Assembly: GCF_017565305.1 (NCBI RefSeq)
Contig: NZ_JAGEKP010000007.1
Coordinates: 124,001 to 188,000, forward strand
From: Leifsonia sp. TF02-11
GTDB taxonomy: Bacteria > Actinomycetota > Actinomycetes > Actinomycetales > Microbacteriaceae
Reading direction: 5' to 3'
Length of the DNA: 64,000 nucleotides
The notes under the pieces are model-generated. The model saw nothing but the letters and a program-made list of their open reading frames with translations. It had not been told where the DNA came from and searched no databases. Positions 1-64,000 of the stretch are shown piece by piece (position 1 is the first letter of the stretch; each line of letters begins with the position of its first letter). The position numbers were made by a program, and so were the translations under genes.

Positions 1-173
1 CCGCGGACGGGTTCATCCTGATGTTCCCCACCCTCCCCGACACCCTCACCGACTTCGTCGCCTACGTCGTGCCGCGGCTCACCGACCGGGGCGTGTATCC
101 GGCCGAGTACGCGGGCGACACCCTCCGCGAGCACCTCGGGCTCGCCCGACCGGGAAGCAGGTACGCCGCATGA
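1..173 (+). CDS. LLM-class flavin-dependent monooxygenase, C-terminal part (cut by window edge)
   Basis: Only the last 56 or so residues are inside the window (reading frame begins at base 3; stop TGA at 171-173). The tail reads VVPRLTDRGVYPAEYAG followed by DTLREHLGL, the usual end of NtaA/SnaA/DszA-type FMN monooxygenases: very similar tails end the proteins at 170-1495, 14255-15616 and 26643-27995. The stop overlaps the next start as ATGA, so the two genes are translationally coupled and the operon continues to the left of the window. Family known; substrate not inferable from this fragment. Confidence 0.85.
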   Translation, partial: ADGFILMFPTLPDTLTDFVAYVVPRLTDRGVYPAEYAGDTLREHLGLARPGSRYAA

Positions 174-1495
174 CCCGCCGCATCCACCTCGGAGCGTTCG
201 CCTTCCACCCGGGCGGCGCTCACGTCACAGGATGGCGTCACGAGACCGCGCACCCCGACCGGCACCTGACGATCGGGCACTACAAGCACTTCGCCGAGAC
301 GGCGGAGCGCGGAGTGTTCGACACGATCTTCCTCGCGGACGGGCTGTACTTCTGGGATCGTCACCCGTCGGGCGTCGACCACTACGGCCAGCTGCGGCTC
401 GAACCGCTGACCCTGTTGTCGGCGCTCTCCGTGCACACGTCGCACATCGGCCTGGCGGCCACGATCTCCACGACCTACAACGAGCCGTACCACGTGGCAC
501 GCGCGCTGGCGTCGCTCGACCACCTCAGCCGCGGACGCGCGGCGTGGAACCTCGTCACGTCGCGCTACGACGAGGAGGCCCGCAACTTCGGCGGCGATCA
601 CCACCTCGACCACACCCGCCGCTACGAGCGCGGCGAGGAGTTCGTCCGCACGGTCGAAGAACTGTGGGACAGCTGGGACGACGACGCATTCCCCACCGAC
701 CGGGAGAGCGGCATCTTCGCCGACCGCAGCCGGCTGCACACCGCGGACCATCGCGGCGAGTTCTTCCGGGTCAGGGGACCGCTCAACATCGCTCGCCCGC
801 CGCAGGGCTACCCTGTCCAGTTCCAGGCGGGCGGGTCACCCGCCGGCCAACGGCTGGCGGCTCGGACCGCCGACGCCGTGTTCGCCGGTTACCGGCCGTT
901 GGCCGAGGCACAGGCGTTCTACACGGGGCTCAAGCAGCAGGTGGAGGATGCCGGCCGCGATCCGGAGGCGTTCCACATCCTCCCCACGCTGCAGCCCGTG
1001 GTCGGCAGCACGCGGAGCGAGGCGGAGGATCTCGCCGAGCAGCTGCTCGCATCGACACCGGATGCGCTGATCGTGGAGGACGTCTCGCACTCGATCGGCC
1101 AGGATCTCACCGGGCGGTCGGCCGACGAGCCTTTCGCGTTCGAGCCGGACGTCGACACATCGAACGAGTCGCGTTCGCCGAATCGACGGGCGGAGGCGTT
1201 GCGCACCGGGGACGCCCCGGCGACGCCGCGACAGGTGTACGCCCGCTCGTTCCGCGAGGGGATCGTCGTCGGCACCGCGACGGAGGTCGCCGATGTGATC
1301 GAGGAGCGGGTGGAGGCGCGCGCGGCCGACGGCTTCATCGTGCAGTCGCTGACGCTCCCGTACAGCCTCGACCGGTTCGTCGACCTGGTCACGCCGGAAC
1401 TGCAGCGCCGAGGCCTGACGCCCGATTCCTATGCGCCGGGCACCTTGCGCGATCGGCTCGGACTGGAGAGGCCCGCGCGGGTCGTTCCGGTCTGA
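170..1495 (+). CDS. LLM-class flavin-dependent monooxygenase (NtaA/SnaA/DszA/SoxA type)
   Basis: A 441-residue protein of the luciferase-like monooxygenase fold, normal length for the NtaA/DszA group, which uses reduced FMN and O2 to oxidise small organosulfur or amine compounds in the cytoplasm. Seen: HLGAFAFHPGGAHVTGWR near the N-terminus, the group's core motif GRAAWNLVTS at about residue 125, WDSWDDDA near 165, PPQGYPVQFQAGGSP near 210, and the DTLRDRLGL-like tail. Start ATG overlaps the previous stop (ATGA). The 3' end overlaps the convergent EamA gene by 67 bases. It needs a separate flavin reductase; a candidate is at 31168. Substrate unknown; its setting implies sulfur scavenging. Confidence 0.9.
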   Translation: MTRRIHLGAFAFHPGGAHVTGWRHETAHPDRHLTIGHYKHFAETAERGVFDTIFLADGLYFWDRHPSGVDHYGQLRLEPLTLLSALSVHTSHIGLAATISTTYNEPYHVARALASLDHLSRGRAAWNLVTSRYDEEARNFGGDHHLDHTRRYERGEEFVRTVEELWDSWDDDAFPTDRESGIFADRSRLHTADHRGEFFRVRGPLNIARPPQGYPVQFQAGGSPAGQRLAARTADAVFAGYRPLAEAQAFYTGLKQQVEDAGRDPEAFHILPTLQPVVGSTRSEAEDLAEQLLASTPDALIVEDVSHSIGQDLTGRSADEPFAFEPDVDTSNESRSPNRRAEALRTGDAPATPRQVYARSFREGIVVGTATEVADVIEERVEARAADGFIVQSLTLPYSLDRFVDLVTPELQRRGLTPDSYAPGTLRDRLGLERPARVVPV

Positions 1496-2430
1496 CGAAC
1501 CGACGCTGAGGCGTCCGTCGTCCGTTCGAGCCGGACGAGCACGACGCCGGCGATGATGCACGCGCCGCCCGCGAGCTGACGCGCATCCGGCTGCTCGCCG
1601 AGCAGGAGCCACGCGAGGATCACAGCCGACACCACTTCGGTGAGGCCGGCGAACGACGCGATGCGCGCTCCGAGGCGCCGCGAACCGGCGATGCTCAGCG
1701 AGTACGCCGCGGCCGTCGCGACGAGGGCCACGACGAGCACGGGCTCCCACCACGACATCGTGATCCCGCCCAGCTCGACCTGGCCGGTCGAGAACGCGAG
1801 CGGGAGCAGACCGGTCAGTCCGACGCCCACGGTCGCGACCGCGCCGACGATCAAGCCGGAGCTGACCAGCGCCAGGGGCGGCAGCCCGGGCGTCGGGACC
1901 GCCGAGAGCACGTAGTACCCCGCCAGGCACACGGCGGCCGCCAGCGCGAGAGCGATGCCCGCGGCGTCGAGGCCGCCGGCCTGACCGATCCCGCCGACGC
2001 CGACGACGAGCACCAAGCCCACGACGCTGAGCACGACGCCCGCGACGACGATCGGGCGGACGGGCACGCGCCGTGTCGCCCACCCGAGCACGGCGAGCAT
2101 CACCGGTGCCGAGTACTGCACCAGGAGCGCGACCGCGATCGGGAGCCGCTGGATCGCCGCGAAGTACAGCACCTGCGTCCCGGCTACGGCGATCAGCCCA
2201 TAGCCGAGGACCAGCTTCCAGGACTGCAGCACAGGTCGCAGACTCCCCCGCAGCGCGATCAGTGCGGCGGGTGCGAGCACCAGGCCGCCGAGTGCGACAC
2301 GCACGGCGACCGCCGCGGCAGGGGACCAGCCGGCGTCGAGCAGCGGCTTGAGCAGGATGCCGCTGGTGCTGAACGCGATCGCGGCTGCGACAGCGGCGGC
2401 CAGTCCGGTCCGGGTGCCGGCCGCCGGCAC
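1429..2430 (-). CDS. EamA/DMT-family permease
   Basis: A hydrophobic protein of about 333 residues with ten predicted membrane segments in two EamA halves, the drug/metabolite transporter architecture. The GTG at 2430 lies just after the TGA of the upstream LLM gene; a TTG at 2445 in the same frame is possible and would add five residues. No good Shine-Dalgarno is visible, so translation probably depends on coupling. It is the last gene of metY-LLM-eamA, suggesting movement of a sulfur metabolite or amino acid, but direction and substrate cannot be read from sequence. The C-terminal ~25 residues are a polar tail that overlaps the convergent LLM gene. Confidence 0.85.
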   Translation of the reverse strand: MPAAGTRTGLAAAVAAAIAFSTSGILLKPLLDAGWSPAAAVAVRVALGGLVLAPAALIALRGSLRPVLQSWKLVLGYGLIAVAGTQVLYFAAIQRLPIAVALLVQYSAPVMLAVLGWATRRVPVRPIVVAGVVLSVVGLVLVVGVGGIGQAGGLDAAGIALALAAAVCLAGYYVLSAVPTPGLPPLALVSSGLIVGAVATVGVGLTGLLPLAFSTGQVELGGITMSWWEPVLVVALVATAAAYSLSIAGSRRLGARIASFAGLTEVVSAVILAWLLLGEQPDARQLAGGACIIAGVVLVRLERTTDASASVRQTGTTRAGLSSPSRSRKVPGA

Positions 2431-2431
2431 G

Positions 2432-3751
2432 TCAGAAGTCCGCAAGGTTCGCCCGGATGCCTCCGTTGCCGAACTCCGTCCGCAGCACGCCGCGGCGACG
2501 CAGGATGGGAACGAGCTCGTCCAGGTTGCGGTGCAGCGTGACCGGGTGCAGGTCGCCGGAGAAGATCAGGCCGTCGTTGTCGGCCTCCTCGCCGAGCTCC
2601 TCGATGAAGTCGGCGATCTGCTCCGCCGTCCCCACGAAGCCCTCACGGTCCGTGATCCGGCCCTTGACCGTCTTCGGGGTGATGAGGTCGCGGAGGGTGA
2701 CACCCTCGCGCACGCCCTCCTTGCCGAACAGTCCCTTGATGCTGCCGAGCGAGACGTGGTCGCCGAAGATCGACGCGTCGAACGGCTCGTCGAGCGAGAG
2801 GGCGTTCAGGTCGGTCTCGAGGTCGCTGGACTGGCCGGCGAGCACGCGGTAGAGCTCCTCGTCCGTCGGGTGCTTCGATGCTTCGACGATGCGGTCGGCC
2901 TCCTCGTCGCTCGCGACGATCTCCGGCTTGAAGACGAAGAGGACCTTGATCGCGTCGGGATCGCGCCCGGCCTCGATCGCCGCCTGGCGGACCTTCTGCC
3001 GGTAGGCGCGGACGCTCTCTGCGTCCAGCGGTGCGAGCGCGAGCTGCACGTCGGAGTGCGCTCCCGCGAACGCGATGCCCCGCGGCGAACCGCCGGGGGA
3101 GACGATCGCCGGGTCGCCCCGCGTGAACGGCACGGCGTTGAGAGGCCCCGTCACCCGGAAGTACTCGCCCTCGTGCTCGAAGGCGCGGATCTTCGACCCG
3201 TCCGCGTAGTGGTGGGTGCGCGGGTCCGCGATCAGGGCGTCGTCGTCCCAGCTGTGCCAGAGCCGGCGGATGACGCCGAGCCATTCCTCGGCGCGGTCGT
3301 ACGCGGCGTCGTGCGGCAGCGGCGGCAGCCCGAGGTGACGGGCGCTGCCGACGTCGGTGACGACGTTGATGCCGAGACGGTGGTCGCTGAGATGGTGGAG
3401 GGTCGCGAACTGCCGCGCGGCGACGTACGGCGGGTAGGCGCCGGCGTTGATGGTGGGGGCGACGCCGAGGTGCTGTGTCGCGTCGAGCAGGTAGGGAGAC
3501 AGGATGAGCGGGTCGTGCTTCGGGCCGCCGTATGCTTCCCGCACACGCAGGTCGATCGTCTCGGGGAACCCGATCGAGAGGGCGTCCTCGATGATCACGA
3601 GGTCGAGCCCCGCCTGCTCCAGCTCCCGAGCGGCCTGCTGGTAGAGGCGCGGCTTGGTCCAGTCGTAGTTCCAGTCGTAGTACGGATGCCCCCAGCCCTG
3701 CGGGCCGAAGCCGCGGGCGAAGAACCAGCCGAAGTGCTGCAGTCTGGCCAT
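2432..3751 (-). CDS. LLM-class flavin-dependent monooxygenase in the metY operon
   Basis: A 439-residue luciferase-like FMN monooxygenase. Seen: N-terminal MARLQHFGWFFARGFGPQGW, core motif HRLGINVVTDVGSARHLGL (the family's R-x-x-N-V-V-T region), LWHSWDDDAL, and PAIVSPGGSPRGIAFA, which corresponds to the FMN/substrate strand. It belongs to a branch distinct from the other LLM proteins here because the tryptophan of GRAAWN is replaced (GINVVT). Start ATG at 3751 has a GGAAGG-type ribosome site. It lies 7 bases after metY, so sulfur released by this enzyme could feed directly into homocysteine synthesis. Substrate unknown. Confidence 0.88.
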   Translation of the reverse strand: MARLQHFGWFFARGFGPQGWGHPYYDWNYDWTKPRLYQQAARELEQAGLDLVIIEDALSIGFPETIDLRVREAYGGPKHDPLILSPYLLDATQHLGVAPTINAGAYPPYVAARQFATLHHLSDHRLGINVVTDVGSARHLGLPPLPHDAAYDRAEEWLGVIRRLWHSWDDDALIADPRTHHYADGSKIRAFEHEGEYFRVTGPLNAVPFTRGDPAIVSPGGSPRGIAFAGAHSDVQLALAPLDAESVRAYRQKVRQAAIEAGRDPDAIKVLFVFKPEIVASDEEADRIVEASKHPTDEELYRVLAGQSSDLETDLNALSLDEPFDASIFGDHVSLGSIKGLFGKEGVREGVTLRDLITPKTVKGRITDREGFVGTAEQIADFIEELGEEADNDGLIFSGDLHPVTLHRNLDELVPILRRRGVLRTEFGNGGIRANLADF

Positions 3752-3758
3752 GAGTCCC

Positions 3759-5078
3759 CTACCTTCCGGCCGTCGCGACGAGGCGGGCGGAGGCGACCGC
3801 CGTGACGGCCGCGATCCCGCGCTCGAGGTCGGCGATCAGATCGGCGGGGTCTTCGAGGCCGATCGAGAGTCGCAGCAGCCCGTCGCCGATACCGGTGGCC
3901 GCGCGGACCTCGTCGTGAAGGTGCGCGTGCGTGGTGGTGGCCGGGTGCAGGATGAGCGAGCGGACGTCCCCGATGTGAGTCATCCGGCTGAACAGCGTCA
4001 CCGCGTCGTAGAAGCGCTCGGCCGCCGCCTCGCCACCGGCGAGTGTGAAGCCGAGGATCGCGCCGGCGCCGCGCGGCAGGTAACGCTGCGCGAGAGCGTG
4101 CGAGGAGTGCGACTCGAGTCCGGCGTAGTCCACGCTCGCCACCTCGGGCCGGCGTTCGAGCCAGCGGGCCACGGTCAGCGCCGTGTCCGACTGCTGCCGG
4201 AGCCGGAGCGACAGAGTCTCGATGCCCTGCTGGATGAGGAAGGCGTTGACCGGCGACAGGACCGGCCCGAACAGCGACGACACGACGGAGCGCGCGAAGG
4301 CGATGTACGCGCCGCGACCGTACGCCCCGACGTAACTGTCCCCGTGCAGCCAGTCGTCCGGCGCGGTGAGGTGCTCGAAGGGGGATGCCGCCCAGTCGTA
4401 GCTGCCCTGATCGACGACGACGCCGCCGAGCGCGGAGCCGTGGCCGCCGAGGAATTTGCTCGCGGAGTGCACCACGATGTCGGCGCCGTGCTCGCCCGGG
4501 CGCAGGAGGTAGGGTGTCGCGAGCGTGTTGTCGACGACGAGGGGGAGCCCGCGCTCGTGCGCGACGGCCGCGACCGCGGCGATGTCGAGGATGTCGTTGC
4601 CGGGGTTGCCGATCGACTCGCCGAACAGCACACGCGTGTTCCCGCGGATCCGCCGCCGCCACTCCTCCGGATCGTCGGGCCTGTCGATGAACTCGATCTC
4701 CACGCCGAGCCGCTTCAGCCCGGTCTCGAAGAGTCCGCGGGTTCCGGAGTAGACGCTCTGCGCCGAGAGCACGTGATCCCCGGCCTTCACGAGCCCGAGC
4801 ACCGCCACGGTGAGCGCGGCCTGCCCGCTGCCGACCGCGATCGCCTCCCTGCCGCACTCGAGGGCGGCCACCCGTCGCTCCAGCGACGCCGTCGTCGGAT
4901 TGCCCGACCGGCTGTAGGTGTATCCCGGGTCGTCGCCCCCGAACCGCTCCTCCGCGTGCGCGAAGCTGTCGAACTCGAAACCGGCGGTCAGATAGATGGG
5001 AGTGACACGGGCGCCGTGGGCGGCATCGCGGGTCTCCCCGGCGTGGACCTGCGATGTGGTGAATTCGGGCATTGGCAT
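3759..5078 (-). CDS. metY: O-acetylhomoserine sulfhydrylase (aminocarboxypropyltransferase)
   Basis: A cytoplasmic PLP enzyme joining O-acetylhomoserine with sulfide (or methanethiol) to give homocysteine (or methionine). Seen: TSQVHAGE start typical of Met[21 protein letters not shown] substrate loop, [16 protein letters not shown], and [16 protein letters not shown] holding the PLP lysine near residue 207. The length of 439 residues is normal. I chose the ATG at 5078 (a second ATG is at 5072), because the family begins about there and GGAGAGG lies just upstream; the frame stays open to 5258, but that extension has no family support. First gene of a minus-strand operon with an LLM monooxygenase and an EamA permease. 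The leader has a hairpin around the ribosome site (separate entry). Confidence 0.93.
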
Positions 5079-5079
5079 A

Positions 5080-5101
5080 GTCTGCGCCTCTCCACGCAGA
5101 C
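5080..5101 (-). promoter_or_regulatory. Hairpin enclosing the metY ribosome-binding site
   Basis: On the minus strand the 7-base arms GTCTGCG and CGCAGAC pair perfectly around the loop TGGAGAGG, which carries the metY Shine-Dalgarno; the start codon follows directly at 5078. Such a hairpin can hide or present the ribosome site. A further GC-rich inverted pair (GCCCC/GGGGC) lies about 40 bases upstream. It does not match any sulfur riboswitch consensus I recognise. Regulation is inference. Confidence 0.5.
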
Positions 5102-5458
5102 GGCGGAGCCCATGTTGCACAAAGCTACGCCCCGGTGGGATGGGGGACGGGGCCGAGGCAGCAGAGAGCGCTGATCCGGCGGCCGCGCCGACACATTCGT
5201 AACATTCATTGCGCGCGCATCCAGCCGGGCTTACACCACTCTCATGCTGATCGATCAATGGTGGGTGTGCGGCAGCGCGTTGGCGGAGCGGTTGACACTG
5301 CTGAATGCGAGCGCAGAAGACGAAGCCGCTGAATCGCCGCCGCCTGCTCCGCCGGTCCGACCGTGAGTCCTGGCCCCTCCCGGCACGCCGCGCGAACGGG
5401 CGGCGACAGGTCGGGTAACAGAGCGGATCCCGCTCTCGTCGCCTGCGACCATAGAGGA
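5102..5458. promoter_or_regulatory. Divergent intergenic region metY / dioxygenase, with metY leader
   Basis: About 360 bases with no convincing gene. It must hold the promoters of metY (leftwards) and the dioxygenase (rightwards). A TCGTAAC element at 5197-5203, preceded by CCGACA, is a weaker copy of the CCGYAAC motif found in other gaps of the island. A minus-strand frame from ATG 5209 runs 73 codons into metY out of frame and has a cluster of cysteine codons (CNMGSAVC, then LCQC) just at the metY start; it could be a cysteine-sensing leader peptide but may be chance. Confidence 0.5.
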
Positions 5459-6472
5459 ATGGCTCTCGATGCGCTCCCCATCCTCGATCTCTCGGAACTC
5501 GACCGCGGCGAGGAGTCCGCGGCGGCCTTCCGCGACAAACTACGGCAGGTCACACACGACGTGGGGTTCTTCTACCTGGTCGGCCACGGCATCCCCCAGG
5601 AGTTGATCGACGAGGTGCTGGAGGTCTCGCGCCGGTTCTTCGACCTGCCCGAAGCAGACAAGCTCGCGATCGAGAACGTGCGCAGCCCGCAGTTCCGCGG
5701 CTACACCCGCACCGGTGAGGAGCTGACCAACGGGGAGGTCGACTGGCGCGAGCAGATCGATATCGGCGAAGAGCGCGAGACGGTGGAGGGCGGGCCGGCG
5801 TTCCACAGACTCGAGGGCCCGAACCTGTGGCCGGCCGCTCTCCCGCAACTCGAGACCGCGATCACCGAGTGGCGTGAGCGGCTCAGCTCGCTGGCGCTTC
5901 GCCTGCTGCGCACGTGGGCCGTGGCTCTGGGCTCCCCGGAGAACGTGTTCGATGCCGCGTTCGCCGATCACCCCTTCTCGCTGATCAAGATCGTCCGCTA
6001 CCCGGGCAAGAGTGCCGACATTCCCGAGCAGGGTGTCGGCGCGCACCGTGACGGCGGCGTTCTGACCCTGCTCCTGGTCGAGCCGGGCAAGGGCGGCCTG
6101 CAGGTGGAGCACGACGGCGCGTGGATCGACGCACCGTCGATCCCCGGCGCGTTCGTCGTCAACATCGGCGAGATGCTCGAGCTGGCCACCGACGGCTACC
6201 TGAAGGCGACCCTGCACCGCGTCGAGTCTCCGGCGCTCGGAACGGACCGCATCTCCATCCCCTTCTTCTTCAACCCGGCGCTGGACTCGACCGTTCCACG
6301 GTTGGACCTCCCGCCCGAGCTGAAGGCCGAGGCGCGCGGGCTCTCCGCCGACCCGACGGACAACCCGATCCTCGAGACGTACGGGGACAACGTCCTCCGC
6401 TACCGGCTCCGCGCACACCCGAACGTGGCGGCCATCCATCACGCGGACCTCCTCAGCCCGCCGACGCCGTAG
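5459..6472 (+). CDS. Isopenicillin N synthase-like Fe(II)/2-oxoglutarate dioxygenase
   Basis: A 337-residue cytoplasmic non-haem iron oxygenase of the IPNS/2OG-Fe(II) superfamily. Seen: N-terminal DIOX_N region (PILDLSELD, then VGFFYLVGHGIP), the iron ligands H and D of GVGAHRDGG (about residues 195-197), the second histidine in TLHRVES (about 252) and the R-x-S oxoglutarate motif in DRISIPFFFNP (about 264). All key residues are present, so it should be active. The ATG at 5459 (after AGAGG) fits the family start; the ribosome site is weak. It stands alone, divergent from metY, in a sulfur locus; a thiol or amino-acid-derived substrate is only a guess. Confidence 0.88.
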   Translation: MALDALPILDLSELDRGEESAAAFRDKLRQVTHDVGFFYLVGHGIPQELIDEVLEVSRRFFDLPEADKLAIENVRSPQFRGYTRTGEELTNGEVDWREQIDIGEERETVEGGPAFHRLEGPNLWPAALPQLETAITEWRERLSSLALRLLRTWAVALGSPENVFDAAFADHPFSLIKIVRYPGKSADIPEQGVGAHRDGGVLTLLLVEPGKGGLQVEHDGAWIDAPSIPGAFVVNIGEMLELATDGYLKATLHRVESPALGTDRISIPFFFNPALDSTVPRLDLPPELKAEARGLSADPTDNPILETYGDNVLRYRLRAHPNVAAIHHADLLSPPTP

Positions 6473-6512
6473 CTCGGTGCCCACGGTCGTCTGCGTTCCG
6501 GCATGGTGCTCC

Positions 6513-6947
6513 TCAAACGGCGGGCGGTCGAGGGAGCCGGTGCACGGCTGCGCGTAGTCGCTCGAACCGTCGGGTCAGGTCGACGGCCAAAGGCTCCGTC
6601 TGCGCGGTCGGGATCTTCCACCACACGGCCTGGACCCGGGACCCGGTCGAGGTCGGCTCGACGAAGAACTCCAGCTCCGAGCCGGGAACGACGATGTGTG
6701 ACGGCTGAACGGGGTCCCAGGAGATCAGCACTCGGCGGGCTGGGACGAGGTCGAGGATGCGGCCGGTCGCGTTCTCGCCGGTGCGTGTGATCTCGTAGCC
6801 GCCGCCCCGGCGGGCGGCGACCTTGGCGCGATCGGCGAACCACTGGGAGAGCAGGTATGGTTCCACGACGGCATCGAACGCGATGCGGGGCGGCCGGTCG
6901 AGATCGATCCCGGCGCGCACTTCGAGCAGATACTCGTCGAATGTCAT
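6513..6947 (-). CDS. SRPBCC/AHSA1-domain protein
   Basis: A 144-residue protein of the START-like SRPBCC superfamily, AHSA1 (activator of Hsp90 ATPase-like) branch, which forms a hydrophobic ligand pocket. Seen: FDAVVEPYLLSQWFAD near residue 30, the family's P-x-x-L-x-x-W-x signature, then GGGYEITRTGENATG and VLISW strand motifs. Full family length. Its ATG overlaps the stop of the upstream FAD-dependent gene (ATGA), so both are made from one message. It converges with the dioxygenase (gap of 40 bases). Function unknown; a role as a small-molecule binder for the flavoprotein is inference. Confidence 0.75.
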   Translation of the reverse strand: MTFDEYLLEVRAGIDLDRPPRIAFDAVVEPYLLSQWFADRAKVAARRGGGYEITRTGENATGRILDLVPARRVLISWDPVQPSHIVVPGSELEFFVEPTSTGSRVQAVWWKIPTAQTEPLAVDLTRRFERLRAAVHRLPRPPAV

Positions 6948-8881
6948 CGTGCCTCCCCCTCGAGCGCGAGCGTCCGCGCAACGGCGGAACGCTCGCTGGG
7001 ACCGCCGGCAGCGCGGTCGATCCGCTGCATCACGGCCTGTGCCACGCGATCGTTCTCGCGGAACGAGAGCGCATTGGTGTTCGGCCGTGAGAACGCTCCC
7101 GCGAACGGCGCGTCCGTGAACGGACCGATGGCCCAGCGCCGCGGGTGCGGCCGGCCGGTTGCGTCGAGGACCCGTGAGTCTGAGGGGTCGACGCGCAGCA
7201 TCCCGTGGCGGAAGGAGCCGGCGCGCGAGACGGCGAGGTCACGCAGAGCGCTGTTGTCGGTCCGGTCGGCGTGCGCCGGCGGGAGCCAGGCGTCGATGAG
7301 CGCGTCCACGGCGATGTGGCCGTCGACTGACGGGCTGGAGACGACGAAGCGACCCTGCCCTTCGTCCGCCTGAACGCGGACATCCGCGCCGGCGAACTCG
7401 ACGACACCGGCCTCGGAGAGCGCGATCAGTTCGGCGATGCGATGCCCGGGCGGCCCGGAGGCGACGTAGCTGAAGTAGGCCGGCCACCAGCCGTGGAGGT
7501 CGCGGATCCGCGACTCCTCCGTCCACGCGGGGGAGGCGCTGACGGGCGCGAGCGCGAACATCGTCAGCAGCAGGGCGGTGAAGAGGCCGAGGGTGGCGCT
7601 GTGCTCGGGCGCCGTTCGTCGGCGGAGGTCGTCGTCGAGGTGAACCCGGACCCATCGCTGCAGTCCGTCACGATCGGCAAAGCGTGCCCCTGTCAGCGGC
7701 CGATCGAAGAGATCGAGGATCAGATGGTCGCCGGGATCGGGAATCGAATCGTCCAGCAGCGACCGGAACGCATCCGAGTGCGGGTCGATGTCGTCGAGAT
7801 CGCTCCTGAAGTCGGTCCAGGCACGACTGGTGCGTTCGGGGTGGCCGGTGAACAGTTCGCGGTAGTAGCCGTGCAGCATCTCGCGTTCGACGAGCGGCCA
7901 CACGTCCCGCTGGAAGTCGAGCGAGTCCGGGTGGCGTGTGAGCCGCGCCACGACCTCCGGGGTGAGGTAGCGCAGCGACGGTGCCTCGCCGGCGAGCGTC
8001 GAGGAGATCTTCGAGCGGTACGGGACACCGCGTCGTGACCCCAGGAGGAGCTTCGGCTCGCGCCCGCTCGGGCGATACTCGAGCGCGTCGCCCGCGCGCA
8101 CGAAGCGCCCGCCCCTGCCCTCGGTGAGCAGGACGATCAGATCGATGGCGGCGAGCCCCATCCCGCGGACGGCGACGACGTCACGCGGCCCGAACGCCGA
8201 GAGGTCCGCGTCCGCGGTGAACGCGGGAGGCTGGTAGCGCAGGCCGTGCCGTCGGGCGAACCGGATGAGGTCGGCGGGCTCCCCATTCGGCTCGCTTCCC
8301 GTGTGGCCGATCGCGTAGACGACGGCATCGGCGGTGAGCTCGTCGCCGCCGGCGAGCCGGACGAGCTCATGGTCGTCGGCCGACTCGACGGCGACAACCG
8401 TGTCGGTGCGGCGGACGACGACGGCGCGGTCGTCGATATCTGCGATGGCCCGGCGGAGGAACCAGTCCAGGTAGTAGGAGTGGAGCCGACGTGTCGGGAA
8501 GTCGCCGCGGCGCAGTCGGGCGAGCTCGTCGGCGACGTACGGGTCCACCTCCACGTCCGGGATCCGGCCGTCTCGAACCGCTTCGACCCACTCCAGCAGC
8601 GAGGGCCCCGGCCGCACGGGTCCTTCGACCGCGCACGAGTCGTCGGTGAACATCGTGACGTCTTCGACCATCGAGTTCAGTTTGAGGAGCGGGGACTGCG
8701 CACGGCGCCAGATCCGGCCGGGGCCCGCCGGGAACGGATCGATCAACTCCACCACGACCCGCGGACGTTCGGCCGCAGCGAAGCGTGCCGCAGCGAAGCG
8801 TTCGAGCCAGCCGATGGCGCGCGGGCCGGCGCCGATGACGACGACGGTGGCGTGCCGTGGAGGGTCGGAACGGGGGAGCAT
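6944..8881 (-). CDS. FAD/NAD(P)-binding oxidoreductase (NAD_binding_9 family)
   Basis: A 645-residue cytoplasmic flavoprotein. Seen: the Rossmann motif VVVIGAGPRAIGWLERF at residues 10-26, VVAVRGMGLAAIDLIVLL near 235 (second dinucleotide site) and a conserved C-terminal block with SFRENDRVAQAVM. This matches the family of large FAD/NAD(P)-binding proteins (Pfam NAD_binding_9), whose reactions are mostly unknown. ATG 8881 has an AAGGTGA ribosome site 5 bases upstream. It is divergent from the acetyltransferase operon across a gap that holds a perfect inverted repeat, so both may be co-regulated. It could act as an N- or S-oxygenase or reductase partner of the island; that is inference. Confidence 0.8.
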   Translation of the reverse strand: MLPRSDPPRHATVVVIGAGPRAIGWLERFAAARFAAAERPRVVVELIDPFPAGPGRIWRRAQSPLLKLNSMVEDVTMFTDDSCAVEGPVRPGPSLLEWVEAVRDGRIPDVEVDPYVADELARLRRGDFPTRRLHSYYLDWFLRRAIADIDDRAVVVRRTDTVVAVESADDHELVRLAGGDELTADAVVYAIGHTGSEPNGEPADLIRFARRHGLRYQPPAFTADADLSAFGPRDVVAVRGMGLAAIDLIVLLTEGRGGRFVRAGDALEYRPSGREPKLLLGSRRGVPYRSKISSTLAGEAPSLRYLTPEVVARLTRHPDSLDFQRDVWPLVEREMLHGYYRELFTGHPERTSRAWTDFRSDLDDIDPHSDAFRSLLDDSIPDPGDHLILDLFDRPLTGARFADRDGLQRWVRVHLDDDLRRRTAPEHSATLGLFTALLLTMFALAPVSASPAWTEESRIRDLHGWWPAYFSYVASGPPGHRIAELIALSEAGVVEFAGADVRVQADEGQGRFVVSSPSVDGHIAVDALIDAWLPPAHADRTDNSALRDLAVSRAGSFRHGMLRVDPSDSRVLDATGRPHPRRWAIGPFTDAPFAGAFSRPNTNALSFRENDRVAQAVMQRIDRAAGGPSERSAVARTLALEGEAR

Positions 8882-8948
8882 CGGGTCACCTTGCCCCCGC
8901 CGGCGACCCCGCGGCAAACGACCGTGACGCACTGTTTCGGCGCCCGAC

Positions 8949-8969
8949 GCAATCCGTAACCGGGATTGC
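8949..8969. promoter_or_regulatory. Perfect inverted repeat with CCGTAAC core (candidate operator)
   Basis: The 7-base arms GCAATCC and GGATTGC enclose exactly 7 bases, GTAACCG. The element lies between the divergent FAD protein (start 8881) and the acetyltransferase operon (start 9035), about 70 bases from each. A second CCGCAAC element is at 9000-9006. The part GTAACCGGGA is repeated at 29292-29301. No local regulator gene is obvious; a LysR-, OmpR- or GntR-type protein encoded elsewhere is possible. Confidence 0.55.
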
Positions 8970-9034
8970 CGGACGCCGCGGAATGCGCCGTACGGTCATC
9001 CGCAACATCCGCCCACACCCTGCGAAAAGGAGGC

Positions 9035-9547
9035 ATGGTGACTGTCACGAACGTCGACGCTGACGAGTTCCGCTATGTCCACGCGACAGACGAGTTGGCC
9101 CGTCCACTGCTGACGGAGCTGGAGATCGAATACGACACCCGCTACGGCGACTTCTTCGGGGAGCGCGCCTCCACCGAGCTGAACCGCTACCCGGCGGAAC
9201 TCTTCTCCGCTTCGCACGGAGGCGCGTTCCTCCTGCTGCTGCGCGACGGCGTGCCCATCGCCGGCGGGGCGTTCAAGCGCCTCGATCCGGAGACCGCGGA
9301 GCTCAAGCGCATCTGGACGAGCTCCGCCCACCGCCGTCAGGGCCTGGCTCGCCGGGTCGTCGAGGAGCTCGAAGCCGAAGCCGTCCGGCAGGGGTACACG
9401 CGGGTGTACCTGACGACCGGTCCCCGACAGCCGGAGGCGAAGGCGCTGTACCTCGCCACCGGCTACAGCCCGCTCTTCGACTCGTCGCTCCCCGCGGAAG
9501 AGGTGGGAATCCACCCCTTCCAGAAGTCCGTCGGAGGCGAGCGATGA
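9035..9547 (+). CDS. GNAT-family N-acetyltransferase
   Basis: A 170-residue acetyl-CoA-dependent acetyltransferase. Seen: the GNAT core strand [10 protein letters not shown] followed by the acetyl-CoA loop [14 protein letters not shown] (about residues 100-113), and [10 protein letters not shown] near the end. The ATG at 9035 follows AAGGAGG; a GTG at 9038 is an alternative. It opens an operon with a polar amino-acid ABC transporter and LLM monooxygenases and overlaps the permease gene by ATGA. That setting matches SnaA/SnaB of Bacillus subtilis, which N-acetylate S-(2-succino)cysteine and related S-modified cysteines before oxidation. The substrate assignment is by context only. Confidence 0.85.
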
Positions 9548-10523
9548 GCGCGGCGACCCCCGTCGTCGAGGCGGGTGCTGTCGCTGCTCCGGCAGCCACC
9601 AGCCCGCTCCCGGAGGGCATCGACCTGCGCCGCCTCGCCGAGCGCCCTGTGCTGCCGCTGCGCCACCCGGGCCGGTGGATCGCGGCGGTCCTGGTTCTCG
9701 TGCTCCTGCTCAACTTCGGGCAGACACTGTTCACGAACCCGTCCTGGGAGTGGGCGAAGGTGGGCAAGTGGCTGTTCAGCCCGGCGATCCTCACCGGACT
9801 CCAGCTGACCCTGGCCGCGACCGCCATCTCCGCGGTCGTCTCGTTCGTGGGTGGCATCGTGGTGGCGCTCGGCCGGCTGTCGGCGAACCCCGTGCTCAGC
9901 TCGGTGAGCTGGCTCTACGTGTGGCTGTTCCGCTCCGTGCCGTTGATTCTCGTGCTGATATTCCTCTACAACCTCGGCAACCTGTACCCGACGATCGGGA
10001 TCGGCATCCCCTTCGGACCGCAGGTCGAGGTGAAGACGGTGTCGGTGCTGTCCGACCTCACCCTCGGCGTCATCGGACTGAGCCTGAGCGAGATCGCGTA
10101 CAGCTCCGAGATCGTGCGGGCTGGCATCCTCTCGGTCGACCAGGGCCAGCACGAGGCGGCGAAGTCGCTCGGGCTGCCGCGCGGACGCCAGTTCCGCCGG
10201 ATCGTACTGCCCCAGGCGTTGCGTTCGATCGTCCCGGCGTATGTGAACCAGATCATCGGCCTGCTGAAGGCGAGCTCCCTGTTGTTCTACGTGTCGCTGC
10301 TCGACCTGTTCGGCGTCGTCCAGAACCTCGGAAGCACCTACCCGACCGACATCATCCCGCTGCTGGTGGTCGCCACCATCTGGTACCTCGTGCTCACCAG
10401 CGTCGTCTCGGTGATCCAGTACTACGTCGAGCGCTTCTACGCGCGCGGCGCGGTGCGGACGCTGCCGCCGACTCCCCTCCAGCGGCTGCGCGGCTGGGCG
10501 AACAACCGCCTGGACGGTGCAGT

Positions 10524-10527
<4 letters not shown>
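9544..10527 (+). CDS. Polar amino-acid ABC transporter permease (HisM/TcyL type)
   Basis: A 327-residue inner-membrane permease with a ~45-residue cytoplasmic N-terminus, a first membrane segment at about 50-70 and the BPD_transp_1 domain after 80. Seen: the family entry YTLTGLQLT-like stretch [19 protein letters not shown] and the EAA loop [21 protein letters not shown] that contacts the ATPase. Overlaps the acetyltransferase (ATGA) and the ATPase gene (GTGA). Only one permease gene is present, so it probably works as a homodimer. Likely cargo is a cystine-like or S-substituted amino acid, by analogy with the tcy transporters in similar Bacillus operons. Confidence 0.9.
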
Positions 10528-11282
<755 letters not shown>

Positions 11283-11318
11283 ACGCACCACACGCTATCC
11301 CTCACCAAGGAGAAGATC

Positions 11319-12338
11319 ATGTCCCCACGATTCACCCCGCCCAGACGCCTCGGCGTCGCCGGGGCCGTCCTCGCGTCGGCCGCCCTCGTCGTCTCTCTCG
11401 CGGCCTGCTCCGGACAGGCGTCTGCCGAGAACGACGGAACCTCGAAGGGCGGCGTCACCGTCGCCGCTCACGCCAACGGAGCCGGCACCGAGACCACGAT
11501 CCAGGTCGACACGGTCTCGTCGATCGCGGACGAGCTGCCGGCGAGCGTGAAGTCCAGCGGCAAGCTCGTGATCGGCGTCGGCGCCCTTCCCGCCGGCTTC
11601 CCGCCTCTCGCCTTCACCGGTGACGATCAGAAGACGCTCACGGGCTCGGAGCCCGACCTCGGTCGCCTCGTCGCCGCGGTGCTCGGCCTGAAGCCCGAGG
11701 TCAAGAACGCGACCTGGGACAACCTCTTCGTCGGCATCGACACCGGCGCCACCGATGTCGGCTTCTCGAACATCACCGACACCGAGCAGCGCAAGGAGAA
11801 GTACGACTTCGCCTCCTACCGCAAGGACGAGCTCGCCTTCACCGTGCTGAAGAAGAACACGTGGGAGTTCGACGGGGACTACGAAAACCTGGCCGGCAAG
11901 ACGATCGCGGTCGGCTCGGGCACCAACCAGGAGAAGATCCTGCTCGAGTGGAAGTCGAAGCTGGAGGCCGAGGGCAAGACCCTGACCGTCAAGTACTACC
12001 CCGACGCCAACTCCACCTACCTCGCGCTGAACTCGGGCAAGATCGACGCGAACTTCGGGCCGAACCCCACCGCCGCGTACCAGAACACCCAGAGTGCGTC
12101 GTCGGCCAACCCCACGCGAACCGCCGGCACCTTCTCGGGCGCGGGGGAGAGCCTCCAGGGGCTGATCGCCGCGACCGTCAAGAAGGGCAGCGGCCTCGAC
12201 AAGCCGATCGCCGACGCCATCGACTACTTGATCGAGCACGGTCAGTACGCGAAGTGGCTGAAGGCGTACAACCTCACCAACGAGGGCCTGCCGAAGTCCG
12301 AGATCAACCCGCCAGGGCTTCCGATCAGCAACCAGTGA
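11319..12338 (+). CDS. Amino-acid ABC transporter substrate-binding lipoprotein
   Basis: A 339-residue family-3 extracellular solute-binding protein. Seen: signal peptide with lipobox LAAC (lipid-modified C30), a linker to about residue 75, then the binding fold beginning GKLVIGVGALPAGFPPLAF, with DVGFSNITDT and GKTIAVGSGTNQEKIL further on. Start ATG follows AAGGAGAA. It is anchored to the outer face of the membrane and delivers cargo to the 9544/10524 transporter. The ligand is predicted to be a sulfur amino acid or S-modified cysteine from context; the sequence alone does not prove this. Confidence 0.9.
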   Translation: MSPRFTPPRRLGVAGAVLASAALVVSLAACSGQASAENDGTSKGGVTVAAHANGAGTETTIQVDTVSSIADELPASVKSSGKLVIGVGALPAGFPPLAFTGDDQKTLTGSEPDLGRLVAAVLGLKPEVKNATWDNLFVGIDTGATDVGFSNITDTEQRKEKYDFASYRKDELAFTVLKKNTWEFDGDYENLAGKTIAVGSGTNQEKILLEWKSKLEAEGKTLTVKYYPDANSTYLALNSGKIDANFGPNPTAAYQNTQSASSANPTRTAGTFSGAGESLQGLIAATVKKGSGLDKPIADAIDYLIEHGQYAKWLKAYNLTNEGLPKSEINPPGLPISNQ

Positions 12339-12348
12339 GGTGACGAGA

Positions 12349-13170
12349 ATGACCATCGCAGCAGAGACCACGACAACCGCATTCGATTCGGCGTGGAGCG
12401 CCTGGCATCAGGCCCATGAAGCCGACCGTGCTTCGGCGCACGGCTTCCTCGCCATCACCGCACTGCACTGGCTGACCGCCGAGCCGACCGCCTACGACGG
12501 CATCCCCGGACGCTGGTGGAGCTCGGCCGAGGGACCGGTCGTCGAGCTCGGCGATGGCGAGACACTGCTCGTCGACGGCGACACGGTCACCGGCCGTGTC
12601 GCCTTCGGCGTCATCCCGGAGCGCGGTGGCCGCGTCGCCGCATCCGGCGACGTGGTGATCGAGATCGCGAAACGCGGCGGTTCCGACCTGCTTCGGCCGC
12701 GGCATCCCGGTCATCCCACCCGCTCCGGGTACCGCGGGACCCCGACCTACGCTCCGGATCGTGCCTGGGCGGTCGAGGGCCGCTTCGTCCCGTTCGACCA
12801 GCCGGTCGAGGTGACGGTCGGATCGGTCGCTGAAGGCCTCCAGCACGTCTACGCCGCTCCCGGCGAGGTGGCGTTCTCGCGCGACGGCGGCGTTCACCGA
12901 CTGACCGCCTTCAACGGGCACACACCGGGATCCCTCTTCATCCTCTTCACCGACCAGACCAGCGGTGTCACCACCTATCCGGCCAATCGCTCGCTGGCCG
13001 TCGCCGCACCCAGCGCCGACGGGTCGGTCGTCATCGACTTCAACCGGGCGGTCAACCTCCCGTGCGCGTACACGGACTTCGCGACCTGCCCGCTGCCGCC
13101 CGCCCGCAACCGCCTGCCGTTCCCGGTGGAGGCCGGGGAGAAGATCCCGCACGAGCGGAGCGCTCGGTGA
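12349..13170 (+). CDS. DUF1684 family protein
   Basis: A 273-residue DUF1684 protein. The family's C-terminal hallmark is clear: the run CAYTDFATCPLPPARNRLPF near residue 245, followed by PVEAGEK; a possible metal- or ligand-binding set of two Cys and Asp. I chose ATG 12349 because GAGGTGACGAG lies upstream; GTG 12340 in frame is possible. No signal peptide. Sits 10 bases after the binding protein and overlaps the next LLM gene by GTGA, so it is part of the same sulfur operon. Biochemical role not known to me. Confidence 0.82.
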   Translation: MTIAAETTTTAFDSAWSAWHQAHEADRASAHGFLAITALHWLTAEPTAYDGIPGRWWSSAEGPVVELGDGETLLVDGDTVTGRVAFGVIPERGGRVAASGDVVIEIAKRGGSDLLRPRHPGHPTRSGYRGTPTYAPDRAWAVEGRFVPFDQPVEVTVGSVAEGLQHVYAAPGEVAFSRDGGVHRLTAFNGHTPGSLFILFTDQTSGVTTYPANRSLAVAAPSADGSVVIDFNRAVNLPCAYTDFATCPLPPARNRLPFPVEAGEKIPHERSAR

Positions 13171-14258
13171 GCCGGCGGGAGCGGCCGCTCGTCCTCGGCG
13201 TCGAGCTCGACGGCGACGGAGCCCACCCGGCTGCCTGGCGGGCGTCCTCGCACAGTCCGGCCGAGCTCCTCGGCGGCCGGCTGCACGCCGAGCGCGCGCA
13301 TGAGGCCGAGCGTGCCGGGTTCGCCTTCGCGACCTTCGCCGATTCGGCGGTGCCCCCGACGGATCCCGACGGCATCTCCGCCCGGTTGGACGCGATCCAG
13401 CGGGCGGCGTTCGTCGCGCCGCTGACCAGCGCGATCGGATTGGTCCCGGAGGCGGGCACGGTCTACACCGAACCGTTCCACGTCGCCACGCAGCTCGCCT
13501 CGCTCGACTTCGCGTCACGGGGACGTGCCGGCTGGGTCGCGACCGCCGCGGACGACGCCGAGACGGCGGCGCTCTACGGGCGCGACGGGCAGCCGGGACG
13601 ACCGCAGGATGCGGTGGAAGTGGCACGTCGGCTCTGGGACTCGTGGGAGGACGACGCGGTGATCCGCGACGTGGCGACCGGCCGGTACCTCGATCGGAAC
13701 CGTCTGCACCACATCCGCTTCACCGGCGACGACTACTCCATCGTGGGGCCGTCGATCGTGCCGAGACCTCCCCAGGGTGCCCTGCCGGTCTTCGGGCCCG
13801 CAGCCCTGGCCGGGACCGCCGAGCTGGACGCGGCACTCTTCGACGTGCGCCGGGGGAGGGCGGAGGAGCTGCTCGCGCGTGCGACCCACACCGCGGAAGG
13901 ACTGCGGTCGGCCGGCGTCCTCGCGATCCTCGACCTCGAGTTCGCGCTCGATGCCGCCGGCGTCCCGGCACACGACCGGGTGAAGGCACTCGACGCGCGC
14001 GCGCCGTGGCCCACACGCCGCGCGCGCTACATCGGAACCGCGGACGGGCTCATCGACCTGCTCGTCCCCCTCGCGTCCGTCGTCGACGGCATCCGCCTCC
14101 ACCCGGCCGTGCTTGACATCGACCTCGCCGAGTTCGCGTTCGCCGTCGCGCCACGGATCCGCGACCGCGTCCCGCTCGCGATACCGCGTCCCGGCGACAC
14201 CCTCCGCGCGACGCTGGGGCTGCCCGACGCCGTCAACCGCTACCAGGAGTCCGCATGA
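13167..14258 (+). CDS. LLM-class flavin-dependent monooxygenase, short type
   Basis: A 363-residue luciferase-like monooxygenase. Seen: LVLGVELDGDGAHPAAWR at the start, TVYTEPFHVATQLASLD, the core GRAGWVATAADD (about 120) and RRLWDSWEDDAVIRD. It is a close relative of the protein at 28009-29181 (shared WDSWEDDAVIRD, ATGRYLDR and GPSI.PRPPQG blocks), but lacks part of the central region between the PPQG block and the C-terminal barrel helices, so it is 27 residues shorter. GTG start overlaps DUF1684 (GTGA); its stop overlaps the next gene (ATGA). Substrate unknown. Confidence 0.87.
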   Translation: MSRRERPLVLGVELDGDGAHPAAWRASSHSPAELLGGRLHAERAHEAERAGFAFATFADSAVPPTDPDGISARLDAIQRAAFVAPLTSAIGLVPEAGTVYTEPFHVATQLASLDFASRGRAGWVATAADDAETAALYGRDGQPGRPQDAVEVARRLWDSWEDDAVIRDVATGRYLDRNRLHHIRFTGDDYSIVGPSIVPRPPQGALPVFGPAALAGTAELDAALFDVRRGRAEELLARATHTAEGLRSAGVLAILDLEFALDAAGVPAHDRVKALDARAPWPTRRARYIGTADGLIDLLVPLASVVDGIRLHPAVLDIDLAEFAFAVAPRIRDRVPLAIPRPGDTLRATLGLPDAVNRYQESA

Positions 14259-15616
14259 CCGCACCGACCGTCCTCCGCTTCGGCGTCTTCTTCCAGGGCG
14301 TCAACTTCTCGACCGTCTGGACCGAGCCGGAGAGCGGCTCCCAGATCGACTTCGAGAGCTTCCGCCGCCTCGCCCAGACCGCCGAGCGCGGGCTGTTCTC
14401 CGCATTCTTCCTCGGCGAGGGACTGCGGCTGCGCGAGCACCTCGGCCGCCTCCACCAGCTCGACGTGGCGGGACGCCCCGACGCCCAGACGCAGCTGGCG
14501 GCGCTCGCGGCCGTCACCTCCCGCATCGGGCTGGTGGCCACGCAGAACACGACCTACAACGACCCGCTGGACCTCGCGCACCGGTTCGCCAGCCTCGACC
14601 TGCTCTCGGGAGGACGTGCTGCGTGGAACGTGGTGACGACGGACAACGCGTGGACGGGTGAGAACTTCCGTCGCGGCGGCTACCTCGACCACGCCGACCG
14701 CTACCGACACGCGGAGGCCGTCGTGATCGCCGCCAAGCAGCTCTGGGCCGCCTGGAACGCCGACATCGCCGACTCGGCGGACGCGGACGCGTGGAGCACG
14801 GGGACATCGTCGAAGACAGTGGACGTGGAGACCGGGCACTACCGAGCGCGTGGTCTCAGCCGACTCCCGCAGAGCCCGCAAGGGCGCCCGGTGCTGTTCC
14901 AGGCCGGCGACTCGGCCGAAGGCCGCGACTTCGCGGCCCGGCAGGCCGACGTCATCTTCTCGGCGCACAGCGCCTTCGACGACGCCCAGAGTTTCGCCGC
15001 GGACATCCGCCAGCGCACGCTGAAGGCCGGCCGCCCTGCCGACGACGTGAAGATCTTCCCCGGGCAGGAGTTCATCCTCGCCGACACCGACGCGGAGGCG
15101 GAGGAGAAGGCCCGGTGGGTGCGCCGCAAGCAGGTCACCCCGCAGACCGCGATCGCCTTCATCGAGAACATCTGGGGCACCGACCTCAGCGCCTACGACC
15201 CGGAGGGCCCGCTGCCCGAAATCGACCCGGTGCAGGACGTCACGGGTGAGACCCGCGGCGCCGGCTTCCGCGCGGCGCAGGCCAAGACCACGGCTGACGC
15301 CTGGCGCGAGCGTGCGGAGGCGGAGAACCTCTCCATCCGGGAGCTGGTCATCCGCCTCAACTCGGGCCGCGGCTTCGTCGGCAGCCCGTCGTCGGTGGCG
15401 GCGACACTGCAGCGCTACGCCGACGCCGGGGTGGTCGACGGCTTCAACATCACACCCTGGCTGGTGCCGTCCGGCCTGGACGACATCGTCGACCGGCTGG
15501 TCCCGGAGCTGCAGGAACGCGGGATCTACCCGACCGGCTACGAGGGCGACACGCTGCGCGAGAATCTCGGGCTGCGTCCGGTCGACTCCGTGGCGGTCTC
15601 ACGCCGGACGGCCTGA
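14255..15616 (+). CDS. LLM-class flavin-dependent monooxygenase (NtaA/DszA type)
   Basis: A 453-residue FMN-dependent monooxygenase. Seen: GVFFQGVNFSTVW, GSQIDFESFRRLAQTAERG, the core GRAAWNVVTTDNAWTGENFR (about 125-144), RPVLFQAGDSAEGRDFAARQ and DTLRENLGL at the end. It is the long partner of the short LLM gene before it (ATGA overlap) and closely related to the protein at 26643-27995. This type resembles B. subtilis CmoJ/YtnJ and YxeK, which open the C-S bond of N-acetylated S-succinocysteine. Last gene of the 9035-15616 operon. Confidence 0.9.
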   Translation: MTAPTVLRFGVFFQGVNFSTVWTEPESGSQIDFESFRRLAQTAERGLFSAFFLGEGLRLREHLGRLHQLDVAGRPDAQTQLAALAAVTSRIGLVATQNTTYNDPLDLAHRFASLDLLSGGRAAWNVVTTDNAWTGENFRRGGYLDHADRYRHAEAVVIAAKQLWAAWNADIADSADADAWSTGTSSKTVDVETGHYRARGLSRLPQSPQGRPVLFQAGDSAEGRDFAARQADVIFSAHSAFDDAQSFAADIRQRTLKAGRPADDVKIFPGQEFILADTDAEAEEKARWVRRKQVTPQTAIAFIENIWGTDLSAYDPEGPLPEIDPVQDVTGETRGAGFRAAQAKTTADAWRERAEAENLSIRELVIRLNSGRGFVGSPSSVAATLQRYADAGVVDGFNITPWLVPSGLDDIVDRLVPELQERGIYPTGYEGDTLRENLGLRPVDSVAVSRRTA

Positions 15617-15946
15617 CGGTTCGGCCTTCCTGGCCCCACATCGCATGATGTATCGGCGCTGCCGGACGGGAGAGCGTGACGTCCTGACTCCTGTCGATCG
15701 CGTCCATGGGCCGCACCGTACGCGTCGCCGAACCTCTGCCTCCACCGTCGGCGTCAAGGTCCGTAACGGAAGACCCGCGCGCCGTCGGGAGGAGCGCGCA
15801 CCCGCGGAATAGCGCCGACGCAGGACGAAATCCACTGCTCCCGCAACGATCCGTAACCCCCGACATAGTCCGTCATCCCCGCTGGGCCGAGCGTGCGATC
15901 ACTGGCCGAATGAGATGTCCGCAACGAGAGATAAGGGGTGCCGGAC
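15617..15946. promoter_or_regulatory. Intergenic region with CCGYAAC elements upstream of the peptide transporter
   Basis: About 330 bases with no credible gene. Four CCGYAAC copies occur: CCGTAAC at 15761-15767, CCGCAAC at 15841-15847, CCGTAAC at 15851-15857 and CCGCAAC at 15919-15925. The middle two form a direct repeat with a 10-base period. All point towards the transporter operon starting at 15947, so the region probably carries its promoter and a regulator site. No clear terminator follows the LLM gene. Confidence 0.55.
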
Positions 15947-16915
15947 GTGAGCAGGTACATCCTCCGAAGGCTCGGCCAGGCCGCGTTCGTGCTCGTGGTC
16001 GCCTACGTGGTGAGCTATCTGGTGCTGTGGGCCCTCCCCGGCGACGCTCTGGCCAGCATCACCGGAGGCCAGTCGAGCGACCTGAGCGCTCAACAGCTGG
16101 CAGCGATCCGGGCGGAGTGGGGCCTCGACCAGCCCGTGCCGGTCCGTCTCGCTACGGCGGCCCAGCACGCGCTCTCCGGCGACTTCGGCCGGTCGTTCGT
16201 CTCCGGGCGTCCGGTGTCCGCGCTGATCGCCGAGAGCCTCCCGGCCACGCTGGAGATCGCCGGCCTCGGCATCGTGTTCGCTCTGATCGCGGGCACCGGG
16301 ATCGCCGTCGCGGCGACCCGGTCGCGGTCGAGCAGGCTTCGCGGCCTCCTGTTGTCTCTTCCGCCGCTGGGCGTCGCCATCCCGTCGTTCTGGCTCGGGC
16401 TGCTGCTGATCCAGTTCTTCTCGTTCCAGCTGCCGATCTTCCCGGCGACGGGCAACGACGGGTTCGAGAGCGCCGTCCTGCCGGCGATCACGCTCGCCGT
16501 TCCGACGAGCGCCTTGGTCGCGCAGCTGCTCGCGCAGGGCCTCGAGCGCGAGCTGCGTCAGCCGTACGCGGACACCGCACGGGCCAAGGGCGCATCGCCG
16601 GCGCGCGTCCAGCTGTCGCACGCGTTCCGCAACGCGGCCCTCCCGGCCCTGACGATCGCCGGTCTCCTGGTCGGGCAGCTGCTCGCGGGATCGGTGGTGA
16701 CGGAGACGGTGTTCGGCCGTACCGGCGTCGGCCGGCTGACCGCGGATGCCGTGGCCGCGCAGGACATCCCCGTGGTTCAGGGCGTGGTCGTCTTCGGCGC
16801 GCTCGTGTTCGTCATCGTCAATCTGACCGTCGACCTCCTCTACCCGCTGCTCGACCCGCGGATCGTGACCTCGCGACCCGCTCGTCGGGCCGCCCTGAAA
16901 GCGGTGCCCGCATGA
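15947..16915 (+). CDS. Peptide-type ABC transporter permease (DppB type)
   Basis: A 322-residue integral membrane permease of the DppB/OppB/NikB group. Seen: start VSRYILRRLGQAAFVLV, SFVSGRPVSALIAESLPATLE, and the EAA loop DTARAKGASPARVQLSHAFRN at about residue 205. GTG 15947 is preferred because AAGGGG lies 8 bases upstream; GTG 15938 in frame is too close to that site. First gene of permease-permease-ATPase-binding protein-LLM-LLM. The last two genes suggest that the cargo is an organosulfur compound or S-modified peptide rather than a general nutrient. Confidence 0.9.
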   Translation: MSRYILRRLGQAAFVLVVAYVVSYLVLWALPGDALASITGGQSSDLSAQQLAAIRAEWGLDQPVPVRLATAAQHALSGDFGRSFVSGRPVSALIAESLPATLEIAGLGIVFALIAGTGIAVAATRSRSSRLRGLLLSLPPLGVAIPSFWLGLLLIQFFSFQLPIFPATGNDGFESAVLPAITLAVPTSALVAQLLAQGLERELRQPYADTARAKGASPARVQLSHAFRNAALPALTIAGLLVGQLLAGSVVTETVFGRTGVGRLTADAVAAQDIPVVQGVVVFGALVFVIVNLTVDLLYPLLDPRIVTSRPARRAALKAVPA

Positions 16916-17820
16916 CCGAGACGATCGCCGCCGAGCTGAAGCAGGCCTCGACCCACCCTCCTGCGGTCGGTCATTCCTCCGCTCACGCTTCCGGGCGTTC
17001 GCGCTGGGCCGCCGCCGGCACCTGGGTGCGCCGCCGGCCCGGGGTGGTGGTGAGCGCCGTGTGGATCGCCGTTCTCCTCCTCGCGGCCGTGGCGCCGGCA
17101 CTCTTCACGTCGACCGACCCGCTCGCGGTGACCAGCGCGATCCGGCAGCCGCCGTCGGCCGCCCACATCTTCGGCACCGACGCGATCGGCCGCGACCTGT
17201 TCTCGCGCGTCGTCCACGGTGCCGCCCTGTCGCTGGGCGCCGCCGCCATCGCCGTGCTCGTCGGTGTCGTCGCCGGGACGGTGATCGGGCTGGTCGCCGG
17301 CTACCGCGGCGGCTGGCTCGACGCGACCCTGATGCGGTTCGCCGACGTGCTGCTGGCCATCCCCGGGCTTCTGCTCTCCCTGGCGTTCGTCGTAGCACTC
17401 GGTTTCGGGACGGTCAACGTCGCGATCGCCGTCGGAGTCACGTCGGTCGCCTCCAACGCGCGCGTTCTGCGCTCAGAGGTGCTGAAGGTGCGCGGCAGCG
17501 TCTATGTGGAGGCGGCCGTCGCCGGCGGAGCCCGACCGGCGCGAGTGCTGCTGCGGCACGTGCTTCCGAACTCGATCGCGCCTCTGCTCGCGCTGGTCGC
17601 TCTCGACTTCTCGAGCGCGATCCTGGCGATCTCGGCGCTCAGCTTCCTCGGCTACGGCGCCCAGCCGCCGACTCCCGAGTGGGGAGCCCTGGTCGCCAAC
17701 GGGCGGGACTTCCTCGCGACCGCATGGTGGATGACGACGCTGCCAGGCCTCGTCATCGCGCTGACCGTCCTCGCGGGAAACCGGCTGTCGCGGGCCTTCA
17801 TCTCGGAGGGCGTCCGATGA
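16912..17820 (+). CDS. Peptide-type ABC transporter permease (DppC type)
   Basis: A 302-residue permease of the DppC/OppC group. Seen: a cytoplasmic N-terminus of ~40 residues, first membrane segment VVVSAVWIAVLLLAAVAPAL, the conserved HIFGTDAIGRDLFSRVVHGA periplasmic block, LLAIPGLLLSLAFV, and the EAA loop EAAVAGGARPARVLLRHVLP. ATG overlaps the stop of the first permease (ATGA), and its own stop overlaps the ATPase gene. Forms the heterodimeric channel with the 15947 product. Confidence 0.92.
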   Translation: MTETIAAELKQASTHPPAVGHSSAHASGRSRWAAAGTWVRRRPGVVVSAVWIAVLLLAAVAPALFTSTDPLAVTSAIRQPPSAAHIFGTDAIGRDLFSRVVHGAALSLGAAAIAVLVGVVAGTVIGLVAGYRGGWLDATLMRFADVLLAIPGLLLSLAFVVALGFGTVNVAIAVGVTSVASNARVLRSEVLKVRGSVYVEAAVAGGARPARVLLRHVLPNSIAPLLALVALDFSSAILAISALSFLGYGAQPPTPEWGALVANGRDFLATAWWMTTLPGLVIALTVLAGNRLSRAFISEGVR

Positions 17821-19448
17821 GCGCGCTCCTTGAAGTCGCCGACCTGCGCGTCCGCTATCGCACGGGCGGGACCGACATGGAGGCTGTGAGGGGAATCGGG
17901 TTCGAGGTCGCGGCGGGTGAGAGGGTCGCTGTGGTCGGCGAGTCCGGCTCCGGCAAGTCCACCACCGCGGCGGCGGTCGTCCGGCTGCTCGCGGCGAACG
18001 CCTCCGTCTCCGGGACCATCCGTTTCGCGGGGGAGGACCTCACCTCGCTCGGCGATCGCGCGTTCCGCGCACTGCTCGGCCGACGGATCGGCTACGTCCC
18101 GCAAGACCCGACCGTCTCGCTGAACCCCGTCACGACGATCGGGCAGCAGGTCGCGGAGGTCCTCAGCATCCACCGGCTGGCGGACCGGCGCGCGGCGCAC
18201 GTGCACGCGGTCGACGCGCTGGAGCGCGCGGGGATCGACCGGCCGGCCGAGCGGGCGCGGCAGTACCCGCACCAACTGTCGGGAGGTCAACGCCAGCGCG
18301 TGCTCATCGCCATCGCCCTGGCCGCCCGGCCCGAACTGGTGATCGCGGACGAGCCGACCAGCGCCCTCGACGTCACCGTCCAGCGGCGGATCCTCGATCA
18401 CCTGGACGACCTGACGGCCGATGTCGGGGCCTCCACTCTGCTCATCACGCACGACCTCGGAATCGCCGCCGATCGCGCCGATCGCATCCTCGTGCTGTCC
18501 GGCGGGGAACTGGTCGAGTCGGGCACCCCCGACCGGGTGCTCGGCTCGCCCGAGCATCCATACACGCGGGCGCTGCTCGCCGCCGCGCCCAGCCTGAACA
18601 CCTCGGGCGGAACGTTCCTCACGCGTGCGCGCGCCGGACGCCCAGAGCAGGCCGAGGAGATCGCCGCGAAGCCGCTGCTCGTGGCGACCGGGCTGGTCAA
18701 GGACTTCGGTCCGGACCGTGCGGTGGACGACGTGAGCATCGCGGTCCACCGGGGCCGGACCCTCGCCCTCGTCGGCGAGTCCGGCTCAGGGAAGACCACG
18801 ACCTCCCGATTGATCCTCCGGCTCGACGACCCGACCGCCGGCCGGATCGTCTTCGACGGCGACGACATCACGACCGTTCGCGGCGCCGCTCTGCGGAGGC
18901 TGAGGAGCCGCCTCCAGGTCGTGCACCAGAATCCGTACGCGTCGCTGAACCCGCGGCTCCGTGTCGCCGACCTGGTGGCGGAGCCCCTGCACTCCCAGCG
19001 CATCGGCACCCGGCGCGAGCGCGACGCCCGGGCCCGCCTGCTGCTGGACCAGGTCGGCCTGCCCTCCGATTCGGCCGAGCGCCGCCCCGCCGAGCTCTCC
19101 GGAGGCCAGCGGCAGCGGGTCGCGATCGCCCGCGCCCTCGCGATCCGCCCCGACCTGGTGGTGCTGGACGAACCCGTGTCGGCGCTGGACGTGCGCGTGC
19201 AGGCCCAGGTGCTCGACCTGCTCGCGACGCTGCAGGCCGAGCTCGGGGTCGCCTACCTCTTCATCAGCCACGACCTCGCCGTCGTGCGCCAGGTGTCCGA
19301 CGACGTCGCCGTGCTCCGCGACGGCCGCGTCGTCGAGACCGGGACCGTCGACGACGTCTTCGGCGCCCCGACCCACCCGTACACCCGCGACCTGCTGGAC
19401 GCCATCCCCGGTCGCGGCACACCCCTCACCCCAAGGAGAACAGCATGA
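17817..19448 (+). CDS. Peptide-type ABC transporter ATPase, DppD-DppF fusion
   Basis: A 543-residue protein with two complete ABC modules. First half: Walker A GESGSGKST (near residue 41), signature LSGGQRQRVLIAIAL, Walker [14 protein letters not shown]. Second half: Walker A GESGSGKTT (near 320), signature [15 protein letters not shown], Walker B LVVLDEPVSALDV. Each half carries the oligopeptide C-terminal extension (SPEHPYTRALLAAAPSL; PTHPYTRDLLDAIP). Such fusions replace the usual separate DppD and DppF. The ATG overlaps the DppC-type stop, and its stop overlaps the binding-protein start (ATGA). Confidence 0.93.
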   Translation: MSALLEVADLRVRYRTGGTDMEAVRGIGFEVAAGERVAVVGESGSGKSTTAAAVVRLLAANASVSGTIRFAGEDLTSLGDRAFRALLGRRIGYVPQDPTVSLNPVTTIGQQVAEVLSIHRLADRRAAHVHAVDALERAGIDRPAERARQYPHQLSGGQRQRVLIAIALAARPELVIADEPTSALDVTVQRRILDHLDDLTADVGASTLLITHDLGIAADRADRILVLSGGELVESGTPDRVLGSPEHPYTRALLAAAPSLNTSGGTFLTRARAGRPEQAEEIAAKPLLVATGLVKDFGPDRAVDDVSIAVHRGRTLALVGESGSGKTTTSRLILRLDDPTAGRIVFDGDDITTVRGAALRRLRSRLQVVHQNPYASLNPRLRVADLVAEPLHSQRIGTRRERDARARLLLDQVGLPSDSAERRPAELSGGQRQRVAIARALAIRPDLVVLDEPVSALDVRVQAQVLDLLATLQAELGVAYLFISHDLAVVRQVSDDVAVLRDGRVVETGTVDDVFGAPTHPYTRDLLDAIPGRGTPLTPRRTA

Positions 19449-21082
19449 CGACCACCCTCACCCGGCGCATCGTCGCCGGGATCGCCACTGCGGCAGCAGC
19501 GGCGCTCGTCCTCAGCGCGTGCGCCGCACACGCCGGCACCGCCTCGAGCACCGGCTCCGCGAGACCGGTCGATGGCGGCGATCTCACCTTCGCGCTGGCC
19601 AACGATCCGATCACGCTCAACCCAACCGCCCTCGGCAGCGGCAACGACACCCTCTACATCGAGCGCCAGCTCTTCGAGTCGCTCACCGAGCAGGACCCGA
19701 AGACCGGCAAGATCATCCCGGGGCTCGCGACCACGTGGAAGGCGAACGCGGACGCGACGCAGTTCACCTTCACGTTGCGCAAGGGTGTGACCTTCTCGGA
19801 CGGCACACCGCTGACCGCCGCGGTGGTGAAGGCCAATTTCGACGATATCGTCGCCAACGCCACGAAGGCGGTCAACGCGGTCACTGCGCTCCCCAACTAC
19901 GCGGGCACCACCGTCCTGGACGACTCGACCGCCACCGTGTCCTTCAGCAAGCCGAACGGCGCGTTCCCGCAGGCGGCCTCCGCCGTCGCGCTCGCGCTGC
20001 TGTCGCCGAAGTCGCTGGCGATCCCGTTCGATGACCGGGCCACCGGGAAGGGCCTCAGCGGAACCGGTCCGTTCACACTCGAGAGCTACACGAAGAACAC
20101 CTCGGTCGTGCTGAAGAAGCGCCACGGCTACAGCTGGGCACCGGAGGACTACAGCAACCGAGCGGCCGCACACCTCGACACGGTCACGTTCACAATCGTC
20201 CCGGAGGCGGGCGTGCGAACCGGAGGCCTGACGTCGAAGCAGTTCGATGCCGTCGGCGGCGTTCTGCCGCAGGACATCGCCACGCTCAGGACCAGCAAGA
20301 CCGGCCTCGTCATCCGCCCGAACCCCGGGATCGCGTTCGGCCTGACCACCTACGCCAAGCCCGGAACGATTCTGAGCGACGAGAAGGTCCGCACGGCGCT
20401 GCTGACGGCGATCGACCGCACCGCGATCCAGCAGTCGGCCCTGACCTCCGACTTCAAGGTGGCGACGAGCGTCCTCGCCGCCAACACCCCTGGCTGGGTC
20501 GACCTGAGCAAGCAGCTCACCAGAGACCCCAAGGCGTCGGCGAAACTGCTCGACGACGACGGCTGGAAAAAGGGCGCCGACGGTATCCGCGAGAAGGACG
20601 GCAAGCGCCTCAGCCTCAAACTCGGCTACATCGCCAACTTCAACCCGAACCAGTCCATCGTCGAGCTCATCCAGCAACAGCTGAAGCAGCTGGGCATCGA
20701 GGTGACCGTGTGGACGGGCACGGTTCCGCAGTACCTCGCACAGTCGAGCGCCGGCGCGTTCGACCTCGCGTACGGCAACCTGTCCCGTGCCGACGGGGAC
20801 GTGCTGCGCACCCAGTTCCTGAGCACCCTCCCGTCGAACACACCGAAGGGCTACACGGACCCCGAGCTGAACCAGCTGCTGCTGGACCAGCTCGCCACAC
20901 CGGACCAGGACAAGCGCAACACCATCGCCCAGAAGGCCGGCGAGCGCATCATCGACCTGGCCTACTACATCCCGGTCGTCGAGCTGACCACCATCCTGGG
21001 CACAGCGCAGAACGTACATGGAATCGTGCTCGGTGCGGACTCGCGGCTCGGATCCCTCGTCGACGCGTACAAGACGAAGTAG
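19445..21082 (+). CDS. Peptide-type ABC transporter substrate-binding lipoprotein (SBP family 5)
   Basis: A 545-residue family-5 solute-binding lipoprotein. Seen: signal peptide ending in LVLSAC (lipidated C26), GGDLTFALANDPITLNPT, the family motif ERQLFESLTEQDPKTGKI, then LRKGVTFSDGTPLTAAVVKA and GTGPFTLESYTKN. Normal length. An AAGGAGAA ribosome site lies inside the end of the ATPase gene. Feeds the 15947-19448 transporter. Binding proteins of this family carry peptides, nickel, glutathione or other solutes; context favours an organosulfur ligand. Confidence 0.92.
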   Translation: MTTTLTRRIVAGIATAAAAALVLSACAAHAGTASSTGSARPVDGGDLTFALANDPITLNPTALGSGNDTLYIERQLFESLTEQDPKTGKIIPGLATTWKANADATQFTFTLRKGVTFSDGTPLTAAVVKANFDDIVANATKAVNAVTALPNYAGTTVLDDSTATVSFSKPNGAFPQAASAVALALLSPKSLAIPFDDRATGKGLSGTGPFTLESYTKNTSVVLKKRHGYSWAPEDYSNRAAAHLDTVTFTIVPEAGVRTGGLTSKQFDAVGGVLPQDIATLRTSKTGLVIRPNPGIAFGLTTYAKPGTILSDEKVRTALLTAIDRTAIQQSALTSDFKVATSVLAANTPGWVDLSKQLTRDPKASAKLLDDDGWKKGADGIREKDGKRLSLKLGYIANFNPNQSIVELIQQQLKQLGIEVTVWTGTVPQYLAQSSAGAFDLAYGNLSRADGDVLRTQFLSTLPSNTPKGYTDPELNQLLLDQLATPDQDKRNTIAQKAGERIIDLAYYIPVVELTTILGTAQNVHGIVLGADSRLGSLVDAYKTK

Positions 21083-21092
21083 GAGTGGCTGC

Positions 21093-22208
21093 ATGAAGGT
21101 CATCGGACTCGACCTGATCGCCAACGCGGCCGGGGGAGTGGGGCGTGCTGCCCCCTCCCCGCGGGAGCGGCTGGCCGAGGTGGTGGCGAACGCCCGCCTG
21201 TTCGAGGAGCTGGGCTTCGACGGGTTCGCCGTCGGCGAGCGGCATCACGCGCCGTTCCTCTCCAGCTCGCCTACGGTGCTGCTCGGTCATCTGGCGGCTG
21301 TCACCTCGCGCATCCGGCTGTTCACCGGCGTGACCCTTCTCTCGGTGCTGGACCCCGTGCGGGTGGCGGAGGACTACGCCACGATCGACCACCTCTCGGG
21401 CGGAAGACTCGAACTGATCATCGGCAAGGGCAACGGCCCGGAGCAGGCCGAGCTCTTCGGCATCGAGCGCACCGAGGCCTGGGAGACGCTGCGCGAGAAC
21501 TACTCGCTGCTGCGTCGGCTGTGGTCGTCGCGCTCGGTCGACTGGGACCCGCCCATCGACGCTCCCGGCATCCGACACTCGCCGCTGCGTGGAGCGGACG
21601 TGCAGCCCAGGCCGCTGCAGTCGCGCATCCGGATCTGGCACGGGTCGGCGACCTCGCCGGCGTCGGTGGAGCTCGCTGCGCGGGGCGGCGATCCGATCTT
21701 CTCCGCGAACGCGATGAACCCCATCGAGCAGTACGCCGCGCTGGTCCGCCGCTACCGCGAGGTGTGGGCCGAGACCGGGCGGGACCCGGCTGACGCTACC
21801 GTCGGTGCGGGCCACGTCCTGCACGTGGCCCGCACCTCCCAGCAGGCCAGAGAGGAGTACCGGCCCGCGTACGAGGCATTCGTCGCTGCGGTGTCGAAGG
21901 CCGACCATTCCCTTCCCGGCACCCGCACCGACTACGCGGACTACGACGACTATGTCGCGCGTTCGTCCGCCCTGATCGGGAGCCCGCAGGAAGTGCTCGA
22001 CAAGCTCGCCCGGTATCACGAGGCGTTCGGGCACACCACGATCTCCATCGGCGGCCATCCCGGCCAGCTGAAGCGCACGGCCTGGGTGGACAGCCTGGAA
22101 CTCTTCCGATCGGACGTGCGCCCGGCGGCGGACGCCATCATCGGCGACCCGGAATGGCCCGTGTCCGATGCCGAGACGAGGGCCGTCGCCGAGGCGGTGC
22201 CCGCATGA
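21093..22208 (+). CDS. LLM-class flavin-dependent oxidoreductase (luciferase-like, alkanal type)
   Basis: A 371-residue luciferase-like protein of the plain bacterial-luciferase branch. Seen: ELGFDGFAVGERHHAPFL near residue 40, TSRIRLFTGVTLLSVLDP, HLSGGRLELIIGKGNGPEQ (about 105-123) where the NtaA group would have GRAAWNVVT, and a C-terminal FGHTTISIGGHPG. ATG 21093 lies after AGGAG, 10 bases past the binding-protein stop, so it is in the transporter operon. Its stop overlaps the next LLM gene (ATGA). The two may act as a pair on the imported compound. Confidence 0.87.
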   Translation: MKVIGLDLIANAAGGVGRAAPSPRERLAEVVANARLFEELGFDGFAVGERHHAPFLSSSPTVLLGHLAAVTSRIRLFTGVTLLSVLDPVRVAEDYATIDHLSGGRLELIIGKGNGPEQAELFGIERTEAWETLRENYSLLRRLWSSRSVDWDPPIDAPGIRHSPLRGADVQPRPLQSRIRIWHGSATSPASVELAARGGDPIFSANAMNPIEQYAALVRRYREVWAETGRDPADATVGAGHVLHVARTSQQAREEYRPAYEAFVAAVSKADHSLPGTRTDYADYDDYVARSSALIGSPQEVLDKLARYHEAFGHTTISIGGHPGQLKRTAWVDSLELFRSDVRPAADAIIGDPEWPVSDAETRAVAEAVPA

Positions 22209-23254
22209 CCCGGCTCACCCGCCTGCACTTCCTCACGCCGGGCAACTACCCCGACGACCGCCCGGCGGAGGGACTGGAGAACACCCTGCGGCTGATCGAG
22301 GTGGGCGAGCGCCTGGGCTACGACGGAGCCTGGGTGCGACAGCGCCATCTCGAGCACGGCATCTCGTCGGCCGCGGTCTTCCTCGGCGCCGCGACCCAAC
22401 GGACCTCGACGATCGAGCTCGGCACCGCCGTCATCCCCATCGGCTACGAGAGCCCGTTCCGGCTCGGCGAAGACCTCGCCACCGCCGACGTGCTCTCGGG
22501 AGGCCGGGTCGCGATCGGGCTGAGCGCCGGTACTCCGCCGCACGCGGAGCTCATCGGCGACCGGGTGTTCGACGGGGACTGGCGTGAGTACGACCTCTCG
22601 TACGGCCGCATCGAGCGGTTGCTGGCCGACCTTTCCGGCGAGTTCATCGGCGACGAGGACACCGTCATCCACTCGCCGGGCAACGTGCAGCGCCCCCGGC
22701 TGCAGCCGCACAGCCCCGGGCTCGACCGTCGCGTCTGGTACGGGGGCGGCAGCAAGGCGTCCATCCGCTGGGCGGCGACGCACGGACTGCACCTGCTGAC
22801 CGGCAACGTCATCTCGGGCGAGGGCACCGACGACTTCGTGGAGGCCCAGCGCGCGCTGATCGCCCTGCACCGGTCGCTGACCACGCGGCCCGATGACCTG
22901 CGGGTGGCGTTCGGACGCGTGCTCCTTCCCACCGACAACGCCGATCGGACGACACGGAAGAAGTATCGGGAGTACGTGCGCGAGCGTGATGCGCGGTTGG
23001 GGGTCGCACACGGTCCCCGGCGGACCCTGTTCGCTCCCGACGTGGTCGGGTCTGCGGACGAGATCGCCGAACGGCTGGCGGAGGATGCCGCGTTCGCGGA
23101 CGTGTCCGAGCTGCGCCTGGAGCTGCCGTACGAATTCGAGGAAGCGGATTACGAGCAGGTGCTGCACGACACCATCGAGCTCATCGCTCCACGGTTCGGC
23201 TACGTGTCCGGCAGCGGACGCGCCGAGGCGACGGAGTCTCAGACCGTCGCGTAG
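22205..23254 (+). CDS. LLM-class flavin-dependent oxidoreductase
   Basis: A 349-residue luciferase-like protein. Seen: HFLTPGNYPDDRPAEGLENT at the N-terminus, LGYDGAWVRQRHLEHGISS, STIELGTAVIPIGYESPFRL and DVLSGGRVAIGLSAGTPPH (about 95-113). ATG overlaps the previous LLM stop, giving a coupled pair at the end of the peptide-transporter operon. Its 3' end overlaps the convergent ATP-grasp gene by 16 bases. Substrate unknown. Confidence 0.87.
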   Translation: MTRLTRLHFLTPGNYPDDRPAEGLENTLRLIEVGERLGYDGAWVRQRHLEHGISSAAVFLGAATQRTSTIELGTAVIPIGYESPFRLGEDLATADVLSGGRVAIGLSAGTPPHAELIGDRVFDGDWREYDLSYGRIERLLADLSGEFIGDEDTVIHSPGNVQRPRLQPHSPGLDRRVWYGGGSKASIRWAATHGLHLLTGNVISGEGTDDFVEAQRALIALHRSLTTRPDDLRVAFGRVLLPTDNADRTTRKKYREYVRERDARLGVAHGPRRTLFAPDVVGSADEIAERLAEDAAFADVSELRLELPYEFEEADYEQVLHDTIELIAPRFGYVSGSGRAEATESQTVA

Positions 23255-24216
23255 AGCGCCGAGAGCTCCTGCCCGAGGAACCGCGCGATCGCTCGCGGAC
23301 CGGAGGCGGGGGCCACGGCCTCCACGCCGGCGTTGTAGTTCGTGTTGGTGTTCACGTCGTAGGTGACCGCACGCCCGTCGGCCGTCTCGATGAACTCGAT
23401 TCCGGCGACCTCGATGCCGTGCCGACGGGTGAAGTCGACGTACTGCGCGACCAGGGGATGGTCGAAGTTCTCGCGCAGCCGGAACAGCTGCTGACCGGGC
23501 TCCGGCGCGATGGTCGCCCCGGGCGGGGTGAGGAGCGCCCCGGTCTCAGGGTCGATCGCGCAGGCGTCGGCCGGGCATAGCTGATACCCGCCGCGGGCCG
23601 TGTCGGCGGAGACCGCGTAGACGAGCTCATGGTCGACGATCTCCACGCGGGTGATGGTCGGTTCGGCGGCGACCAGGAGCTCCTGGAGCAGGGTGATGCC
23701 GTCCTCCGGCTCGTCCAGCTCGCCCGCCGCGACGGCCGTGGCGAGTTCGTCGGCCGAGTCGAACCGGCGCACGCTGATGCCCTTGCCGCCCTGGTTGTGC
23801 TTGATCACGAACGGGACGGCGAAGTCCTGTGCGGCCGAGGGGAGGTTGTGCGTGCCGATCACCGCGACGGTGCGTGGCGTGTCGATCCCCGCAGCGCGGA
23901 GCGCGGTCAGCTGGGCGACCTTGCTCATCTCCAGCTCGATCACGCTGCGCCCGTTGACTGTCCGGCGTCCGTGCGACTCCAGCCACGAGAGCACGCTGCG
24001 GGCGTAGTCCTTCGACCGGGTGTGCCCACGGGTATGCGAGGAGGCGCTGATCCGCGACCAGAACACCCCCTCCGGCGGCGCGACGTCGAGGTCGAGCACG
24101 CCGTCGACGAGCAGCCACTCGACCAGCGGGACGCCTTCGGCTTCGAAGGCTTCCCGGAACGGTCCGAACCAGTCCGGGTTCTCGTGCAGCGCGTAGACGG
24201 CGGGCGCGGTGGTCAT
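23239..24216 (-). CDS. ATP-grasp domain ligase (RimK/glutathione-synthetase-like)
   Basis: A 325-residue protein with the ATP-grasp fold. Seen: an N-terminal pre-ATP-grasp region (ALHENPDWFGPFREAFEAEG), SRISASSHTRGHTRSKDYA, the ATP-binding PFVIKHNQGGKGISVRRFDS (about 145-164), and the metal site near the C-terminus IEFIETADGRAVTYDVNTNT. Ligases of this kind join a carboxylate to an amine or thiol. ATG 24216 overlaps the stop of the M20 gene, so it ends a minus-strand operon of three LLM enzymes and an amidohydrolase. The B. subtilis 2-succinocysteine operons do not have this gene, so it may mark a different substrate; that is inference. Confidence 0.83.
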   Translation of the reverse strand: MTTAPAVYALHENPDWFGPFREAFEAEGVPLVEWLLVDGVLDLDVAPPEGVFWSRISASSHTRGHTRSKDYARSVLSWLESHGRRTVNGRSVIELEMSKVAQLTALRAAGIDTPRTVAVIGTHNLPSAAQDFAVPFVIKHNQGGKGISVRRFDSADELATAVAAGELDEPEDGITLLQELLVAAEPTITRVEIVDHELVYAVSADTARGGYQLCPADACAIDPETGALLTPPGATIAPEPGQQLFRLRENFDHPLVAQYVDFTRRHGIEVAGIEFIETADGRAVTYDVNTNTNYNAGVEAVAPASGPRAIARFLGQELSALYATV

Positions 24217-25547
24217 GAGAAGTACCCTTCCACATCGATGGGGCCGCCCGCGGCGGCGAAGTCTGCGGCGGCCGCAGCGCGGAGCTCCGGGTCGGTCAGG
24301 AAGTCGAGCGCCGTCAGCGCCAGGCCGTGCGCGGCGTCGACGGCCGCCCGGTCCCCGGCCTCTGATGCGGCGTACCGAGCGAATTCCTCCGTGTGCAGAG
24401 CGACATCGGGAGGGCTCACCGCGATGACCGGATGGATGCCGGGGATGCGGACGCTGACATTGCCGAAGTCGGTCGAGGCAGCGAGCTCGCTCGGGACGAC
24501 ATCCCGGGTGAGCACGCGTCGTCCGACCTGCTGCTGGTGCACGGCCCAGCGTTCGGTGAGGGGGCGGTTGAACCGGGTCGGCAGCGTGGACGGCTGGGGA
24601 TCCCACTCCAGTCGGACCCCGGTGCCCGTCGCGAGAGCGACCCCGTCCGAGATCTCGCGCAGTCGTGTGCTCAGCTCCCGCAGCGTGGCTGCTTCGCGCG
24701 AGCGGAGGTAGTACTCGAGCGTCGCGCCGGCGGGGACGATGCTCGGGCGGTCGCCGCCGTGGATCACGATGCCGTGGACGCGGTCGCCGGGCGGCAGGTG
24801 CTGCCGCAGCTGGGCGACCGCCTGGTAGTGCAGGTTCGCGGCGTCCAATGCGTTCCGGCCCATGAACGGTGTGGCCGAGGCGTGAGCCGCGACGCCGGTG
24901 TAGTGAACCCGGAGGATCCGCCGGCCGATGAACGGGTGATCGGCGACGTCGTAGCCGAACGGATGCGCCATGATCGCCGCGTCCAGGCCGTCGAACGCAC
25001 CGGCCCTGGCCAGCAGCTCCTTGCCGCTGTTGCCCTCCTCGGCCGGAGTGCCCAGCAGGACCACCCGGCCATCGAGCCGGTCGGCGACCGAGGCGACCGC
25101 GAGGAAGGCGCCGACCGCGCTCGCCGCGATGATGTTGTGACCGCACCCGTGGCCGATCACCGGGAGGGCGTCGTATTCCGCGAGCACGGCGATCGCAGGT
25201 CCGTCGTGACGCCCCGCTTCGGCGTGGACCGCGGTCGGCTGGCCGAAGACGCCGAGCCGCCCCTCCCGCCCCTCGGAGCGGATCGCCTCGACGACGGCGG
25301 CGGCCGAGCGGTGCTCCTGGAATGCTTCCTCGGGAGTTGCGAAGATCCGCCGCGACAGGGCGGCGATCGTCCGTGACCGTTCCCGGACCGCCGTCGCCAC
25401 CGCGGCGGCGAGCTCTGCCGGCGCGCCCCGGTGGGGCGAGGTCAGCGGCTCGGCACGTGCGGCACGTTCGGCCGTCCGGTCGCGCAGCGCATCCAGGTAG
25501 GTGCTGCTCGGTTCGGTCGGCCGCGAGAGGTCGCGCAGGTCAGTCAC
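24213..25547 (-). CDS. M20-family amidohydrolase (SndA/ACY1L2-like deacylase)
   Basis: A 444-residue zinc-type amidohydrolase. Seen: LAEYDALPVIGHGCGHN with the metal-binding Asp/His/Cys pattern of AbgB-like M20 proteins (about residue 120-136), GTPAEEGNSGKEL with the catalytic glutamates, HPFGYDVADHP, AHASATPFMGRNALDAA (dimerisation domain) and ASTDFGNVSVRIPGIHP. These enzymes remove N-acyl groups from amino acids. In a monooxygenase operon this fits the N-deacetylation step done by SndA/SndB in B. subtilis, releasing cysteine. ATG 25547 lies inside the upstream LLM gene (8-base overlap). Confidence 0.87.
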   Translation of the reverse strand: MTDLRDLSRPTEPSSTYLDALRDRTAERAARAEPLTSPHRGAPAELAAAVATAVRERSRTIAALSRRIFATPEEAFQEHRSAAAVVEAIRSEGREGRLGVFGQPTAVHAEAGRHDGPAIAVLAEYDALPVIGHGCGHNIIAASAVGAFLAVASVADRLDGRVVLLGTPAEEGNSGKELLARAGAFDGLDAAIMAHPFGYDVADHPFIGRRILRVHYTGVAAHASATPFMGRNALDAANLHYQAVAQLRQHLPPGDRVHGIVIHGGDRPSIVPAGATLEYYLRSREAATLRELSTRLREISDGVALATGTGVRLEWDPQPSTLPTRFNRPLTERWAVHQQQVGRRVLTRDVVPSELAASTDFGNVSVRIPGIHPVIAVSPPDVALHTEEFARYAASEAGDRAAVDAAHGLALTALDFLTDPELRAAAAADFAAAGGPIDVEGYFS

Positions 25548-26646
25548 TCCACTCCTGCGCGATCGCCTCGAAGCTCGAGGCTCGGTCCTCGGGATCGTGG
25601 GTGATGGTCGTCAGCACGAGTTCATCGGCGCCCGTCGCGCGCTGGAGCGTCGTCAGGCGGGCGACCACCTCGGCAGGCGTTCCCACGAACTGCGTGCGCA
25701 CCCGGTCGTCGACCAGACGGCGCTCGGCGTCGGTCCAGTCCAGCGCCGCTGCTTCGGCCGGCGACGGGTAGGGGATGGCTCCGAGCCCGCTGCGGATGCT
25801 GCGCACCCACGCGGGATAACCCGCCGCGAGCTCGTGCGCGCGGGCGGTCGTGGGCGCTGCGACGACGTCGGCCGACACGATCACGTGGGGTTGCTCGAGG
25901 CGTTCGGACGGTGTGAAACTGCGCCGGTACTCGTCGACCGACACGAGCACGCCGGACGGGGCGCTGTGGTAATTGGCGGCGAACGGGAGCCCGAGCCGGC
26001 CCGCGAGTCGTGCCGTGAGCGTGCCACTGCCGAACAGCCGCAGTTCCGGTACAGCACCGGCCGGCGTCGTGCCGAGCCCCACGCGTTCCTCTCCCGATCC
26101 GACGCCGTCGGCGAGGAGCGCGACGATCGTCTCGACTTGGTCCGCGAAGTCGGCTCCGCCTTCGCCGCGGACGAGCAGCCGGGCCAGGGTCTTGAACTTC
26201 GGTGCATCGAAGACCTGCTGGAACGAGAACGGCTCAGGGATCAGCAGTCCCTCCGGCGTCACGGTCTCCGGCGCATGGATCGGTCCGCTCGGACCGCCGC
26301 CCGCCAGCCCGGAGCGGCCGACGCCCAGGTCGATCCGCCCGGGGAAGGCCGTGGCGAGCAGGGCGAACTCCTCGGCGACGGTCGCCTCGGTGTGCCGGGG
26401 GCTCAGCTGCACGGCGGCCGAGCCGAGCCGGATCCGTTCGGTGACCGAGCCGGCCAGCGCGATGAGTACCGCAGGCGACGAGCCGATGACTCCCGGATTG
26501 AAGTGGTGCTCGGCGAACCAGTAGCGGTGGTACCCGGCGGCTTCAGCGCGGCGCACGAGGTCGAGGCTCGCCGACACGGCGCGAGCCGGAGTGCCGCCGC
26601 TCGAGACCGGGACCAGATCGAGGATGCCGAGCGGGATCCGGCTCAT
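25540..26646 (-). CDS. LLM-class flavin-dependent oxidoreductase, MsnO8 type
   Basis: A 368-residue protein of the MsnO8 (CmoO/YtmO-like) luciferase branch. Seen: the branch's start IPLGILDLVPVSSGGTP, AGYHRYWFAEHHFNPGV, IRLGSAAVQLSPRHT, and FPGRIDLGVGRSG. ATG 26646 matches the family start; the upstream open frame is not supported. Overlaps both neighbours (stop of the 26643 gene as ATGA; M20 gene by 8 bases). The set MsnO8-type plus NtaA-type LLM plus M20 deacylase is the same as CmoO-CmoJ-SndA in the B. subtilis ytm operon. Confidence 0.88.
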   Translation of the reverse strand: MSRIPLGILDLVPVSSGGTPARAVSASLDLVRRAEAAGYHRYWFAEHHFNPGVIGSSPAVLIALAGSVTERIRLGSAAVQLSPRHTEATVAEEFALLATAFPGRIDLGVGRSGLAGGGPSGPIHAPETVTPEGLLIPEPFSFQQVFDAPKFKTLARLLVRGEGGADFADQVETIVALLADGVGSGEERVGLGTTPAGAVPELRLFGSGTLTARLAGRLGLPFAANYHSAPSGVLVSVDEYRRSFTPSERLEQPHVIVSADVVAAPTTARAHELAAGYPAWVRSIRSGLGAIPYPSPAEAAALDWTDAERRLVDDRVRTQFVGTPAEVVARLTTLQRATGADELVLTTITHDPEDRASSFEAIAQEWSD

Positions 26647-27995
26647 GACGCCAGCTCCGTCTGCTCTCCTGGTGCGCGGTGGTGCGCGCTGCCCCGCACC
26701 CAGGGCTGGTCGCCGAGACCGAGGTTCTCGCGCAGCGTCGGGTGTTCGTACGCGGTGCGGAGCACTCCGCGCTCCTGCAGCAGGGGCACGACACGGTCGA
26801 CGAACTCGTCGATCCCGTGCGGCACGACCGACCCTGAGAGCACGTACCCGTCCGCGGCACCGGTCTGCACCGCGTCGTCGAGACGCTCGGCGATCTGCGA
26901 CGGGGTGCCGACGAACTCGTGCCGGGTCGTTTTGGCCACCACGAGCTCCCGGATGCTCCACTCCCGCTCCACGGCCTCGGCATGCCAGGCCCGCGCTGCG
27001 GCGAGCGGGTCGTCGACCCGTCGGGCTTGCCCCTGGGTGAGTTGCTCGCCGAGCGATTCAGGAGGCGTCGGCACGGGGCCCTCGGGGTCGTGTCCCGACA
27101 GGTCGGAGCCCCACACCTGTTCGAGCAGGTGGATCGCGGTCTGCGGCGTGACCTGGGCGAACTGGGTCTCCCGAGCCCGCTCCTCCGCATCGGCCGGTGT
27201 GTCTCCGAGGACGACGCTCACGGCCGGGATGACGAGGATGCCGTCCGGGTCCCTGCCTGCCGCCAGCGCCCGCGCACGGATATCGCTGCGGAACGTGCGC
27301 CCGGCCTCCGGTTCGCCATGACGACTGAAGACGACGTCGGCGGTGCCGACGGCGAAATCGCGGCCGTCGCCCGAATCGCCCGCCTGGACCAGCACGGGGT
27401 GACCCTGTGGCCCGGGTGCGACCGGGAACCAACCCTCGGTATCGAAAAACTCACCGTCGAATCGATAGTGCTGGGGTGCGTCGCCGTCCCAGCTGTCCCA
27501 GAGCGCGCGCGAGAGTTCGACGAACTCGGCTGCGCGCCGATAGCGGTCGGGATAGGCGAGGTAGCCTCCGCGACGGAAGTTCGCCCCGGTGAAGGCATCG
27601 GAAGAGGTGACGATGTTCCAGCCCGCCCGTCCGCCCGAGAGGTGGTCGAGGGAGGCGATCCGGCGTGCGAGGTCATAAGGCTCGTTGAAGGTCGCGCTCG
27701 CCGTTCCGACCAGTCCGATGTGCTCGGTCACGGCTGCGGCGGCTGCGAGCACGGAGAAGTTGTCCGGCCGGCCCGCGACATCGAGTTCGTGCAGGCGCGC
27801 CTTGTGCTCGCGCACCCGGAGTCCCTCCGCGAGGAAGAAGTAGTCGAAGAAGCCGCGCTCGGCCGTGCGCGCGACGTGCTCGAAGGTGGAGAAGTCGATC
27901 TGGCTCCCCGCGCCGGGGGCGCCCCAGATCGTCCAGTGGTTGACGCCGGGCACGCCGGCGGCGAGGTGGAGTCGGCGTTTCGTCGGCAGTGGCAT
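26643..27995 (-). CDS. LLM-class flavin-dependent monooxygenase (NtaA/CmoJ type)
   Basis: A 450-residue FMN monooxygenase. Seen: LHLAAGVPGVNHWTIW, GSQIDFSTFEHVARTAERG, FFLAEGLRVREHKARLHELD, the core GRAGWNIVTSSDAFTGANFR (about 120-139), HPVLVQAGDSGDGRDFAVG and a DNA-coded tail with PTLRENLGL. I chose ATG 27995 because AGGA lies 5 bases upstream; ATG 28001 in frame is also possible. It follows the short LLM gene by 13 bases and is a clear relative of 14255-15616, as its upstream neighbour is of 13167-14258. Likely oxidises an N-acetylated S-modified cysteine; inferred. Confidence 0.88.
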   Translation of the reverse strand: MPLPTKRRLHLAAGVPGVNHWTIWGAPGAGSQIDFSTFEHVARTAERGFFDYFFLAEGLRVREHKARLHELDVAGRPDNFSVLAAAAAVTEHIGLVGTASATFNEPYDLARRIASLDHLSGGRAGWNIVTSSDAFTGANFRRGGYLAYPDRYRRAAEFVELSRALWDSWDGDAPQHYRFDGEFFDTEGWFPVAPGPQGHPVLVQAGDSGDGRDFAVGTADVVFSRHGEPEAGRTFRSDIRARALAAGRDPDGILVIPAVSVVLGDTPADAEERARETQFAQVTPQTAIHLLEQVWGSDLSGHDPEGPVPTPPESLGEQLTQGQARRVDDPLAAARAWHAEAVEREWSIRELVVAKTTRHEFVGTPSQIAERLDDAVQTGAADGYVLSGSVVPHGIDEFVDRVVPLLQERGVLRTAYEHPTLRENLGLGDQPWVRGSAHHRAPGEQTELAS

Positions 27996-28008
27996 GATCA
28001 TCCTGCTT

Positions 28009-29181
28009 TCAGGCGGCGTAACGGTTGACGGGGCGGGCAAGACCGAGCCGGTCCCGGAGGCTGCCGGCCGCGGGGGCGGAGGGCAGGAGTCCGCGACGAC
28101 GGAGCTCGGGGACGAGCTCCTCGGCGATCGCGGGCAGGTCCACGTGCACGGACGCGGGGCGCAGTCGGACTCCCTCGATGCCGTCGGCGCGCAGCGACTC
28201 GATCCGATCGGCCAGCTCCGCCGCGGGGCCGGCGACCGTCGCGGCGTCGCTCCGGAACTCCTCGCCGTCGAGGGCGTCCCAGGCGTCCAGCCGGCTGCGC
28301 GCGGCCGCCGCGGAGGGTCCCAGCGCGACGACGAGGTCGGCGACGATCCGCAGCGGCTCGATTTCTGTCCGGTCGACGGCCTCGATCGTACGCACCGCGC
28401 TGACGATGCGTGCCGCGTCCGCGTCCCCGATCGGGGTGACGAAGACGACGTCCGCGGCGCGTGCGGCCAGCCGGTACGGGATCTCGGCGTGAGCGAGCGC
28501 CGTGACCAGCGGCTGGCCCTGAGGCGGCCGCGGCGTGATCGACGGCCCCGAGATGCTGAACGCGCTGCCGTCGAAGCGGACGTGGTGGAGTTTGTCGCGA
28601 TCGAGGTAGCGTCCCGTCGCCGCATCGCGGATGACGGCATCGTCCTCCCAGCTGTCCCAGAGCCTCCGCACGACGGTGACGAACTCGGCAGCTTCGTCGA
28701 AGGCGCGGGCGAGCTCGTCCAGACCTTCGGGGGTGGACAGGAGCTCCGGCCCGAACGCGATCGCCTCGCGTCTGCCGAAGTTCGCGTTCTCACCTGGCCG
28801 GGTCGCCTGGACCTTCCAGCCCGCGCGGCCCTCGCTCGTGTAGTCCAGCGTTGCGAGTTGAGTGGACGCGTGGAACGGCTCCGTCTCAAGCACGCTGGTC
28901 GTCGGCACCAGTCCGATCCGTTCCGTCCGGCGAGCGACGAAGTTCGCCACCTGCACGGCATCCAGGCGACCGTGCAGCCGCCCGGGACGCTCGGGAGATT
29001 GGACGCTGAGCGCATCCTCGAACGTCACGAAGTCGGCGCCGGCCGCCTCCGCCCGCCGCACCTGATCGACCCAGTACTGCGCCCGGAACACCGTCGGCTG
29101 CTCGATTCCCGCGTCGCGCCAGGCAGCGGGATGCCAGCCCGCCCCGTCGAGCGCGATCGCGAAGATCAGGTCGTCGCTCAT
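28009..29181 (-). CDS. LLM-class flavin-dependent monooxygenase, short type
   Basis: A 390-residue luciferase-like monooxygenase, first gene of the minus-strand operon ending at 23239. Seen: LIFAIALDGAGWHPAAWR, AGADFVTFEDALSVQSPERP, TEPFHASTQLATLDY, the core GRAGWKVQATRPGENANFG, RRLWDSWEDDAVIRD and RPVNRYAA at the end. ATG 29181 is preferred since GAGAGGAA is 6-9 bases upstream; the GTG at 29187 would be too close. Paralogous with 13167-14258. The promoter region to its right holds a CCGYAAC pair. Confidence 0.87.
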   Translation of the reverse strand: MSDDLIFAIALDGAGWHPAAWRDAGIEQPTVFRAQYWVDQVRRAEAAGADFVTFEDALSVQSPERPGRLHGRLDAVQVANFVARRTERIGLVPTTSVLETEPFHASTQLATLDYTSEGRAGWKVQATRPGENANFGRREAIAFGPELLSTPEGLDELARAFDEAAEFVTVVRRLWDSWEDDAVIRDAATGRYLDRDKLHHVRFDGSAFSISGPSITPRPPQGQPLVTALAHAEIPYRLAARAADVVFVTPIGDADAARIVSAVRTIEAVDRTEIEPLRIVADLVVALGPSAAAARSRLDAWDALDGEEFRSDAATVAGPAAELADRIESLRADGIEGVRLRPASVHVDLPAIAEELVPELRRRGLLPSAPAAGSLRDRLGLARPVNRYAA

Positions 29182-29274
29182 CGTCACTTCCTCTCCACAC
29201 GTGTGGTTCTCGTCTCGTGCCGGTCAGGTTCGCAGAGGCCTCCGTGCCGGTGAAGGGCGGCCGTCACGAAGCGT

Positions 29275-29305
29275 CAAGTCCGCAATGGGGCGTAACCGGG
29301 ACTTG
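29275..29305. promoter_or_regulatory. Inverted repeat with paired CCGYAAC elements (candidate operator)
   Basis: The arms CAAGTCC (29275-29281) and GGACTTG (29299-29305) match perfectly around a 17-base centre. The centre holds CCGCAAT (29280-29286) and GCGTAAC (29290-29296), a direct repeat with a 10-base period. The site lies between the divergent LLM operon (start 29181) and the rhodanese gene (start 29338), so it could control both. The block GTAACCGGGA is shared with 8956-8965. Confidence 0.55.
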
Positions 29306-29337
29306 CGCGGCGACGCGGCACCCGGTGGATTCGTCGC

Positions 29338-29685
29338 ATGACCGAAAAACTCGAACCAGCGCTCATCTCCGCCACCGACGCCGCCGTGCGCGTCGAAGGG
29401 GGCGCCCGCCTCATCGACGTCCGCAGCGAGAAGGGCCGCTCCGCTGCCGGCGCGCTGCCCGGTGCCGACATCGTCGACCGCGACCGACTCGAGGAGACCT
29501 TTGCCGGCGTGTCCAGGGATCAGCCCGTCGTCGTGGTCTGCGGCTCCGTCAACGGTTCCGGCCCCGTGGCCGACTGGCTCGTCGGCAACGGTTTCGTCGA
29601 CGTGGCGCACGTCGATGGCGGGTTCCCGGCCTGGAAGGACAGCGGCCTCCCGGTCGGCGAGCCCGCGGAGCCGGCCGCCGGTTGA
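29338..29685 (+). CDS. Rhodanese-domain sulfurtransferase
   Basis: A 115-residue single-domain rhodanese, which carries sulfane sulfur on an active-site cysteine. Seen: GARLIDVRSEKGRSAAGALP (the conserved ID-R), the active-site loop VVVCGSVNGSG (about residue 68) with the cysteine, and HVDGGFPAWKDSGLPV typical of the C-terminus. The loop differs from the common C-R-S-G-x-R, lacking the first arginine, so its specificity may differ. Single gene, divergent from the LLM operon and convergent with the M20 peptidase gene (12 bases apart). Fits handling of sulfur freed by the monooxygenases. Confidence 0.85.
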   Translation: MTEKLEPALISATDAAVRVEGGARLIDVRSEKGRSAAGALPGADIVDRDRLEETFAGVSRDQPVVVVCGSVNGSGPVADWLVGNGFVDVAHVDGGFPAWKDSGLPVGEPAEPAAG

Positions 29686-29697
29686 CGCAGGGCGATC

Positions 29698-31050
29698 TCA
29701 GGCGTCGCGGAGGATGCGCTCGGTGACGCGCGCGCAGAACCGCAGGGCGTCGACTTCGACGCGTTCGTCGACGGCATGGAAGTGCCCGAACGCGTCGAAG
29801 TCGTCGGCCGTGCGCAGCGGCGTGAACCCGTAGCCGGCGATGCCGGCGGCGGCCAGGTGCTTGTTGTCGGTGCTCGCCGGCATCAGGTAGGGCACGACGA
29901 CGCCGTCCTCGTCCTCCGCCCGGATCGCCTCCGCCATCGTGTCGAGCAGGGATCCGGACGACGGAGACTCGATGGGATGAATCCAGCGGTCCCACTCTGC
30001 GGTGATGCCGGGCCCGATGAGCGCCTCCACCTCGCGCCGCAGCGTGCCCTCCTGCCCGGGCAGGACCCGCACGTCGAATTCGGCGCGGGCTTCGCCCGGG
30101 ATCACGTTGGACTTGTACCCGCCCTGGATGATCGTGGGCGACACCGTGTTGCGCAGAGCCGCTGCGACCAGCGGCCCGGCGGTCCCGAGCCGCTCCGGGT
30201 GGGCGTCGATCGTCGGGATGTCGATGTGCTCGCCGAGCAGCTCCGATGCGCGCGCGGCGAACGCCTCCACGGCGCGTGTCGGCACGATCGGGAAGGTGTG
30301 CGATCCGATCGCGTCGACCGCCCGGGCGATCCGCGTCACAGCATTGTCCGCGGTCGGCCGCGAACCGTGGCCCGCGGTGCCTCGCGCCGTCAGCACCAGC
30401 CGACCGATGCCCTTCTCCGCGGTGGCGACCAGATAGGCGCGATGCTCACCGAGCGGCACCGAGAACCCGCCTACTTCGCTGATCGCCTCAGTGACGCCAT
30501 GGAACCACCCCGGCCGGTTCTCGAGGAGCCAGCGCACGCCGAACACACCTCCGCCCTCCTCGTCGGCGAAGAATGCGAAGACCAGATCGCGACCGGGACG
30601 CGTGCGGGAGCGGGCGAAGTGCCGCGCGATGGCGACGAGCACGCCGGCGTACCCCTTCATGTCCAGCGCCCCGCGGCCGTAGAGGACGTCGTCGTGAACC
30701 TCGCCGGCGAAGGGCGGGTGCGTCCAGTCGGAGGCCGAGGCGGGAACGACGTCGAGGTGTGCGTGGACGAGCAGGCCGCCTCGGTCGGAATCGCGGCCGC
30801 GTAGCCGGGCGAGGAGGTTGCCGCGGCCGGGAACCGATTCGGCGTACTCGGTCTCGTACCCGGCCTCCTCCAGCAGCGACTGAAGGTAGCGCGCGGCCTG
30901 GGCCTCCCCGTCGCCGATCGATTCCGGGGCGCCGGTGTTAACGCTCGGGATCCGGATGAGCTCGCGGGCGAACCGCAGGGCTTCGTCTTCGAGCGTCGAG
31001 AACGCGGCCTCGGATTCGGCGGGCAGAGCATCGCGGGTCATGCCGTCCAT
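29698..31050 (-). CDS. M20/M25/M40-family metallopeptidase (ArgE/DapE-like)
   Basis: A 450-residue co-catalytic zinc peptidase or deacylase. Seen: HAHLDVVPAS (first zinc histidine, about residue 95), GRGALDMKGYAGVL (bridging aspartate), FFADEEGGG (catalytic/ligand glutamates), GHGSRPTADNAV (dimerisation domain) and HFHAVDERV (last zinc histidine). All ligands are present. Start ATG 31050, or 31041; ribosome site weak. It is divergent from the flavin reductase across a gap carrying a CCGYAAC-type pair, so it may be a second deacylase of the island. It is a different M20 branch from the 24213 protein. Confidence 0.87.
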   Translation of the reverse strand: MDGMTRDALPAESEAAFSTLEDEALRFARELIRIPSVNTGAPESIGDGEAQAARYLQSLLEEAGYETEYAESVPGRGNLLARLRGRDSDRGGLLVHAHLDVVPASASDWTHPPFAGEVHDDVLYGRGALDMKGYAGVLVAIARHFARSRTRPGRDLVFAFFADEEGGGVFGVRWLLENRPGWFHGVTEAISEVGGFSVPLGEHRAYLVATAEKGIGRLVLTARGTAGHGSRPTADNAVTRIARAVDAIGSHTFPIVPTRAVEAFAARASELLGEHIDIPTIDAHPERLGTAGPLVAAALRNTVSPTIIQGGYKSNVIPGEARAEFDVRVLPGQEGTLRREVEALIGPGITAEWDRWIHPIESPSSGSLLDTMAEAIRAEDEDGVVVPYLMPASTDNKHLAAAGIAGYGFTPLRTADDFDAFGHFHAVDERVEVDALRFCARVTERILRDA

Positions 31051-31086
31051 GCTGGTGGGTCTTCGTTCGTCGCGGAAGCGTCGATG

Positions 31087-31103
31087 ACGTAAGGATGCGT
31101 AAC
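31087..31103. promoter_or_regulatory. CCGYAAC-type direct repeat between M20 and flavin reductase genes
   Basis: ACGTAAG (31087-31093) and GCGTAAC (31097-31103) repeat with a 10-base period, the same spacing as in the pairs at 15841/15851 and 29280/29290. The site lies 37 bases from the M20 start and 65 bases from the flavin reductase start. Candidate operator; the individual copies deviate from the core. Confidence 0.45.
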
Positions 31104-31167
31104 CCGACGAGGTCCGGCGTGCGCTGGTGGCGCACCATTGGCTCACCGAACACGAGGAGGAGACGCG

Positions 31168-31746
31168 ATGATCGACACGCATCCGGAGCAGCAGGAGCTC
31201 CACGGTGGACGCCCCGGCGACGGTCCTGCGGCGCACCGTTTCCCGGTGGGGCTCACCCCGGACGAGTTCAAGCTCGCCTTCCGCAATCACGCGGCCGGCG
31301 TCGCGGTCATCACGGCCGACGCGGGCGAGGGACCGGTCGGACTCACCGCGACGAGCGTGTTCTCGGTCAGCGCCGAGCCGCCGCTGCTGGTGTTCTCGAT
31401 CTCGGCGCACTCCTCCAGCGCGCCGACCATCCTGAAGGCCGAGCACGTGGTGGTGCACCTGCTGGCCGACGAGCAGCTCGACCTCGCGCAGCTGTGCGCG
31501 ACCAGTGGAGTGGACCGGTTCGCCGATACGAGCATCTGGACCCGGCTGATCACCGGCGAACCCTACTTCCCGGCGGCGCACTCCTGGATCCGCGGGCGCG
31601 TCGTTGACACGATGAGTGCGGGCAAGTCCACGATCGTCGCCGTCCACGCCCTGCAGGCGCAGGTGCCGGAGGCGGAGGCGGCCCCTCTGGTCTACCACAA
31701 CCGCACCTGGCACCGGCTCGGCGAGGCGTCTCGCCTCGAGGCCTGA
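31168..31746 (+). CDS. Flavin reductase (DszD/HpaC-like, flavin_reduct domain)
   Basis: A 192-residue NAD(P)H:FMN oxidoreductase of the split-barrel flavin_reduct family. Seen: the entry motif FKLAFRNHAAGVAVITAD, VGLTATSVFSVSAEPPLLVF (flavin-binding strand pair, about 60-79) and HSWIRGRVVDTMSAGKSTIV. ATG 31168 follows GAGGAGG. LLM and DszC-like enzymes cannot reduce flavin themselves, so this is the likely supplier of reduced FMN to the many monooxygenases here; it is the only such gene in the window. Confidence 0.9.
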   Translation: MIDTHPEQQELHGGRPGDGPAAHRFPVGLTPDEFKLAFRNHAAGVAVITADAGEGPVGLTATSVFSVSAEPPLLVFSISAHSSSAPTILKAEHVVVHLLADEQLDLAQLCATSGVDRFADTSIWTRLITGEPYFPAAHSWIRGRVVDTMSAGKSTIVAVHALQAQVPEAEAAPLVYHNRTWHRLGEASRLEA

Positions 31747-31762
31747 CACCGACCTCCCGAAA

Positions 31763-31774
31763 CTTGTCAACAAG
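31763..31774. promoter_or_regulatory. GntR-type operator upstream of adenosine deaminase
   Basis: The sequence CTTGTCAACAAG has perfect 5-base arms (CTTGT/ACAAG), the form bound by HutC-type GntR regulators. It lies 51 bases before the adenosine deaminase start. A longer version is at 33701-33716, and the regulator gene (32908) lies between them. Confidence 0.7.
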
Positions 31775-31825
31775 CGTGACGGACGATTAGAGTCAGCGGG
31801 CCGTCTTCGAAAGGACCCGCCACCG

Positions 31826-32896
31826 ATGCCCACCCCCTCCACCGCCCTGTCGACCGGCCACCGCATCGACGAGACGTGGATCCGGCGGTTGCCGAAGGCG
31901 GAGACCCATGTGCATCTCGAGGGCAACTTCGAGCTGATCGATCTGCTCGACCTGGCGAAGGCGGCGGGCGAACCGCTGCCCGGTCCCGCTGCCACGCTCT
32001 TCGACGTGACCACGCACGACGCCAGCGACGGCACCGGAGACCTCGCCGACTTCCTGCGGTTCCTCGACTGGGAGTGCGGACTGATCCGGACCCCCGAGCA
32101 GGCCGCCCGCCACGCGTACACCTTCGCGGCGCGCCAGACCGCTTCGGGCATCGGCTACACCGACGCCATCATCAACCCCACCCACTGGACGGCCTGGTCC
32201 GACCGTATCCCCGCGCTCTTCGACGCGCTCGCGGCCGGTCTCGACGAGGCCGAGCAGGACGGACTCGCCGAGGTGCGGCTCTGCTATTCGCTGCTCCGCC
32301 AGCAGAGCGCGGCGGAGGCGCGGGAGGTCGTCGAGTGGCTGGCGGCTGCGCGACCGCGGCGTGTCGTCGCGCTCTCGATCGACGGCGACGAGCGCTCGGC
32401 CGGGCGGGTGAGCGAGCGGTTCGCCGAGGCGTTCACGGCGGCGAAGGACGCCGGGTTCCGTCGCACGGTGCACGCTGGCGAGTCCAGCGGTCCTGAAGGG
32501 GTTTGGGACGCCATCCGGCTGCTGCACGCCGAGCGGATCGACCACGGCGTGCGCGCGGCGGAGGACCCCGAACTGCTCCGGTACCTGGCCGACACGCAGA
32601 TCCCGCTGGGCGTGTGCCCGCGGTCGAATGTGGTGCTCGGCCTGTACGACGACTGGCGCGACCACCCCCTCGTCGCGCTGCGGGACGCCGGCGTGAACGT
32701 GACGATCAACACCGACGACCCCGCTCCGCTCGGCACGACCCTGGAGGCCGACTGGGCGGTCTGCGCCGAGACGTTCGGGCTGACCGAGGACGACCTGATC
32801 GGTTTCGCCCGCGCCTCCATCGCGGCGTCCTTCGCCGACGACGCGACCAAACGGGCACTGGAGGCCGCGCTGCCGTCGCCCGCGACGAGCCGCTAG
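31826..32896 (+). CDS. add: Adenosine deaminase family protein
   Basis: A 356-residue zinc hydrolase deaminating adenosine-type purine nucleosides in the cytoplasm. Seen: ETHVHLEGNFE with zinc ligands H28 and H30, VHAGESSGPEGVWDAI (catalytic His/Glu near 215-218), ERIDHGVRA (catalytic histidine) and VTINTDDPAP (zinc aspartate near 296). All are intact. ATG 31826 follows AAAGG. A GntR-type site is just upstream, and the nucleoside transporter operon follows. The family also contains enzymes acting on methylthioadenosine or S-adenosylhomocysteine; the sulfur context makes that a fair alternative. Confidence 0.88.
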   Translation: MPTPSTALSTGHRIDETWIRRLPKAETHVHLEGNFELIDLLDLAKAAGEPLPGPAATLFDVTTHDASDGTGDLADFLRFLDWECGLIRTPEQAARHAYTFAARQTASGIGYTDAIINPTHWTAWSDRIPALFDALAAGLDEAEQDGLAEVRLCYSLLRQQSAAEAREVVEWLAAARPRRVVALSIDGDERSAGRVSERFAEAFTAAKDAGFRRTVHAGESSGPEGVWDAIRLLHAERIDHGVRAAEDPELLRYLADTQIPLGVCPRSNVVLGLYDDWRDHPLVALRDAGVNVTINTDDPAPLGTTLEADWAVCAETFGLTEDDLIGFARASIAASFADDATKRALEAALPSPATSR

Positions 32897-32907
32897 ATTC
32901 TGAACTT

Positions 32908-33621
32908 GTGACCGAGAGCCGCCTGCACAACGAACTCCTCCGCGAGGTCCGTGAGGCGGCGGCGGCCAACTCCCCGCTTCCGGGCGAACTGGAGCTGACC
33001 TCCCGACTGGGCTGCACGCGCCAGCAGCTGCGCAACGCGTTGGCCGAGCTCGAGCGCCAGGGCATCCTGCGCCGGCGTCAGGGCGCACCCACCACCGTCG
33101 ACCACGTCGGTCTGCGCATGAGCGTGCGGCTGGAGGACCAGTTCGAGCACACCGTGCTGCTCTCGCGCATGGGATACCAGGCCGGTGTCGAGATCCTCGC
33201 CTCGCAGGTGGAGCGGCTCCCCGCGGATGTGGCGGCCCTGCTGGACGTGCCGGAGGGAAGCCCCGCACTGCGCAGCGTCAAACGCTGGCGCGCGGACGGC
33301 CAGCCCGCGATGCTCGCCTCGGGCTATCTGCTGCTGCCCGATTTCGAGGAGCGAGAGCTCGACGAGTCCGTGTTCATGGCCGTGACCCAGGTGTGGAACG
33401 AGTCGCTGGTCTGGGAGGTCGCCACCCCCGGCGCCGAGGCGCTCGACCCCGAGCGGGCCAGCCTCCTGGAGAGGCCGGTCGGAACCCCCGTCCTGACCTT
33501 CGAGCTCATCGGCGTCTCGGTGAGCGGGCGCCGGCTGTTCTACGCGTTCGAGCATCACCTCCCTGAGGTCGTTCGCTACTCCTTCGCCCGGTCGGTTCGC
33601 CCGCCGTGGGCCGGGATCTGA
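32908..33621 (+). CDS. GntR-family regulator, HutC/UTRA type
   Basis: A 237-residue DNA-binding regulator. Seen: winged helix with LPGELELTSRLGCTRQQLRNALAEL (positions about 22-46, quoted in part: LGCTRQQLRNALAELERQG), RRRQGAPTTV as the wing, then a UTRA ligand domain from about 85 (EGSPALRSVKRWRADGQPAM; PVGTPVLTFELIGVS). GTG 32908 is used; the sequence around it, CTTGTG, resembles half of the operator. Located 11 bases after add and upstream of the BMP operon; palindromic sites at 31763 and 33701 are probably its targets. The effector is likely a nucleoside or its phosphate. Confidence 0.87.
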   Translation: MTESRLHNELLREVREAAAANSPLPGELELTSRLGCTRQQLRNALAELERQGILRRRQGAPTTVDHVGLRMSVRLEDQFEHTVLLSRMGYQAGVEILASQVERLPADVAALLDVPEGSPALRSVKRWRADGQPAMLASGYLLLPDFEERELDESVFMAVTQVWNESLVWEVATPGAEALDPERASLLERPVGTPVLTFELIGVSVSGRRLFYAFEHHLPEVVRYSFARSVRPPWAGI

Positions 33622-33700
33622 CCGTCTGAGCGGCCCGGGCCGCGATGCCGTGTGTCGTTGTGTTTCGCGCGGCATGGCCTTCGGGTTGCACGGCTGGGCA

Positions 33701-33716
33701 AACTTGTCGACAAGTT
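33701..33716. promoter_or_regulatory. GntR-type operator upstream of the BMP transporter operon
   Basis: AACTTGTCGACAAGTT is a perfect 16-base palindrome, 60 bases before the BMP lipoprotein start. It shares CTTGTC.ACAAG with 31763-31774. It is a strong candidate binding site for the GntR protein encoded at 32908. Confidence 0.75.
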
Positions 33717-33776
33717 GCACCGCACTCACATTCCGCGACGTGCACACCCCCCACAACCCGACGAAAGGCGCCCGCC

Positions 33777-34802
33777 ATGAAGCTGCGCTCCCTCATCGCC
33801 CCGTTGATCGCCATTCCCGTCGTCGCGGTGCTCGCGGCGTGCTCCTCCGGCGCTTCGGCCGGCGGCGACGCGACCTCCTCCGCCCACGAGCTGAAGGTCG
33901 CCGTCGTGCTCGGCGGCCTCGCCAACGACGGCGGCTTCAACCAGTACGCGGCCGACGCCGCGCACGCCCTTGAGAAGAAGGGGGAGATCACGGCTCAGAT
34001 CCGCGAGTCGGTCACGACCTCCTCCGACGCCGAGGCAGCCTTCCGCCAGTACGCGTCGCAGGGCTACGACCTCATCATCGGCTGGGGCCTCGACTTCGCC
34101 AACTCGGTCTTCACCGTCGCCAAGGAGCAGCCGAAGGCGCACTTCGTCGCGACCGGCTCGGCCGACATCCTCAAGAAGGCCACCGCCAACGTCGAGACCT
34201 GGACGTACGCGAGCGACCAGCAGGGCTACCTGACCGGCTGGGTCGCGGGCAAGACCGGTCTCTCGCCGGTCGGCGTCGTCGATGGCCAGCTGGCGCCGTT
34301 CAACGAGACCACCTACAAGGCGCTGACGCTGGGCCTGAAGGACGCCAACCCGTCGGCGACGGAGCTGAAGCCGATCTTCACCGGCAGCTGGGAGGACCCG
34401 GCCCTCGCCAACCAGGCCGCCAAGGCGCAGATCGCGGCGGGCGCCAAGCTGATCGTGACCGGTGCGGAGGGCTACACCCCCGGCGTGCTGTCCGCCGCGA
34501 AGGCAGGCGGGATCGCGACCCTCGGTGCGTCGTCCACGTCCTCGTCCGACGCCAAGGCGGTCAACATCGGCCTGGTCAAGCTCGACTTCACCCCGACGCT
34601 GGAGGAGGTCGTCGGCCACCTGAAGAAGGGCGACTTCGGCAACCGCTCCTACACCTCCACGATCGCCAACAAGGGCCTGATCTTCGCCGACATCAACCCG
34701 GTCGGCGCTGCCCCCGGCCTGCCCAAGGACATCGCGGCCCAGGTCGACGAGCTGGCCAAGAAGCTCGCCAGCGGCGAGCTGAAGGTCCCGTCGGTCGGCT
34801 GA
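33777..34802 (+). CDS. BMP-family nucleoside-binding lipoprotein
   Basis: A 341-residue BMP/PnrA-type solute-binding lipoprotein, a family that delivers purine nucleosides to ABC transporters. Seen: signal peptide with lipobox VLAAC (lipidated C22), KVAVVLGGLANDGGFNQYAADAA after it, SQGYDLIIGWGLDFANSVF (about 95), AHFVATG and QGYLTGWVAGKTG. ATG 33777 has GAAAGG upstream. First gene of a six-gene operon (ATPase, two permeases, DszC-like and LLM proteins). The binding site aspartate and aromatic pattern of known nucleoside binders cannot be confirmed by eye. Confidence 0.88.
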   Translation: MKLRSLIAPLIAIPVVAVLAACSSGASAGGDATSSAHELKVAVVLGGLANDGGFNQYAADAAHALEKKGEITAQIRESVTTSSDAEAAFRQYASQGYDLIIGWGLDFANSVFTVAKEQPKAHFVATGSADILKKATANVETWTYASDQQGYLTGWVAGKTGLSPVGVVDGQLAPFNETTYKALTLGLKDANPSATELKPIFTGSWEDPALANQAAKAQIAAGAKLIVTGAEGYTPGVLSAAKAGGIATLGASSTSSSDAKAVNIGLVKLDFTPTLEEVVGHLKKGDFGNRSYTSTIANKGLIFADINPVGAAPGLPKDIAAQVDELAKKLASGELKVPSVG

Positions 34803-34821
34803 TCCTCCTGACACACTGCCG

Positions 34822-36333
34822 ATGAGTTCCGATCTCGCGCTCCTGGGCGTCTCCAAATCCTTCGGAGGCGCCCAGGTGCTGCACGCCGTCGACGTGGCGC
34901 TCGCGCCCGGCACCGTCCACGCCCTGGTCGGAGAGAACGGCGCGGGCAAATCGACCGCGCTGAAGATCCTGGCGGGGCTGGAACAGCCCACTGCCGGTCG
35001 GCTGACCGTGGGCGGCGAGCCCGTCATCTTCGGCAGCCGGCAGGCGGCCATCCGGCACGGGGTCGGACTCGTGGCGCAGCAGCTCAGCCTGATCCCCGAA
35101 CTCACGCTGGCCGAGAATCTGATCCTCGTGCAGCCCGAGCGCATCGCGCGGCGTGGCCGGGCGGCGCGACTGCTGCGCTCCGCGGCCGAGTCGGCCGGGC
35201 TGACGATCGAGCCGGATGTGAGGGTGCGCGACCTGGGGCTCGCACAGCGTCAACTGGGCGAGCTCGCGATCGCGCTGGCCCAGGGCGCGCGCATCCTCCT
35301 GCTCGACGAGCCCACGTCCGCACTCGGACCCTTCGAGACCGCCGCTCTCTTCGACCGCGTCCGTGCGCTCGCCGCGGGAGGCTGCTCCGTTCTGCTGATC
35401 ACTCACCGGTTGGACGAGGTCCGCGAGGTCGCGGACGAGGTCACCGTCCTCTCCCACGGCCGGGTCTCCCTCGCCTCCCGGGTGTCGGAGGTGTCGGACG
35501 ACCAGCTGGTCCGGGCGATGGTCGGCTCCGTCCCCGATGTCCCGCGACGCGCCCACGACGTCACGGGAGTGGTGCGCCTGGAGTTGCGGGGAGTCTCCGG
35601 TTCCGGCGCGGGAGCCCGGATCGACGACATCGACCTGGCCGTGCACAGCGGGGAGGTGGTCGGGGTGCTCGGCGTGGCGGGCAACGGACAGACGGCGCTC
35701 GCCGAGGCGGCCGCCGGCGTGCTCTCCGTCGAGACGGGCACCGTCGTCGTCGACGGCGTCCCTGTGACCGGCAGGCCGGATCGCGCCGCGAGCGCGGGCC
35801 TCGCCTACGTGCCTGAGGTGCGCGAGGAGGCACTGTTGCCCGATGCGACGCTCACGCGCTCCGCGGTGCTGCGCACCCTCGGCGGCGGCGGCCGGTTCGT
35901 CCGCCACGGTCTCGTGGACTGGAAGGCCGCCCGCAGCTTCACCTCCGAGCTGCTGCGTCGTCACGACGTGCGACCACCGAATCCCGAGCTGACCGCCCGC
36001 ACGCTCTCGGGCGGCAACCAGCAGAAGCTGCTGGTCGGCCGGGAACTGGACGGGGCGCCGGCGGTCGCGGTGCTCCACGGCCCCACTCAGGGCCTGGACC
36101 TGCACGCGAGCGCGGTGATCCGCGGCGAGATCCGTGCCGCTGCCGCAGCCGGCGCCGCCGTGCTGCTCGTGAGCGCCGACATCGACGAGATCCGCGACTT
36201 GGCCGACCGGATCCTCATCCTCTCGAAGGGTCGCATGGTGGACGCGCTCGCGGCCGACGACTTCGAGAGCGCGCGCGTGGGACGGGCCATGGCCGGCCTC
36301 ATCGCCGACACCGAGGGAGGCGCATCCCGATGA
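34822..36333 (+). CDS. Nucleoside ABC transporter ATP-binding protein (two ABC domains)
   Basis: A 503-residue double ABC ATPase like NupO/YufO and RbsA. First domain: Walker A GENGAGKST, Walker B ILLLDEPTSALGP. Second domain: the typical degenerate Walker A GVAGNGQTALAE, signature LSGGNQQKLLVGREL and a Walker-B-like VAVLHGPTQGLDLHA. In the first domain the signature region reads LAQRQLGELAIALAQG, without a perfect LSGGQ, as usual in this group. ATG 34822 lies 19 bases after the lipoprotein stop, with no clear ribosome site. Overlaps the first permease by ATGA. Confidence 0.9.
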   Translation: MSSDLALLGVSKSFGGAQVLHAVDVALAPGTVHALVGENGAGKSTALKILAGLEQPTAGRLTVGGEPVIFGSRQAAIRHGVGLVAQQLSLIPELTLAENLILVQPERIARRGRAARLLRSAAESAGLTIEPDVRVRDLGLAQRQLGELAIALAQGARILLLDEPTSALGPFETAALFDRVRALAAGGCSVLLITHRLDEVREVADEVTVLSHGRVSLASRVSEVSDDQLVRAMVGSVPDVPRRAHDVTGVVRLELRGVSGSGAGARIDDIDLAVHSGEVVGVLGVAGNGQTALAEAAAGVLSVETGTVVVDGVPVTGRPDRAASAGLAYVPEVREEALLPDATLTRSAVLRTLGGGGRFVRHGLVDWKAARSFTSELLRRHDVRPPNPELTARTLSGGNQQKLLVGRELDGAPAVAVLHGPTQGLDLHASAVIRGEIRAAAAAGAAVLLVSADIDEIRDLADRILILSKGRMVDALAADDFESARVGRAMAGLIADTEGGASR

Positions 36334-37415
36334 ACTCCGTGCTCGCCTTCGCGCGCCGACGTCGCGGCCTCCTGATCGCCGCCCTGTACGTGATCGCCGG
36401 CTTCGCGATCGTGCTCCTGCTGGTCTCGTCCACCGGCGGTGACCTGGGAGTCGCGTTGAACGGCTGGTTCACCGGTGCGTTCGGCGACGGCTACAACTTG
36501 ACCCAGACTCTTGCGAACGCGACGCCGCTCGCGCTCGTCGCCATCGGGGTCTCCGTGGCGCTGCGTGCGGACGTGATCACGATCGGCGCAGAAGGGCAGG
36601 CCATTCTGGGCGCCGTGTTCTCCACAGCGCTGGCCCTGTGGCTCGGCCCGCACGCGAGCCCGGTGCTGGCCCTTCCGCTCGGAGCGCTGGCCGGTGTCGT
36701 CGGCGGTGTGCTGTGGGCGCTGCCCGCAGCGGTCGCGAAGATCCGGTGGGGTGTGACCGAGATTCTCTTCACCCTCCTGGCCAACTACCTCGCCGTCGCG
36801 CTGCTGACCTATCTGCTGCGGACGGCGCTGCGTGACCCGGCGACGAACGCCAGTCCGCAGAGCCCGCCGCTGCCGGGCCCCTCGCAGCTCCCGATGCTGC
36901 CCGTGCCCGGACGCATCCACGTCGGCATCGTCGTCGTCGCTGTGCTGCTCGTCGTCGCCTGGTGGTGGTCGCGCAGCCGCAACGCGTTCGTCCTGGATGT
37001 CTACGGCTCACGCCCGCTGCTCGCTGCCAGGCTCGGGCTCACGCCGCGGCGGGCGGTGCTCACCGCCATGATCGTCTCCGGCGCGACGGCCGGGCTGGCC
37101 GGGTGGATGCAGGTCGCCGGCGTGACTCAGCGGCTCGAACCCGATGTGTCGGCCGGGATCGGGTTCGCCGGTCTCGCGGTCGCCGTGCTCGGGCGCGGGA
37201 ATCCGCTCGGCATCGCCATCGCGGCGGTCGTCTACGCCTCCCTCGGCACCGGGGCGGCGGGCGTGCAGATCGCCACAGGGACGGTCCCGACCGCGATCGG
37301 GACCGTCACCCAGGGCGTCCTGCTCCTCACAGCGGCCCTGGCACTCGCCGCCGTGAAGCTGAGCGGACGGGAACGCGCGGACGCCGCCGCCGCGAAGGCG
37401 GAGGTGGCGTCATGA
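36330..37415 (+). CDS. Nucleoside ABC transporter permease (NupP type)
   Basis: A 361-residue permease of the BPD_transp_2 family with about ten membrane segments. Seen: YNLTQTLANATPLALVAIGV, RADVITIGAEGQAILGAVFS (the conserved NIGxEGQ block as TIGAEGQ, about 85) and GIGFAGLAVAVLGRGNPLGI near 280. ATG overlaps the ATPase stop; its stop overlaps the next permease start (ATGA). Acts with the 37412 product as the membrane channel. Confidence 0.9.
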   Translation: MNSVLAFARRRRGLLIAALYVIAGFAIVLLLVSSTGGDLGVALNGWFTGAFGDGYNLTQTLANATPLALVAIGVSVALRADVITIGAEGQAILGAVFSTALALWLGPHASPVLALPLGALAGVVGGVLWALPAAVAKIRWGVTEILFTLLANYLAVALLTYLLRTALRDPATNASPQSPPLPGPSQLPMLPVPGRIHVGIVVVAVLLVVAWWWSRSRNAFVLDVYGSRPLLAARLGLTPRRAVLTAMIVSGATAGLAGWMQVAGVTQRLEPDVSAGIGFAGLAVAVLGRGNPLGIAIAAVVYASLGTGAAGVQIATGTVPTAIGTVTQGVLLLTAALALAAVKLSGRERADAAAAKAEVAS

Positions 37416-38386
37416 GCCCGGTGGACTTCTGGACGGTCGTCCTCGCCGGTGCGCTGGCACTCTGCGCGCCGATCGTGATCGCCGGGCTGGGTGAGATCTT
37501 CCTCGAACGCACCGGCGGCTTCAACGTCGGAATCGAAGGGATGATGCTGGTCGGGGCGGTCTTCGGCGTGCTCGGCTCGCACCTCGGCGGCGTCTGGGTC
37601 GGAGTGCTCGCCGGCATCATCGCCGGGCTGGTGCTCGGCCTGCTCGTCGGTGCGGCCTCCGCTCTGGCCAAGGCCGACATCATCATCGTCGGAATCGCGA
37701 TCGGCCTGCTCGGCTCGGGCCTCAGCGTGTTCCTCTACCAGGTGCTCAACCCGGCGGGCCACACCAACCAGACGGTGCAGACGCAGCCTCCGCTGCACCT
37801 CCCTCTCATCGAGGCCATCCCGATCGTCGGGCCGGGCCTGGCCGGAGCCGGCGTCTTCTTCTACCTCTCCGTTCTGCTCGTCGTCGTGTCATGGCTCGTG
37901 CTCGACCACACCCGTTTCGGTCTGCGGCTCCGGGCGGTCGGCGACGACGAGGCCGTCGCACGCACGCGCGGCATCTCTCCCGCGGCGTTCCGGATCGTCG
38001 CCGCCGTCATCGCCGGCGGGTTCGCGGGCCTGGCCGGTGCCACGGTCCCGCTCGCCGAGATCGGCACCTTCTCGCCGGGGATGACCGGAGGGACCGGCTT
38101 CATCGCCCTCGCCGTGGTCATCATCGGCCGGCGCACACCGATCGGTCTCATCGCGGGCGCCCTGCTGTTCTCCTTCTTCAACAGCCTGGCGCTGCTCGCC
38201 CAGACGCAGAGCCTCGGCCTGCCCGTCGAGCTGTTCCAGGCACTGCCCTACCTCGCGACGCTCTTCGTGCTGTGCGTCGTCTCGCGCCGCGTCTACCGGC
38301 GCACCCGTGCGCGACGCTCCGTCGGCCGCCCCGTGCGCTCCGCCCGCTCAGAATCTGTCAGCCCCGAACCCGAAGGAGTCCGATGA
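37412..38386 (+). CDS. Nucleoside ABC transporter permease (NupQ type)
   Basis: A 324-residue BPD_transp_2 permease, second half of the nucleoside channel. Seen: CAPIVIAGLGEIFLERTGGF and NVGIEGMMLVGAVFGV (the NxGxEG motif, about residue 40), ALAKADIIIVGIAIGLLGSG, FGLRLRAVGDDEAVARTRGI (ATPase contact loop) and a charged tail of about 35 residues. ATG overlaps the previous stop and its stop overlaps the DszC-like gene (ATGA), which ties the transporter to the oxidative genes. Confidence 0.9.
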   Translation: MSPVDFWTVVLAGALALCAPIVIAGLGEIFLERTGGFNVGIEGMMLVGAVFGVLGSHLGGVWVGVLAGIIAGLVLGLLVGAASALAKADIIIVGIAIGLLGSGLSVFLYQVLNPAGHTNQTVQTQPPLHLPLIEAIPIVGPGLAGAGVFFYLSVLLVVVSWLVLDHTRFGLRLRAVGDDEAVARTRGISPAAFRIVAAVIAGGFAGLAGATVPLAEIGTFSPGMTGGTGFIALAVVIIGRRTPIGLIAGALLFSFFNSLALLAQTQSLGLPVELFQALPYLATLFVLCVVSRRVYRRTRARRSVGRPVRSARSESVSPEPEGVR

Positions 38387-39528
38387 CCGCCCCGACCAGC
38401 CTCCACGACCTGCCCGCCGCCGAACGCGACCTTCTGGACCGCATCGCCGGTCTCGCCGAGGGATTCGCAGCCGAGGCCGGCGGCTTCGACGAGCGCGCCG
38501 AGATCGCGGTCGGCAACCTCGCCGCCCTGCACGAGGCGGGGCTGGACGCGGCCGTGCTCCCTGCTCACCTCGGCGGCACCGGGCTGAGCTATCAGGCGTT
38601 CGGCGAAGCGGTGCGCATCCTCGCCGCCGCCGACCCGTCGACCGCGACGATCGTCACCATGCACTCGGGAGCCGCCGTCGGCCTGGCCGAGCTCACCCGC
38701 GAGCGGCAGGGCAGCTTCTTCGCCGACGAGCTGCTCGCCGGCAAACGATTCGCCAATGCCCTCTCCGAGCCGACCAGCGGCAACCGCTTCCTCAACCCGC
38801 AGCAGGAGGCCAGGCGCGCCGAGGGGGGCTGGCTGCTCGACGGCACCAAGCGCTTCGTCTCCGGCAGCGAGATCGCCGACTACCTGCTCGTCAACGCGCT
38901 CGTCGACGGCGAGCCGACCTTCTTCGCCGTCATCCCGGACGAGACGGTGACGATCATCCCGATCTGGGACACCCTCGGCCTGCGCGCCACCCGCAGCCAG
39001 CTGCTGTCGTTCAGCGACACCCTGCTGCGCGAGGAGTTCCGCGGGCGCTCGCCGCGACCGGGCGATTTCGCTGCAGTGCCGGCCGGCCTCCCTGCCATCT
39101 CGCTCGGAATCGCGGATGCGGCGCTGGCGTCGCTCGTCGACCACGCGCGAGGCCGCGCGATCCTGGGCAAGCCGCTCTCGCACCAGCAGTGGATCCAGCA
39201 CGAGGTGGCCGACGCGCAGTCGCGGCTGGAGGCGGTGCACGCGTTCTTCCAGCGCACACTCGCCGAGGCCGACGCCGGCCGGCCGGAGTTCTTCAGCAAC
39301 CTGTCGCGCGCGAAGTACCTCGCCAACAAGGTCGCGGTCGACGTCGCCCAGCTCGGCGTGCGCGTGGGCGGTGCCTCCGGCTATCTCAAGCAGTCGCCCA
39401 TCCAGCGCCACCTCCGCAATGCGCAGGCCGGCCAGCTGATGGCGTACTCGACCGAGGTGCTCGCCACCGAGATCGGCAAAGAGGTGCTGGGCGTCGTGGA
39501 GACCGTCGAGAACGAGGAGGTGGCCTGA
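38383..39528 (+). CDS. Acyl-CoA-dehydrogenase-fold flavin monooxygenase (DszC/SfnC-like)
   Basis: A 381-residue protein with the acyl-CoA dehydrogenase fold. Seen: LPAHLGGTGLSYQAFGEAVR, NALSEPTSGNRFLNP (in true dehydrogenases a flavin-binding T-E-P region), GGWLLDGTKRFVSGSEIADY, TLGLRATRSQLLSFSDT and SGYLKQSPIQRHLRNAQAG at the end. The place of the catalytic glutamate of acyl-CoA dehydrogenases is not evident, and the neighbouring LLM gene favours a flavin-dependent S- or N-oxygenase like DszC or SfnC, using FMN from the reductase at 31168. Overlaps the nucleoside permease (ATGA). Confidence 0.8.
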   Translation: MTAPTSLHDLPAAERDLLDRIAGLAEGFAAEAGGFDERAEIAVGNLAALHEAGLDAAVLPAHLGGTGLSYQAFGEAVRILAAADPSTATIVTMHSGAAVGLAELTRERQGSFFADELLAGKRFANALSEPTSGNRFLNPQQEARRAEGGWLLDGTKRFVSGSEIADYLLVNALVDGEPTFFAVIPDETVTIIPIWDTLGLRATRSQLLSFSDTLLREEFRGRSPRPGDFAAVPAGLPAISLGIADAALASLVDHARGRAILGKPLSHQQWIQHEVADAQSRLEAVHAFFQRTLAEADAGRPEFFSNLSRAKYLANKVAVDVAQLGVRVGGASGYLKQSPIQRHLRNAQAGQLMAYSTEVLATEIGKEVLGVVETVENEEVA

Positions 39529-39530
39529 CC

Positions 39531-40904
39531 ATGGCCGATCGGCAGCGGATGATCTTCAACGCGTTCAACATCTTCTCGGTGTCGCACCACGACCAGGGGA
39601 TGTGGGCGTGGCCCGGCAGCGAGCAGCTGCGCTACAACGACGTCCACTACTGGGCGGATGTCGCGAAGCTGCTGGAGCGCGGCCGCTTCGACACTCTGTT
39701 CTTCGCCGACGTGCTCGCGCCGTACGAGGCCTTCGAGGGCTCGCGCGAGCGGGCGGTCTACAGCGGGATGCAGTTCCCGATCAACGACCCGGGCGAGCTC
39801 ATCCCGGCCCTGGCGTACGCCACCGAGAACCTCGGCTTCGTGCTGACGCAGAACATCCTGCAGGAGCCGCCGTACGCGTTCGCCCGCAAGATGTCGACGC
39901 TCGACCACCTGACCCGCGGCCGGATCGCCTGGAACATCGTCACCACATTCCTCCCGGGAGCCGGGCGCAACCTGGGCTTCGGCGGCCTCCCGGAGCACGA
40001 GGACCGCTACGCGCGCGCCGACGACTACATCGACGTCGTCTACAAGCTGTGGGAAGCCAGCTGGGAGGACGACGCGGTCGTGCGCGACAAGCGCCTCCAG
40101 CAGTACTCGGACCCGGCGAAGATCCACGAGATCAACCACGTCGGCCCGTTCTACGACGTCGTCGGGCCGCACCTGACCGAGCCGTCGCCGCAGCGCACGC
40201 CGTTCCTCATCCAGGCCGGGGTGTCGCCGCGCGGCCGTGACTTCGCCGGCCGCAATGCCGAAGGACTGTTCATCAACGCGCTGAGCCCGCAGGAGGCGGA
40301 GCCGGTCGTGAACGACGTGCGCGCGGCCGCCGTGCGCCACGGGCGCAGGGCTTCGGACGTCAAGCTGTTCGGCATCCTGGGCTTCGTGGTGGGCAGCACC
40401 GAAGAGGAGGCCCGCCGGCTCCACGAGGAGATCACGGACTTCCAGAGCATCGACGCCAACCTCGCCAAGCAGAGCGTCTTCCTCGGCTACGACTTCAGTC
40501 AGCTCGACCCGAAGGAGCCGATCGGCGAGATCGCCAAGCGCCCGGAAGGACAGGAAGGCATCGTCGGCAAGCTCATCGCGATGTCCCCGAACCCGCAGTA
40601 CACCATCGGCGAACTCGTGCGCTGGTTCGGCAACCTCCGCGTCGTCGGCACCCCCGAGCAGATCGCCGACCACGTGGAGGCGTGGGACGACGCCGGCGTG
40701 GACGGGATGAACGTCCAGTACGTCGTCTCACCCGGCTCGTTCGAGGACTTCGTCGACCACGTCACTCCCGTGCTGCAGCAGCGCGGACTGATGCAGTCGG
40801 AGTACCGCGAGGGCACGCTGCGAGAGAAGATCTTCGGCAACGGACCCTTCCTCCCCGACGAGCATCGAGCCAGAGGCTTCCGGCGGGCGGCGTTCGGGCG
40901 ATAG
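39531..40904 (+). CDS. LLM-class flavin-dependent monooxygenase (DszA/NtaA type)
   Basis: A 457-residue FMN monooxygenase. Seen: MIFNAFNIFSVSHHDQGMW, HYWADVAKLLERGRFDTLFF, the core GRIAWNIVTTFLPGAGRNLG (about 125-144), EASWEDDAVVRD, RTPFLIQAGVSPRGRDFAGR and GTLREKIFG at the end. ATG 39531 lies after GAGGAGG, 2 bases past the DszC-like stop. The order DszC-like then DszA-like recalls two-step sulfur oxidation pathways. It closes the nucleoside transporter operon. Substrate unknown; a sulfur-bearing nucleoside is one possibility. Confidence 0.9.
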   Translation: MADRQRMIFNAFNIFSVSHHDQGMWAWPGSEQLRYNDVHYWADVAKLLERGRFDTLFFADVLAPYEAFEGSRERAVYSGMQFPINDPGELIPALAYATENLGFVLTQNILQEPPYAFARKMSTLDHLTRGRIAWNIVTTFLPGAGRNLGFGGLPEHEDRYARADDYIDVVYKLWEASWEDDAVVRDKRLQQYSDPAKIHEINHVGPFYDVVGPHLTEPSPQRTPFLIQAGVSPRGRDFAGRNAEGLFINALSPQEAEPVVNDVRAAAVRHGRRASDVKLFGILGFVVGSTEEEARRLHEEITDFQSIDANLAKQSVFLGYDFSQLDPKEPIGEIAKRPEGQEGIVGKLIAMSPNPQYTIGELVRWFGNLRVVGTPEQIADHVEAWDDAGVDGMNVQYVVSPGSFEDFVDHVTPVLQQRGLMQSEYREGTLREKIFGNGPFLPDEHRARGFRRAAFGR

Positions 40905-40973
40905 CCACCCGACGACGATGTTTCCGTCACTGTGCAATGATGTGGACTCCGCCACGGGACAAGGAGCGCTCGA

Positions 40974-41546
40974 ATGACCATCGACCACCGCGTTCGAACG
41001 ACGGGACGTCCGCTGTCGGTGCTCCGACCCGTGCTGGGGACGGCCGCAGCAGGAGCTGCCGGCGCACTCGTCGTGGTGGCCTTCTCGCCGTTCAGCGCGG
41101 CCACGGCCGCGTTCTCGCCGCCGCTGTACGCGCTGATCGCCGGTGCGTACAGCGTCGTGCCGTTCCTCGCCCGTCGCCTTCTCGGCTACGCCTGGGCGGC
41201 GACGGCGGTCGGGATCGTGGCGGCCGTGTTCGCCGCTCCGTTCAGCCCGATCGGCTTGCTCATCGTCGTGCTGTTCGTCGGGGCGGGAGCCGCGTACGAT
41301 TCCGTGCTCTGGTGCGTCGCCAGGGGGAGCGCCGATCGGAGTGCGCCGCCGTGGGCGTATGTCGTCGCCGCGCTCGTCTCCGCCCTCGTGCTCTTTCTCG
41401 TGTCCTATCCCGTGCTGTCGCCGGCCCACCGGGTCCCGCTCATCCTCGCGGCGACCTTCGCAGGCCGAGCCGTCGGACAACTGGCGGCGGCCGGGGCAGC
41501 TGCTGCCATCGGTCGGCTGCTGCGTCGGCCCACTGGCCGCCAGTGA
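40974..41546 (+). CDS. Hydrophobic membrane protein, possible ECF transporter S component
   Basis: A 190-residue protein with five to six predicted membrane segments (LRPVLGTAAAGAAGALVVV; PPLYALIAGAYSVVPFLA; AWAATAVGIVAAVFAAPF; GLLIVVLFVGAGAAYDSV; WAYVVAALVSALVLFLVSY; LILAATFAGRAVGQLAAAG). The size and hydropathy resemble YkoE- or cobalamin-type ECF substrate-binding subunits, but no EcfA or EcfT gene is adjacent and I see no diagnostic motif. ATG 40974 has AAGGAGC 10 bases upstream. It stands alone between the nucleoside operon and the LuxR-type gene. Confidence 0.55.
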   Translation: MTIDHRVRTTGRPLSVLRPVLGTAAAGAAGALVVVAFSPFSAATAAFSPPLYALIAGAYSVVPFLARRLLGYAWAATAVGIVAAVFAAPFSPIGLLIVVLFVGAGAAYDSVLWCVARGSADRSAPPWAYVVAALVSALVLFLVSYPVLSPAHRVPLILAATFAGRAVGQLAAAGAAAAIGRLLRRPTGRQ

Positions 41547-41726
41547 AGCGGCACCGCGCGCCGATCCGGTAGCGTGAAGCCACCGCACCGATTTCCGGCG
41601 ACGTGGGCTGCCCAGCCGACGCCACGGGCCGGTGCGTGTCCGGGCGACACATCCGGGACGACCCTCGCCGAGTCGGGGGCGTCGTCGTCCGGTCGATGAT
41701 GTCTCGCATTCGACCCGGAGGCCCAC

Positions 41727-43352
41727 GTGAGTGATCGTTATGACGATCTCCATGACGAAGTCGGTTCACCCTCGGGCTTGCCTCCCGAGAGTCCGGACGA
41801 TGCCGAACAGGTGGCGTCCGCGCTGTCGGCGATGATCTCCCGCGGGGATCTGGAGTCGGCGAACGCACTCGTGCGCCGGCACTGGTTCGAGCTGCTTCGA
41901 TCCCACGGCGACGCGCTGAGGCAGGCGCTGGACACCATCCCTGCTGCTGCGCTCCGCGATCACCCGCTCCTGTCGATAATGCTCGGCGTCTGCTACAACG
42001 GCGTTCCGCACAAGCGGGTCAGGGCGCTGCGCTACTTCGCCACCGCGGTGCGCGCGGCACGTTCCGGCCGGGTGGCTCTCGACCCGGTGGACCGCGCACT
42101 GATCCTCGTCAGCGAGAGCGCCGTCTATCGGTTGATCGGTCGCCCGGCGATGGGCGTCGGGCCCGCACGCTCGGCCATCCGGATCCTCGACGCGATGAGC
42201 GCAGCCGAGCTCGAATCGGTCAGCTCGCTTCCCCGGGTCTACTCGCAGGCCGGTGTCAGCCTCTACTACGGGGGCGACCTGAACGGAGCCCTCTCGGCGT
42301 TCGAGTCGGGCCTGGCCGAATCGACGGCCAGACGATCCTCCGAAGGATTCAGCAACCTGGCGATGCTCGCGGGCATCCACGCCCTGCGAGGCGAACTGCA
42401 CCAAGCGCGGGTCTACCTCGACCTCGCGCGCTCCTCCGAGTGGTCCGACGACCAACGGTCGATGTACACGGGCACCTTCTATCGCGTCGCAGAAGCGATC
42501 TCGTCGCTGGAGGAGTTCGACCCGACAACGGCGCGCGCCCACCTCGCCGCGATGGTCAACGATCCGCGCACGATCGAGCACTGGCTCACGATCGCCACGA
42601 CCGAAGCCCTGACCGCGCTGCTCTCCGGGAGGCCCGGTGACGGACTCTCGCGACTGGACGCGGTCGTGGCGTCGCGGAGCGAGGGACGGTCACCGACCGC
42701 ACGAGCTCGCCTCGCGCCGACCCGTGCGCTGCTCCAACTGGGGCTCGGCGCGCACGACGCCGCCGGGAGCATCCTGCTCCGCGACGCGACGCCAGGGGCC
42801 GACCGTCACGTCGCGCAGGCGCGGGTCGAGCTCGCCGCAGGCCGCAGCGGCGCAGCGCTCCGGGAGCTGCGGAGGGTCGCCGGCAGCGACCTCCCACCCC
42901 GGGTCGTGGCGGAAGCGCGGACGATCGAGGCCGCAGCCCTGCTCCGACTCCCTTCCAGCATTCGGGCGGACGGGGTGCTGGAGCACCTCGGTTCGCTGCT
43001 CGAGCACACCGGTCTGCGGATGCCGCTGGCGCTCATCCCTCCCGCCGACTTCGAACGGGTCCACGCAGCCCTGGTGGAACACGGGTTCGGCCGCGTGCTC
43101 GAGGGACGCGACATCCGCTCGGTCCTCGCCGACACGACCCCGGAAACGATCCTCAGCGAACGCGAGCAGGTCGTGCTCGCGGCCCTGATGCGGCACAGCT
43201 CGCCGACCGGCATCGCGTCGGAGCTGGTCGTCTCGGTGAACACCGTCAAGACGCAGTTGCGCAGCATCTACCGCAAGCTCGGTGTCTCGAGCAGGGACGA
43301 GGCGATCGCGGTGGCCATCGATCGGCACCTCGTGGCGGAGGACGACAGCTGA
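41727..43352 (+). CDS. LuxR-family transcriptional regulator
   Basis: A 541-residue regulator. Seen: a long helical, TPR-like N-terminal part (e.g. SAVYRLIGRPAMGVGPARSA; ALSAFESGLAESTARRSSEG) and a C-terminal LuxR helix-turn-helix, LSEREQVVLAALMRHSSP then ASELVVSVNTVKTQLRSIYR and KLGVSSRDEAI at about 475-530. No Walker A is visible, so it is not a typical ATP-binding LAL regulator. GTG 41727 follows CGGAGG. Four tandem 16-base repeats lie just downstream, before the giant surface-protein gene, which is a plausible target. Confidence 0.85.
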   Translation: MSDRYDDLHDEVGSPSGLPPESPDDAEQVASALSAMISRGDLESANALVRRHWFELLRSHGDALRQALDTIPAAALRDHPLLSIMLGVCYNGVPHKRVRALRYFATAVRAARSGRVALDPVDRALILVSESAVYRLIGRPAMGVGPARSAIRILDAMSAAELESVSSLPRVYSQAGVSLYYGGDLNGALSAFESGLAESTARRSSEGFSNLAMLAGIHALRGELHQARVYLDLARSSEWSDDQRSMYTGTFYRVAEAISSLEEFDPTTARAHLAAMVNDPRTIEHWLTIATTEALTALLSGRPGDGLSRLDAVVASRSEGRSPTARARLAPTRALLQLGLGAHDAAGSILLRDATPGADRHVAQARVELAAGRSGAALRELRRVAGSDLPPRVVAEARTIEAAALLRLPSSIRADGVLEHLGSLLEHTGLRMPLALIPPADFERVHAALVEHGFGRVLEGRDIRSVLADTTPETILSEREQVVLAALMRHSSPTGIASELVVSVNTVKTQLRSIYRKLGVSSRDEAIAVAIDRHLVAEDDS

Positions 43353-43362
43353 GCCGGCCTGC

Positions 43363-43426
43363 TGAGGGCTAACCCCGGTGAGGGCTAACCCCGGTGAGGG
43401 CTAACCCCGGTGAGGGCTAACCCTGG
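43363..43426. repeat. Four 16-base tandem repeats upstream of the giant surface protein
   Basis: The unit TGAGGGCTAACCCCGG occurs three times exactly (43363, 43379, 43395) and once with one change (43411, CCCTGG). Each unit contains the near-palindrome GGGCTAACCC. The array starts 10 bases after the LuxR stop and ends about 116 bases before the surface-protein start. Regularly spaced dyads like these suit cooperative binding of a regulator, or the tract may be a variable-number repeat that tunes expression. Confidence 0.9.
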
Positions 43427-43542
43427 GGTGATCTCGGGGTGAAACCGCCCGTGTCCGATAGCGGCGATGAGCAGCCCTTCGATTAGCTGAGAACCGGCCG
43501 TGCGCTTTGACGTCCGGAGGCACCTGTGGGGAAGGAAACGCT

Positions 43543-46500
43543 GTGGCGCGTCGCACCGCTGAAAGCTCGATCGCGGACGAACGGCTCGGCCGGAGGATCC
43601 GGTCGCTGTTCTGGTATCGGGACTCGCCGACCCGCGGGTTTCGTGTAGTCTCCGCGCTGCTCGCGATCGGCATCGGCGCGGTGTCCGTCTTCAGCCTGGG
43701 CGGCGCGGCCACCGCGGCGACGACGGCGGTGCACGAGATCACGACCAACTGGGTCGGAAGCCCGGCGTCAGCCGCCTACGGAACAGCGCTGACCACCGAA
43801 TGGCACGTCAGCACGAACGATGCGACCAACCCGCAGGCGAACGCTCCTGTCGACAACGTCCGCGTGACCCTGGTGGCCACCAACGGCGTGTTCGCGAGCG
43901 TTCCCGCGGTCTGCCTGACGAAGGGCGTCACGCCGGCCTCCGCCATCTCCGCCAACGGCACCACGCTGGTCTGCAACCTCGGCACGATCACCGAAGGGAC
44001 AGCGTCCGTCGTCCAGGCATCCGTGCGCGCGACGGGAGCTGTCGGCTCGAAGCTCTCCGTGTCGGGCACGGTGACGTCGGATTCGGCGACGGCGCCCGCC
44101 GGCCCGGCGTCGACCACACAGCTGCCGATCACCGGCAGCCACGGGATGGACCTCGTGCTGAGCGCTCCGAACCAGAACTATCAGCAGTCGACGATCTCGA
44201 GCCGCAGCGGCGGGAACCGGCCGTCCATCGTGGTCGACTACGGCATCGCGATGACGACGGGGAGCATTCCGGGACCGTCGACCTACTCCTTCACGGTGGA
44301 CATCACGCCGTCCGTCGCCGGCCAGCTGAACGGATTGCAGTGGGAAGGCTGTTCGCCGGTCGACGACTCCGCGCAGGCCACCGGCGTCCCGTACTCGGCC
44401 CCGACTGCCGGCTACCCGAGCCGGACGAACGCCCCGACCTGCACGATCACCGGCAGCGGCCCCTACACGGTCACCCTGAGCGGCTTGGACTACTCGCTGC
44501 AGCATGTCCCGTGGACCGACAGCCTCGGCAACGCGCTCCCCTCGACGACCACGTTCGTCGCCGCGGGCGCGCTCCACTTCAGCTACGCCAGCGCGATCAC
44601 GGCCACCACGGGCGTGACGTTCAAGGCGACTCCCACTCCTTTCACGTTCGTCGACGGCGTCACCCAGCCGGAGACGGACACCGGCAACGACTCGACGGGC
44701 ACCACCCTCGTCACCCCGGGAGTGTTCTCCACGATCTGGATGGGCAGCCCCGCCGCCGGCCGCTCCCCGTGGGACGCGAACCTGTGGGCGGCTCCGGGCG
44801 CGGCGCAGGACAAGACCTTCCCGTGGCCGGCCGCCGGTTCCTCGACCAATCCCGGGCCGTACACGCTCGCCGACCAGCCGCTCGGCATCCAGGCCGACAG
44901 CGTCACCTGGTCGACCTACAACGGAGCGGGCGGCGCCGACCTGGCCGGCTCCTGCGTCCTGGTGCAGAACCCGGCCGACTTCACGCCCCGCTACGCGGAC
45001 TTCCTCGCGGCGGACGGCGCGTCGTACTCGAACATGACCACGGCGCACCTCTGGTACCGCACCGATGCGCTGAACACCAAGACCGCGACGTGCGGTGAGG
45101 CGGTCGGTGTCGCGGGCAGCCCGTGGACCTCACTACCCCTGCCGGCGGGCTGCTCCACGCAGACGGCCTCGATCTCGCCCGCCTACTCCGACGACAAGTG
45201 CATCGTGAACCTTCCGGCCGGCGTCACCGCCGTGAAGATGACCTGGAACCCGGCAGTGGACAAGCAGTTCCACCACTTCCTGCGGGTCTGGGGATACGTC
45301 CCGCCGACGGCGCCGATCGGATCGGAGTCGTGGGCGGTCGGCACGTTCAACGCACCGTACAACACGGCGACGGTGTTCCCGGGCTACCCCACCCTCAACA
45401 ACTACATCAACTACAGCACCAACCCCGCCCCCACCGGGACCATCCCTGGCAGCACCTACGGACCGAACACCAACGGGATCCGGGACGCGATGCGCATCCA
45501 GGGCCCGACGGGGGTCATCACGAAGACGACCCCGAGCACGACCGTGCAGCCGGGGACGCCGGTGACCTACAACCTCACGGCGGAGGCGGACCTCGCGGTG
45601 CAGAGCCCGCCGAACCAGACGTTCACCGTGACCGACACCCTGCCGACAGGGATGGTCTACGTCGCGGGGTCGGGAACGCCGACGCCGACGCTGTCGACGA
45701 ACGGCTCGGGGCAACAGGTGCTCAGCTACACCTTCACCAACGTGCCGGCGAACACGGCGCAACCGATCACGTACAAAGCTCAGATCCCGTCCGGCACGGC
45801 CGTCGCGCCGGGGACGGTGCTGACGAACACCGCGCAGGTCGACGTCCCCGGCGACAACCGACTCGCCGCCGCTCGACAGGCGACCGCCAGCGTCAGGGTC
45901 CCGAGCAACGGCGCGACGATGCTCGGCAAATCGGTCGAGGCGAACACGCTGTCGTTCTACGGAGACTCGTCCGCGTGGGACCTCGTCGTCACCTCGCAGG
46001 ACCCGGTCAGCAACCCGTACACCGACACCATCGACATCCTCCCGAGCAAAGCGGACGGCCGCGGCACCACGATCGACGGCACGTACTCCGTCACCGGCGT
46101 GACCGCGCCGGCCGGGTCGACGGTGTACTACTCGACAGCGCCGATCGCATCGTTGAGCAACGATCCGCGTGCCGCCTCCAACGGCGGAACGCCGGGTAGC
46201 GTCACGGGAAACACCGTCGGCTGGACGACGGTGAGGCCCGCCAAGCCCACCGCCGTACGCGTCATCGGTCCGGCTCTCGCGCCTGGCGCGGTCCAGAACA
46301 TCCGGATCGCGTTCACGACACCCGCCGGCACGAGCTGCTCGGCACCGGCCTCCTCGGACAACAAGCCGGGCCAGCTGCTGGTGAACTCGGCGAACTCGAT
46401 CGCCGGGCACACCGCCCTCCCCATGCTGTCGTCGGCGACGACGACCATCGGCGACTGCTACGCCCTCGATCTGAAGAAGTACGTGCTAGTCAAGGGCGGC

Positions 46501-49500
46501 GACCCCGCGAAGGCCGCGGACTGGCACGACGCGAACAGCACCGCCGACTATCAGCAGTACGCGGCGGGCGACACGGTTCCGTACAAGATCACCGTGACCA
46601 ACAAGGGCACAGGCACTCTGACCAACGTCCCCGTGACCGATGCGCTGGTCCCCGGCTGTGACTTCACGATCCCGAGCCTCGCGGCGGGAGCCTCCGCATC
46701 GAATACCTGCTCCACGACGGCTGCCGTCGGCACGACGGTGAACGTCGCCTCGGTGACCGTCACGCCTCCCTCCGGGCCGACCCTGACTGCCACCGACCCG
46801 GCCGGCATCGTCGTGCCCGACCCGTACCGCGTGGTGAAGACCTCCAACCCGGCGCCGGGCACCCCGGTCGCACCCGGCGGAACCGTCACCTACACGATCA
46901 CGGTCTCGGAACCGGCCGGCAGCGCTGCGCCGTCGCTGAACCCGTCGCTGACGGACGATCTGTCGAAGGTGCTCGACGACGCGACCTACAACGGTGATGT
47001 CACCTCGACAGCGGGAACCGCGTCCGTCACCGGGCAGACCCTGAAGTGGTCGGCCGCGTCGATCATGCCGGGGCAGACGATCACGATCACCTACTCGGTG
47101 AAGGTCAACAAACCGGCTACGGGCGACAAGGTGCTGACCAACGTGGTCACCACCCCGTCCGGCGGTAACTGCGTGACCGGCAACACGGATCCCGCGTGCA
47201 CGGTGACGACGAACGTCGAGTCCTTCACCGTGGCCAAGACCGCCTCGGTCGCACAGGCTGCCGAAGGGCAGACGGTGACCTACACGGTGACCGTCACCAA
47301 CACGGGCACGTCCGCGTACACGGCGGCGAACCCGGCATCGTTCACCGACTCCCTCGCCGGCGTCCTCGATGACGCCACCTACAACAATGACGCGAGCAAC
47401 GGAGCGACCTACGCCGCCCCGACCGTGTCGTGGTCGGGAGCGCTGGCCGTCGGGGCGAGCACGACCGTCACCTATTCGGTCACCGTGAACACGCCGGACA
47501 CCGGCGACCACCTGCTGAAGAACGCCGTCACGCCCACCGGCGACGGCGGCACGTGCGCCTCGGCCGGCGCCTGCGAGACGCGGACACCGGTCGCGTCGTA
47601 CACGGTCGCCAAGACCGCCTCGGCGTCGACGACCTCGCCGGGCGGCGTCGTCGTCTACACCGTGACGGTGACCAACACGGGCCAGGTCGGCTACACCGCC
47701 GGCAACCCCGCCTCGTTCACCGACGACCTCACCGATGTCCTGGACGACGCGACCTACAACGGCGACGCGAACAATGGCGCGACGTATGCGGCGCCCACCA
47801 TCTCCTGGTCCGGCGCGCTGGCCATCGGAGCGACCAGGACGGTCACGTACTCCGTCACGGTGAACACGCCCGACGCCGGCGACCACCTGCTGAAGAACGC
47901 GGTCGTCCCCACGGGCTCCGGCGGCAGCTGCACGACGGCCGCCGACTGCAAGACCACGACGGAGGTCGGCACGTACACGGTCGCCAAGACCGCATCGACG
48001 GCCGCCACGACGCCCGGCTCGACCGTGACGTACACGATCGTCGTCACCAACACCGGGCAGGTGGCGTACACCGCCTCGCACCCGGCGACGATCACCGACA
48101 ACCTCACCGGCGTGCTGGATGACGCGGTCTACAACAACGACGCGTCCAACGGTGCGACCTACGCCGCTCCGACCATCACCTGGGCGGGCCCGCTGGCCGT
48201 CGGCGCGACGCAGACGATCACCTACTCGGTGACGGTGAAGAACCCGGATCGCGGCGACCACGTCCTGAAGAACACGGTGTCAACGCCGCCGGGCGTCGGG
48301 AACTGCGACGCCGGCTCGACCGACCCGGCCTGTTCGACGGTGACGCTGGTGCAGTCCTACCGCGTCGTCAAGACGAGCCCGGCCACCACCGTCACCCCGG
48401 GCCAGGTCGTTCCGTACACGATCACGATCACGAACACCGGTCAGGTTCCGTACACGGCAGCCGACCCCGCGGTGTTCAGCGACGATCTGACGAAGGTGCT
48501 CGATGACGCCACGTACAACGGGGACGCCACGAACGGCGCCACCGTCGCCGGGAGCACCCTCTCCTGGTCGGGAGCACTGGCCGTCGGCGCCACGGTGACG
48601 GTGACCTACTCGGTCACGATCAACACTCCCGACACGGGTGACCACGTCCTCGACAACGCGGTCGTCACCGGCCCGACGGGCAACTGCCCCGTCGGATCGA
48701 CGGACCCCGCCTGTGCGGTGCAGATCCCGACCAAGTCGTTCCATATCACGAAGTCGGCCTCCTCGTCCACGACGACTCCGGGCGCGACCGTGACCTACAC
48801 GATCGTGGTGACCAACACCGGCCAGGTCGACTACACCGCGGCGGCACCGGCGAAGTTCACGGACGACCTGTCCGGCGTGCTCGACGACGCCACCTACAAC
48901 AACGACGCCACCAACGGAGCCGTCTACTCCGCGCCCACCCTGTCGTGGTCGGGAGCCCTCCCGGTGGGTGGCACCGAGACGATCACCTACTCGGTGACGG
49001 TGAAGAGTCCGGACACGGGTGATCACGTGCTCGACAACGCCGTTGTCACTCCGCCCGGTCTCGGCGGCGACTGCACCGTCGACTCGACCGACCCGGACTG
49101 CGCGGTGACCGTGCCGGTCCAGTCGTACACGACGGCGAAGACCGCATCGACGACCACCACGACGGAGGGGTCGCGCGTCACCTACACGGTGACCGTGACC
49201 AACACCGGCGCGGTCGACTACACCGCGGCGGCACCCGCCTCGTTCACCGATGATCTGACGAAGGTCCTCGACGACGCCACCTACAACAACGACGCCACGA
49301 ACGGTGCGACGTACGCTGCGCCGACGTTGACCTGGGCGGGCGCACTGCCCGTGGGCGGGACGAAGACGATCACCTACTCGGTGACCGTCGCGAGCCCCGA
49401 CCGCGGCGATCACTCGCTGAAGAACCAGGTCGTGCCGACGGCGGACGGCGGAAGCTGCGCGACCGCCGGAGGATGCGCCACGACCACGCTCGTCCAGTCG

Positions 49501-50808
49501 TACTCCGTGGTGAAGACATCCTCGTCGACGACCACGCAGCCCGGTGGGACGGTCTCGTACACGATCACGGTGACGAACACCGGCCAGGTTCCGTTCACCG
49601 CCGCGAACCCGGCCTCCTTCACGGATGACCTGACGAGTGTGCTCGACGACGCGACGTACAACAACGACGCGACGAACGCCGCGGTCTACTCGGCCCCGGT
49701 GCTCTCCTGGTCCGGTGCCCTCCCGATCGGCGCGACGCACACCGTCACCTACTCGGTGACGGTGAAGACCCCGGACACCGGCGACAAGATCCTCGCCAAC
49801 GCCGTCGTCACGCCCACCGGCCCGTGCGTGTCCGGGTCGACCGATCCGAACTGTCTCGTCGTCGTCCCCGTGAAGTCGTACTCGACCGTGAAGACCGCCT
49901 CCGTGGTCGACACGAAGCCGGGAGCGACCGTCACCTACACGATCGTCGTCACCAACACCGGCGCAGTTCCGTACACCGCTGCGGCGCCGGCCACGTTCCT
50001 GGACGACCTGAGCGGCGTCCTCGACGATGCGATCTACAACAACGACGCGACAGGCGGGGCGACGTACGCCGCTCCGACCCTGAGCTGGGCCGGCGCTCTG
50101 GCGGTGGGAGGAACGGCGACCATCACCTACTCGGTGACGGTGAAGAGTCCGGACACGGGCGACCACGTGCTGAAGAACGCGGTCGTCACACCGACCGGGC
50201 CCTGCGCCGCCGGCTCGAGCGACCCCGCCTGTTCGACCACCGTCCCCGTGCAGTCGTACCACGTCGCCAAGAAGGCATCCGCGTCGACGGTCTCGCCCGG
50301 TGGGGTCGTGACGTACACGATCGCCGTCACGAACACCGGCCAGGTGCCGTTCACGACCGGCGCGCCCGCGACCTTCACCGACGACCTGACCGACGTGCTC
50401 ACCGGGGCCACCTACAACGGCGATGCGAGCAGCGGTGCGACCTACACCGCGCCGACGCTCGCCTGGTCGGGCGCGCTGGCCGTCGGCCAGACGGTCGACG
50501 TGACCTACAGCGTGAGGCTCCTCGCCGCCGACAAGGCCGGCACCGTGCTGCACAATGTCGTCGCCACCCCGACGGACCCGGGCGGGGAGGTCTCGAACTG
50601 CCTGCCGGGAGACACCGACCCGGCGTGCGCCGCGGATGTGACGGTCGACCCGCCGGCCCCGACGCCGACGGATCCGCCCGCCGCCTCGGGCCCGCTCGCC
50701 CACACGGGAAGCGACCTCCTCCCGCCGTTCCTGTGGGGCGCTCTGCTCCTCCTGACCGGTTTCGGGCTGGTGTCCGGTCTGTGGCTCCGCCGTCGGCGCC
50801 GCAGCTGA
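43543..50808 (+). CDS. Giant cell-wall-anchored repeat surface protein (DUF11-like, LAHTG sorting signal)
   Basis: A 2421-residue exported protein. Seen: a signal peptide after a basic stretch (RGFRVVSALLAIGIGAVSVF, about 26-45, cleaved near ATAA), a ~1050-residue non-repeated N-terminal region with Ser/Thr-rich beta domains, ten repeats of about 127 residues (about 1100-2365) with LDDATYNNDATNGATY and ITYSVTVKSPDTGDHVL signatures and usually a cysteine pair, a Pro-rich linker, LAHTG (2385-2389), a membrane segment and RRRRR. LAxTG is the class E sortase signal of high-GC actinobacteria; no sortase gene is in the window. GTG 43543 is chosen because GGAAGGA precedes it; a TTG at 43507 is less likely. 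Probably an adhesin or stalk-like surface protein. Confidence 0.88.
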   Translation: MARRTAESSIADERLGRRIRSLFWYRDSPTRGFRVVSALLAIGIGAVSVFSLGGAATAATTAVHEITTNWVGSPASAAYGTALTTEWHVSTNDATNPQANAPVDNVRVTLVATNGVFASVPAVCLTKGVTPASAISANGTTLVCNLGTITEGTASVVQASVRATGAVGSKLSVSGTVTSDSATAPAGPASTTQLPITGSHGMDLVLSAPNQNYQQSTISSRSGGNRPSIVVDYGIAMTTGSIPGPSTYSFTVDITPSVAGQLNGLQWEGCSPVDDSAQATGVPYSAPTAGYPSRTNAPTCTITGSGPYTVTLSGLDYSLQHVPWTDSLGNALPSTTTFVAAGALHFSYASAITATTGVTFKATPTPFTFVDGVTQPETDTGNDSTGTTLVTPGVFSTIWMGSPAAGRSPWDANLWAAPGAAQDKTFPWPAAGSSTNPGPYTLADQPLGIQADSVTWSTYNGAGGADLAGSCVLVQNPADFTPRYADFLAADGASYSNMTTAHLWYRTDALNTKTATCGEAVGVAGSPWTSLPLPAGCSTQTASISPAYSDDKCIVNLPAGVTAVKMTWNPAVDKQFHHFLRVWGYVPPTAPIGSESWAVGTFNAPYNTATVFPGYPTLNNYINYSTNPAPTGTIPGSTYGPNTNGIRDAMRIQGPTGVITKTTPSTTVQPGTPVTYNLTAEADLAVQSPPNQTFTVTDTLPTGMVYVAGSGTPTPTLSTNGSGQQVLSYTFTNVPANTAQPITYKAQIPSGTAVAPGTVLTNTAQVDVPGDNRLAAARQATASVRVPSNGATMLGKSVEANTLSFYGDSSAWDLVVTSQDPVSNPYTDTIDILPSKADGRGTTIDGTYSVTGVTAPAGSTVYYSTAPIASLSNDPRAASNGGTPGSVTGNTVGWTTVRPAKPTAVRVIGPALAPGAVQNIRIAFTTPAGTSCSAPASSDNKPGQLLVNSANSIAGHTALPMLSSATTTIGDCYALDLKKYVLVKGGDPAKAADWHDANSTADYQQYAAGDTVPYKITVTNKGTGTLTNVPVTDALVPGCDFTIPSLAAGASASNTCSTTAAVGTTVNVASVTVTPPSGPTLTATDPAGIVVPDPYRVVKTSNPAPGTPVAPGGTVTYTITVSEPAGSAAPSLNPSLTDDLSKVLDDATYNGDVTSTAGTASVTGQTLKWSAASIMPGQTITITYSVKVNKPATGDKVLTNVVTTPSGGNCVTGNTDPACTVTTNVESFTVAKTASVAQAAEGQTVTYTVTVTNTGTSAYTAANPASFTDSLAGVLDDATYNNDASNGATYAAPTVSWSGALAVGASTTVTYSVTVNTPDTGDHLLKNAVTPTGDGGTCASAGACETRTPVASYTVAKTASASTTSPGGVVVYTVTVTNTGQVGYTAGNPASFTDDLTDVLDDATYNGDANNGATYAAPTISWSGALAIGATRTVTYSVTVNTPDAGDHLLKNAVVPTGSGGSCTTAADCKTTTEVGTYTVAKTASTAATTPGSTVTYTIVVTNTGQVAYTASHPATITDNLTGVLDDAVYNNDASNGATYAAPTITWAGPLAVGATQTITYSVTVKNPDRGDHVLKNTVSTPPGVGNCDAGSTDPACSTVTLVQSYRVVKTSPATTVTPGQVVPYTITITNTGQVPYTAADPAVFSDDLTKVLDDATYNGDATNGATVAGSTLSWSGALAVGATVTVTYSVTINTPDTGDHVLDNAVVTGPTGNCPVGSTDPACAVQIPTKSFHITKSASSSTTTPGATVTYTIVVTNTGQVDYTAAAPAKFTDDLSGVLDDATYNNDATNGAVYSAPTLSWSGALPVGGTETITYSVTVKSPDTGDHVLDNAVVTPPGLGGDCTVDSTDPDCAVTVPVQSYTTAKTASTTTTTEGSRVTYTVTVTNTGAVDYTAAAPASFTDDLTKVLDDATYNNDATNGATYAAPTLTWAGALPVGGTKTITYSVTVASPDRGDHSLKNQVVPTADGGSCATAGGCATTTLVQSYSVVKTSSSTTTQPGGTVSYTITVTNTGQVPFTAANPASFTDDLTSVLDDATYNNDATNAAVYSAPVLSWSGALPIGATHTVTYSVTVKTPDTGDKILANAVVTPTGPCVSGSTDPNCLVVVPVKSYSTVKTASVVDTKPGATVTYTIVVTNTGAVPYTAAAPATFLDDLSGVLDDAIYNNDATGGATYAAPTLSWAGALAVGGTATITYSVTVKSPDTGDHVLKNAVVTPTGPCAAGSSDPACSTTVPVQSYHVAKKASASTVSPGGVVTYTIAVTNTGQVPFTTGAPATFTDDLTDVLTGATYNGDASSGATYTAPTLAWSGALAVGQTVDVTYSVRLLAADKAGTVLHNVVATPTDPGGEVSNCLPGDTDPACAADVTVDPPAPTPTDPPAASGPLAHTGSDLLPPFLWGALLLLTGFGLVSGLWLRRRRRS
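46830..50640 (+). repeat. Ten tandem ~380-base repeats within the surface protein gene
   Basis: Ten in-frame copies of about 380 bases encode the DUF11-like modules. The copies differ mostly at scattered positions but keep stretches such as the codons for TYSVTVK and LDDATYNN nearly unchanged, a state that supports recombination and copy-number change. The first and tenth copies are the most divergent (ATYNGDVTSTAG; TGATYNGDASSG). Confidence 0.85.
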
Positions 50809-50822
50809 CCGGCACCCACCGC

Positions 50823-50860
50823 GCTGCGTGCTCGCCCGGGCCCATGGGCGGGCACGCAGC
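50823..50860. terminator. Strong hairpin after the giant surface protein gene
   Basis: GCTGCGTGCTCGCCC (50823-50837) pairs with GGGCGGGCACGCAGC (50846-50860) with a single G-U pair and an 8-base loop. It follows the stop codon by 15 bases and precedes the next gene by 23. There is no U-run, so it may be an L-shaped actinobacterial terminator or a processing element that sets the ratio of the two surface proteins. Confidence 0.65.
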
Positions 50861-50883
50861 ATCCACACGACGAAAGTGCACGT

Positions 50884-51567
50884 ATGACGTCTCCGAATGA
50901 CCGCAGCGCGACCGTCCGGCGGAGGACCATCGGCGCGATGGCGACGGCTCTGCTCGGCGGCCTGCTGTTCGCGACAGCAGCCGCGCCCGCCGCGTCGGCC
51001 ACCACCGTCTCCGCCGTCTCCGCCGTGCAGGCGGTCCCGGAGGGGCTCTCGATCGCGATCACCGACGGGAAGGCCGAGACGGTCTCCGGTGCCTCGACGA
51101 CCTACACGGTGACGGTCACCAACCGAGGGACGGAGCCGGTGACGGGGGAGCTGGTCGTCGCCGTCCCGTCCTTCGTCACCGTCGAGAAGGCGGAAGGCTC
51201 CCACCTGGACAAGGCGGAGGCCGCCTGGACGGTGACCGTCGCCCCCGGCGCAACCGAGCGCCGTCGTGCGGCCGTGACCATCCGCAACATCCCGGCCACC
51301 GAGGTCCGGGTGAACACGCTCGCGACCCTGTACGACTCCGCCGACCGTTCCCGCATCCTGGTGCGCGCAACGGACGCGAAGGCGATCCGGGGTGTGACCG
51401 ACCCCGCGCAAACCGTGGGGCAGAAGCCCGCCACGGTCCGTTCCGCAACGAACGATCCCATGGTCATCGTGATCGCCGTCTCCGCCGGCGCTGTGGCTCT
51501 AGCGGTCGCTGTCGTGGGTGCCGTGGTGTTCCGGCGTCGGCGGGGCGGGGCGCCGACGGGCTCATAG
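50884..51567 (+). CDS. Small exported membrane-anchored protein with one DUF11-like domain
   Basis: A 227-residue exported protein. Seen: signal peptide (MATALLGGLLFATAAAPAAS, about 19-38), one beta-sandwich domain with TTYTVTVTNRGTEPVTGELV near 75, which matches the TYTVTVTNTG strand of the giant protein's repeats, and a C-terminal membrane segment VIVIAVSAGAVALAVAVVGA followed by RRRR. No sortase motif. Located just after the giant protein and its hairpin, so it may be a membrane-bound partner or a minor component. Function unknown. Confidence 0.75.
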   Translation: MTSPNDRSATVRRRTIGAMATALLGGLLFATAAAPAASATTVSAVSAVQAVPEGLSIAITDGKAETVSGASTTYTVTVTNRGTEPVTGELVVAVPSFVTVEKAEGSHLDKAEAAWTVTVAPGATERRRAAVTIRNIPATEVRVNTLATLYDSADRSRILVRATDAKAIRGVTDPAQTVGQKPATVRSATNDPMVIVIAVSAGAVALAVAVVGAVVFRRRRGGAPTGS

Positions 51568-51649
51568 GCATCGAGCAGTACCTGACCGGCTCGACCTTTG
51601 GAGTGAGATCCGGCGGTGGGTGGATCCACTCAAGCTCGGGACCTGCCGC

Positions 51650-52225
51650 TCATCGCGTCTCGGCCGGGGGCGACTGGTCGACCGCCAACGCTGAGATCAC
51701 GTCGTAGCCGTCTCCGATCACGTCCAGGTCGGCACTGAGCAGCAGGAGCGTGTTCGTGAGCATGCCGCGGCCGAGGAAGTCCGTGATCTGGTGTCGGCTC
51801 GCGCCGGCGTCGCGGAGCAGGCCGTGGACCTCGGTGAGGAGGCGACGCGACTCCACTCCGATCGCAGGGACATCGGCTGCGGAGAAACCGTGTGCGAAGA
51901 CCCGCACCGCGTCGCGCTCGAGGGAGACCAGCCGCTGGTACGCCCGCCCCGCCGCGCGCAGGTCGAACGGATCGGCCTGGAGCTCGGTGTGCAGGCAGTC
52001 CACGATCTTCTCACCCGAGAACCGGTGGGTCGCCACGAACAGCCGCTCCTTGGAGCCGAACACCTGCATCACGTACGGCTGCGATACCCCGATCTCTGCG
52101 GCGACCGCTGCGGTCGAGGTGCCGAAGTAGCCGCGGTGGGCGAACGCCCGCTCTGCACCGGCCAGCAACTCCCGCGAACGCGCGGGAAGGGCCGGTGCGC
52201 TGCGCAATGCGTCCACTTCCACCAT
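51650..52225 (-). CDS. TetR-family transcriptional regulator
   Basis: A 191-residue repressor-type regulator. Seen: the TetR N-terminal helix-turn-helix, AFAHRGYFGTSTAAVAAEIG and VSQPYVMQVFGSKERLFVAT (about residues 28-67), and a helical ligand domain. A perfect palindrome lies 8 bases before its start codon at 52234-52249, so it probably represses itself and the divergent membrane protein gene at 52284. The effector is unknown. Confidence 0.88.
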   Translation of the reverse strand: MVEVDALRSAPALPARSRELLAGAERAFAHRGYFGTSTAAVAAEIGVSQPYVMQVFGSKERLFVATHRFSGEKIVDCLHTELQADPFDLRAAGRAYQRLVSLERDAVRVFAHGFSAADVPAIGVESRRLLTEVHGLLRDAGASRHQITDFLGRGMLTNTLLLLSADLDVIGDGYDVISALAVDQSPPAETR

Positions 52226-52233
52226 CCTCGATG

Positions 52234-52249
52234 CTTATCGTACGATAAG
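52234..52249. promoter_or_regulatory. TetR operator palindrome
   Basis: CTTATCGTACGATAAG is a perfect 16-base palindrome between the divergent TetR gene (start 52225) and the membrane protein gene (start 52284). Its position and symmetry fit a site bound by a TetR dimer that blocks both promoters. Confidence 0.75.
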
Positions 52250-52283
52250 TCGGGCCGGGCAAGCATGGACGATCGGAGGCGCC

Positions 52284-53030
52284 GTGAGCACGACAGACCC
52301 CGCCCTGGCGCGACGCTTGCGGGAGCAGGCGCGTGTCGGCAGTTCCGGCGCGCTCGTCCGGCTGCTCGTCTCGGACCTGCTCCTCATCGTCGGAGCAGCC
52401 CTGCTGGTGCGGGGGATGTTCGCTTTCGCCGAGATCCCCGCTGACGGCACCGACGACCCGCCACTGGGCGTGTTCGGCATCGCCGCGGGGCTGCCCATCG
52501 TCCTTCTTTCGACGTTCATGCACGTGGGGGCCCTCCGCCGGTACACAGGCAAGCTCCTCGGTCGCAGCCCCTTCCTCGGAACCATGCCCCTTGTGTTCGT
52601 CGGCTTCGCCGCAGGAGCGTGGTGGGGCTGGGCGACCACGCGCGACGCATGGCTGTGGATCCCCCTCGCCGTCACAGCCGTAGCGGCCCTCCTTGTGGTG
52701 CTCTCCGTGTCGGCGAGGGTCGGACGGACGCGACAGGATGGGGTCCTCGACGAGGTGGCGGCCACGGGACGCATCGTGCCGGCGGTCGTCACCGACATCG
52801 CCGAGATCGACCCATCGTCCGGAGGCCTCATCGGCCCCATCACCGTGAAGTTCACAGACGCCTCCGGTACCGACCGCTGGGTGACGAAGCTCGGACAGTG
52901 GCGACGGGCAGACCTCCCCAAGAAGGGCGATCCGGCATCCGTCCTCTTCGACCCGTCCGCACCGGGCGACACCCGCCGCATCTGGGTCGGGCCGGCCGGA
53001 GCCCGCGGCGCGCAAGACTTTCGGATGTGA
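52284..53030 (+). CDS. Four-TM membrane protein with C-terminal soluble domain (DUF3592-like)
   Basis: A 248-residue protein. Seen: four membrane segments (LLVSDLLLIVGAALLVRG, FGIAAGLPIVLLSTFMH, LGTMPLVFVGFAAGAWW and IPLAVTAVAALLVVLSV) followed by a ~95-residue beta-rich domain (GRIVPAVVTDIAEID; GPITVKFTDASGTDRWVTKL; ASVLFDPSAPGDTRRIWV) like DUF3592 proteins. GTG 52284 follows CGGAGG. Divergent from the TetR gene and likely under its control. Function unknown. Confidence 0.7.
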   Translation: MSTTDPALARRLREQARVGSSGALVRLLVSDLLLIVGAALLVRGMFAFAEIPADGTDDPPLGVFGIAAGLPIVLLSTFMHVGALRRYTGKLLGRSPFLGTMPLVFVGFAAGAWWGWATTRDAWLWIPLAVTAVAALLVVLSVSARVGRTRQDGVLDEVAATGRIVPAVVTDIAEIDPSSGGLIGPITVKFTDASGTDRWVTKLGQWRRADLPKKGDPASVLFDPSAPGDTRRIWVGPAGARGAQDFRM

Positions 53031-53132
53031 GCACCCCGCGCATGGCTGGCGGGGGCCTTCTCCGAACGCATCTCAGTCGCCATGCGCGCCGCCCCTGCGG
53101 CAACGCCCTGGCGATGACGCTGGACGCCAATG

Positions 53133-53164
53133 AAAAACCCCCGGGACTGTGACCCGGGGGCTTT
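53133..53164 (-). terminator. Terminator of the tRNA operon, probably bidirectional
   Basis: CCCCCGGG (53138-53145) and CCCGGGGG (53153-53160) form a perfect 8-base stem with a 7-base loop. On the minus strand it is followed by five U (53133-53137), ending the tRNA transcript; on the plus strand CTTTCT follows, which could also end the membrane protein message. Confidence 0.85.
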
Positions 53165-53170
53165 CTCCAG

Positions 53171-53243
53171 TGGCTCCGACCGGCATCGATCCGGTGACCT
53201 TTCGATTTTCAGTCGAACGCTCTACCAACTGAGCTACAGAGCC
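53171..53243 (-). tRNA. tRNA-Phe (GAA)
   Basis: A 73-nt cloverleaf on the minus strand: acceptor GGCTCTG pairs with CGGAGCC (one G-U), D-arm AGCTCAGTTGGTAGAGC, anticodon loop CTGAAAA with anticodon GAA, T-arm GGTCACCGGATCGATGCC-type with the TψC equivalent, and discriminator A. CCA is not encoded. Last of three tRNA genes in one transcript. Confidence 0.93.
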
Positions 53244-53307
53244 GGAGGACATGAGACATGTCCACCTAGACGGAAGCCCTTCCGACTGGAAGGGCTTGTC
53301 GCCATGG

Positions 53308-53381
53308 CGACCCTGACGGGACTTGAACCCGCGACCTCCGCCGTGACAGGGCGGCACGCTAACCAACTGCGCTACAGGGCC
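53308..53381 (-). tRNA. tRNA-Asp (GTC)
   Basis: A 74-nt cloverleaf on the minus strand: acceptor GGCCCTG with CAGGGTC, D-arm AGCGCAGTTGGTTAGCG, anticodon stem CCGCC/GGCGG with loop CTGTCAC (anticodon GTC), T-loop GGTTCAAGTCCCG and discriminator G. CCA is not encoded. Middle gene of the Glu-Asp-Phe cluster. Confidence 0.94.
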
Positions 53382-53418
53382 TAATTGTGTTGCTGTTCAA
53401 TTGTAGAGGATGCCATCG

Positions 53419-53491
53419 TGACCCCAACGGGATTCGAACCCGTGCTACCGCCGTGAAAGGGCGGCGTCCTAGGCCACTAAACGATGGGGCC
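53419..53491 (-). tRNA. tRNA-Glu (TTC)
   Basis: A 73-nt cloverleaf on the minus strand: acceptor GGCCCCA with TGGGGTC, anticodon stem CCGCC/GGCGG with loop CTTTCAC (anticodon TTC), T-loop GGTTCGAATCC and discriminator A. CCA is not encoded. First gene of the cluster, so its promoter lies to the right, within about 53492-53570. Confidence 0.94.
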
Positions 53492-53843
53492 GGATCGTCT
53501 CGGATCACTTTCGTTTTCCGATGACCACCGACGCATAAGCATACGGAAGTCCCTGACAGAAAGCGAATCGGTGCTGCATCCCGGGCGGGTCGATCGTCGC
53601 CGGGTTCCCGCCACGCCCCGGCGAAATGCCCGGGAGGCCTGTCGGCACCCCGGTAGATTGCCAGCGACGGCCCCCCTGTCGTCCGTGCGACCCGCACGTG
53701 GTCCGACCGTGCACCGACGCCCTCCCGACCCGGGCGGCGGCACTCCGATGTTGCTAAAGTTGCATCTGGTGAGAACGCGACCCGTGTGATTCGTGTGACT
53801 GGTGATAACTGACTGACTGCGACGGGTGCGAGGTGACGAACGT
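53492..53843. promoter_or_regulatory. Intergenic region between tRNA cluster and peptidoglycan hydrolases
   Basis: About 350 bases without a convincing gene. The left part should hold the tRNA promoter (minus strand). Near the hydrolase start, three spaced GTGA-type steps appear (GTGTGATTC, GTGTGACTG, GTGATAACT at about 53786-53812), which resemble the direct-repeat sites of the MtrA response regulator that controls such hydrolases in actinobacteria; this is a weak guess. Confidence 0.35.
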
Positions 53844-55106
53844 ATGAGACGCGAGACGAGAGACGAGCTCCCCGAGCGGGGGCGGACTCGTCGAGCCCTG
53901 ATCCGCCTGCTCTCGGCGGGTGCCGTCGTCGCGACAGCCGCGGTCGGGTCGATCGCCGCGCCGGCGTACGCCGACCAGTACCCCAGCTGGCAGGACGTGC
54001 AGAACGCCAAGGCCAACGAAGGAGCGGCGGCCGCCCAGGTCACGCGCATCACGGCGCTGATCGCGCAGCTGGACCAGGAGGTCTCCGACACCCAGGCGGC
54101 CGCGCAGGAGCGCGGCAAGGAGCTGCGGGCGGCCGAGGCGGCCTACGACGACGCCGACATGAAGGCCAGGATCCTCGAGTCACAGGCCGCCGCGAGCCAG
54201 CAGAAAGCCGACGCCGCCGCGGCGCAGGCGGGCAAGCTCGCCGCACAGCTCTACCGCACGGGCGGTCGCAACCTCACGGCCAATCTCTTCCTGAGCGGCA
54301 ACGGCGCCGGCGGATCCAGCCCGGAGCAGCTGCTCTCCGGCCTCGGCAGCATGTCGAAGCTGACCCAGCAGTCCGACAAGATCTACACCGACGCGAAGGT
54401 CGCCCAGAACACGGCAGCGTCGCTCTCCGCGCAGGCCGAGGTCGCCAAGGCCGAGCGGGAGAAGCTGCGGATCGTGGCGGAGAGCGCCCTCCAGGCGGCC
54501 GTCGCCGCGGCGAAGGCGGCCCAGGACAAGCTGGCAGAGCAGCAGACGCAGATCGTGGTCATGCAGGCGCAGCTGGCTGCGCTGCGCGACGTCACGGCCA
54601 AGGAGGTCGCCGGCTACGAGGCCGGCGTTGCCGCCGCTGCGGCCGCCGCGGCCGCCCGCGGGTCCGGAGGCCTCCCCGGCGGGTATGTCGGCCCGCAGGG
54701 CTGGGCGGTCCCGGCCGCCGGCCCGATCACCGACGGCTTCGGCGCACGGCCTTCGCCCGGAGGTGTCGGCAGCACGTACCACATGGGCATCGACATCGGC
54801 GCGGCGTGCAACGCGCCGATCTACGCCGCCTACAGCGGCACGGTCATCTACGCGGGGCCGGACGGCAGCTACGGCAACTTCGTCCTCATCGACAACGGCG
54901 GCGGCATCAAGACCGGCTACGCCCACATCCGCAACGGCGGAATCCTCGTCGGCATCGGCCAGAGCGTCGGTGCCGGCCAGCCGATCGCGCGCGTCGGCAC
55001 CACGGGCGCGTCGACCGGCTGTCACTTGCACTTCGAAGTCCGGGTGAACGATCAGAAGATCGACGGTATCCCCTTCATGAGAGACAGGCAGGCACCCCTT
55101 GGCTAG
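53844..55106 (+). CDS. M23-family peptidoglycan endopeptidase with coiled-coil N-terminus
   Basis: A 420-residue secreted cell-wall hydrolase. Seen: signal peptide (LIRLLSAGAVVATAAVGSIA, cleaved near AYA-D, about residue 42), mature start DQYPSWQDVQNAKANEGAAA, an Ala/Glu/Lys/Gln-rich coiled coil to about 270, a Gly-rich linker, then the LytM domain with zinc ligands in TYHMGIDIG (about 312-317) and GCHLHFEVRV (about 393-396). The catalytic set is complete, so it should cut stem-peptide cross-links. ATG 53844 follows GAGGTGA. The N-terminal half resembles the next gene's product and PcsB/RipC-type proteins activated by FtsEX. Coupled to 55099. Confidence 0.9.
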   Translation: MRRETRDELPERGRTRRALIRLLSAGAVVATAAVGSIAAPAYADQYPSWQDVQNAKANEGAAAAQVTRITALIAQLDQEVSDTQAAAQERGKELRAAEAAYDDADMKARILESQAAASQQKADAAAAQAGKLAAQLYRTGGRNLTANLFLSGNGAGGSSPEQLLSGLGSMSKLTQQSDKIYTDAKVAQNTAASLSAQAEVAKAEREKLRIVAESALQAAVAAAKAAQDKLAEQQTQIVVMQAQLAALRDVTAKEVAGYEAGVAAAAAAAAARGSGGLPGGYVGPQGWAVPAAGPITDGFGARPSPGGVGSTYHMGIDIGAACNAPIYAAYSGTVIYAGPDGSYGNFVLIDNGGGIKTGYAHIRNGGILVGIGQSVGAGQPIARVGTTGASTGCHLHFEVRVNDQKIDGIPFMRDRQAPLG

Positions 55107-56424
55107 CGACTCCTCGAAGAATCCACGCATCCGTCCCGGCCTGGCGATCGGCGCCGGCGTCATGGGCGCTGTGACGGCCTCCATCGGCATCGTCACGCCC
55201 GCGCAGGCGGTCGACTACCCGTCGTGGAACGACGTGCAGCAGGCGAAGGCCAACGTCGCCAACCAGCAGGCGATGGTCGCCAACATCACCGCTCTGATCG
55301 GCAACCTCCAGTCCACTGTCGACGCGGCGCGGATCGCGTCAGAGAAGGCGGCGGAGGCCTACTTCCAGGCCAAGGTCGCCCTCGACAAGGCGACGGCCAA
55401 AGAGAGCGACCTCGAAGCCCAGGCGTCGTCGGCCGCGGACAAAGCCAAGACCTCGCAGATGCGGGCCGGTCTGCTCGCGTCGCACCTCGCCAAAGCCGGC
55501 GGCGGCGGCGACGTCAGCACCGAGCTCCTGCTCAAGGGCGGAGGCTCCGGGGCGAGCGCCGACAAGCTGCTGTTCCAGCTCGGCACCATGAGCAAGCTGA
55601 CGGAGCAGTCGAAGGCCGTCTACGACCAGGCCACCAAGGACAAGAACACGGCGGAGGCCCTGACCGCGCAGGCGAAGGTCGCCAAGGCGGAGCGAGAGTC
55701 GCTCAAGGCCGACGCCGACAAGGCGCTCGCCGCCGCGCAGAGTGCACAGTCCGCTGCGCAGAGCGCGCTGGCCGAGCAGCAGACCAAGTCCACCGAGCTG
55801 GTCGCCCAGCTGGCCACCCTGAAGAACACGTCCACCCAAGTGGAGGCCGCCTATCTGCAGGGGGAGGCCGTCAAGGCCCAGCAGGAGGCCGCGCGCAAGG
55901 CCCAGGAGGACGAGGCGCGCCGCCAGCAGCAACAGCAGCAGCAGGGTGGCGGCTCCTCCGGCGGAGGCTCGTCGAACGGAGGCTCGTCGAGCGGAGGCTC
56001 GTCCAGCGGCGGCTCGTCGGGTGGCGGCCCGGTCTCTCCGCCCAACGGCAACGTCGTCCAGAACGCGATCGCGTACGCCAGATTGCAGCTCGGCAAGCCG
56101 TACATCTTCGGCGGCGAGGGCCCGACGGGCTACGACTGCTCCGGACTCACGATGAAGGCCTACGCGTCCGCCGGCCTCTACATCGGCTCGCACTCGGTCA
56201 ACGACCAGTACTACACGGCGCGGGGCCGCGGCCAGCTCGTGCCGTACAGCCAGCGCCAGGCCGGTGACCTGATCTTCTGGGGCTCGGGTCCCGGCAGTTT
56301 CTACCACGTGGGCATCTACATCGGCGGCGGCATGATGATCGCCGCCCCCACCGAGGGCGACGTCGTCAAGACCCAGTCGGTCTGGGGATCGCCCTGGTCG
56401 CAGGTCGCCCGCCCCTCCGCCTGA
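55099..56424 (+). CDS. NlpC/P60-family peptidoglycan hydrolase with coiled-coil N-terminus
   Basis: A 441-residue secreted gamma-D-glutamyl-meso-diaminopimelate-type endopeptidase. Seen: signal region AIGAGVMGAVTASIGIVTPA, mature start VDYPSWNDVQQAKANVANQQ (compare the M23 neighbour), a long coiled coil to about 275, QQQQQQQ and a Gly/Ser linker made of GGSSSGGSS repeats, then the NlpC domain with catalytic Cys in GYDCSGLTMKAY (about 346) and His in FYHVGIYIGGG (about 402). Start TTG 55099 overlaps the previous stop (TTGGCTAG), so translation is probably coupled; no upstream ATG fits. Strong terminator follows. Confidence 0.9.
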   Translation: MASDSSKNPRIRPGLAIGAGVMGAVTASIGIVTPAQAVDYPSWNDVQQAKANVANQQAMVANITALIGNLQSTVDAARIASEKAAEAYFQAKVALDKATAKESDLEAQASSAADKAKTSQMRAGLLASHLAKAGGGGDVSTELLLKGGGSGASADKLLFQLGTMSKLTEQSKAVYDQATKDKNTAEALTAQAKVAKAERESLKADADKALAAAQSAQSAAQSALAEQQTKSTELVAQLATLKNTSTQVEAAYLQGEAVKAQQEAARKAQEDEARRQQQQQQQGGGSSGGGSSNGGSSSGGSSSGGSSGGGPVSPPNGNVVQNAIAYARLQLGKPYIFGGEGPTGYDCSGLTMKAYASAGLYIGSHSVNDQYYTARGRGQLVPYSQRQAGDLIFWGSGPGSFYHVGIYIGGGMMIAAPTEGDVVKTQSVWGSPWSQVARPSA

Positions 56425-56478
56425 CCCGTCCCTCCCGCGCGCACCCACCCACCGTCGAGTACGCACGAACTCAGCGAA

Positions 56479-56519
56479 AAACCGCCGAGTACGCAGACTG
56501 TCTGCGTACTCGGCGGTTT
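56479..56519. terminator. Bidirectional rho-independent terminator
   Basis: A perfect 19-base stem, left arm 56479-56497 beginning AAACCGCCGAGTACGCAGA, right arm 56501-56519 ending CGGCGGTTT, with a 3-base loop CTG. A/T runs lie on both sides, so it can end both the NlpC message (plus) and the ppa message (minus). The ten bases CGAGTACGCA also occur at 56456-56465, outside the stem. Confidence 0.92.
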
Positions 56520-56536
56520 GGTCTGAGCGCGAGGGG

Positions 56537-57028
56537 TCAGTGGCCCTCGGCGGCGAGCTTCGCGAAGCCCTTCTCGATGATGGCCTCGGCCTCCGCGGCG
56601 TCGCCCCAACCCTCGATGTTGACGAACTTGCCCGGCTCGAGGTCCTTGTAACGGGCGAAGAAGTGCTCGATCTCCTTGCGGGTCTGCTCGGGGACATCGT
56701 TCACGTCCTGGATGTGCAGCCAGCGCGGGTCCTTGTAGGGCACGGCGATGATCTTGGCGTCGCCGCCGGCCTCGTCCGACATGTTCAGCACGCCGACCGG
56801 ACGGACCTTGACGCCCACGCCCGGGAAGACCGGGTACTCGAGCAGCACGAGCACGTCCAGCGGGTCGCCGTCGTCGCCGAGCGTGTTCTCGAAGAAGCCG
56901 TAGTCGGTCGGGTAGACGAAGCTGGTGAACAGCACGCGGTCGAGGTACACCCGGCCGGTCTCGTGGTCCACCTCGTACTTGTTGCGGCTCCCCTTCGGGA
57001 TCTCGATGACGACGTCGTATTCGGCCAT
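56537..57028 (-). CDS. ppa: Inorganic pyrophosphatase
   Basis: A 163-residue family I soluble inorganic pyrophosphatase, which hydrolyses pyrophosphate to phosphate with Mg2+ and drives biosynthesis. Seen: [20 protein letters not shown] at the N-terminus, [20 protein letters not shown] with the family's D-G-D-P-x-D signature (about residues 46-62) and [20 protein letters not shown]. Normal prokaryotic length. ATG 57028 has AAGGAG 7 bases upstream. Divergent from tilS. Confidence 0.95.
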
Positions 57029-57060
57029 GCCGTTGCTCCTTAGCTGTCGGAAATCTGCAC

Positions 57061-57066
57061 TAACGT
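57061..57066 (+). promoter_or_regulatory. Candidate -10 box for a leaderless tilS message
   Basis: TAACGT matches the actinobacterial TANNNT -10 pattern and ends 6 bases before the tilS ATG at 57073. No Shine-Dalgarno lies upstream of that ATG, so transcription could start at or next to the start codon. Spacing only; not proven. Confidence 0.35.
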
Positions 57067-57072
57067 TACTGG

Positions 57073-58188
57073 ATGCACCTCAACGGCTCATCGGGTGACG
57101 CAACGGGTGACGCAACGGGTGGGGCAGCTGCAGACGCCCCCCGACGCCCACGGTTGACCCCGCCGATCGCCGACGCCCGCCGGGCCGTGCGCGACGCGCT
57201 GGCCGCCGCGGCCGGCCTCCCCGCCCCCGACCCGCACGACGACCATGGCCCCGCCCGGCCAGCGCCGCTCGCGCCCGGGGCGCTGGTGCTGGTGGGCCTG
57301 AGCGGGGGAGCAGACTCGCTGGCGCTCGCCGCCGCGACCGCCTTCGAGGCGCCGCGTCACGGCTACCGGGCGGGTGCGATCGTGGTCGACCACGGCCTCC
57401 AGGCCGGATCGGCGGAGGTCGCGGAGGCCGCGGCCGCCCAGGCTCGCGGGCTCGGCCTCGACCCCGTGCTCGTCGAGCGCGTGGAGGTCGGGTCGGGAGC
57501 CCGCGGGCCGGAAGGCGAGGCGCGCGCGGCCAGGCATGCGGCGTTCGATCGGGCCAGGCGTGCGACGGGCGCGGAGCGCATCCTGCTCGCGCACACGCTC
57601 GACGACCAGGCTGAGACCGTGCTCCTCGGGCTCGCCCGCGGTTCCGGTCCGTCGAGCCTGCAGGGCATGCGGCCCGACACGGGTGCGCTGCTGCGCCCGT
57701 TCCTCGCGCTGCGCCGCAGCACGACCCGCGCGTTCTGCGCCGACAGTGGCCTGACCGCGTGGGACGATCCGCACAACGTCGACCCCTCTTACGCGCGCGT
57801 GCGCGTGCGGAGCCGGCTGCTGCCGGCGCTCGAGGACGAGCTCGGGCCCGGCGTCGCCGAAGCACTCGCCCGCACGGCCGAGCAGTTGCGCGAGGACGAC
57901 GAGGCGCTCGACGGCCTCGCCCTCGAGTGGGCGCAGGAGCTGGTGAGCCAGACCGACGACGGCGCGGTCGCCCTGGACGTCCGCGGGCTCGCCGCAGACC
58001 CGGCCGCGCTGCGCCAGCGCATCATCCGCCTGGTCGTCTCCGCCGAGTTCGGAGTGTCGCTCAGCCGGGCGCACACCCTCGCCGTGGCGGAGCTGATCAC
58101 GGGGTGGCACGGCCAGGGGCCGCTCAGCTTGCCAGGCGTTAGAGTTGTCAGGCAGAACGGCCTGCTCACGTTTCACCCCGACAGCTAA
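57073..58188 (+). CDS. tilS: tRNA(Ile)-lysidine synthase
   Basis: A 371-residue ATP-dependent enzyme that modifies C34 of tRNA-Ile(CAU) to lysidine so that it reads AUA. Seen: the PP-loop [16 protein letters not shown] (about residues 72-87), [36 protein letters not shown] and [20 protein letters not shown]. Like many actinobacterial versions it lacks the long C-terminal domains of E. coli TilS. The N-terminal ~40 residues are low-complexity and come from a short DNA repeat (CGGGTGACGCAA twice near 57092-57117). ATG 57073 has no ribosome site, consistent with a leaderless message. Confidence 0.93.
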
Positions 58189-58204
58189 GGACAGCGCCTC
58201 CCCC

Positions 58205-58756
58205 ATGGAACTCACGGACGTTCACGACGACCTGACCGAGATTCTGATCACCGAGGAGCAGATCCGCTCCCGGATCGCCGAGCTCTCGCGCGAGGTGGAG
58301 GCCGACTACGCCGGCAAGGACGTCTTGCTGGTCGGCGTGCTCAAGGGCGCGGTCATGGTCATGGCCGACCTGTCGCGCGAGCTCCGCATCCCGGTGACGA
58401 TGGACTGGATGGCCGTCAGCTCCTACGGCAGCGGCACCGCGTCGAGCGGCGTCGTCCGCATCCTGAAAGACCTGGACACCGACCTCAGCGGCAAGACCGT
58501 GTTGATCGTCGAAGACATCATCGACTCGGGACTCACGCTCTCCTGGCTGCTGGCCAACCTGCACAGCCGCGGCCCGGAATCCATCGAGATCTTCACGCTG
58601 CTGCGCAAGCCCGACGCCGCCCGCGTCGAGATCGACGTCAAATACGTTGGCTTCGAGATCCCCAACAAGTTCGTCGTCGGCTACGGGCTCGACTACGCGG
58701 AGCGCTACCGCAACCTGCGCGGCGTCGGCATCCTCGCGCCGGCCGTCTACAGCTGA
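58205..58756 (+). CDS. hpt: Hypoxanthine phosphoribosyltransferase
   Basis: A 183-residue purine salvage enzyme making IMP/GMP from hypoxanthine/guanine and PRPP. Seen: LLVGVLKGAVMVMADLSREL (early active-site loop), VSSYGSGTASSGVVRILKDL and the PRPP motif VLIVEDIIDSGLTLSWLL (about 99-116), then VVGYGLDYAERYRNL. ATG 58205 fits the family start. Usual neighbour of tilS and ftsH in actinobacteria. It could use hypoxanthine produced after the adenosine deaminase at 31826. Confidence 0.95.
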   Translation: MELTDVHDDLTEILITEEQIRSRIAELSREVEADYAGKDVLLVGVLKGAVMVMADLSRELRIPVTMDWMAVSSYGSGTASSGVVRILKDLDTDLSGKTVLIVEDIIDSGLTLSWLLANLHSRGPESIEIFTLLRKPDAARVEIDVKYVGFEIPNKFVVGYGLDYAERYRNLRGVGILAPAVYS

Positions 58757-58762
58757 GACGAG

Positions 58763-59029
58763 TCAATTCAGGCCGCGATCGACCTCGCGTCGGTGGGCGA
58801 CCCTCAGAATCAGGATGATGAGGCGGTCGTCCTCGATGTCGTAGACGATGCGGTAGTCGCCGACGCGTACCCGCCAGGCGCCACCGCTGTCGACCAATGG
58901 CTTCGCCGCGGGCGGTCGCGGTGCTTCGGCGAGGAGTTCGACGGCGGCCTGAATTCGCCGGCGCGCGGCAGGGTCGAGTTTTCTCAGCTCGCGGGCGGCC
59001 GCGGGAGCGACGTCGATCCGGTAGGTCAC
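58763..59029 (-). CDS. RelE/ParE-family toxin
   Basis: An 88-residue toxin of the RelE type, normally an mRNA interferase acting at the ribosome. Seen: TYRIDVAPAAARELRKLDPA at the start, KPLVDSGGAWRVRVGDYRIV (about 43-62) and LIILILRVAHRREV at the end, the usual RelE beta-sheet core with the conserved R-V-G-D-Y-R. GTG 59029 overlaps the antitoxin stop (GTGA); an ATG at 59062 inside the antitoxin gene is less likely. Forms an operon with the antitoxin and lies convergent to hpt. Confidence 0.88.
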   Translation of the reverse strand: MTYRIDVAPAAARELRKLDPAARRRIQAAVELLAEAPRPPAAKPLVDSGGAWRVRVGDYRIVYDIEDDRLIILILRVAHRREVDRGLN

Positions 59030-59295
59030 GTCAGGCCGAGCTCCCTCTTCACGTCGTCCCAAGGGATGGGCTCCGCAGCCGTCTCTTCGACTTCGCGCCG
59101 GGCAGCGATCGCCGCCTGAGCGTCGTCGATCTCCTCGAGGCGCTCCACCATCCGGTCGAAGTCGTCGGCATCGACCAGGACTGCGACCCGACGACCTCTC
59201 TTGCTCAGCGAGACCAGTTCGTGCTGGAGGTGAGCGCGATCGACGAGCGCGCCGAGATGCTGCTTGGCCTCGGACACGGGCAGGAGCGTGGTCAT
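59026..59295 (-). CDS. Phd/YefM-family antitoxin
   Basis: An 89-residue antitoxin. Seen: LPVSEAKQHLGALVDRAHLQ at residues 5-24, the Phd/YefM DNA-binding start, then SLSKRGRRVAVLVDADDFDR and an acidic C-terminus with IPWDDVKRELG that would wrap the toxin. ATG 59295; TAGGCT (minus strand, 59303-59308) is a possible -10 box 7 bases upstream, so the message may be leaderless. The pair sits between hpt and ftsH. Confidence 0.88.
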   Translation of the reverse strand: MTTLLPVSEAKQHLGALVDRAHLQHELVSLSKRGRRVAVLVDADDFDRMVERLEEIDDAQAAIAARREVEETAAEPIPWDDVKRELGLT

Positions 59296-59399
59296 GGCAC
59301 CGAGCCTAACAGCCTGAGACCAGTTGGGTCAGTTTGGTCGATCAGCCCTCTTTGTCCCGTCCACTTGCGAAGCGGGCCTCGCAGTGATCCGATGTCCCC

Positions 59400-59768
59400 A
59401 TGCCTGACGAACCCATCGAGCTCTTCGAACCCACCGAGCTCTACCGGCGCTGGCTGGCCGCGTGGAGCGATCGGCACGCCGCCCTCGAGCCGATCGTCGC
59501 CGCCGACGCCGTCGGGCACTGGCCGGAGGGCGACGTCGTCGGCCCGCGCGGATTCGCGCGGGCGATCGCCGAGACCGTCGACCAGTTCGACAGGGTCGAG
59601 TTCGATGTGCAGGCGGGGCCGCTCGTCGGCGAGGGGATCGTCGCGGCGCGCTGGGTGGTGAACTGCCGGATGGGCGATGAGACGATGTCCTTCGCGGGGC
59701 ACGACTTCGTGCGCGTCGCCGACGGGAAGATCGTCGAGTACTGGCCGGCCATCCTTCCCACGGCCTGA
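59400..59768 (+). CDS. SnoaL-like/NTF2-fold protein
   Basis: A 122-residue single-domain protein of the NTF2-like SnoaL group. Seen: LYRRWLAAWSDRHAALEPIV at the start, DAVGHWPEGDVVGPRGFARA, VAARWVVNCRMGDETMSFAG and the family end HDFVRVADGKIVEYW. Such proteins act as small cyclases, isomerases or binding proteins; nothing nearby reveals the substrate. ATG 59400. Lies between the toxin-antitoxin pair and ftsH and looks like an insertion into a conserved gene order. Confidence 0.75.
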   Translation: MPDEPIELFEPTELYRRWLAAWSDRHAALEPIVAADAVGHWPEGDVVGPRGFARAIAETVDQFDRVEFDVQAGPLVGEGIVAARWVVNCRMGDETMSFAGHDFVRVADGKIVEYWPAILPTA

Positions 59769-59841
59769 CCGGCACGGCGGCGCCATCGTGCGGTAAGCGC
59801 GCCCAGAGCGAACACGCAGCCGACCCACAGCGGTCAGGCGG

Positions 59842-59847
59842 TACTGT
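59842..59847 (+). promoter_or_regulatory. Candidate -10 box upstream of ftsH
   Basis: TACTGT fits TANNNT and ends 9 bases before the ftsH ATG at 59857, with no Shine-Dalgarno between them, so the 5' leader would be only a few bases. Inference from spacing. Confidence 0.3.
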
Positions 59848-59856
59848 GGTCGCACC

Positions 59857-61860
<2,004 letters not shown>

Positions 61861-61872
61861 GCCGCGCGCCGC

Positions 61873-62448
61873 ATGACCGGTTTCGATCGCGCACGCATCG
61901 AGGCGGCCGTCGCCGAGATCCTCGCCGCCATCGGCGAGGATCCGTCGCGTCCGGGGCTGGGCGAGACGCCGTCCCGCGTCGCCGACGCCTACGAGGAGTT
62001 CTTCGCGGGTGTCGGCGTCGACGCGCGTTCGGAGCTGGGCGACCCGGTGCCGTTGGAGGGCGCGACCGCCGAGACGGTGATCCTGCGCGACATCCGCTTC
62101 CGCTCGGTCTGCGAGCACCACCTGCTGCCGTTCCTCGGCGTCGCGCACGTCGCCTACCTCCCCGGTGAGAGCGTGATCGGCCTCGGCCGCATCCCGCGCG
62201 CGATCGAGACCCTGTCGGCGCGCCCGCAGCTTCAGGAGCGGCTCACCGAGCAGATCGCCGACACCATCGAGAGCGGGGCAGGCGCGCGCGGCGTCCTCGT
62301 CGTCCTCGACGCCGCGCACGAGTGCGTGACGACGCGCGGCGCGCGCCAGACCGCTGCGACGACGGTCACGATCGCGGCGCGCGGCGCCTTCACGGAGCCG
62401 GCGGCCCGCGCCGAGCTGATCGCCCTCATCGGCCGGGGCATCGCGTGA
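61873..62448 (+). CDS. folE: GTP cyclohydrolase I
   Basis: A 191-residue zinc enzyme, first step of folate synthesis (GTP to dihydroneopterin triphosphate). Seen: IGEDPSRPGLGETPSRVADA, RDIRFRSVCEHHLLPFLGVA with zinc ligands C and HH (about residues 80-83), GLGRIPRAIETLSARPQLQE and AHECVTTRGARQT (third zinc ligand Cys). Complete. ATG 61873, 12 bases after ftsH. Its stop overlaps a downstream GTG (GTGA), see the repeat entry. Confidence 0.96.
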   Translation: MTGFDRARIEAAVAEILAAIGEDPSRPGLGETPSRVADAYEEFFAGVGVDARSELGDPVPLEGATAETVILRDIRFRSVCEHHLLPFLGVAHVAYLPGESVIGLGRIPRAIETLSARPQLQERLTEQIADTIESGAGARGVLVVLDAAHECVTTRGARQTAATTVTIAARGAFTEPAARAELIALIGRGIA

Positions 62449-63128
62449 CCCCGCTGCCGCGCCAGCTCCCCGCGACGCCCGCCGCCCGCCGGCGCCGCCC
62501 CGCGCCCGCGCCCGCGAGATTCGTGACGAATCACGACATTCGTGCCACGAATGCCGCGATTCGTCACGAATGTCGCGCGCTGCCGCGTCGGGTGGGTCGT
62601 CGATTTGCGGCAAGTGCCGCGATGGGCGGCGCGTATCGCAACACTTGCGGCAAATGTGCGACCTCCTCTCGCCGGGGAGCGGTGGCGAGTTTCGTCACGA
62701 ATGTCGACATTCGTGGCACGAATGCCGCGACTCGTCACGAATCTCGCGCGCTCTCGCGTCGGGTGGGGCGCCGATTTGCGGCACATGCCGCGATTGGCGC
62801 CGCCCATCGCCACATTTGCGGCAAATGTGCGACCTCCTCCCGTCGGGGAGCGATGGCGAGTTTCGTGACGAATGTCGACATTCGTGCCACGAATCGTGGG
62901 ATTCGTCACGAATCTCTCGCGTTCGCGCGTTGGGTGGGGCGCCAATTCTCGGTGAATGCCGCGATGGGCGGCGCGTATCGCAACGTTTGCGGCCACTGTG
63001 CGACCTCCTCCCGCCGGCGAGTGGGCTGGACATTCGTGACGAATGTCGACATTCGTGCCACGAATATCGAGATTCGTGACGAATGTGCCGACGCAGCGCG
63101 CGAGTTCATGAGGCGGGCCGGCGCGTGA
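62445..63128 (+). CDS. Hypothetical 57-residue-repeat protein between folE and folP
   Basis: A 227-residue open frame whose GTG overlaps the folE stop and whose stop overlaps the folP start, both as GTGA. It has a Pro/Arg/Ala-rich start, then three repeats of exactly 57 residues and a partial fourth, each with FVTNVDIRATN-like and CGKCATSSRRG-like stretches (CGKC, CGKC, CGHC). No known domain. The coupling at both ends argues for translation; however, long frames are also open on the other strand because the DNA is built of palindromes, and the amino-acid pattern may simply mirror the DNA repeat. I treat coding status as undecided. Confidence 0.4.
   Translation: MTPLPRQLPATPAARRRRPAPAPARFVTNHDIRATNAAIRHECRALPRRVGRRFAASAAMGGAYRNTCGKCATSSRRGAVASFVTNVDIRGTNAATRHESRALSRRVGRRFAAHAAIGAAHRHICGKCATSSRRGAMASFVTNVDIRATNRGIRHESLAFARWVGRQFSVNAAMGGAYRNVCGHCATSSRRRVGWTFVTNVDIRATNIEIRDECADAAREFMRRAGA
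62519..63090. repeat. 171-base tandem repeats with phased palindromes, folE-folP gap
   Basis: Units begin at 62519, 62690, 62861 and 63032, an exact 171-base period; the fourth is cut after about 60 bases. Each unit opens with three dyads: ATTCGTGACGAAT (centre 62525 in unit 1), ATTCGTGCCACGAAT (62545) and ATTCGTCACGAAT (62565), always 20 bases centre to centre (unit 4: 63038, 63058, 63078). The rest of each full unit has TTGCGGCAA-type dyads and a conserved TGTGCGACCTCCTC block. Between units the sequences differ by roughly one base in six to ten. Nothing like it appears elsewhere in the window. Confidence 0.95.
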
Positions 63129-63928
63129 CGCTCATCATGGGCGTCCTCAACGTGACGCCCGACTCCTTCAGCGACGGAGGCCGGTGGCTCGAGCCGGACG
63201 CCGCCGTCGCGCACGCCCTCGAGCTCGTCGCCCAGGGCGCCGACCTGGTCGACGTCGGTGGCGAGTCCACGCGACCGGGCGCCGTCCGCGTCGACCCCGC
63301 GGAGGAGCGGGCGCGCGTCGTGCCCGTCATCCGCACGCTCGCCGGGCTCGGCGTCACCGTCAGCGTCGACACGCTCAACGCCTCCACCGCCCGGGCCGCC
63401 GCCGACGCCGGTGCCGCGATCATCAACGACGTTTCGGGAGGGCTCGGCGATCCCGCGATGCCCGACGCCGTCCTCCACACCGGCCTGCAGTACGTCGTCA
63501 TGCACTGGCGCGGCCGGCTCGACGCGGCGGACTCCCGGGCGGTCTACACCGACACCGTGGCGGAGGTGCGGTCGGAGCTGTCCGCCCGCGTCACCGACCT
63601 CCTCGACCGCGGGATCGACCCGGCCAAGCTCGTGCTCGATCCCGGGCTCGGGTTCTCCAAGAACGCCTCCCACAACTGGCAGGTGCTGGCCGGCCTGCGC
63701 GAGTTCGAGACCCTCGGCTACCCGGTGCTCATCGGCGCCTCGCGCAAGCGGTTCCTCGGTGCGCTGCTGCCGGAGGACGCCGCCGTGGAGGACCGCGACG
63801 CGCCGACGGCGGTCATCTCAGCCCTCGCCGCCCAGGCGGGCGTGTGGGCCGTGCGTGTGCACGACGTCGCGTCGACGCGGATCGCCCTGGATGTCGTGCG
63901 GGCGTGGCAAGCTGGACGCGATGACTGA
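63125..63928 (+). CDS. folP: Dihydropteroate synthase
   Basis: A 267-residue TIM-barrel enzyme joining 4-aminobenzoate to the pterin diphosphate, the target of sulfonamides. Seen: MGVLNVTPDSFSDGGRW (pterin site, about residues 5-21), VGGESTRPGAVRVDPAEE, SVDTLNASTARAAADAGA, INDVSGGL, DPGLGFSKN and the phosphate loop GASRKRFLG near 212. GTG 63125 overlaps the stop of the repeat frame (GTGA) and has no strong ribosome site of its own. Its stop overlaps folB by 8 bases. Confidence 0.95.
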   Translation: MTLIMGVLNVTPDSFSDGGRWLEPDAAVAHALELVAQGADLVDVGGESTRPGAVRVDPAEERARVVPVIRTLAGLGVTVSVDTLNASTARAAADAGAAIINDVSGGLGDPAMPDAVLHTGLQYVVMHWRGRLDAADSRAVYTDTVAEVRSELSARVTDLLDRGIDPAKLVLDPGLGFSKNASHNWQVLAGLREFETLGYPVLIGASRKRFLGALLPEDAAVEDRDAPTAVISALAAQAGVWAVRVHDVASTRIALDVVRAWQAGRDD

Positions 63929-64000
63929 TTCCGATGCCGCGACCGCCTCGCTGCGGCCGACGGACGCGATCGTGCTGACAGGGTTGCGCGTGCGCGCCCA
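63921..64000 (+). CDS. folB: Dihydroneopterin aldolase, N-terminal part (cut by window edge)
   Basis: The first 26 residues are visible: an acidic start (MTDSDAATAS) and then DAIVLTGLRVRA, which matches the usual FolB beginning (LTGLRV). ATG 63921 lies inside the end of folP (8-base overlap). Next step of the folate pathway, completing folE-folP-folB; a folK gene would be expected beyond the edge. Confidence 0.85.
   Translation, partial: MTDSDAATASLRPTDAIVLTGLRVRA

Follow-up and report, generated by a model that had tools for sequence, protein, structure and literature searches.

REP-like palindromes are often attributed to RAYT transposases, and bidirectional intrinsic terminators are hairpins that lie between convergent genes, near both stop codons. 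The dRS3 repeats of Neisseria are short dyads that start with ATT and end with AAT; we know of no three-dyad unit among them. In the main text of PMC3733652, REPs of the GTAG and CGTC types lie close to gene 3' ends, both where genes converge and where they run in one direction. As described there, the CGTC type has no dedicated transposase, is present in high copy, lies less than 20 bp from the 3' ends of convergent genes and is often paired, and it carries a CGTC tag, a stem of 8-9 closed by a loop of 4-5, and a tail of 3 bases. The same text names Neisseria dRS3 as CGTC-1 and discusses dimers in terms of the removal of long hairpins by SbcCD and of protection from clearance; Leifsonia, Clavibacter and Actinobacteria go unmentioned in it. 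Likewise, the main text of a paper on IS elements of Leifsonia xyli (PMC2516522) contains no words starting with palindrom or MITE.

The locus considered here is a palindromic array in Leifsonia sp. TF02-11, a member of a genus of soil bacteria. The window, by which is meant the whole stretch of 64,000 nucleotides that was analysed, ends in an ftsH-folE-folP region (Pfam: FtsH domains, PF01227, PF00809), and the array sits between the folE stop (62448) and the folP start (63125). We give about an even chance to the reading that this array represents one site of a superfamily of extragenic palindromes, dispersed through Leifsonia genomes and acting as bidirectional terminators or 3'-stabilising hairpins. 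The features of the region are as follows.

61873..62448, plus strand: folE, GTP cyclohydrolase I (PF01227)
62514..63084, no strand: tandem array, period 171, 3.3 copies (Tandem Repeats Finder, 84% matches)
62519..62571, no strand: element A copy 1 (13-6-15-6-13; half-sites all intact)
62603..62655, no strand: element B copy 1 (outer dyads ATTTGC-G-GCAAGT / ACTTGC-G-GCAAAT, middle ATGGGCGGCGCGTAT)
62690..62742, no strand: element A copy 2 (one-base change in two half-sites)
62774..62826, no strand: element B copy 2
62861..62913, no strand: element A copy 3 (one-base change in one half-site)
62945..62997, no strand: element B copy 3 (decayed)
63032..63084, no strand: element A copy 4 (half-sites all intact; final partial unit)
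63125..63928, plus strand: folP, pterin-binding enzyme / dihydropteroate synthase (PF00809)

An earlier note on this DNA placed the starts of four units at 62519, 62690, 62861 and 63032, all of them correctly, the fourth unit consisting of only the first 53-58 bases. Its phrase "exact 171-base repeats" holds for the period, which is exactly 171, but not for the sequence, the full units being pairwise 87.1, 80.7 and 80.1% identical. The three dyads per unit that it described, with centres 20 bases apart, are found in all four units as dyads of 13, 15 and 13 bases. They make up element A, whose layout is ATTCGT-S-ACGAAT, six bases, ATTCGT-GSC-ACGAAT, six bases, ATTCGT-S-ACGAAT, 53 bases in total. 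Further dyads (TTGCGGCAA) reported from each full unit are indeed there; they belong, as its outer dyads, to a second element, which is decayed and has the same 20-base geometry (62603, 62774 and 62945). This element B begins 84 bases after the start of A and repeats its layout in other, partly decayed letters, with outer dyads ATTTGC-G-GCAAAT and a middle dyad close to ATACGC-GSC-GCGTAT. As for the proposal that 11-12 sites face the same side of the helix, the sites are phased within a unit but not across units, 171 bp corresponding to roughly 16.3 turns of 10.5 bp each.

Triple dyads at a step of 20 (at least 5 of 6 arm pairs in each dyad) occur at five places in the 64-kb window, all within the array; among 16 other steps from 14 to 30, only 18 and 30 gave a match, once each and outside the array. 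Differences between units spare the A half-sites, which receive 2 of 22, 1 of 33 and 1 of 34 of them while making up 36 of the 171 positions. Long spurious open frames cross the array on both strands (62322-63128, plus strand, 268 aa; 59329-62613, minus strand, 1094 aa, beginning in the array), and an annotation would probably list them as hypothetical proteins. A repeated protein-coding sequence, one of the options raised in the earlier note, could point to the 268-aa frame that spans the array. Several frames, however, are open through parts of the array on both strands, the differences between units are spread evenly across codon positions, and the Pfam match of the 268-aa frame is sub-threshold (20.6 bits against a cut-off of 28), all of which makes a coding function very improbable.

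The array is far from alone in its genome. Its unit has 217 BLAST matches in the host, and a two-dyad pattern matches there 181 times in forward and 173 times in reverse orientation, the reversed control not at all. A sample of 40 host regions, drawn from the 150 listed of the 217 BLAST matches and the first 100 pattern matches listed, holds together with the window 43 clusters of at least four half-sites each, smaller clusters being excluded, and 107 A elements at no more than 3 mismatches, 62 of them perfect. Half-sites in A elements stand at offsets 0, 7, 19, 28, 40 and 47, and longer host lattices extend with a 40-base period. Though no spacing of 40 was required, neighbouring outer dyads no more than 130 bases apart are separated by exactly 40 in 91 of 160 host pairs, the next commonest spacing accounting for 6. 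The same spacing is found in 32 of 52 pairs at loci taken one per species, and in 24 of 25 pairs in 205 kb (204,606 bases) of the genome G014, where the pairs belong to five chains of 2 to 9 dyads and are therefore not independent sites. In three of the G014 loci (L238, L241 and L244) the outer dyads form chains of 4 to 9, in which almost every step is 40 bases.

Arrays also stand at contig ends, at the starts of host contigs C1, C12, C24 and C27 (L009, L025, L033 and L040). They probably break the assembly, and real copy numbers may be higher. At another contig end (L017, 3128-3368) a DDE transposase fragment (PF13586/PF01609) lies about 50 bases from a single element. Among 81 proteins flanking the host arrays, two of them listed twice, the sole related ones are three response regulators.

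The breadth of the superfamily was followed with a generic pattern, ATTYGNNNCRAAT-N27-ATTYGNNNCRAAT, whose letters are taken from Leifsonia, so that the same geometry in other letters would be missed. It matches 23 of 28 Leifsonia genomes with 3 to 331 copies (the highest count in G014; reversed control 0) and is absent from five: G004, G007, G011, G017 and G022. Outside the genus it was found in 0 of 388 genomes from 84 other genera of the family, against 9 of 10 Leifsonia in the same family draw. The search of the unit against Microbacteriaceae that the earlier note had proposed thus finds it, in generic form, dispersed in Leifsonia and nowhere among those other-genus genomes. Narrower patterns agree: the two-dyad pattern is found in 9 of 99 relatives (the host and 8 other Leifsonia, all among the 28), and a stricter two-dyad form in 4 of 398 family genomes, every one a Leifsonia. 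Exact A elements occur in 40 stretches of GTDB r220 contigs, near-host records possibly being omitted. The stretches come from three named sources within the genus: L. shinshuensis DP-L11, Leifsonia sp. Leaf336 and an uncultured Leifsonia MAG.

What is shared among these genomes is a build of outer, middle and outer dyads (O-M-O) over 53 bases with centres 20 apart; the layout is fixed and the letters vary by species. Geometry A (13-6-15-6-13) is found in the host, G008, G024 and G026, and geometry A' (13-7-13-7-13) in G001, G005, G009, G013 and G020; the two agree in their 53-base length and 20-base centres. A de novo scan for three-dyad elements in two 200-kb samples, one from G023 and one from G027, returned the folE-folP element of G023, the rest being at chance level with no excess at step 20. 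These samples hold 0 and 1 clusters of the generic pattern, respectively, against whole-genome counts of 81 and 55. A further long inverted repeat, CAAGCAATCGAGCCGGGACTTATGCAC, was seen at L168 (G007) and L206 (G004), in two species that have no generic O-M-O match.

Between folE and folP the usual arrangement is much simpler. In 22 of 28 Leifsonia genomes the folE stop and the folP motif are 5 bases apart, with no array; arrays or single elements are found in G000, G026, G024, G019 and G023, and G008 has 46 bases and no element. A structured RNA controlling the fol genes, as the earlier note envisaged, would not be specific to them, since most host copies lie elsewhere and 22 of the 28 genomes have the 5-base gap. 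In a midpoint-rooted tree of FolP and an HTH protein, read without support values, G000, G026, G024, G019, G023, G008 and G027 group together, and only the G024-G008-G026-G000 branch has the 13-15-13 form. A single gain followed by losses in G008 and G027 would fit; independent gains are also conceivable.

Element families replace one another at two orthologous gene-end sites, which were classified by eye with gene names from Pfam. Behind the malate/lactate dehydrogenase gene, 25 genomes yielded A in 4, A' in 2, other ATTCG types in 2, B-like elements in 4, other long hairpins in 8 and none or not readable in 5; the script missed the stop of the left gene in 6 genomes, two of which could still be read. 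Behind the HTH gene, the 28 genomes divide into A in 4, A' in 1, ATTCGT outer dyads with another middle in 2, C-like in 2, B-like in 1, other long hairpins in 7 and none seen in 11. Several host sites have an orthologous place that also holds elements in other species, the loci compared being weighted towards those with elements. A copies of the host at L015 correspond to one B element in G026. A long hairpin of CAGCTCCTGAGTT type was observed at both convergent orthologous sites of G012, G013 and G020 (L169, L177, L179, L192, L202 and L203).

There is a clear preference in the position of the elements relative to genes, which were called with a home-made program whose codon usage was trained on the window. 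The 43 host clusters comprise 22 in convergent gaps, 15 in co-directional gaps and 1 in a divergent gap, with 5 lacking a called left gene. By the generic pattern, 34 of 39 host loci could be classified (4 lie at edges and 1 inside a called gene) as 20 convergent, 13 co-directional and 1 divergent. Among the named loci, which were found with the exact A pattern, the figures are 28, 12 and 1 (41 of 43 classified), and among the one-per-species loci 12, 6 and 3 (21 of 25). The host, named and one-per-species sets may overlap slightly, G026 being also a named source and the one-per-species genomes including some already counted. In G014, 3 of 5 clusters are convergent and 2 co-directional; the lone cluster in 200 kb of G027 falls within a called gene, and G023 has none. 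Background convergent pairs amount to 13-18% of gene pairs (7 of 52 in the window, 33 of 177 in G023, 31 of 166 in G027 and 31 of 171 in G014) and divergent pairs to 13-19%. The median distance from an element to the nearest 3' end is 17 bases in the host, 15.5 at the named loci, 17 in the one-per-species set and 19 in G014. At two loci, L022 (2813-2866) and L134, one element occupies a gap that appears divergent, and its position is conserved between the host and G026.

Convergent gaps tend to hold a hairpin even where no element is present. In element-free convergent gaps of 25-250 bases (window, G023, G027 and G014; n=44) the median best 50-base MFE is -31.1, compared with -23.2 in co-directional gaps (n=136), -21.2 in divergent gaps (n=75) and -24.3 in coding stretches (n=96). 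At 43 convergent element sites from the host and named loci the element itself folds to -29.9, against a median of -14.1 in the flanks (quartiles -26.5 and -5.9); for reference, random pieces of about flank size give -12.2 and random 57-mers -21.7. A flank hairpin of -26.5 or lower is retained at a quarter of the 43 sites. As a rule the element forms the strongest hairpin of a convergent site, and the contrast with the weak flanks argues that it usually occupies the hairpin's place.

These observations bear on whether the elements are purely selfish, that is, MITE- or REP-like repeats gathered behind genes where insertion harms least and useless to the host. A generic copy number that ranges from 0 to 331 among species of one genus, and tandem expansion within sites, are both in keeping with such an origin, as is the scarcity of divergent gaps in two of the sets (1 of 34 and 1 of 41), which purifying selection would give; the one-per-species set, though, has 3 of 21 divergent, which is not under background. 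Three further findings are harder to reconcile with useless repeats: a Y1 transposase was found in 0 of 28 genomes, the element stands where a hairpin otherwise stands, and elements persist at orthologous sites across species. Taken as the whole explanation, selfish spread is quite unlikely.

Pairing within the element differs among families. In family A, linker bases pair less than expected, at 2.47 pairs observed vs 3.22 expected in 107 host elements and 2.68 vs 3.17 in 68 named elements, and when arms are exchanged between elements the fold is no weaker in 56 of 60 rounds for 41 host elements and in 60 of 60 for 38 named ones. The centre bases are unpaired, as are the linkers. When one A element per cluster is taken, the deficit is clear only at positions 18/34 (11 vs 20.0 of 42; 14 vs 20.5 of 41); since the anti-palindromy comes mostly from clustered copies, the claim is one of no selection for pairing rather than of selection against it. 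The imperfect pairing of family A would be in keeping with removal of long hairpins by SbcCD and protection from clearance, as discussed in the main text of PMC3733652. Elements of the B-like (14) and C-like types (36, with a few A variants among them) beat their swapped halves, 0 of 60 and 1 of 60 swap rounds being equally stable, a result inflated by the mixing of subfamilies. In 50 elements of G021 the mirror identity of half-linkers is 5.96 of 9, vs 5.31 +- 0.21 in shuffles, with a mild pairing excess at several positions; triplets 19-21 and 31-33 are 93-99% A/T and mutually complementary in 14 of 50 elements, vs 8.6 +- 2.5 expected. The RNA folding suggested in the earlier note gives a strong element hairpin at convergent sites (-29.9) and unpaired linkers in family A. 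A hairpin therefore suits families B and C better than A, and a duplex-binding protein suits the constant 20-base centres better.

Such a protein would bind as a dimer on each dyad, with neighbours touching across centres two helical turns apart, and the resulting lattice on duplex DNA could serve as a roadblock, a loop anchor or a nucleoid-protein site behind genes. We consider this possible but unlikely, and keep it as a candidate because family A does not preserve whole-hairpin pairing. Centre spacing is held at 20 although dyad and linker lengths differ between A and A', both of 53 bases; outer dyads stand 40 apart in 91 of 160, 32 of 52 and 24 of 25 pairs in the host, the one-per-species loci and G014, respectively; half-sites are conserved and unpaired linkers drift; and the G021 triplets are 93-99% A/T yet complementary in only 14 of 50. 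The retention of hairpin pairing in the B-like and C-like families, with the mild excess in G021, sits poorly with a purely duplex reading, as does the different half-site spacing of 13- and 15-base middle dyads. No partner protein was found in a search confined to PF01797. The regulator or nucleoid-protein array of the earlier note may likewise apply.

An intrinsic bend, produced by A/T triplets about every ten bases, was also considered and rejected. By a wedge model using the Bolshoy table, for which a phased A-tract control gives 107 degrees, predicted curvature is 8.8 degrees in family A vs 19.0 in shuffles (115 elements) and 24.7 vs 20.0 in the other families (57 elements). Static curvature below that of shuffles in family A, and near it in the others, also counts against the protein lattice. 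Avoidance of TpA in the middle triplets is weak, 42 of 64 being without it. It is rather doubtful that a fast-evolving Leifsonia protein reads the geometry as a phased trimer of dimers behind genes and stops polymerase, giving a protein-dependent, bidirectional gene-end lattice with species-specific letters. On that reading the conserved trait would be the geometry, three dyads with 20-base centres and A/T triplets about every ten bases, kept within each family as the letters vary by species.

Under the preferred reading, that of bidirectional terminators or 3'-stabilising hairpins, transcription entering from either side would allow the palindrome to fold into a hairpin of about -30 kcal/mol. 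This could serve as a bidirectional 3'-end structure at which transcription is ended, the mRNA 3' end is shielded, or both, as proposed for REPs. The copy between folE and folP, a pair tightly coupled in 22 of 28 species, may then act as an intra-operon attenuator or stabiliser, and copies would have spread and been homogenised within each species by a route other than RAYT. Several points tell against this reading. Family A, the window's own, lacks whole-element pairing; 15 of 38 classified host clusters are co-directional; a strong terminator within the ancestral folE-folP operon would be costly; no palindrome was visible, or the site could not be read, in 5 of 25 and 11 of 28 genomes at the two orthologous places; and a hairpin has no evident need for the strict 20/40-base spacing. 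Terminators of the U-tract kind (a GC-rich hairpin followed by a T run) number 0 at 62300-63300 of the window, vs 0.7 in shuffles.

Searches of existing collections returned no close counterpart. Rfam gave 10 matches at E<=1, all under the gathering threshold (best 55.3 bits vs 268), and the 171-base unit, searched in distant mode, had no match in either phage or plasmid collections. Six dyad 13-mers sought in the open-licence PMC literature matched only two papers, which appear unrelated by title and abstract. The earlier note's remark that no element of this layout had been described is consistent with that literature, in which none was found.

Compared with bidirectional intrinsic terminators, the Leifsonia elements likewise offer a hairpin between convergent genes, near both stop codons, but they differ in having no U-tract (in the window array), repeated lineage-specific letters, a strict 20-base dyad step and tandem arrays. 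Neisseria dRS3 differs from them in its inner letters. Like CGTC REPs, they are high-copy intergenic palindromes with no dedicated transposase, close to convergent 3' ends and often paired; unlike them, they have outer-dyad arms of 5-6 bases around 1-3 bases and a fixed three-dyad, 53-base layout. The CGTC tag is absent beside the outer dyad, where T at position -2 is found in 2% of A-type elements and 0% of the others. With GTAG REPs and BIMEs they share a dispersed, palindromic and clustered arrangement behind genes; no GTAG tag is conserved in the 15 bases beside the outer dyad, the commonest bases from -4 to -1 being C G A S (195 A-type and 57 other elements). Membership among RAYT-driven REPs is rejected, as the Y1/RAYT transposase domain (PF01797) was found in 0 of 28 Leifsonia genomes, with a control search positive in 5 of 14.

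In the broad sense of the term, the elements behave as REPs do, being extragenic, high in copy number and placed behind genes. Of the possibilities listed in the earlier note, a REP/MITE family is the best supported, by genus-wide dispersion and 3'-end placement, even though the marks of the described REP types that were looked for are missing. Leifsonia, with as many as 331 strictly built copies in a genome and no RAYT found, offers a testable case of short-repeat spread without a REP transposase. The exchange of families at shared gene ends makes it testable whether a genome uses repeated palindromes as signals of gene ends, and a 20-base step that stays constant while the letters change calls for a reader protein. 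The Leifsonia elements share the behaviour of REPs rather than their tag, stem size or transposase: they are REP-like, yet match neither described REP type.
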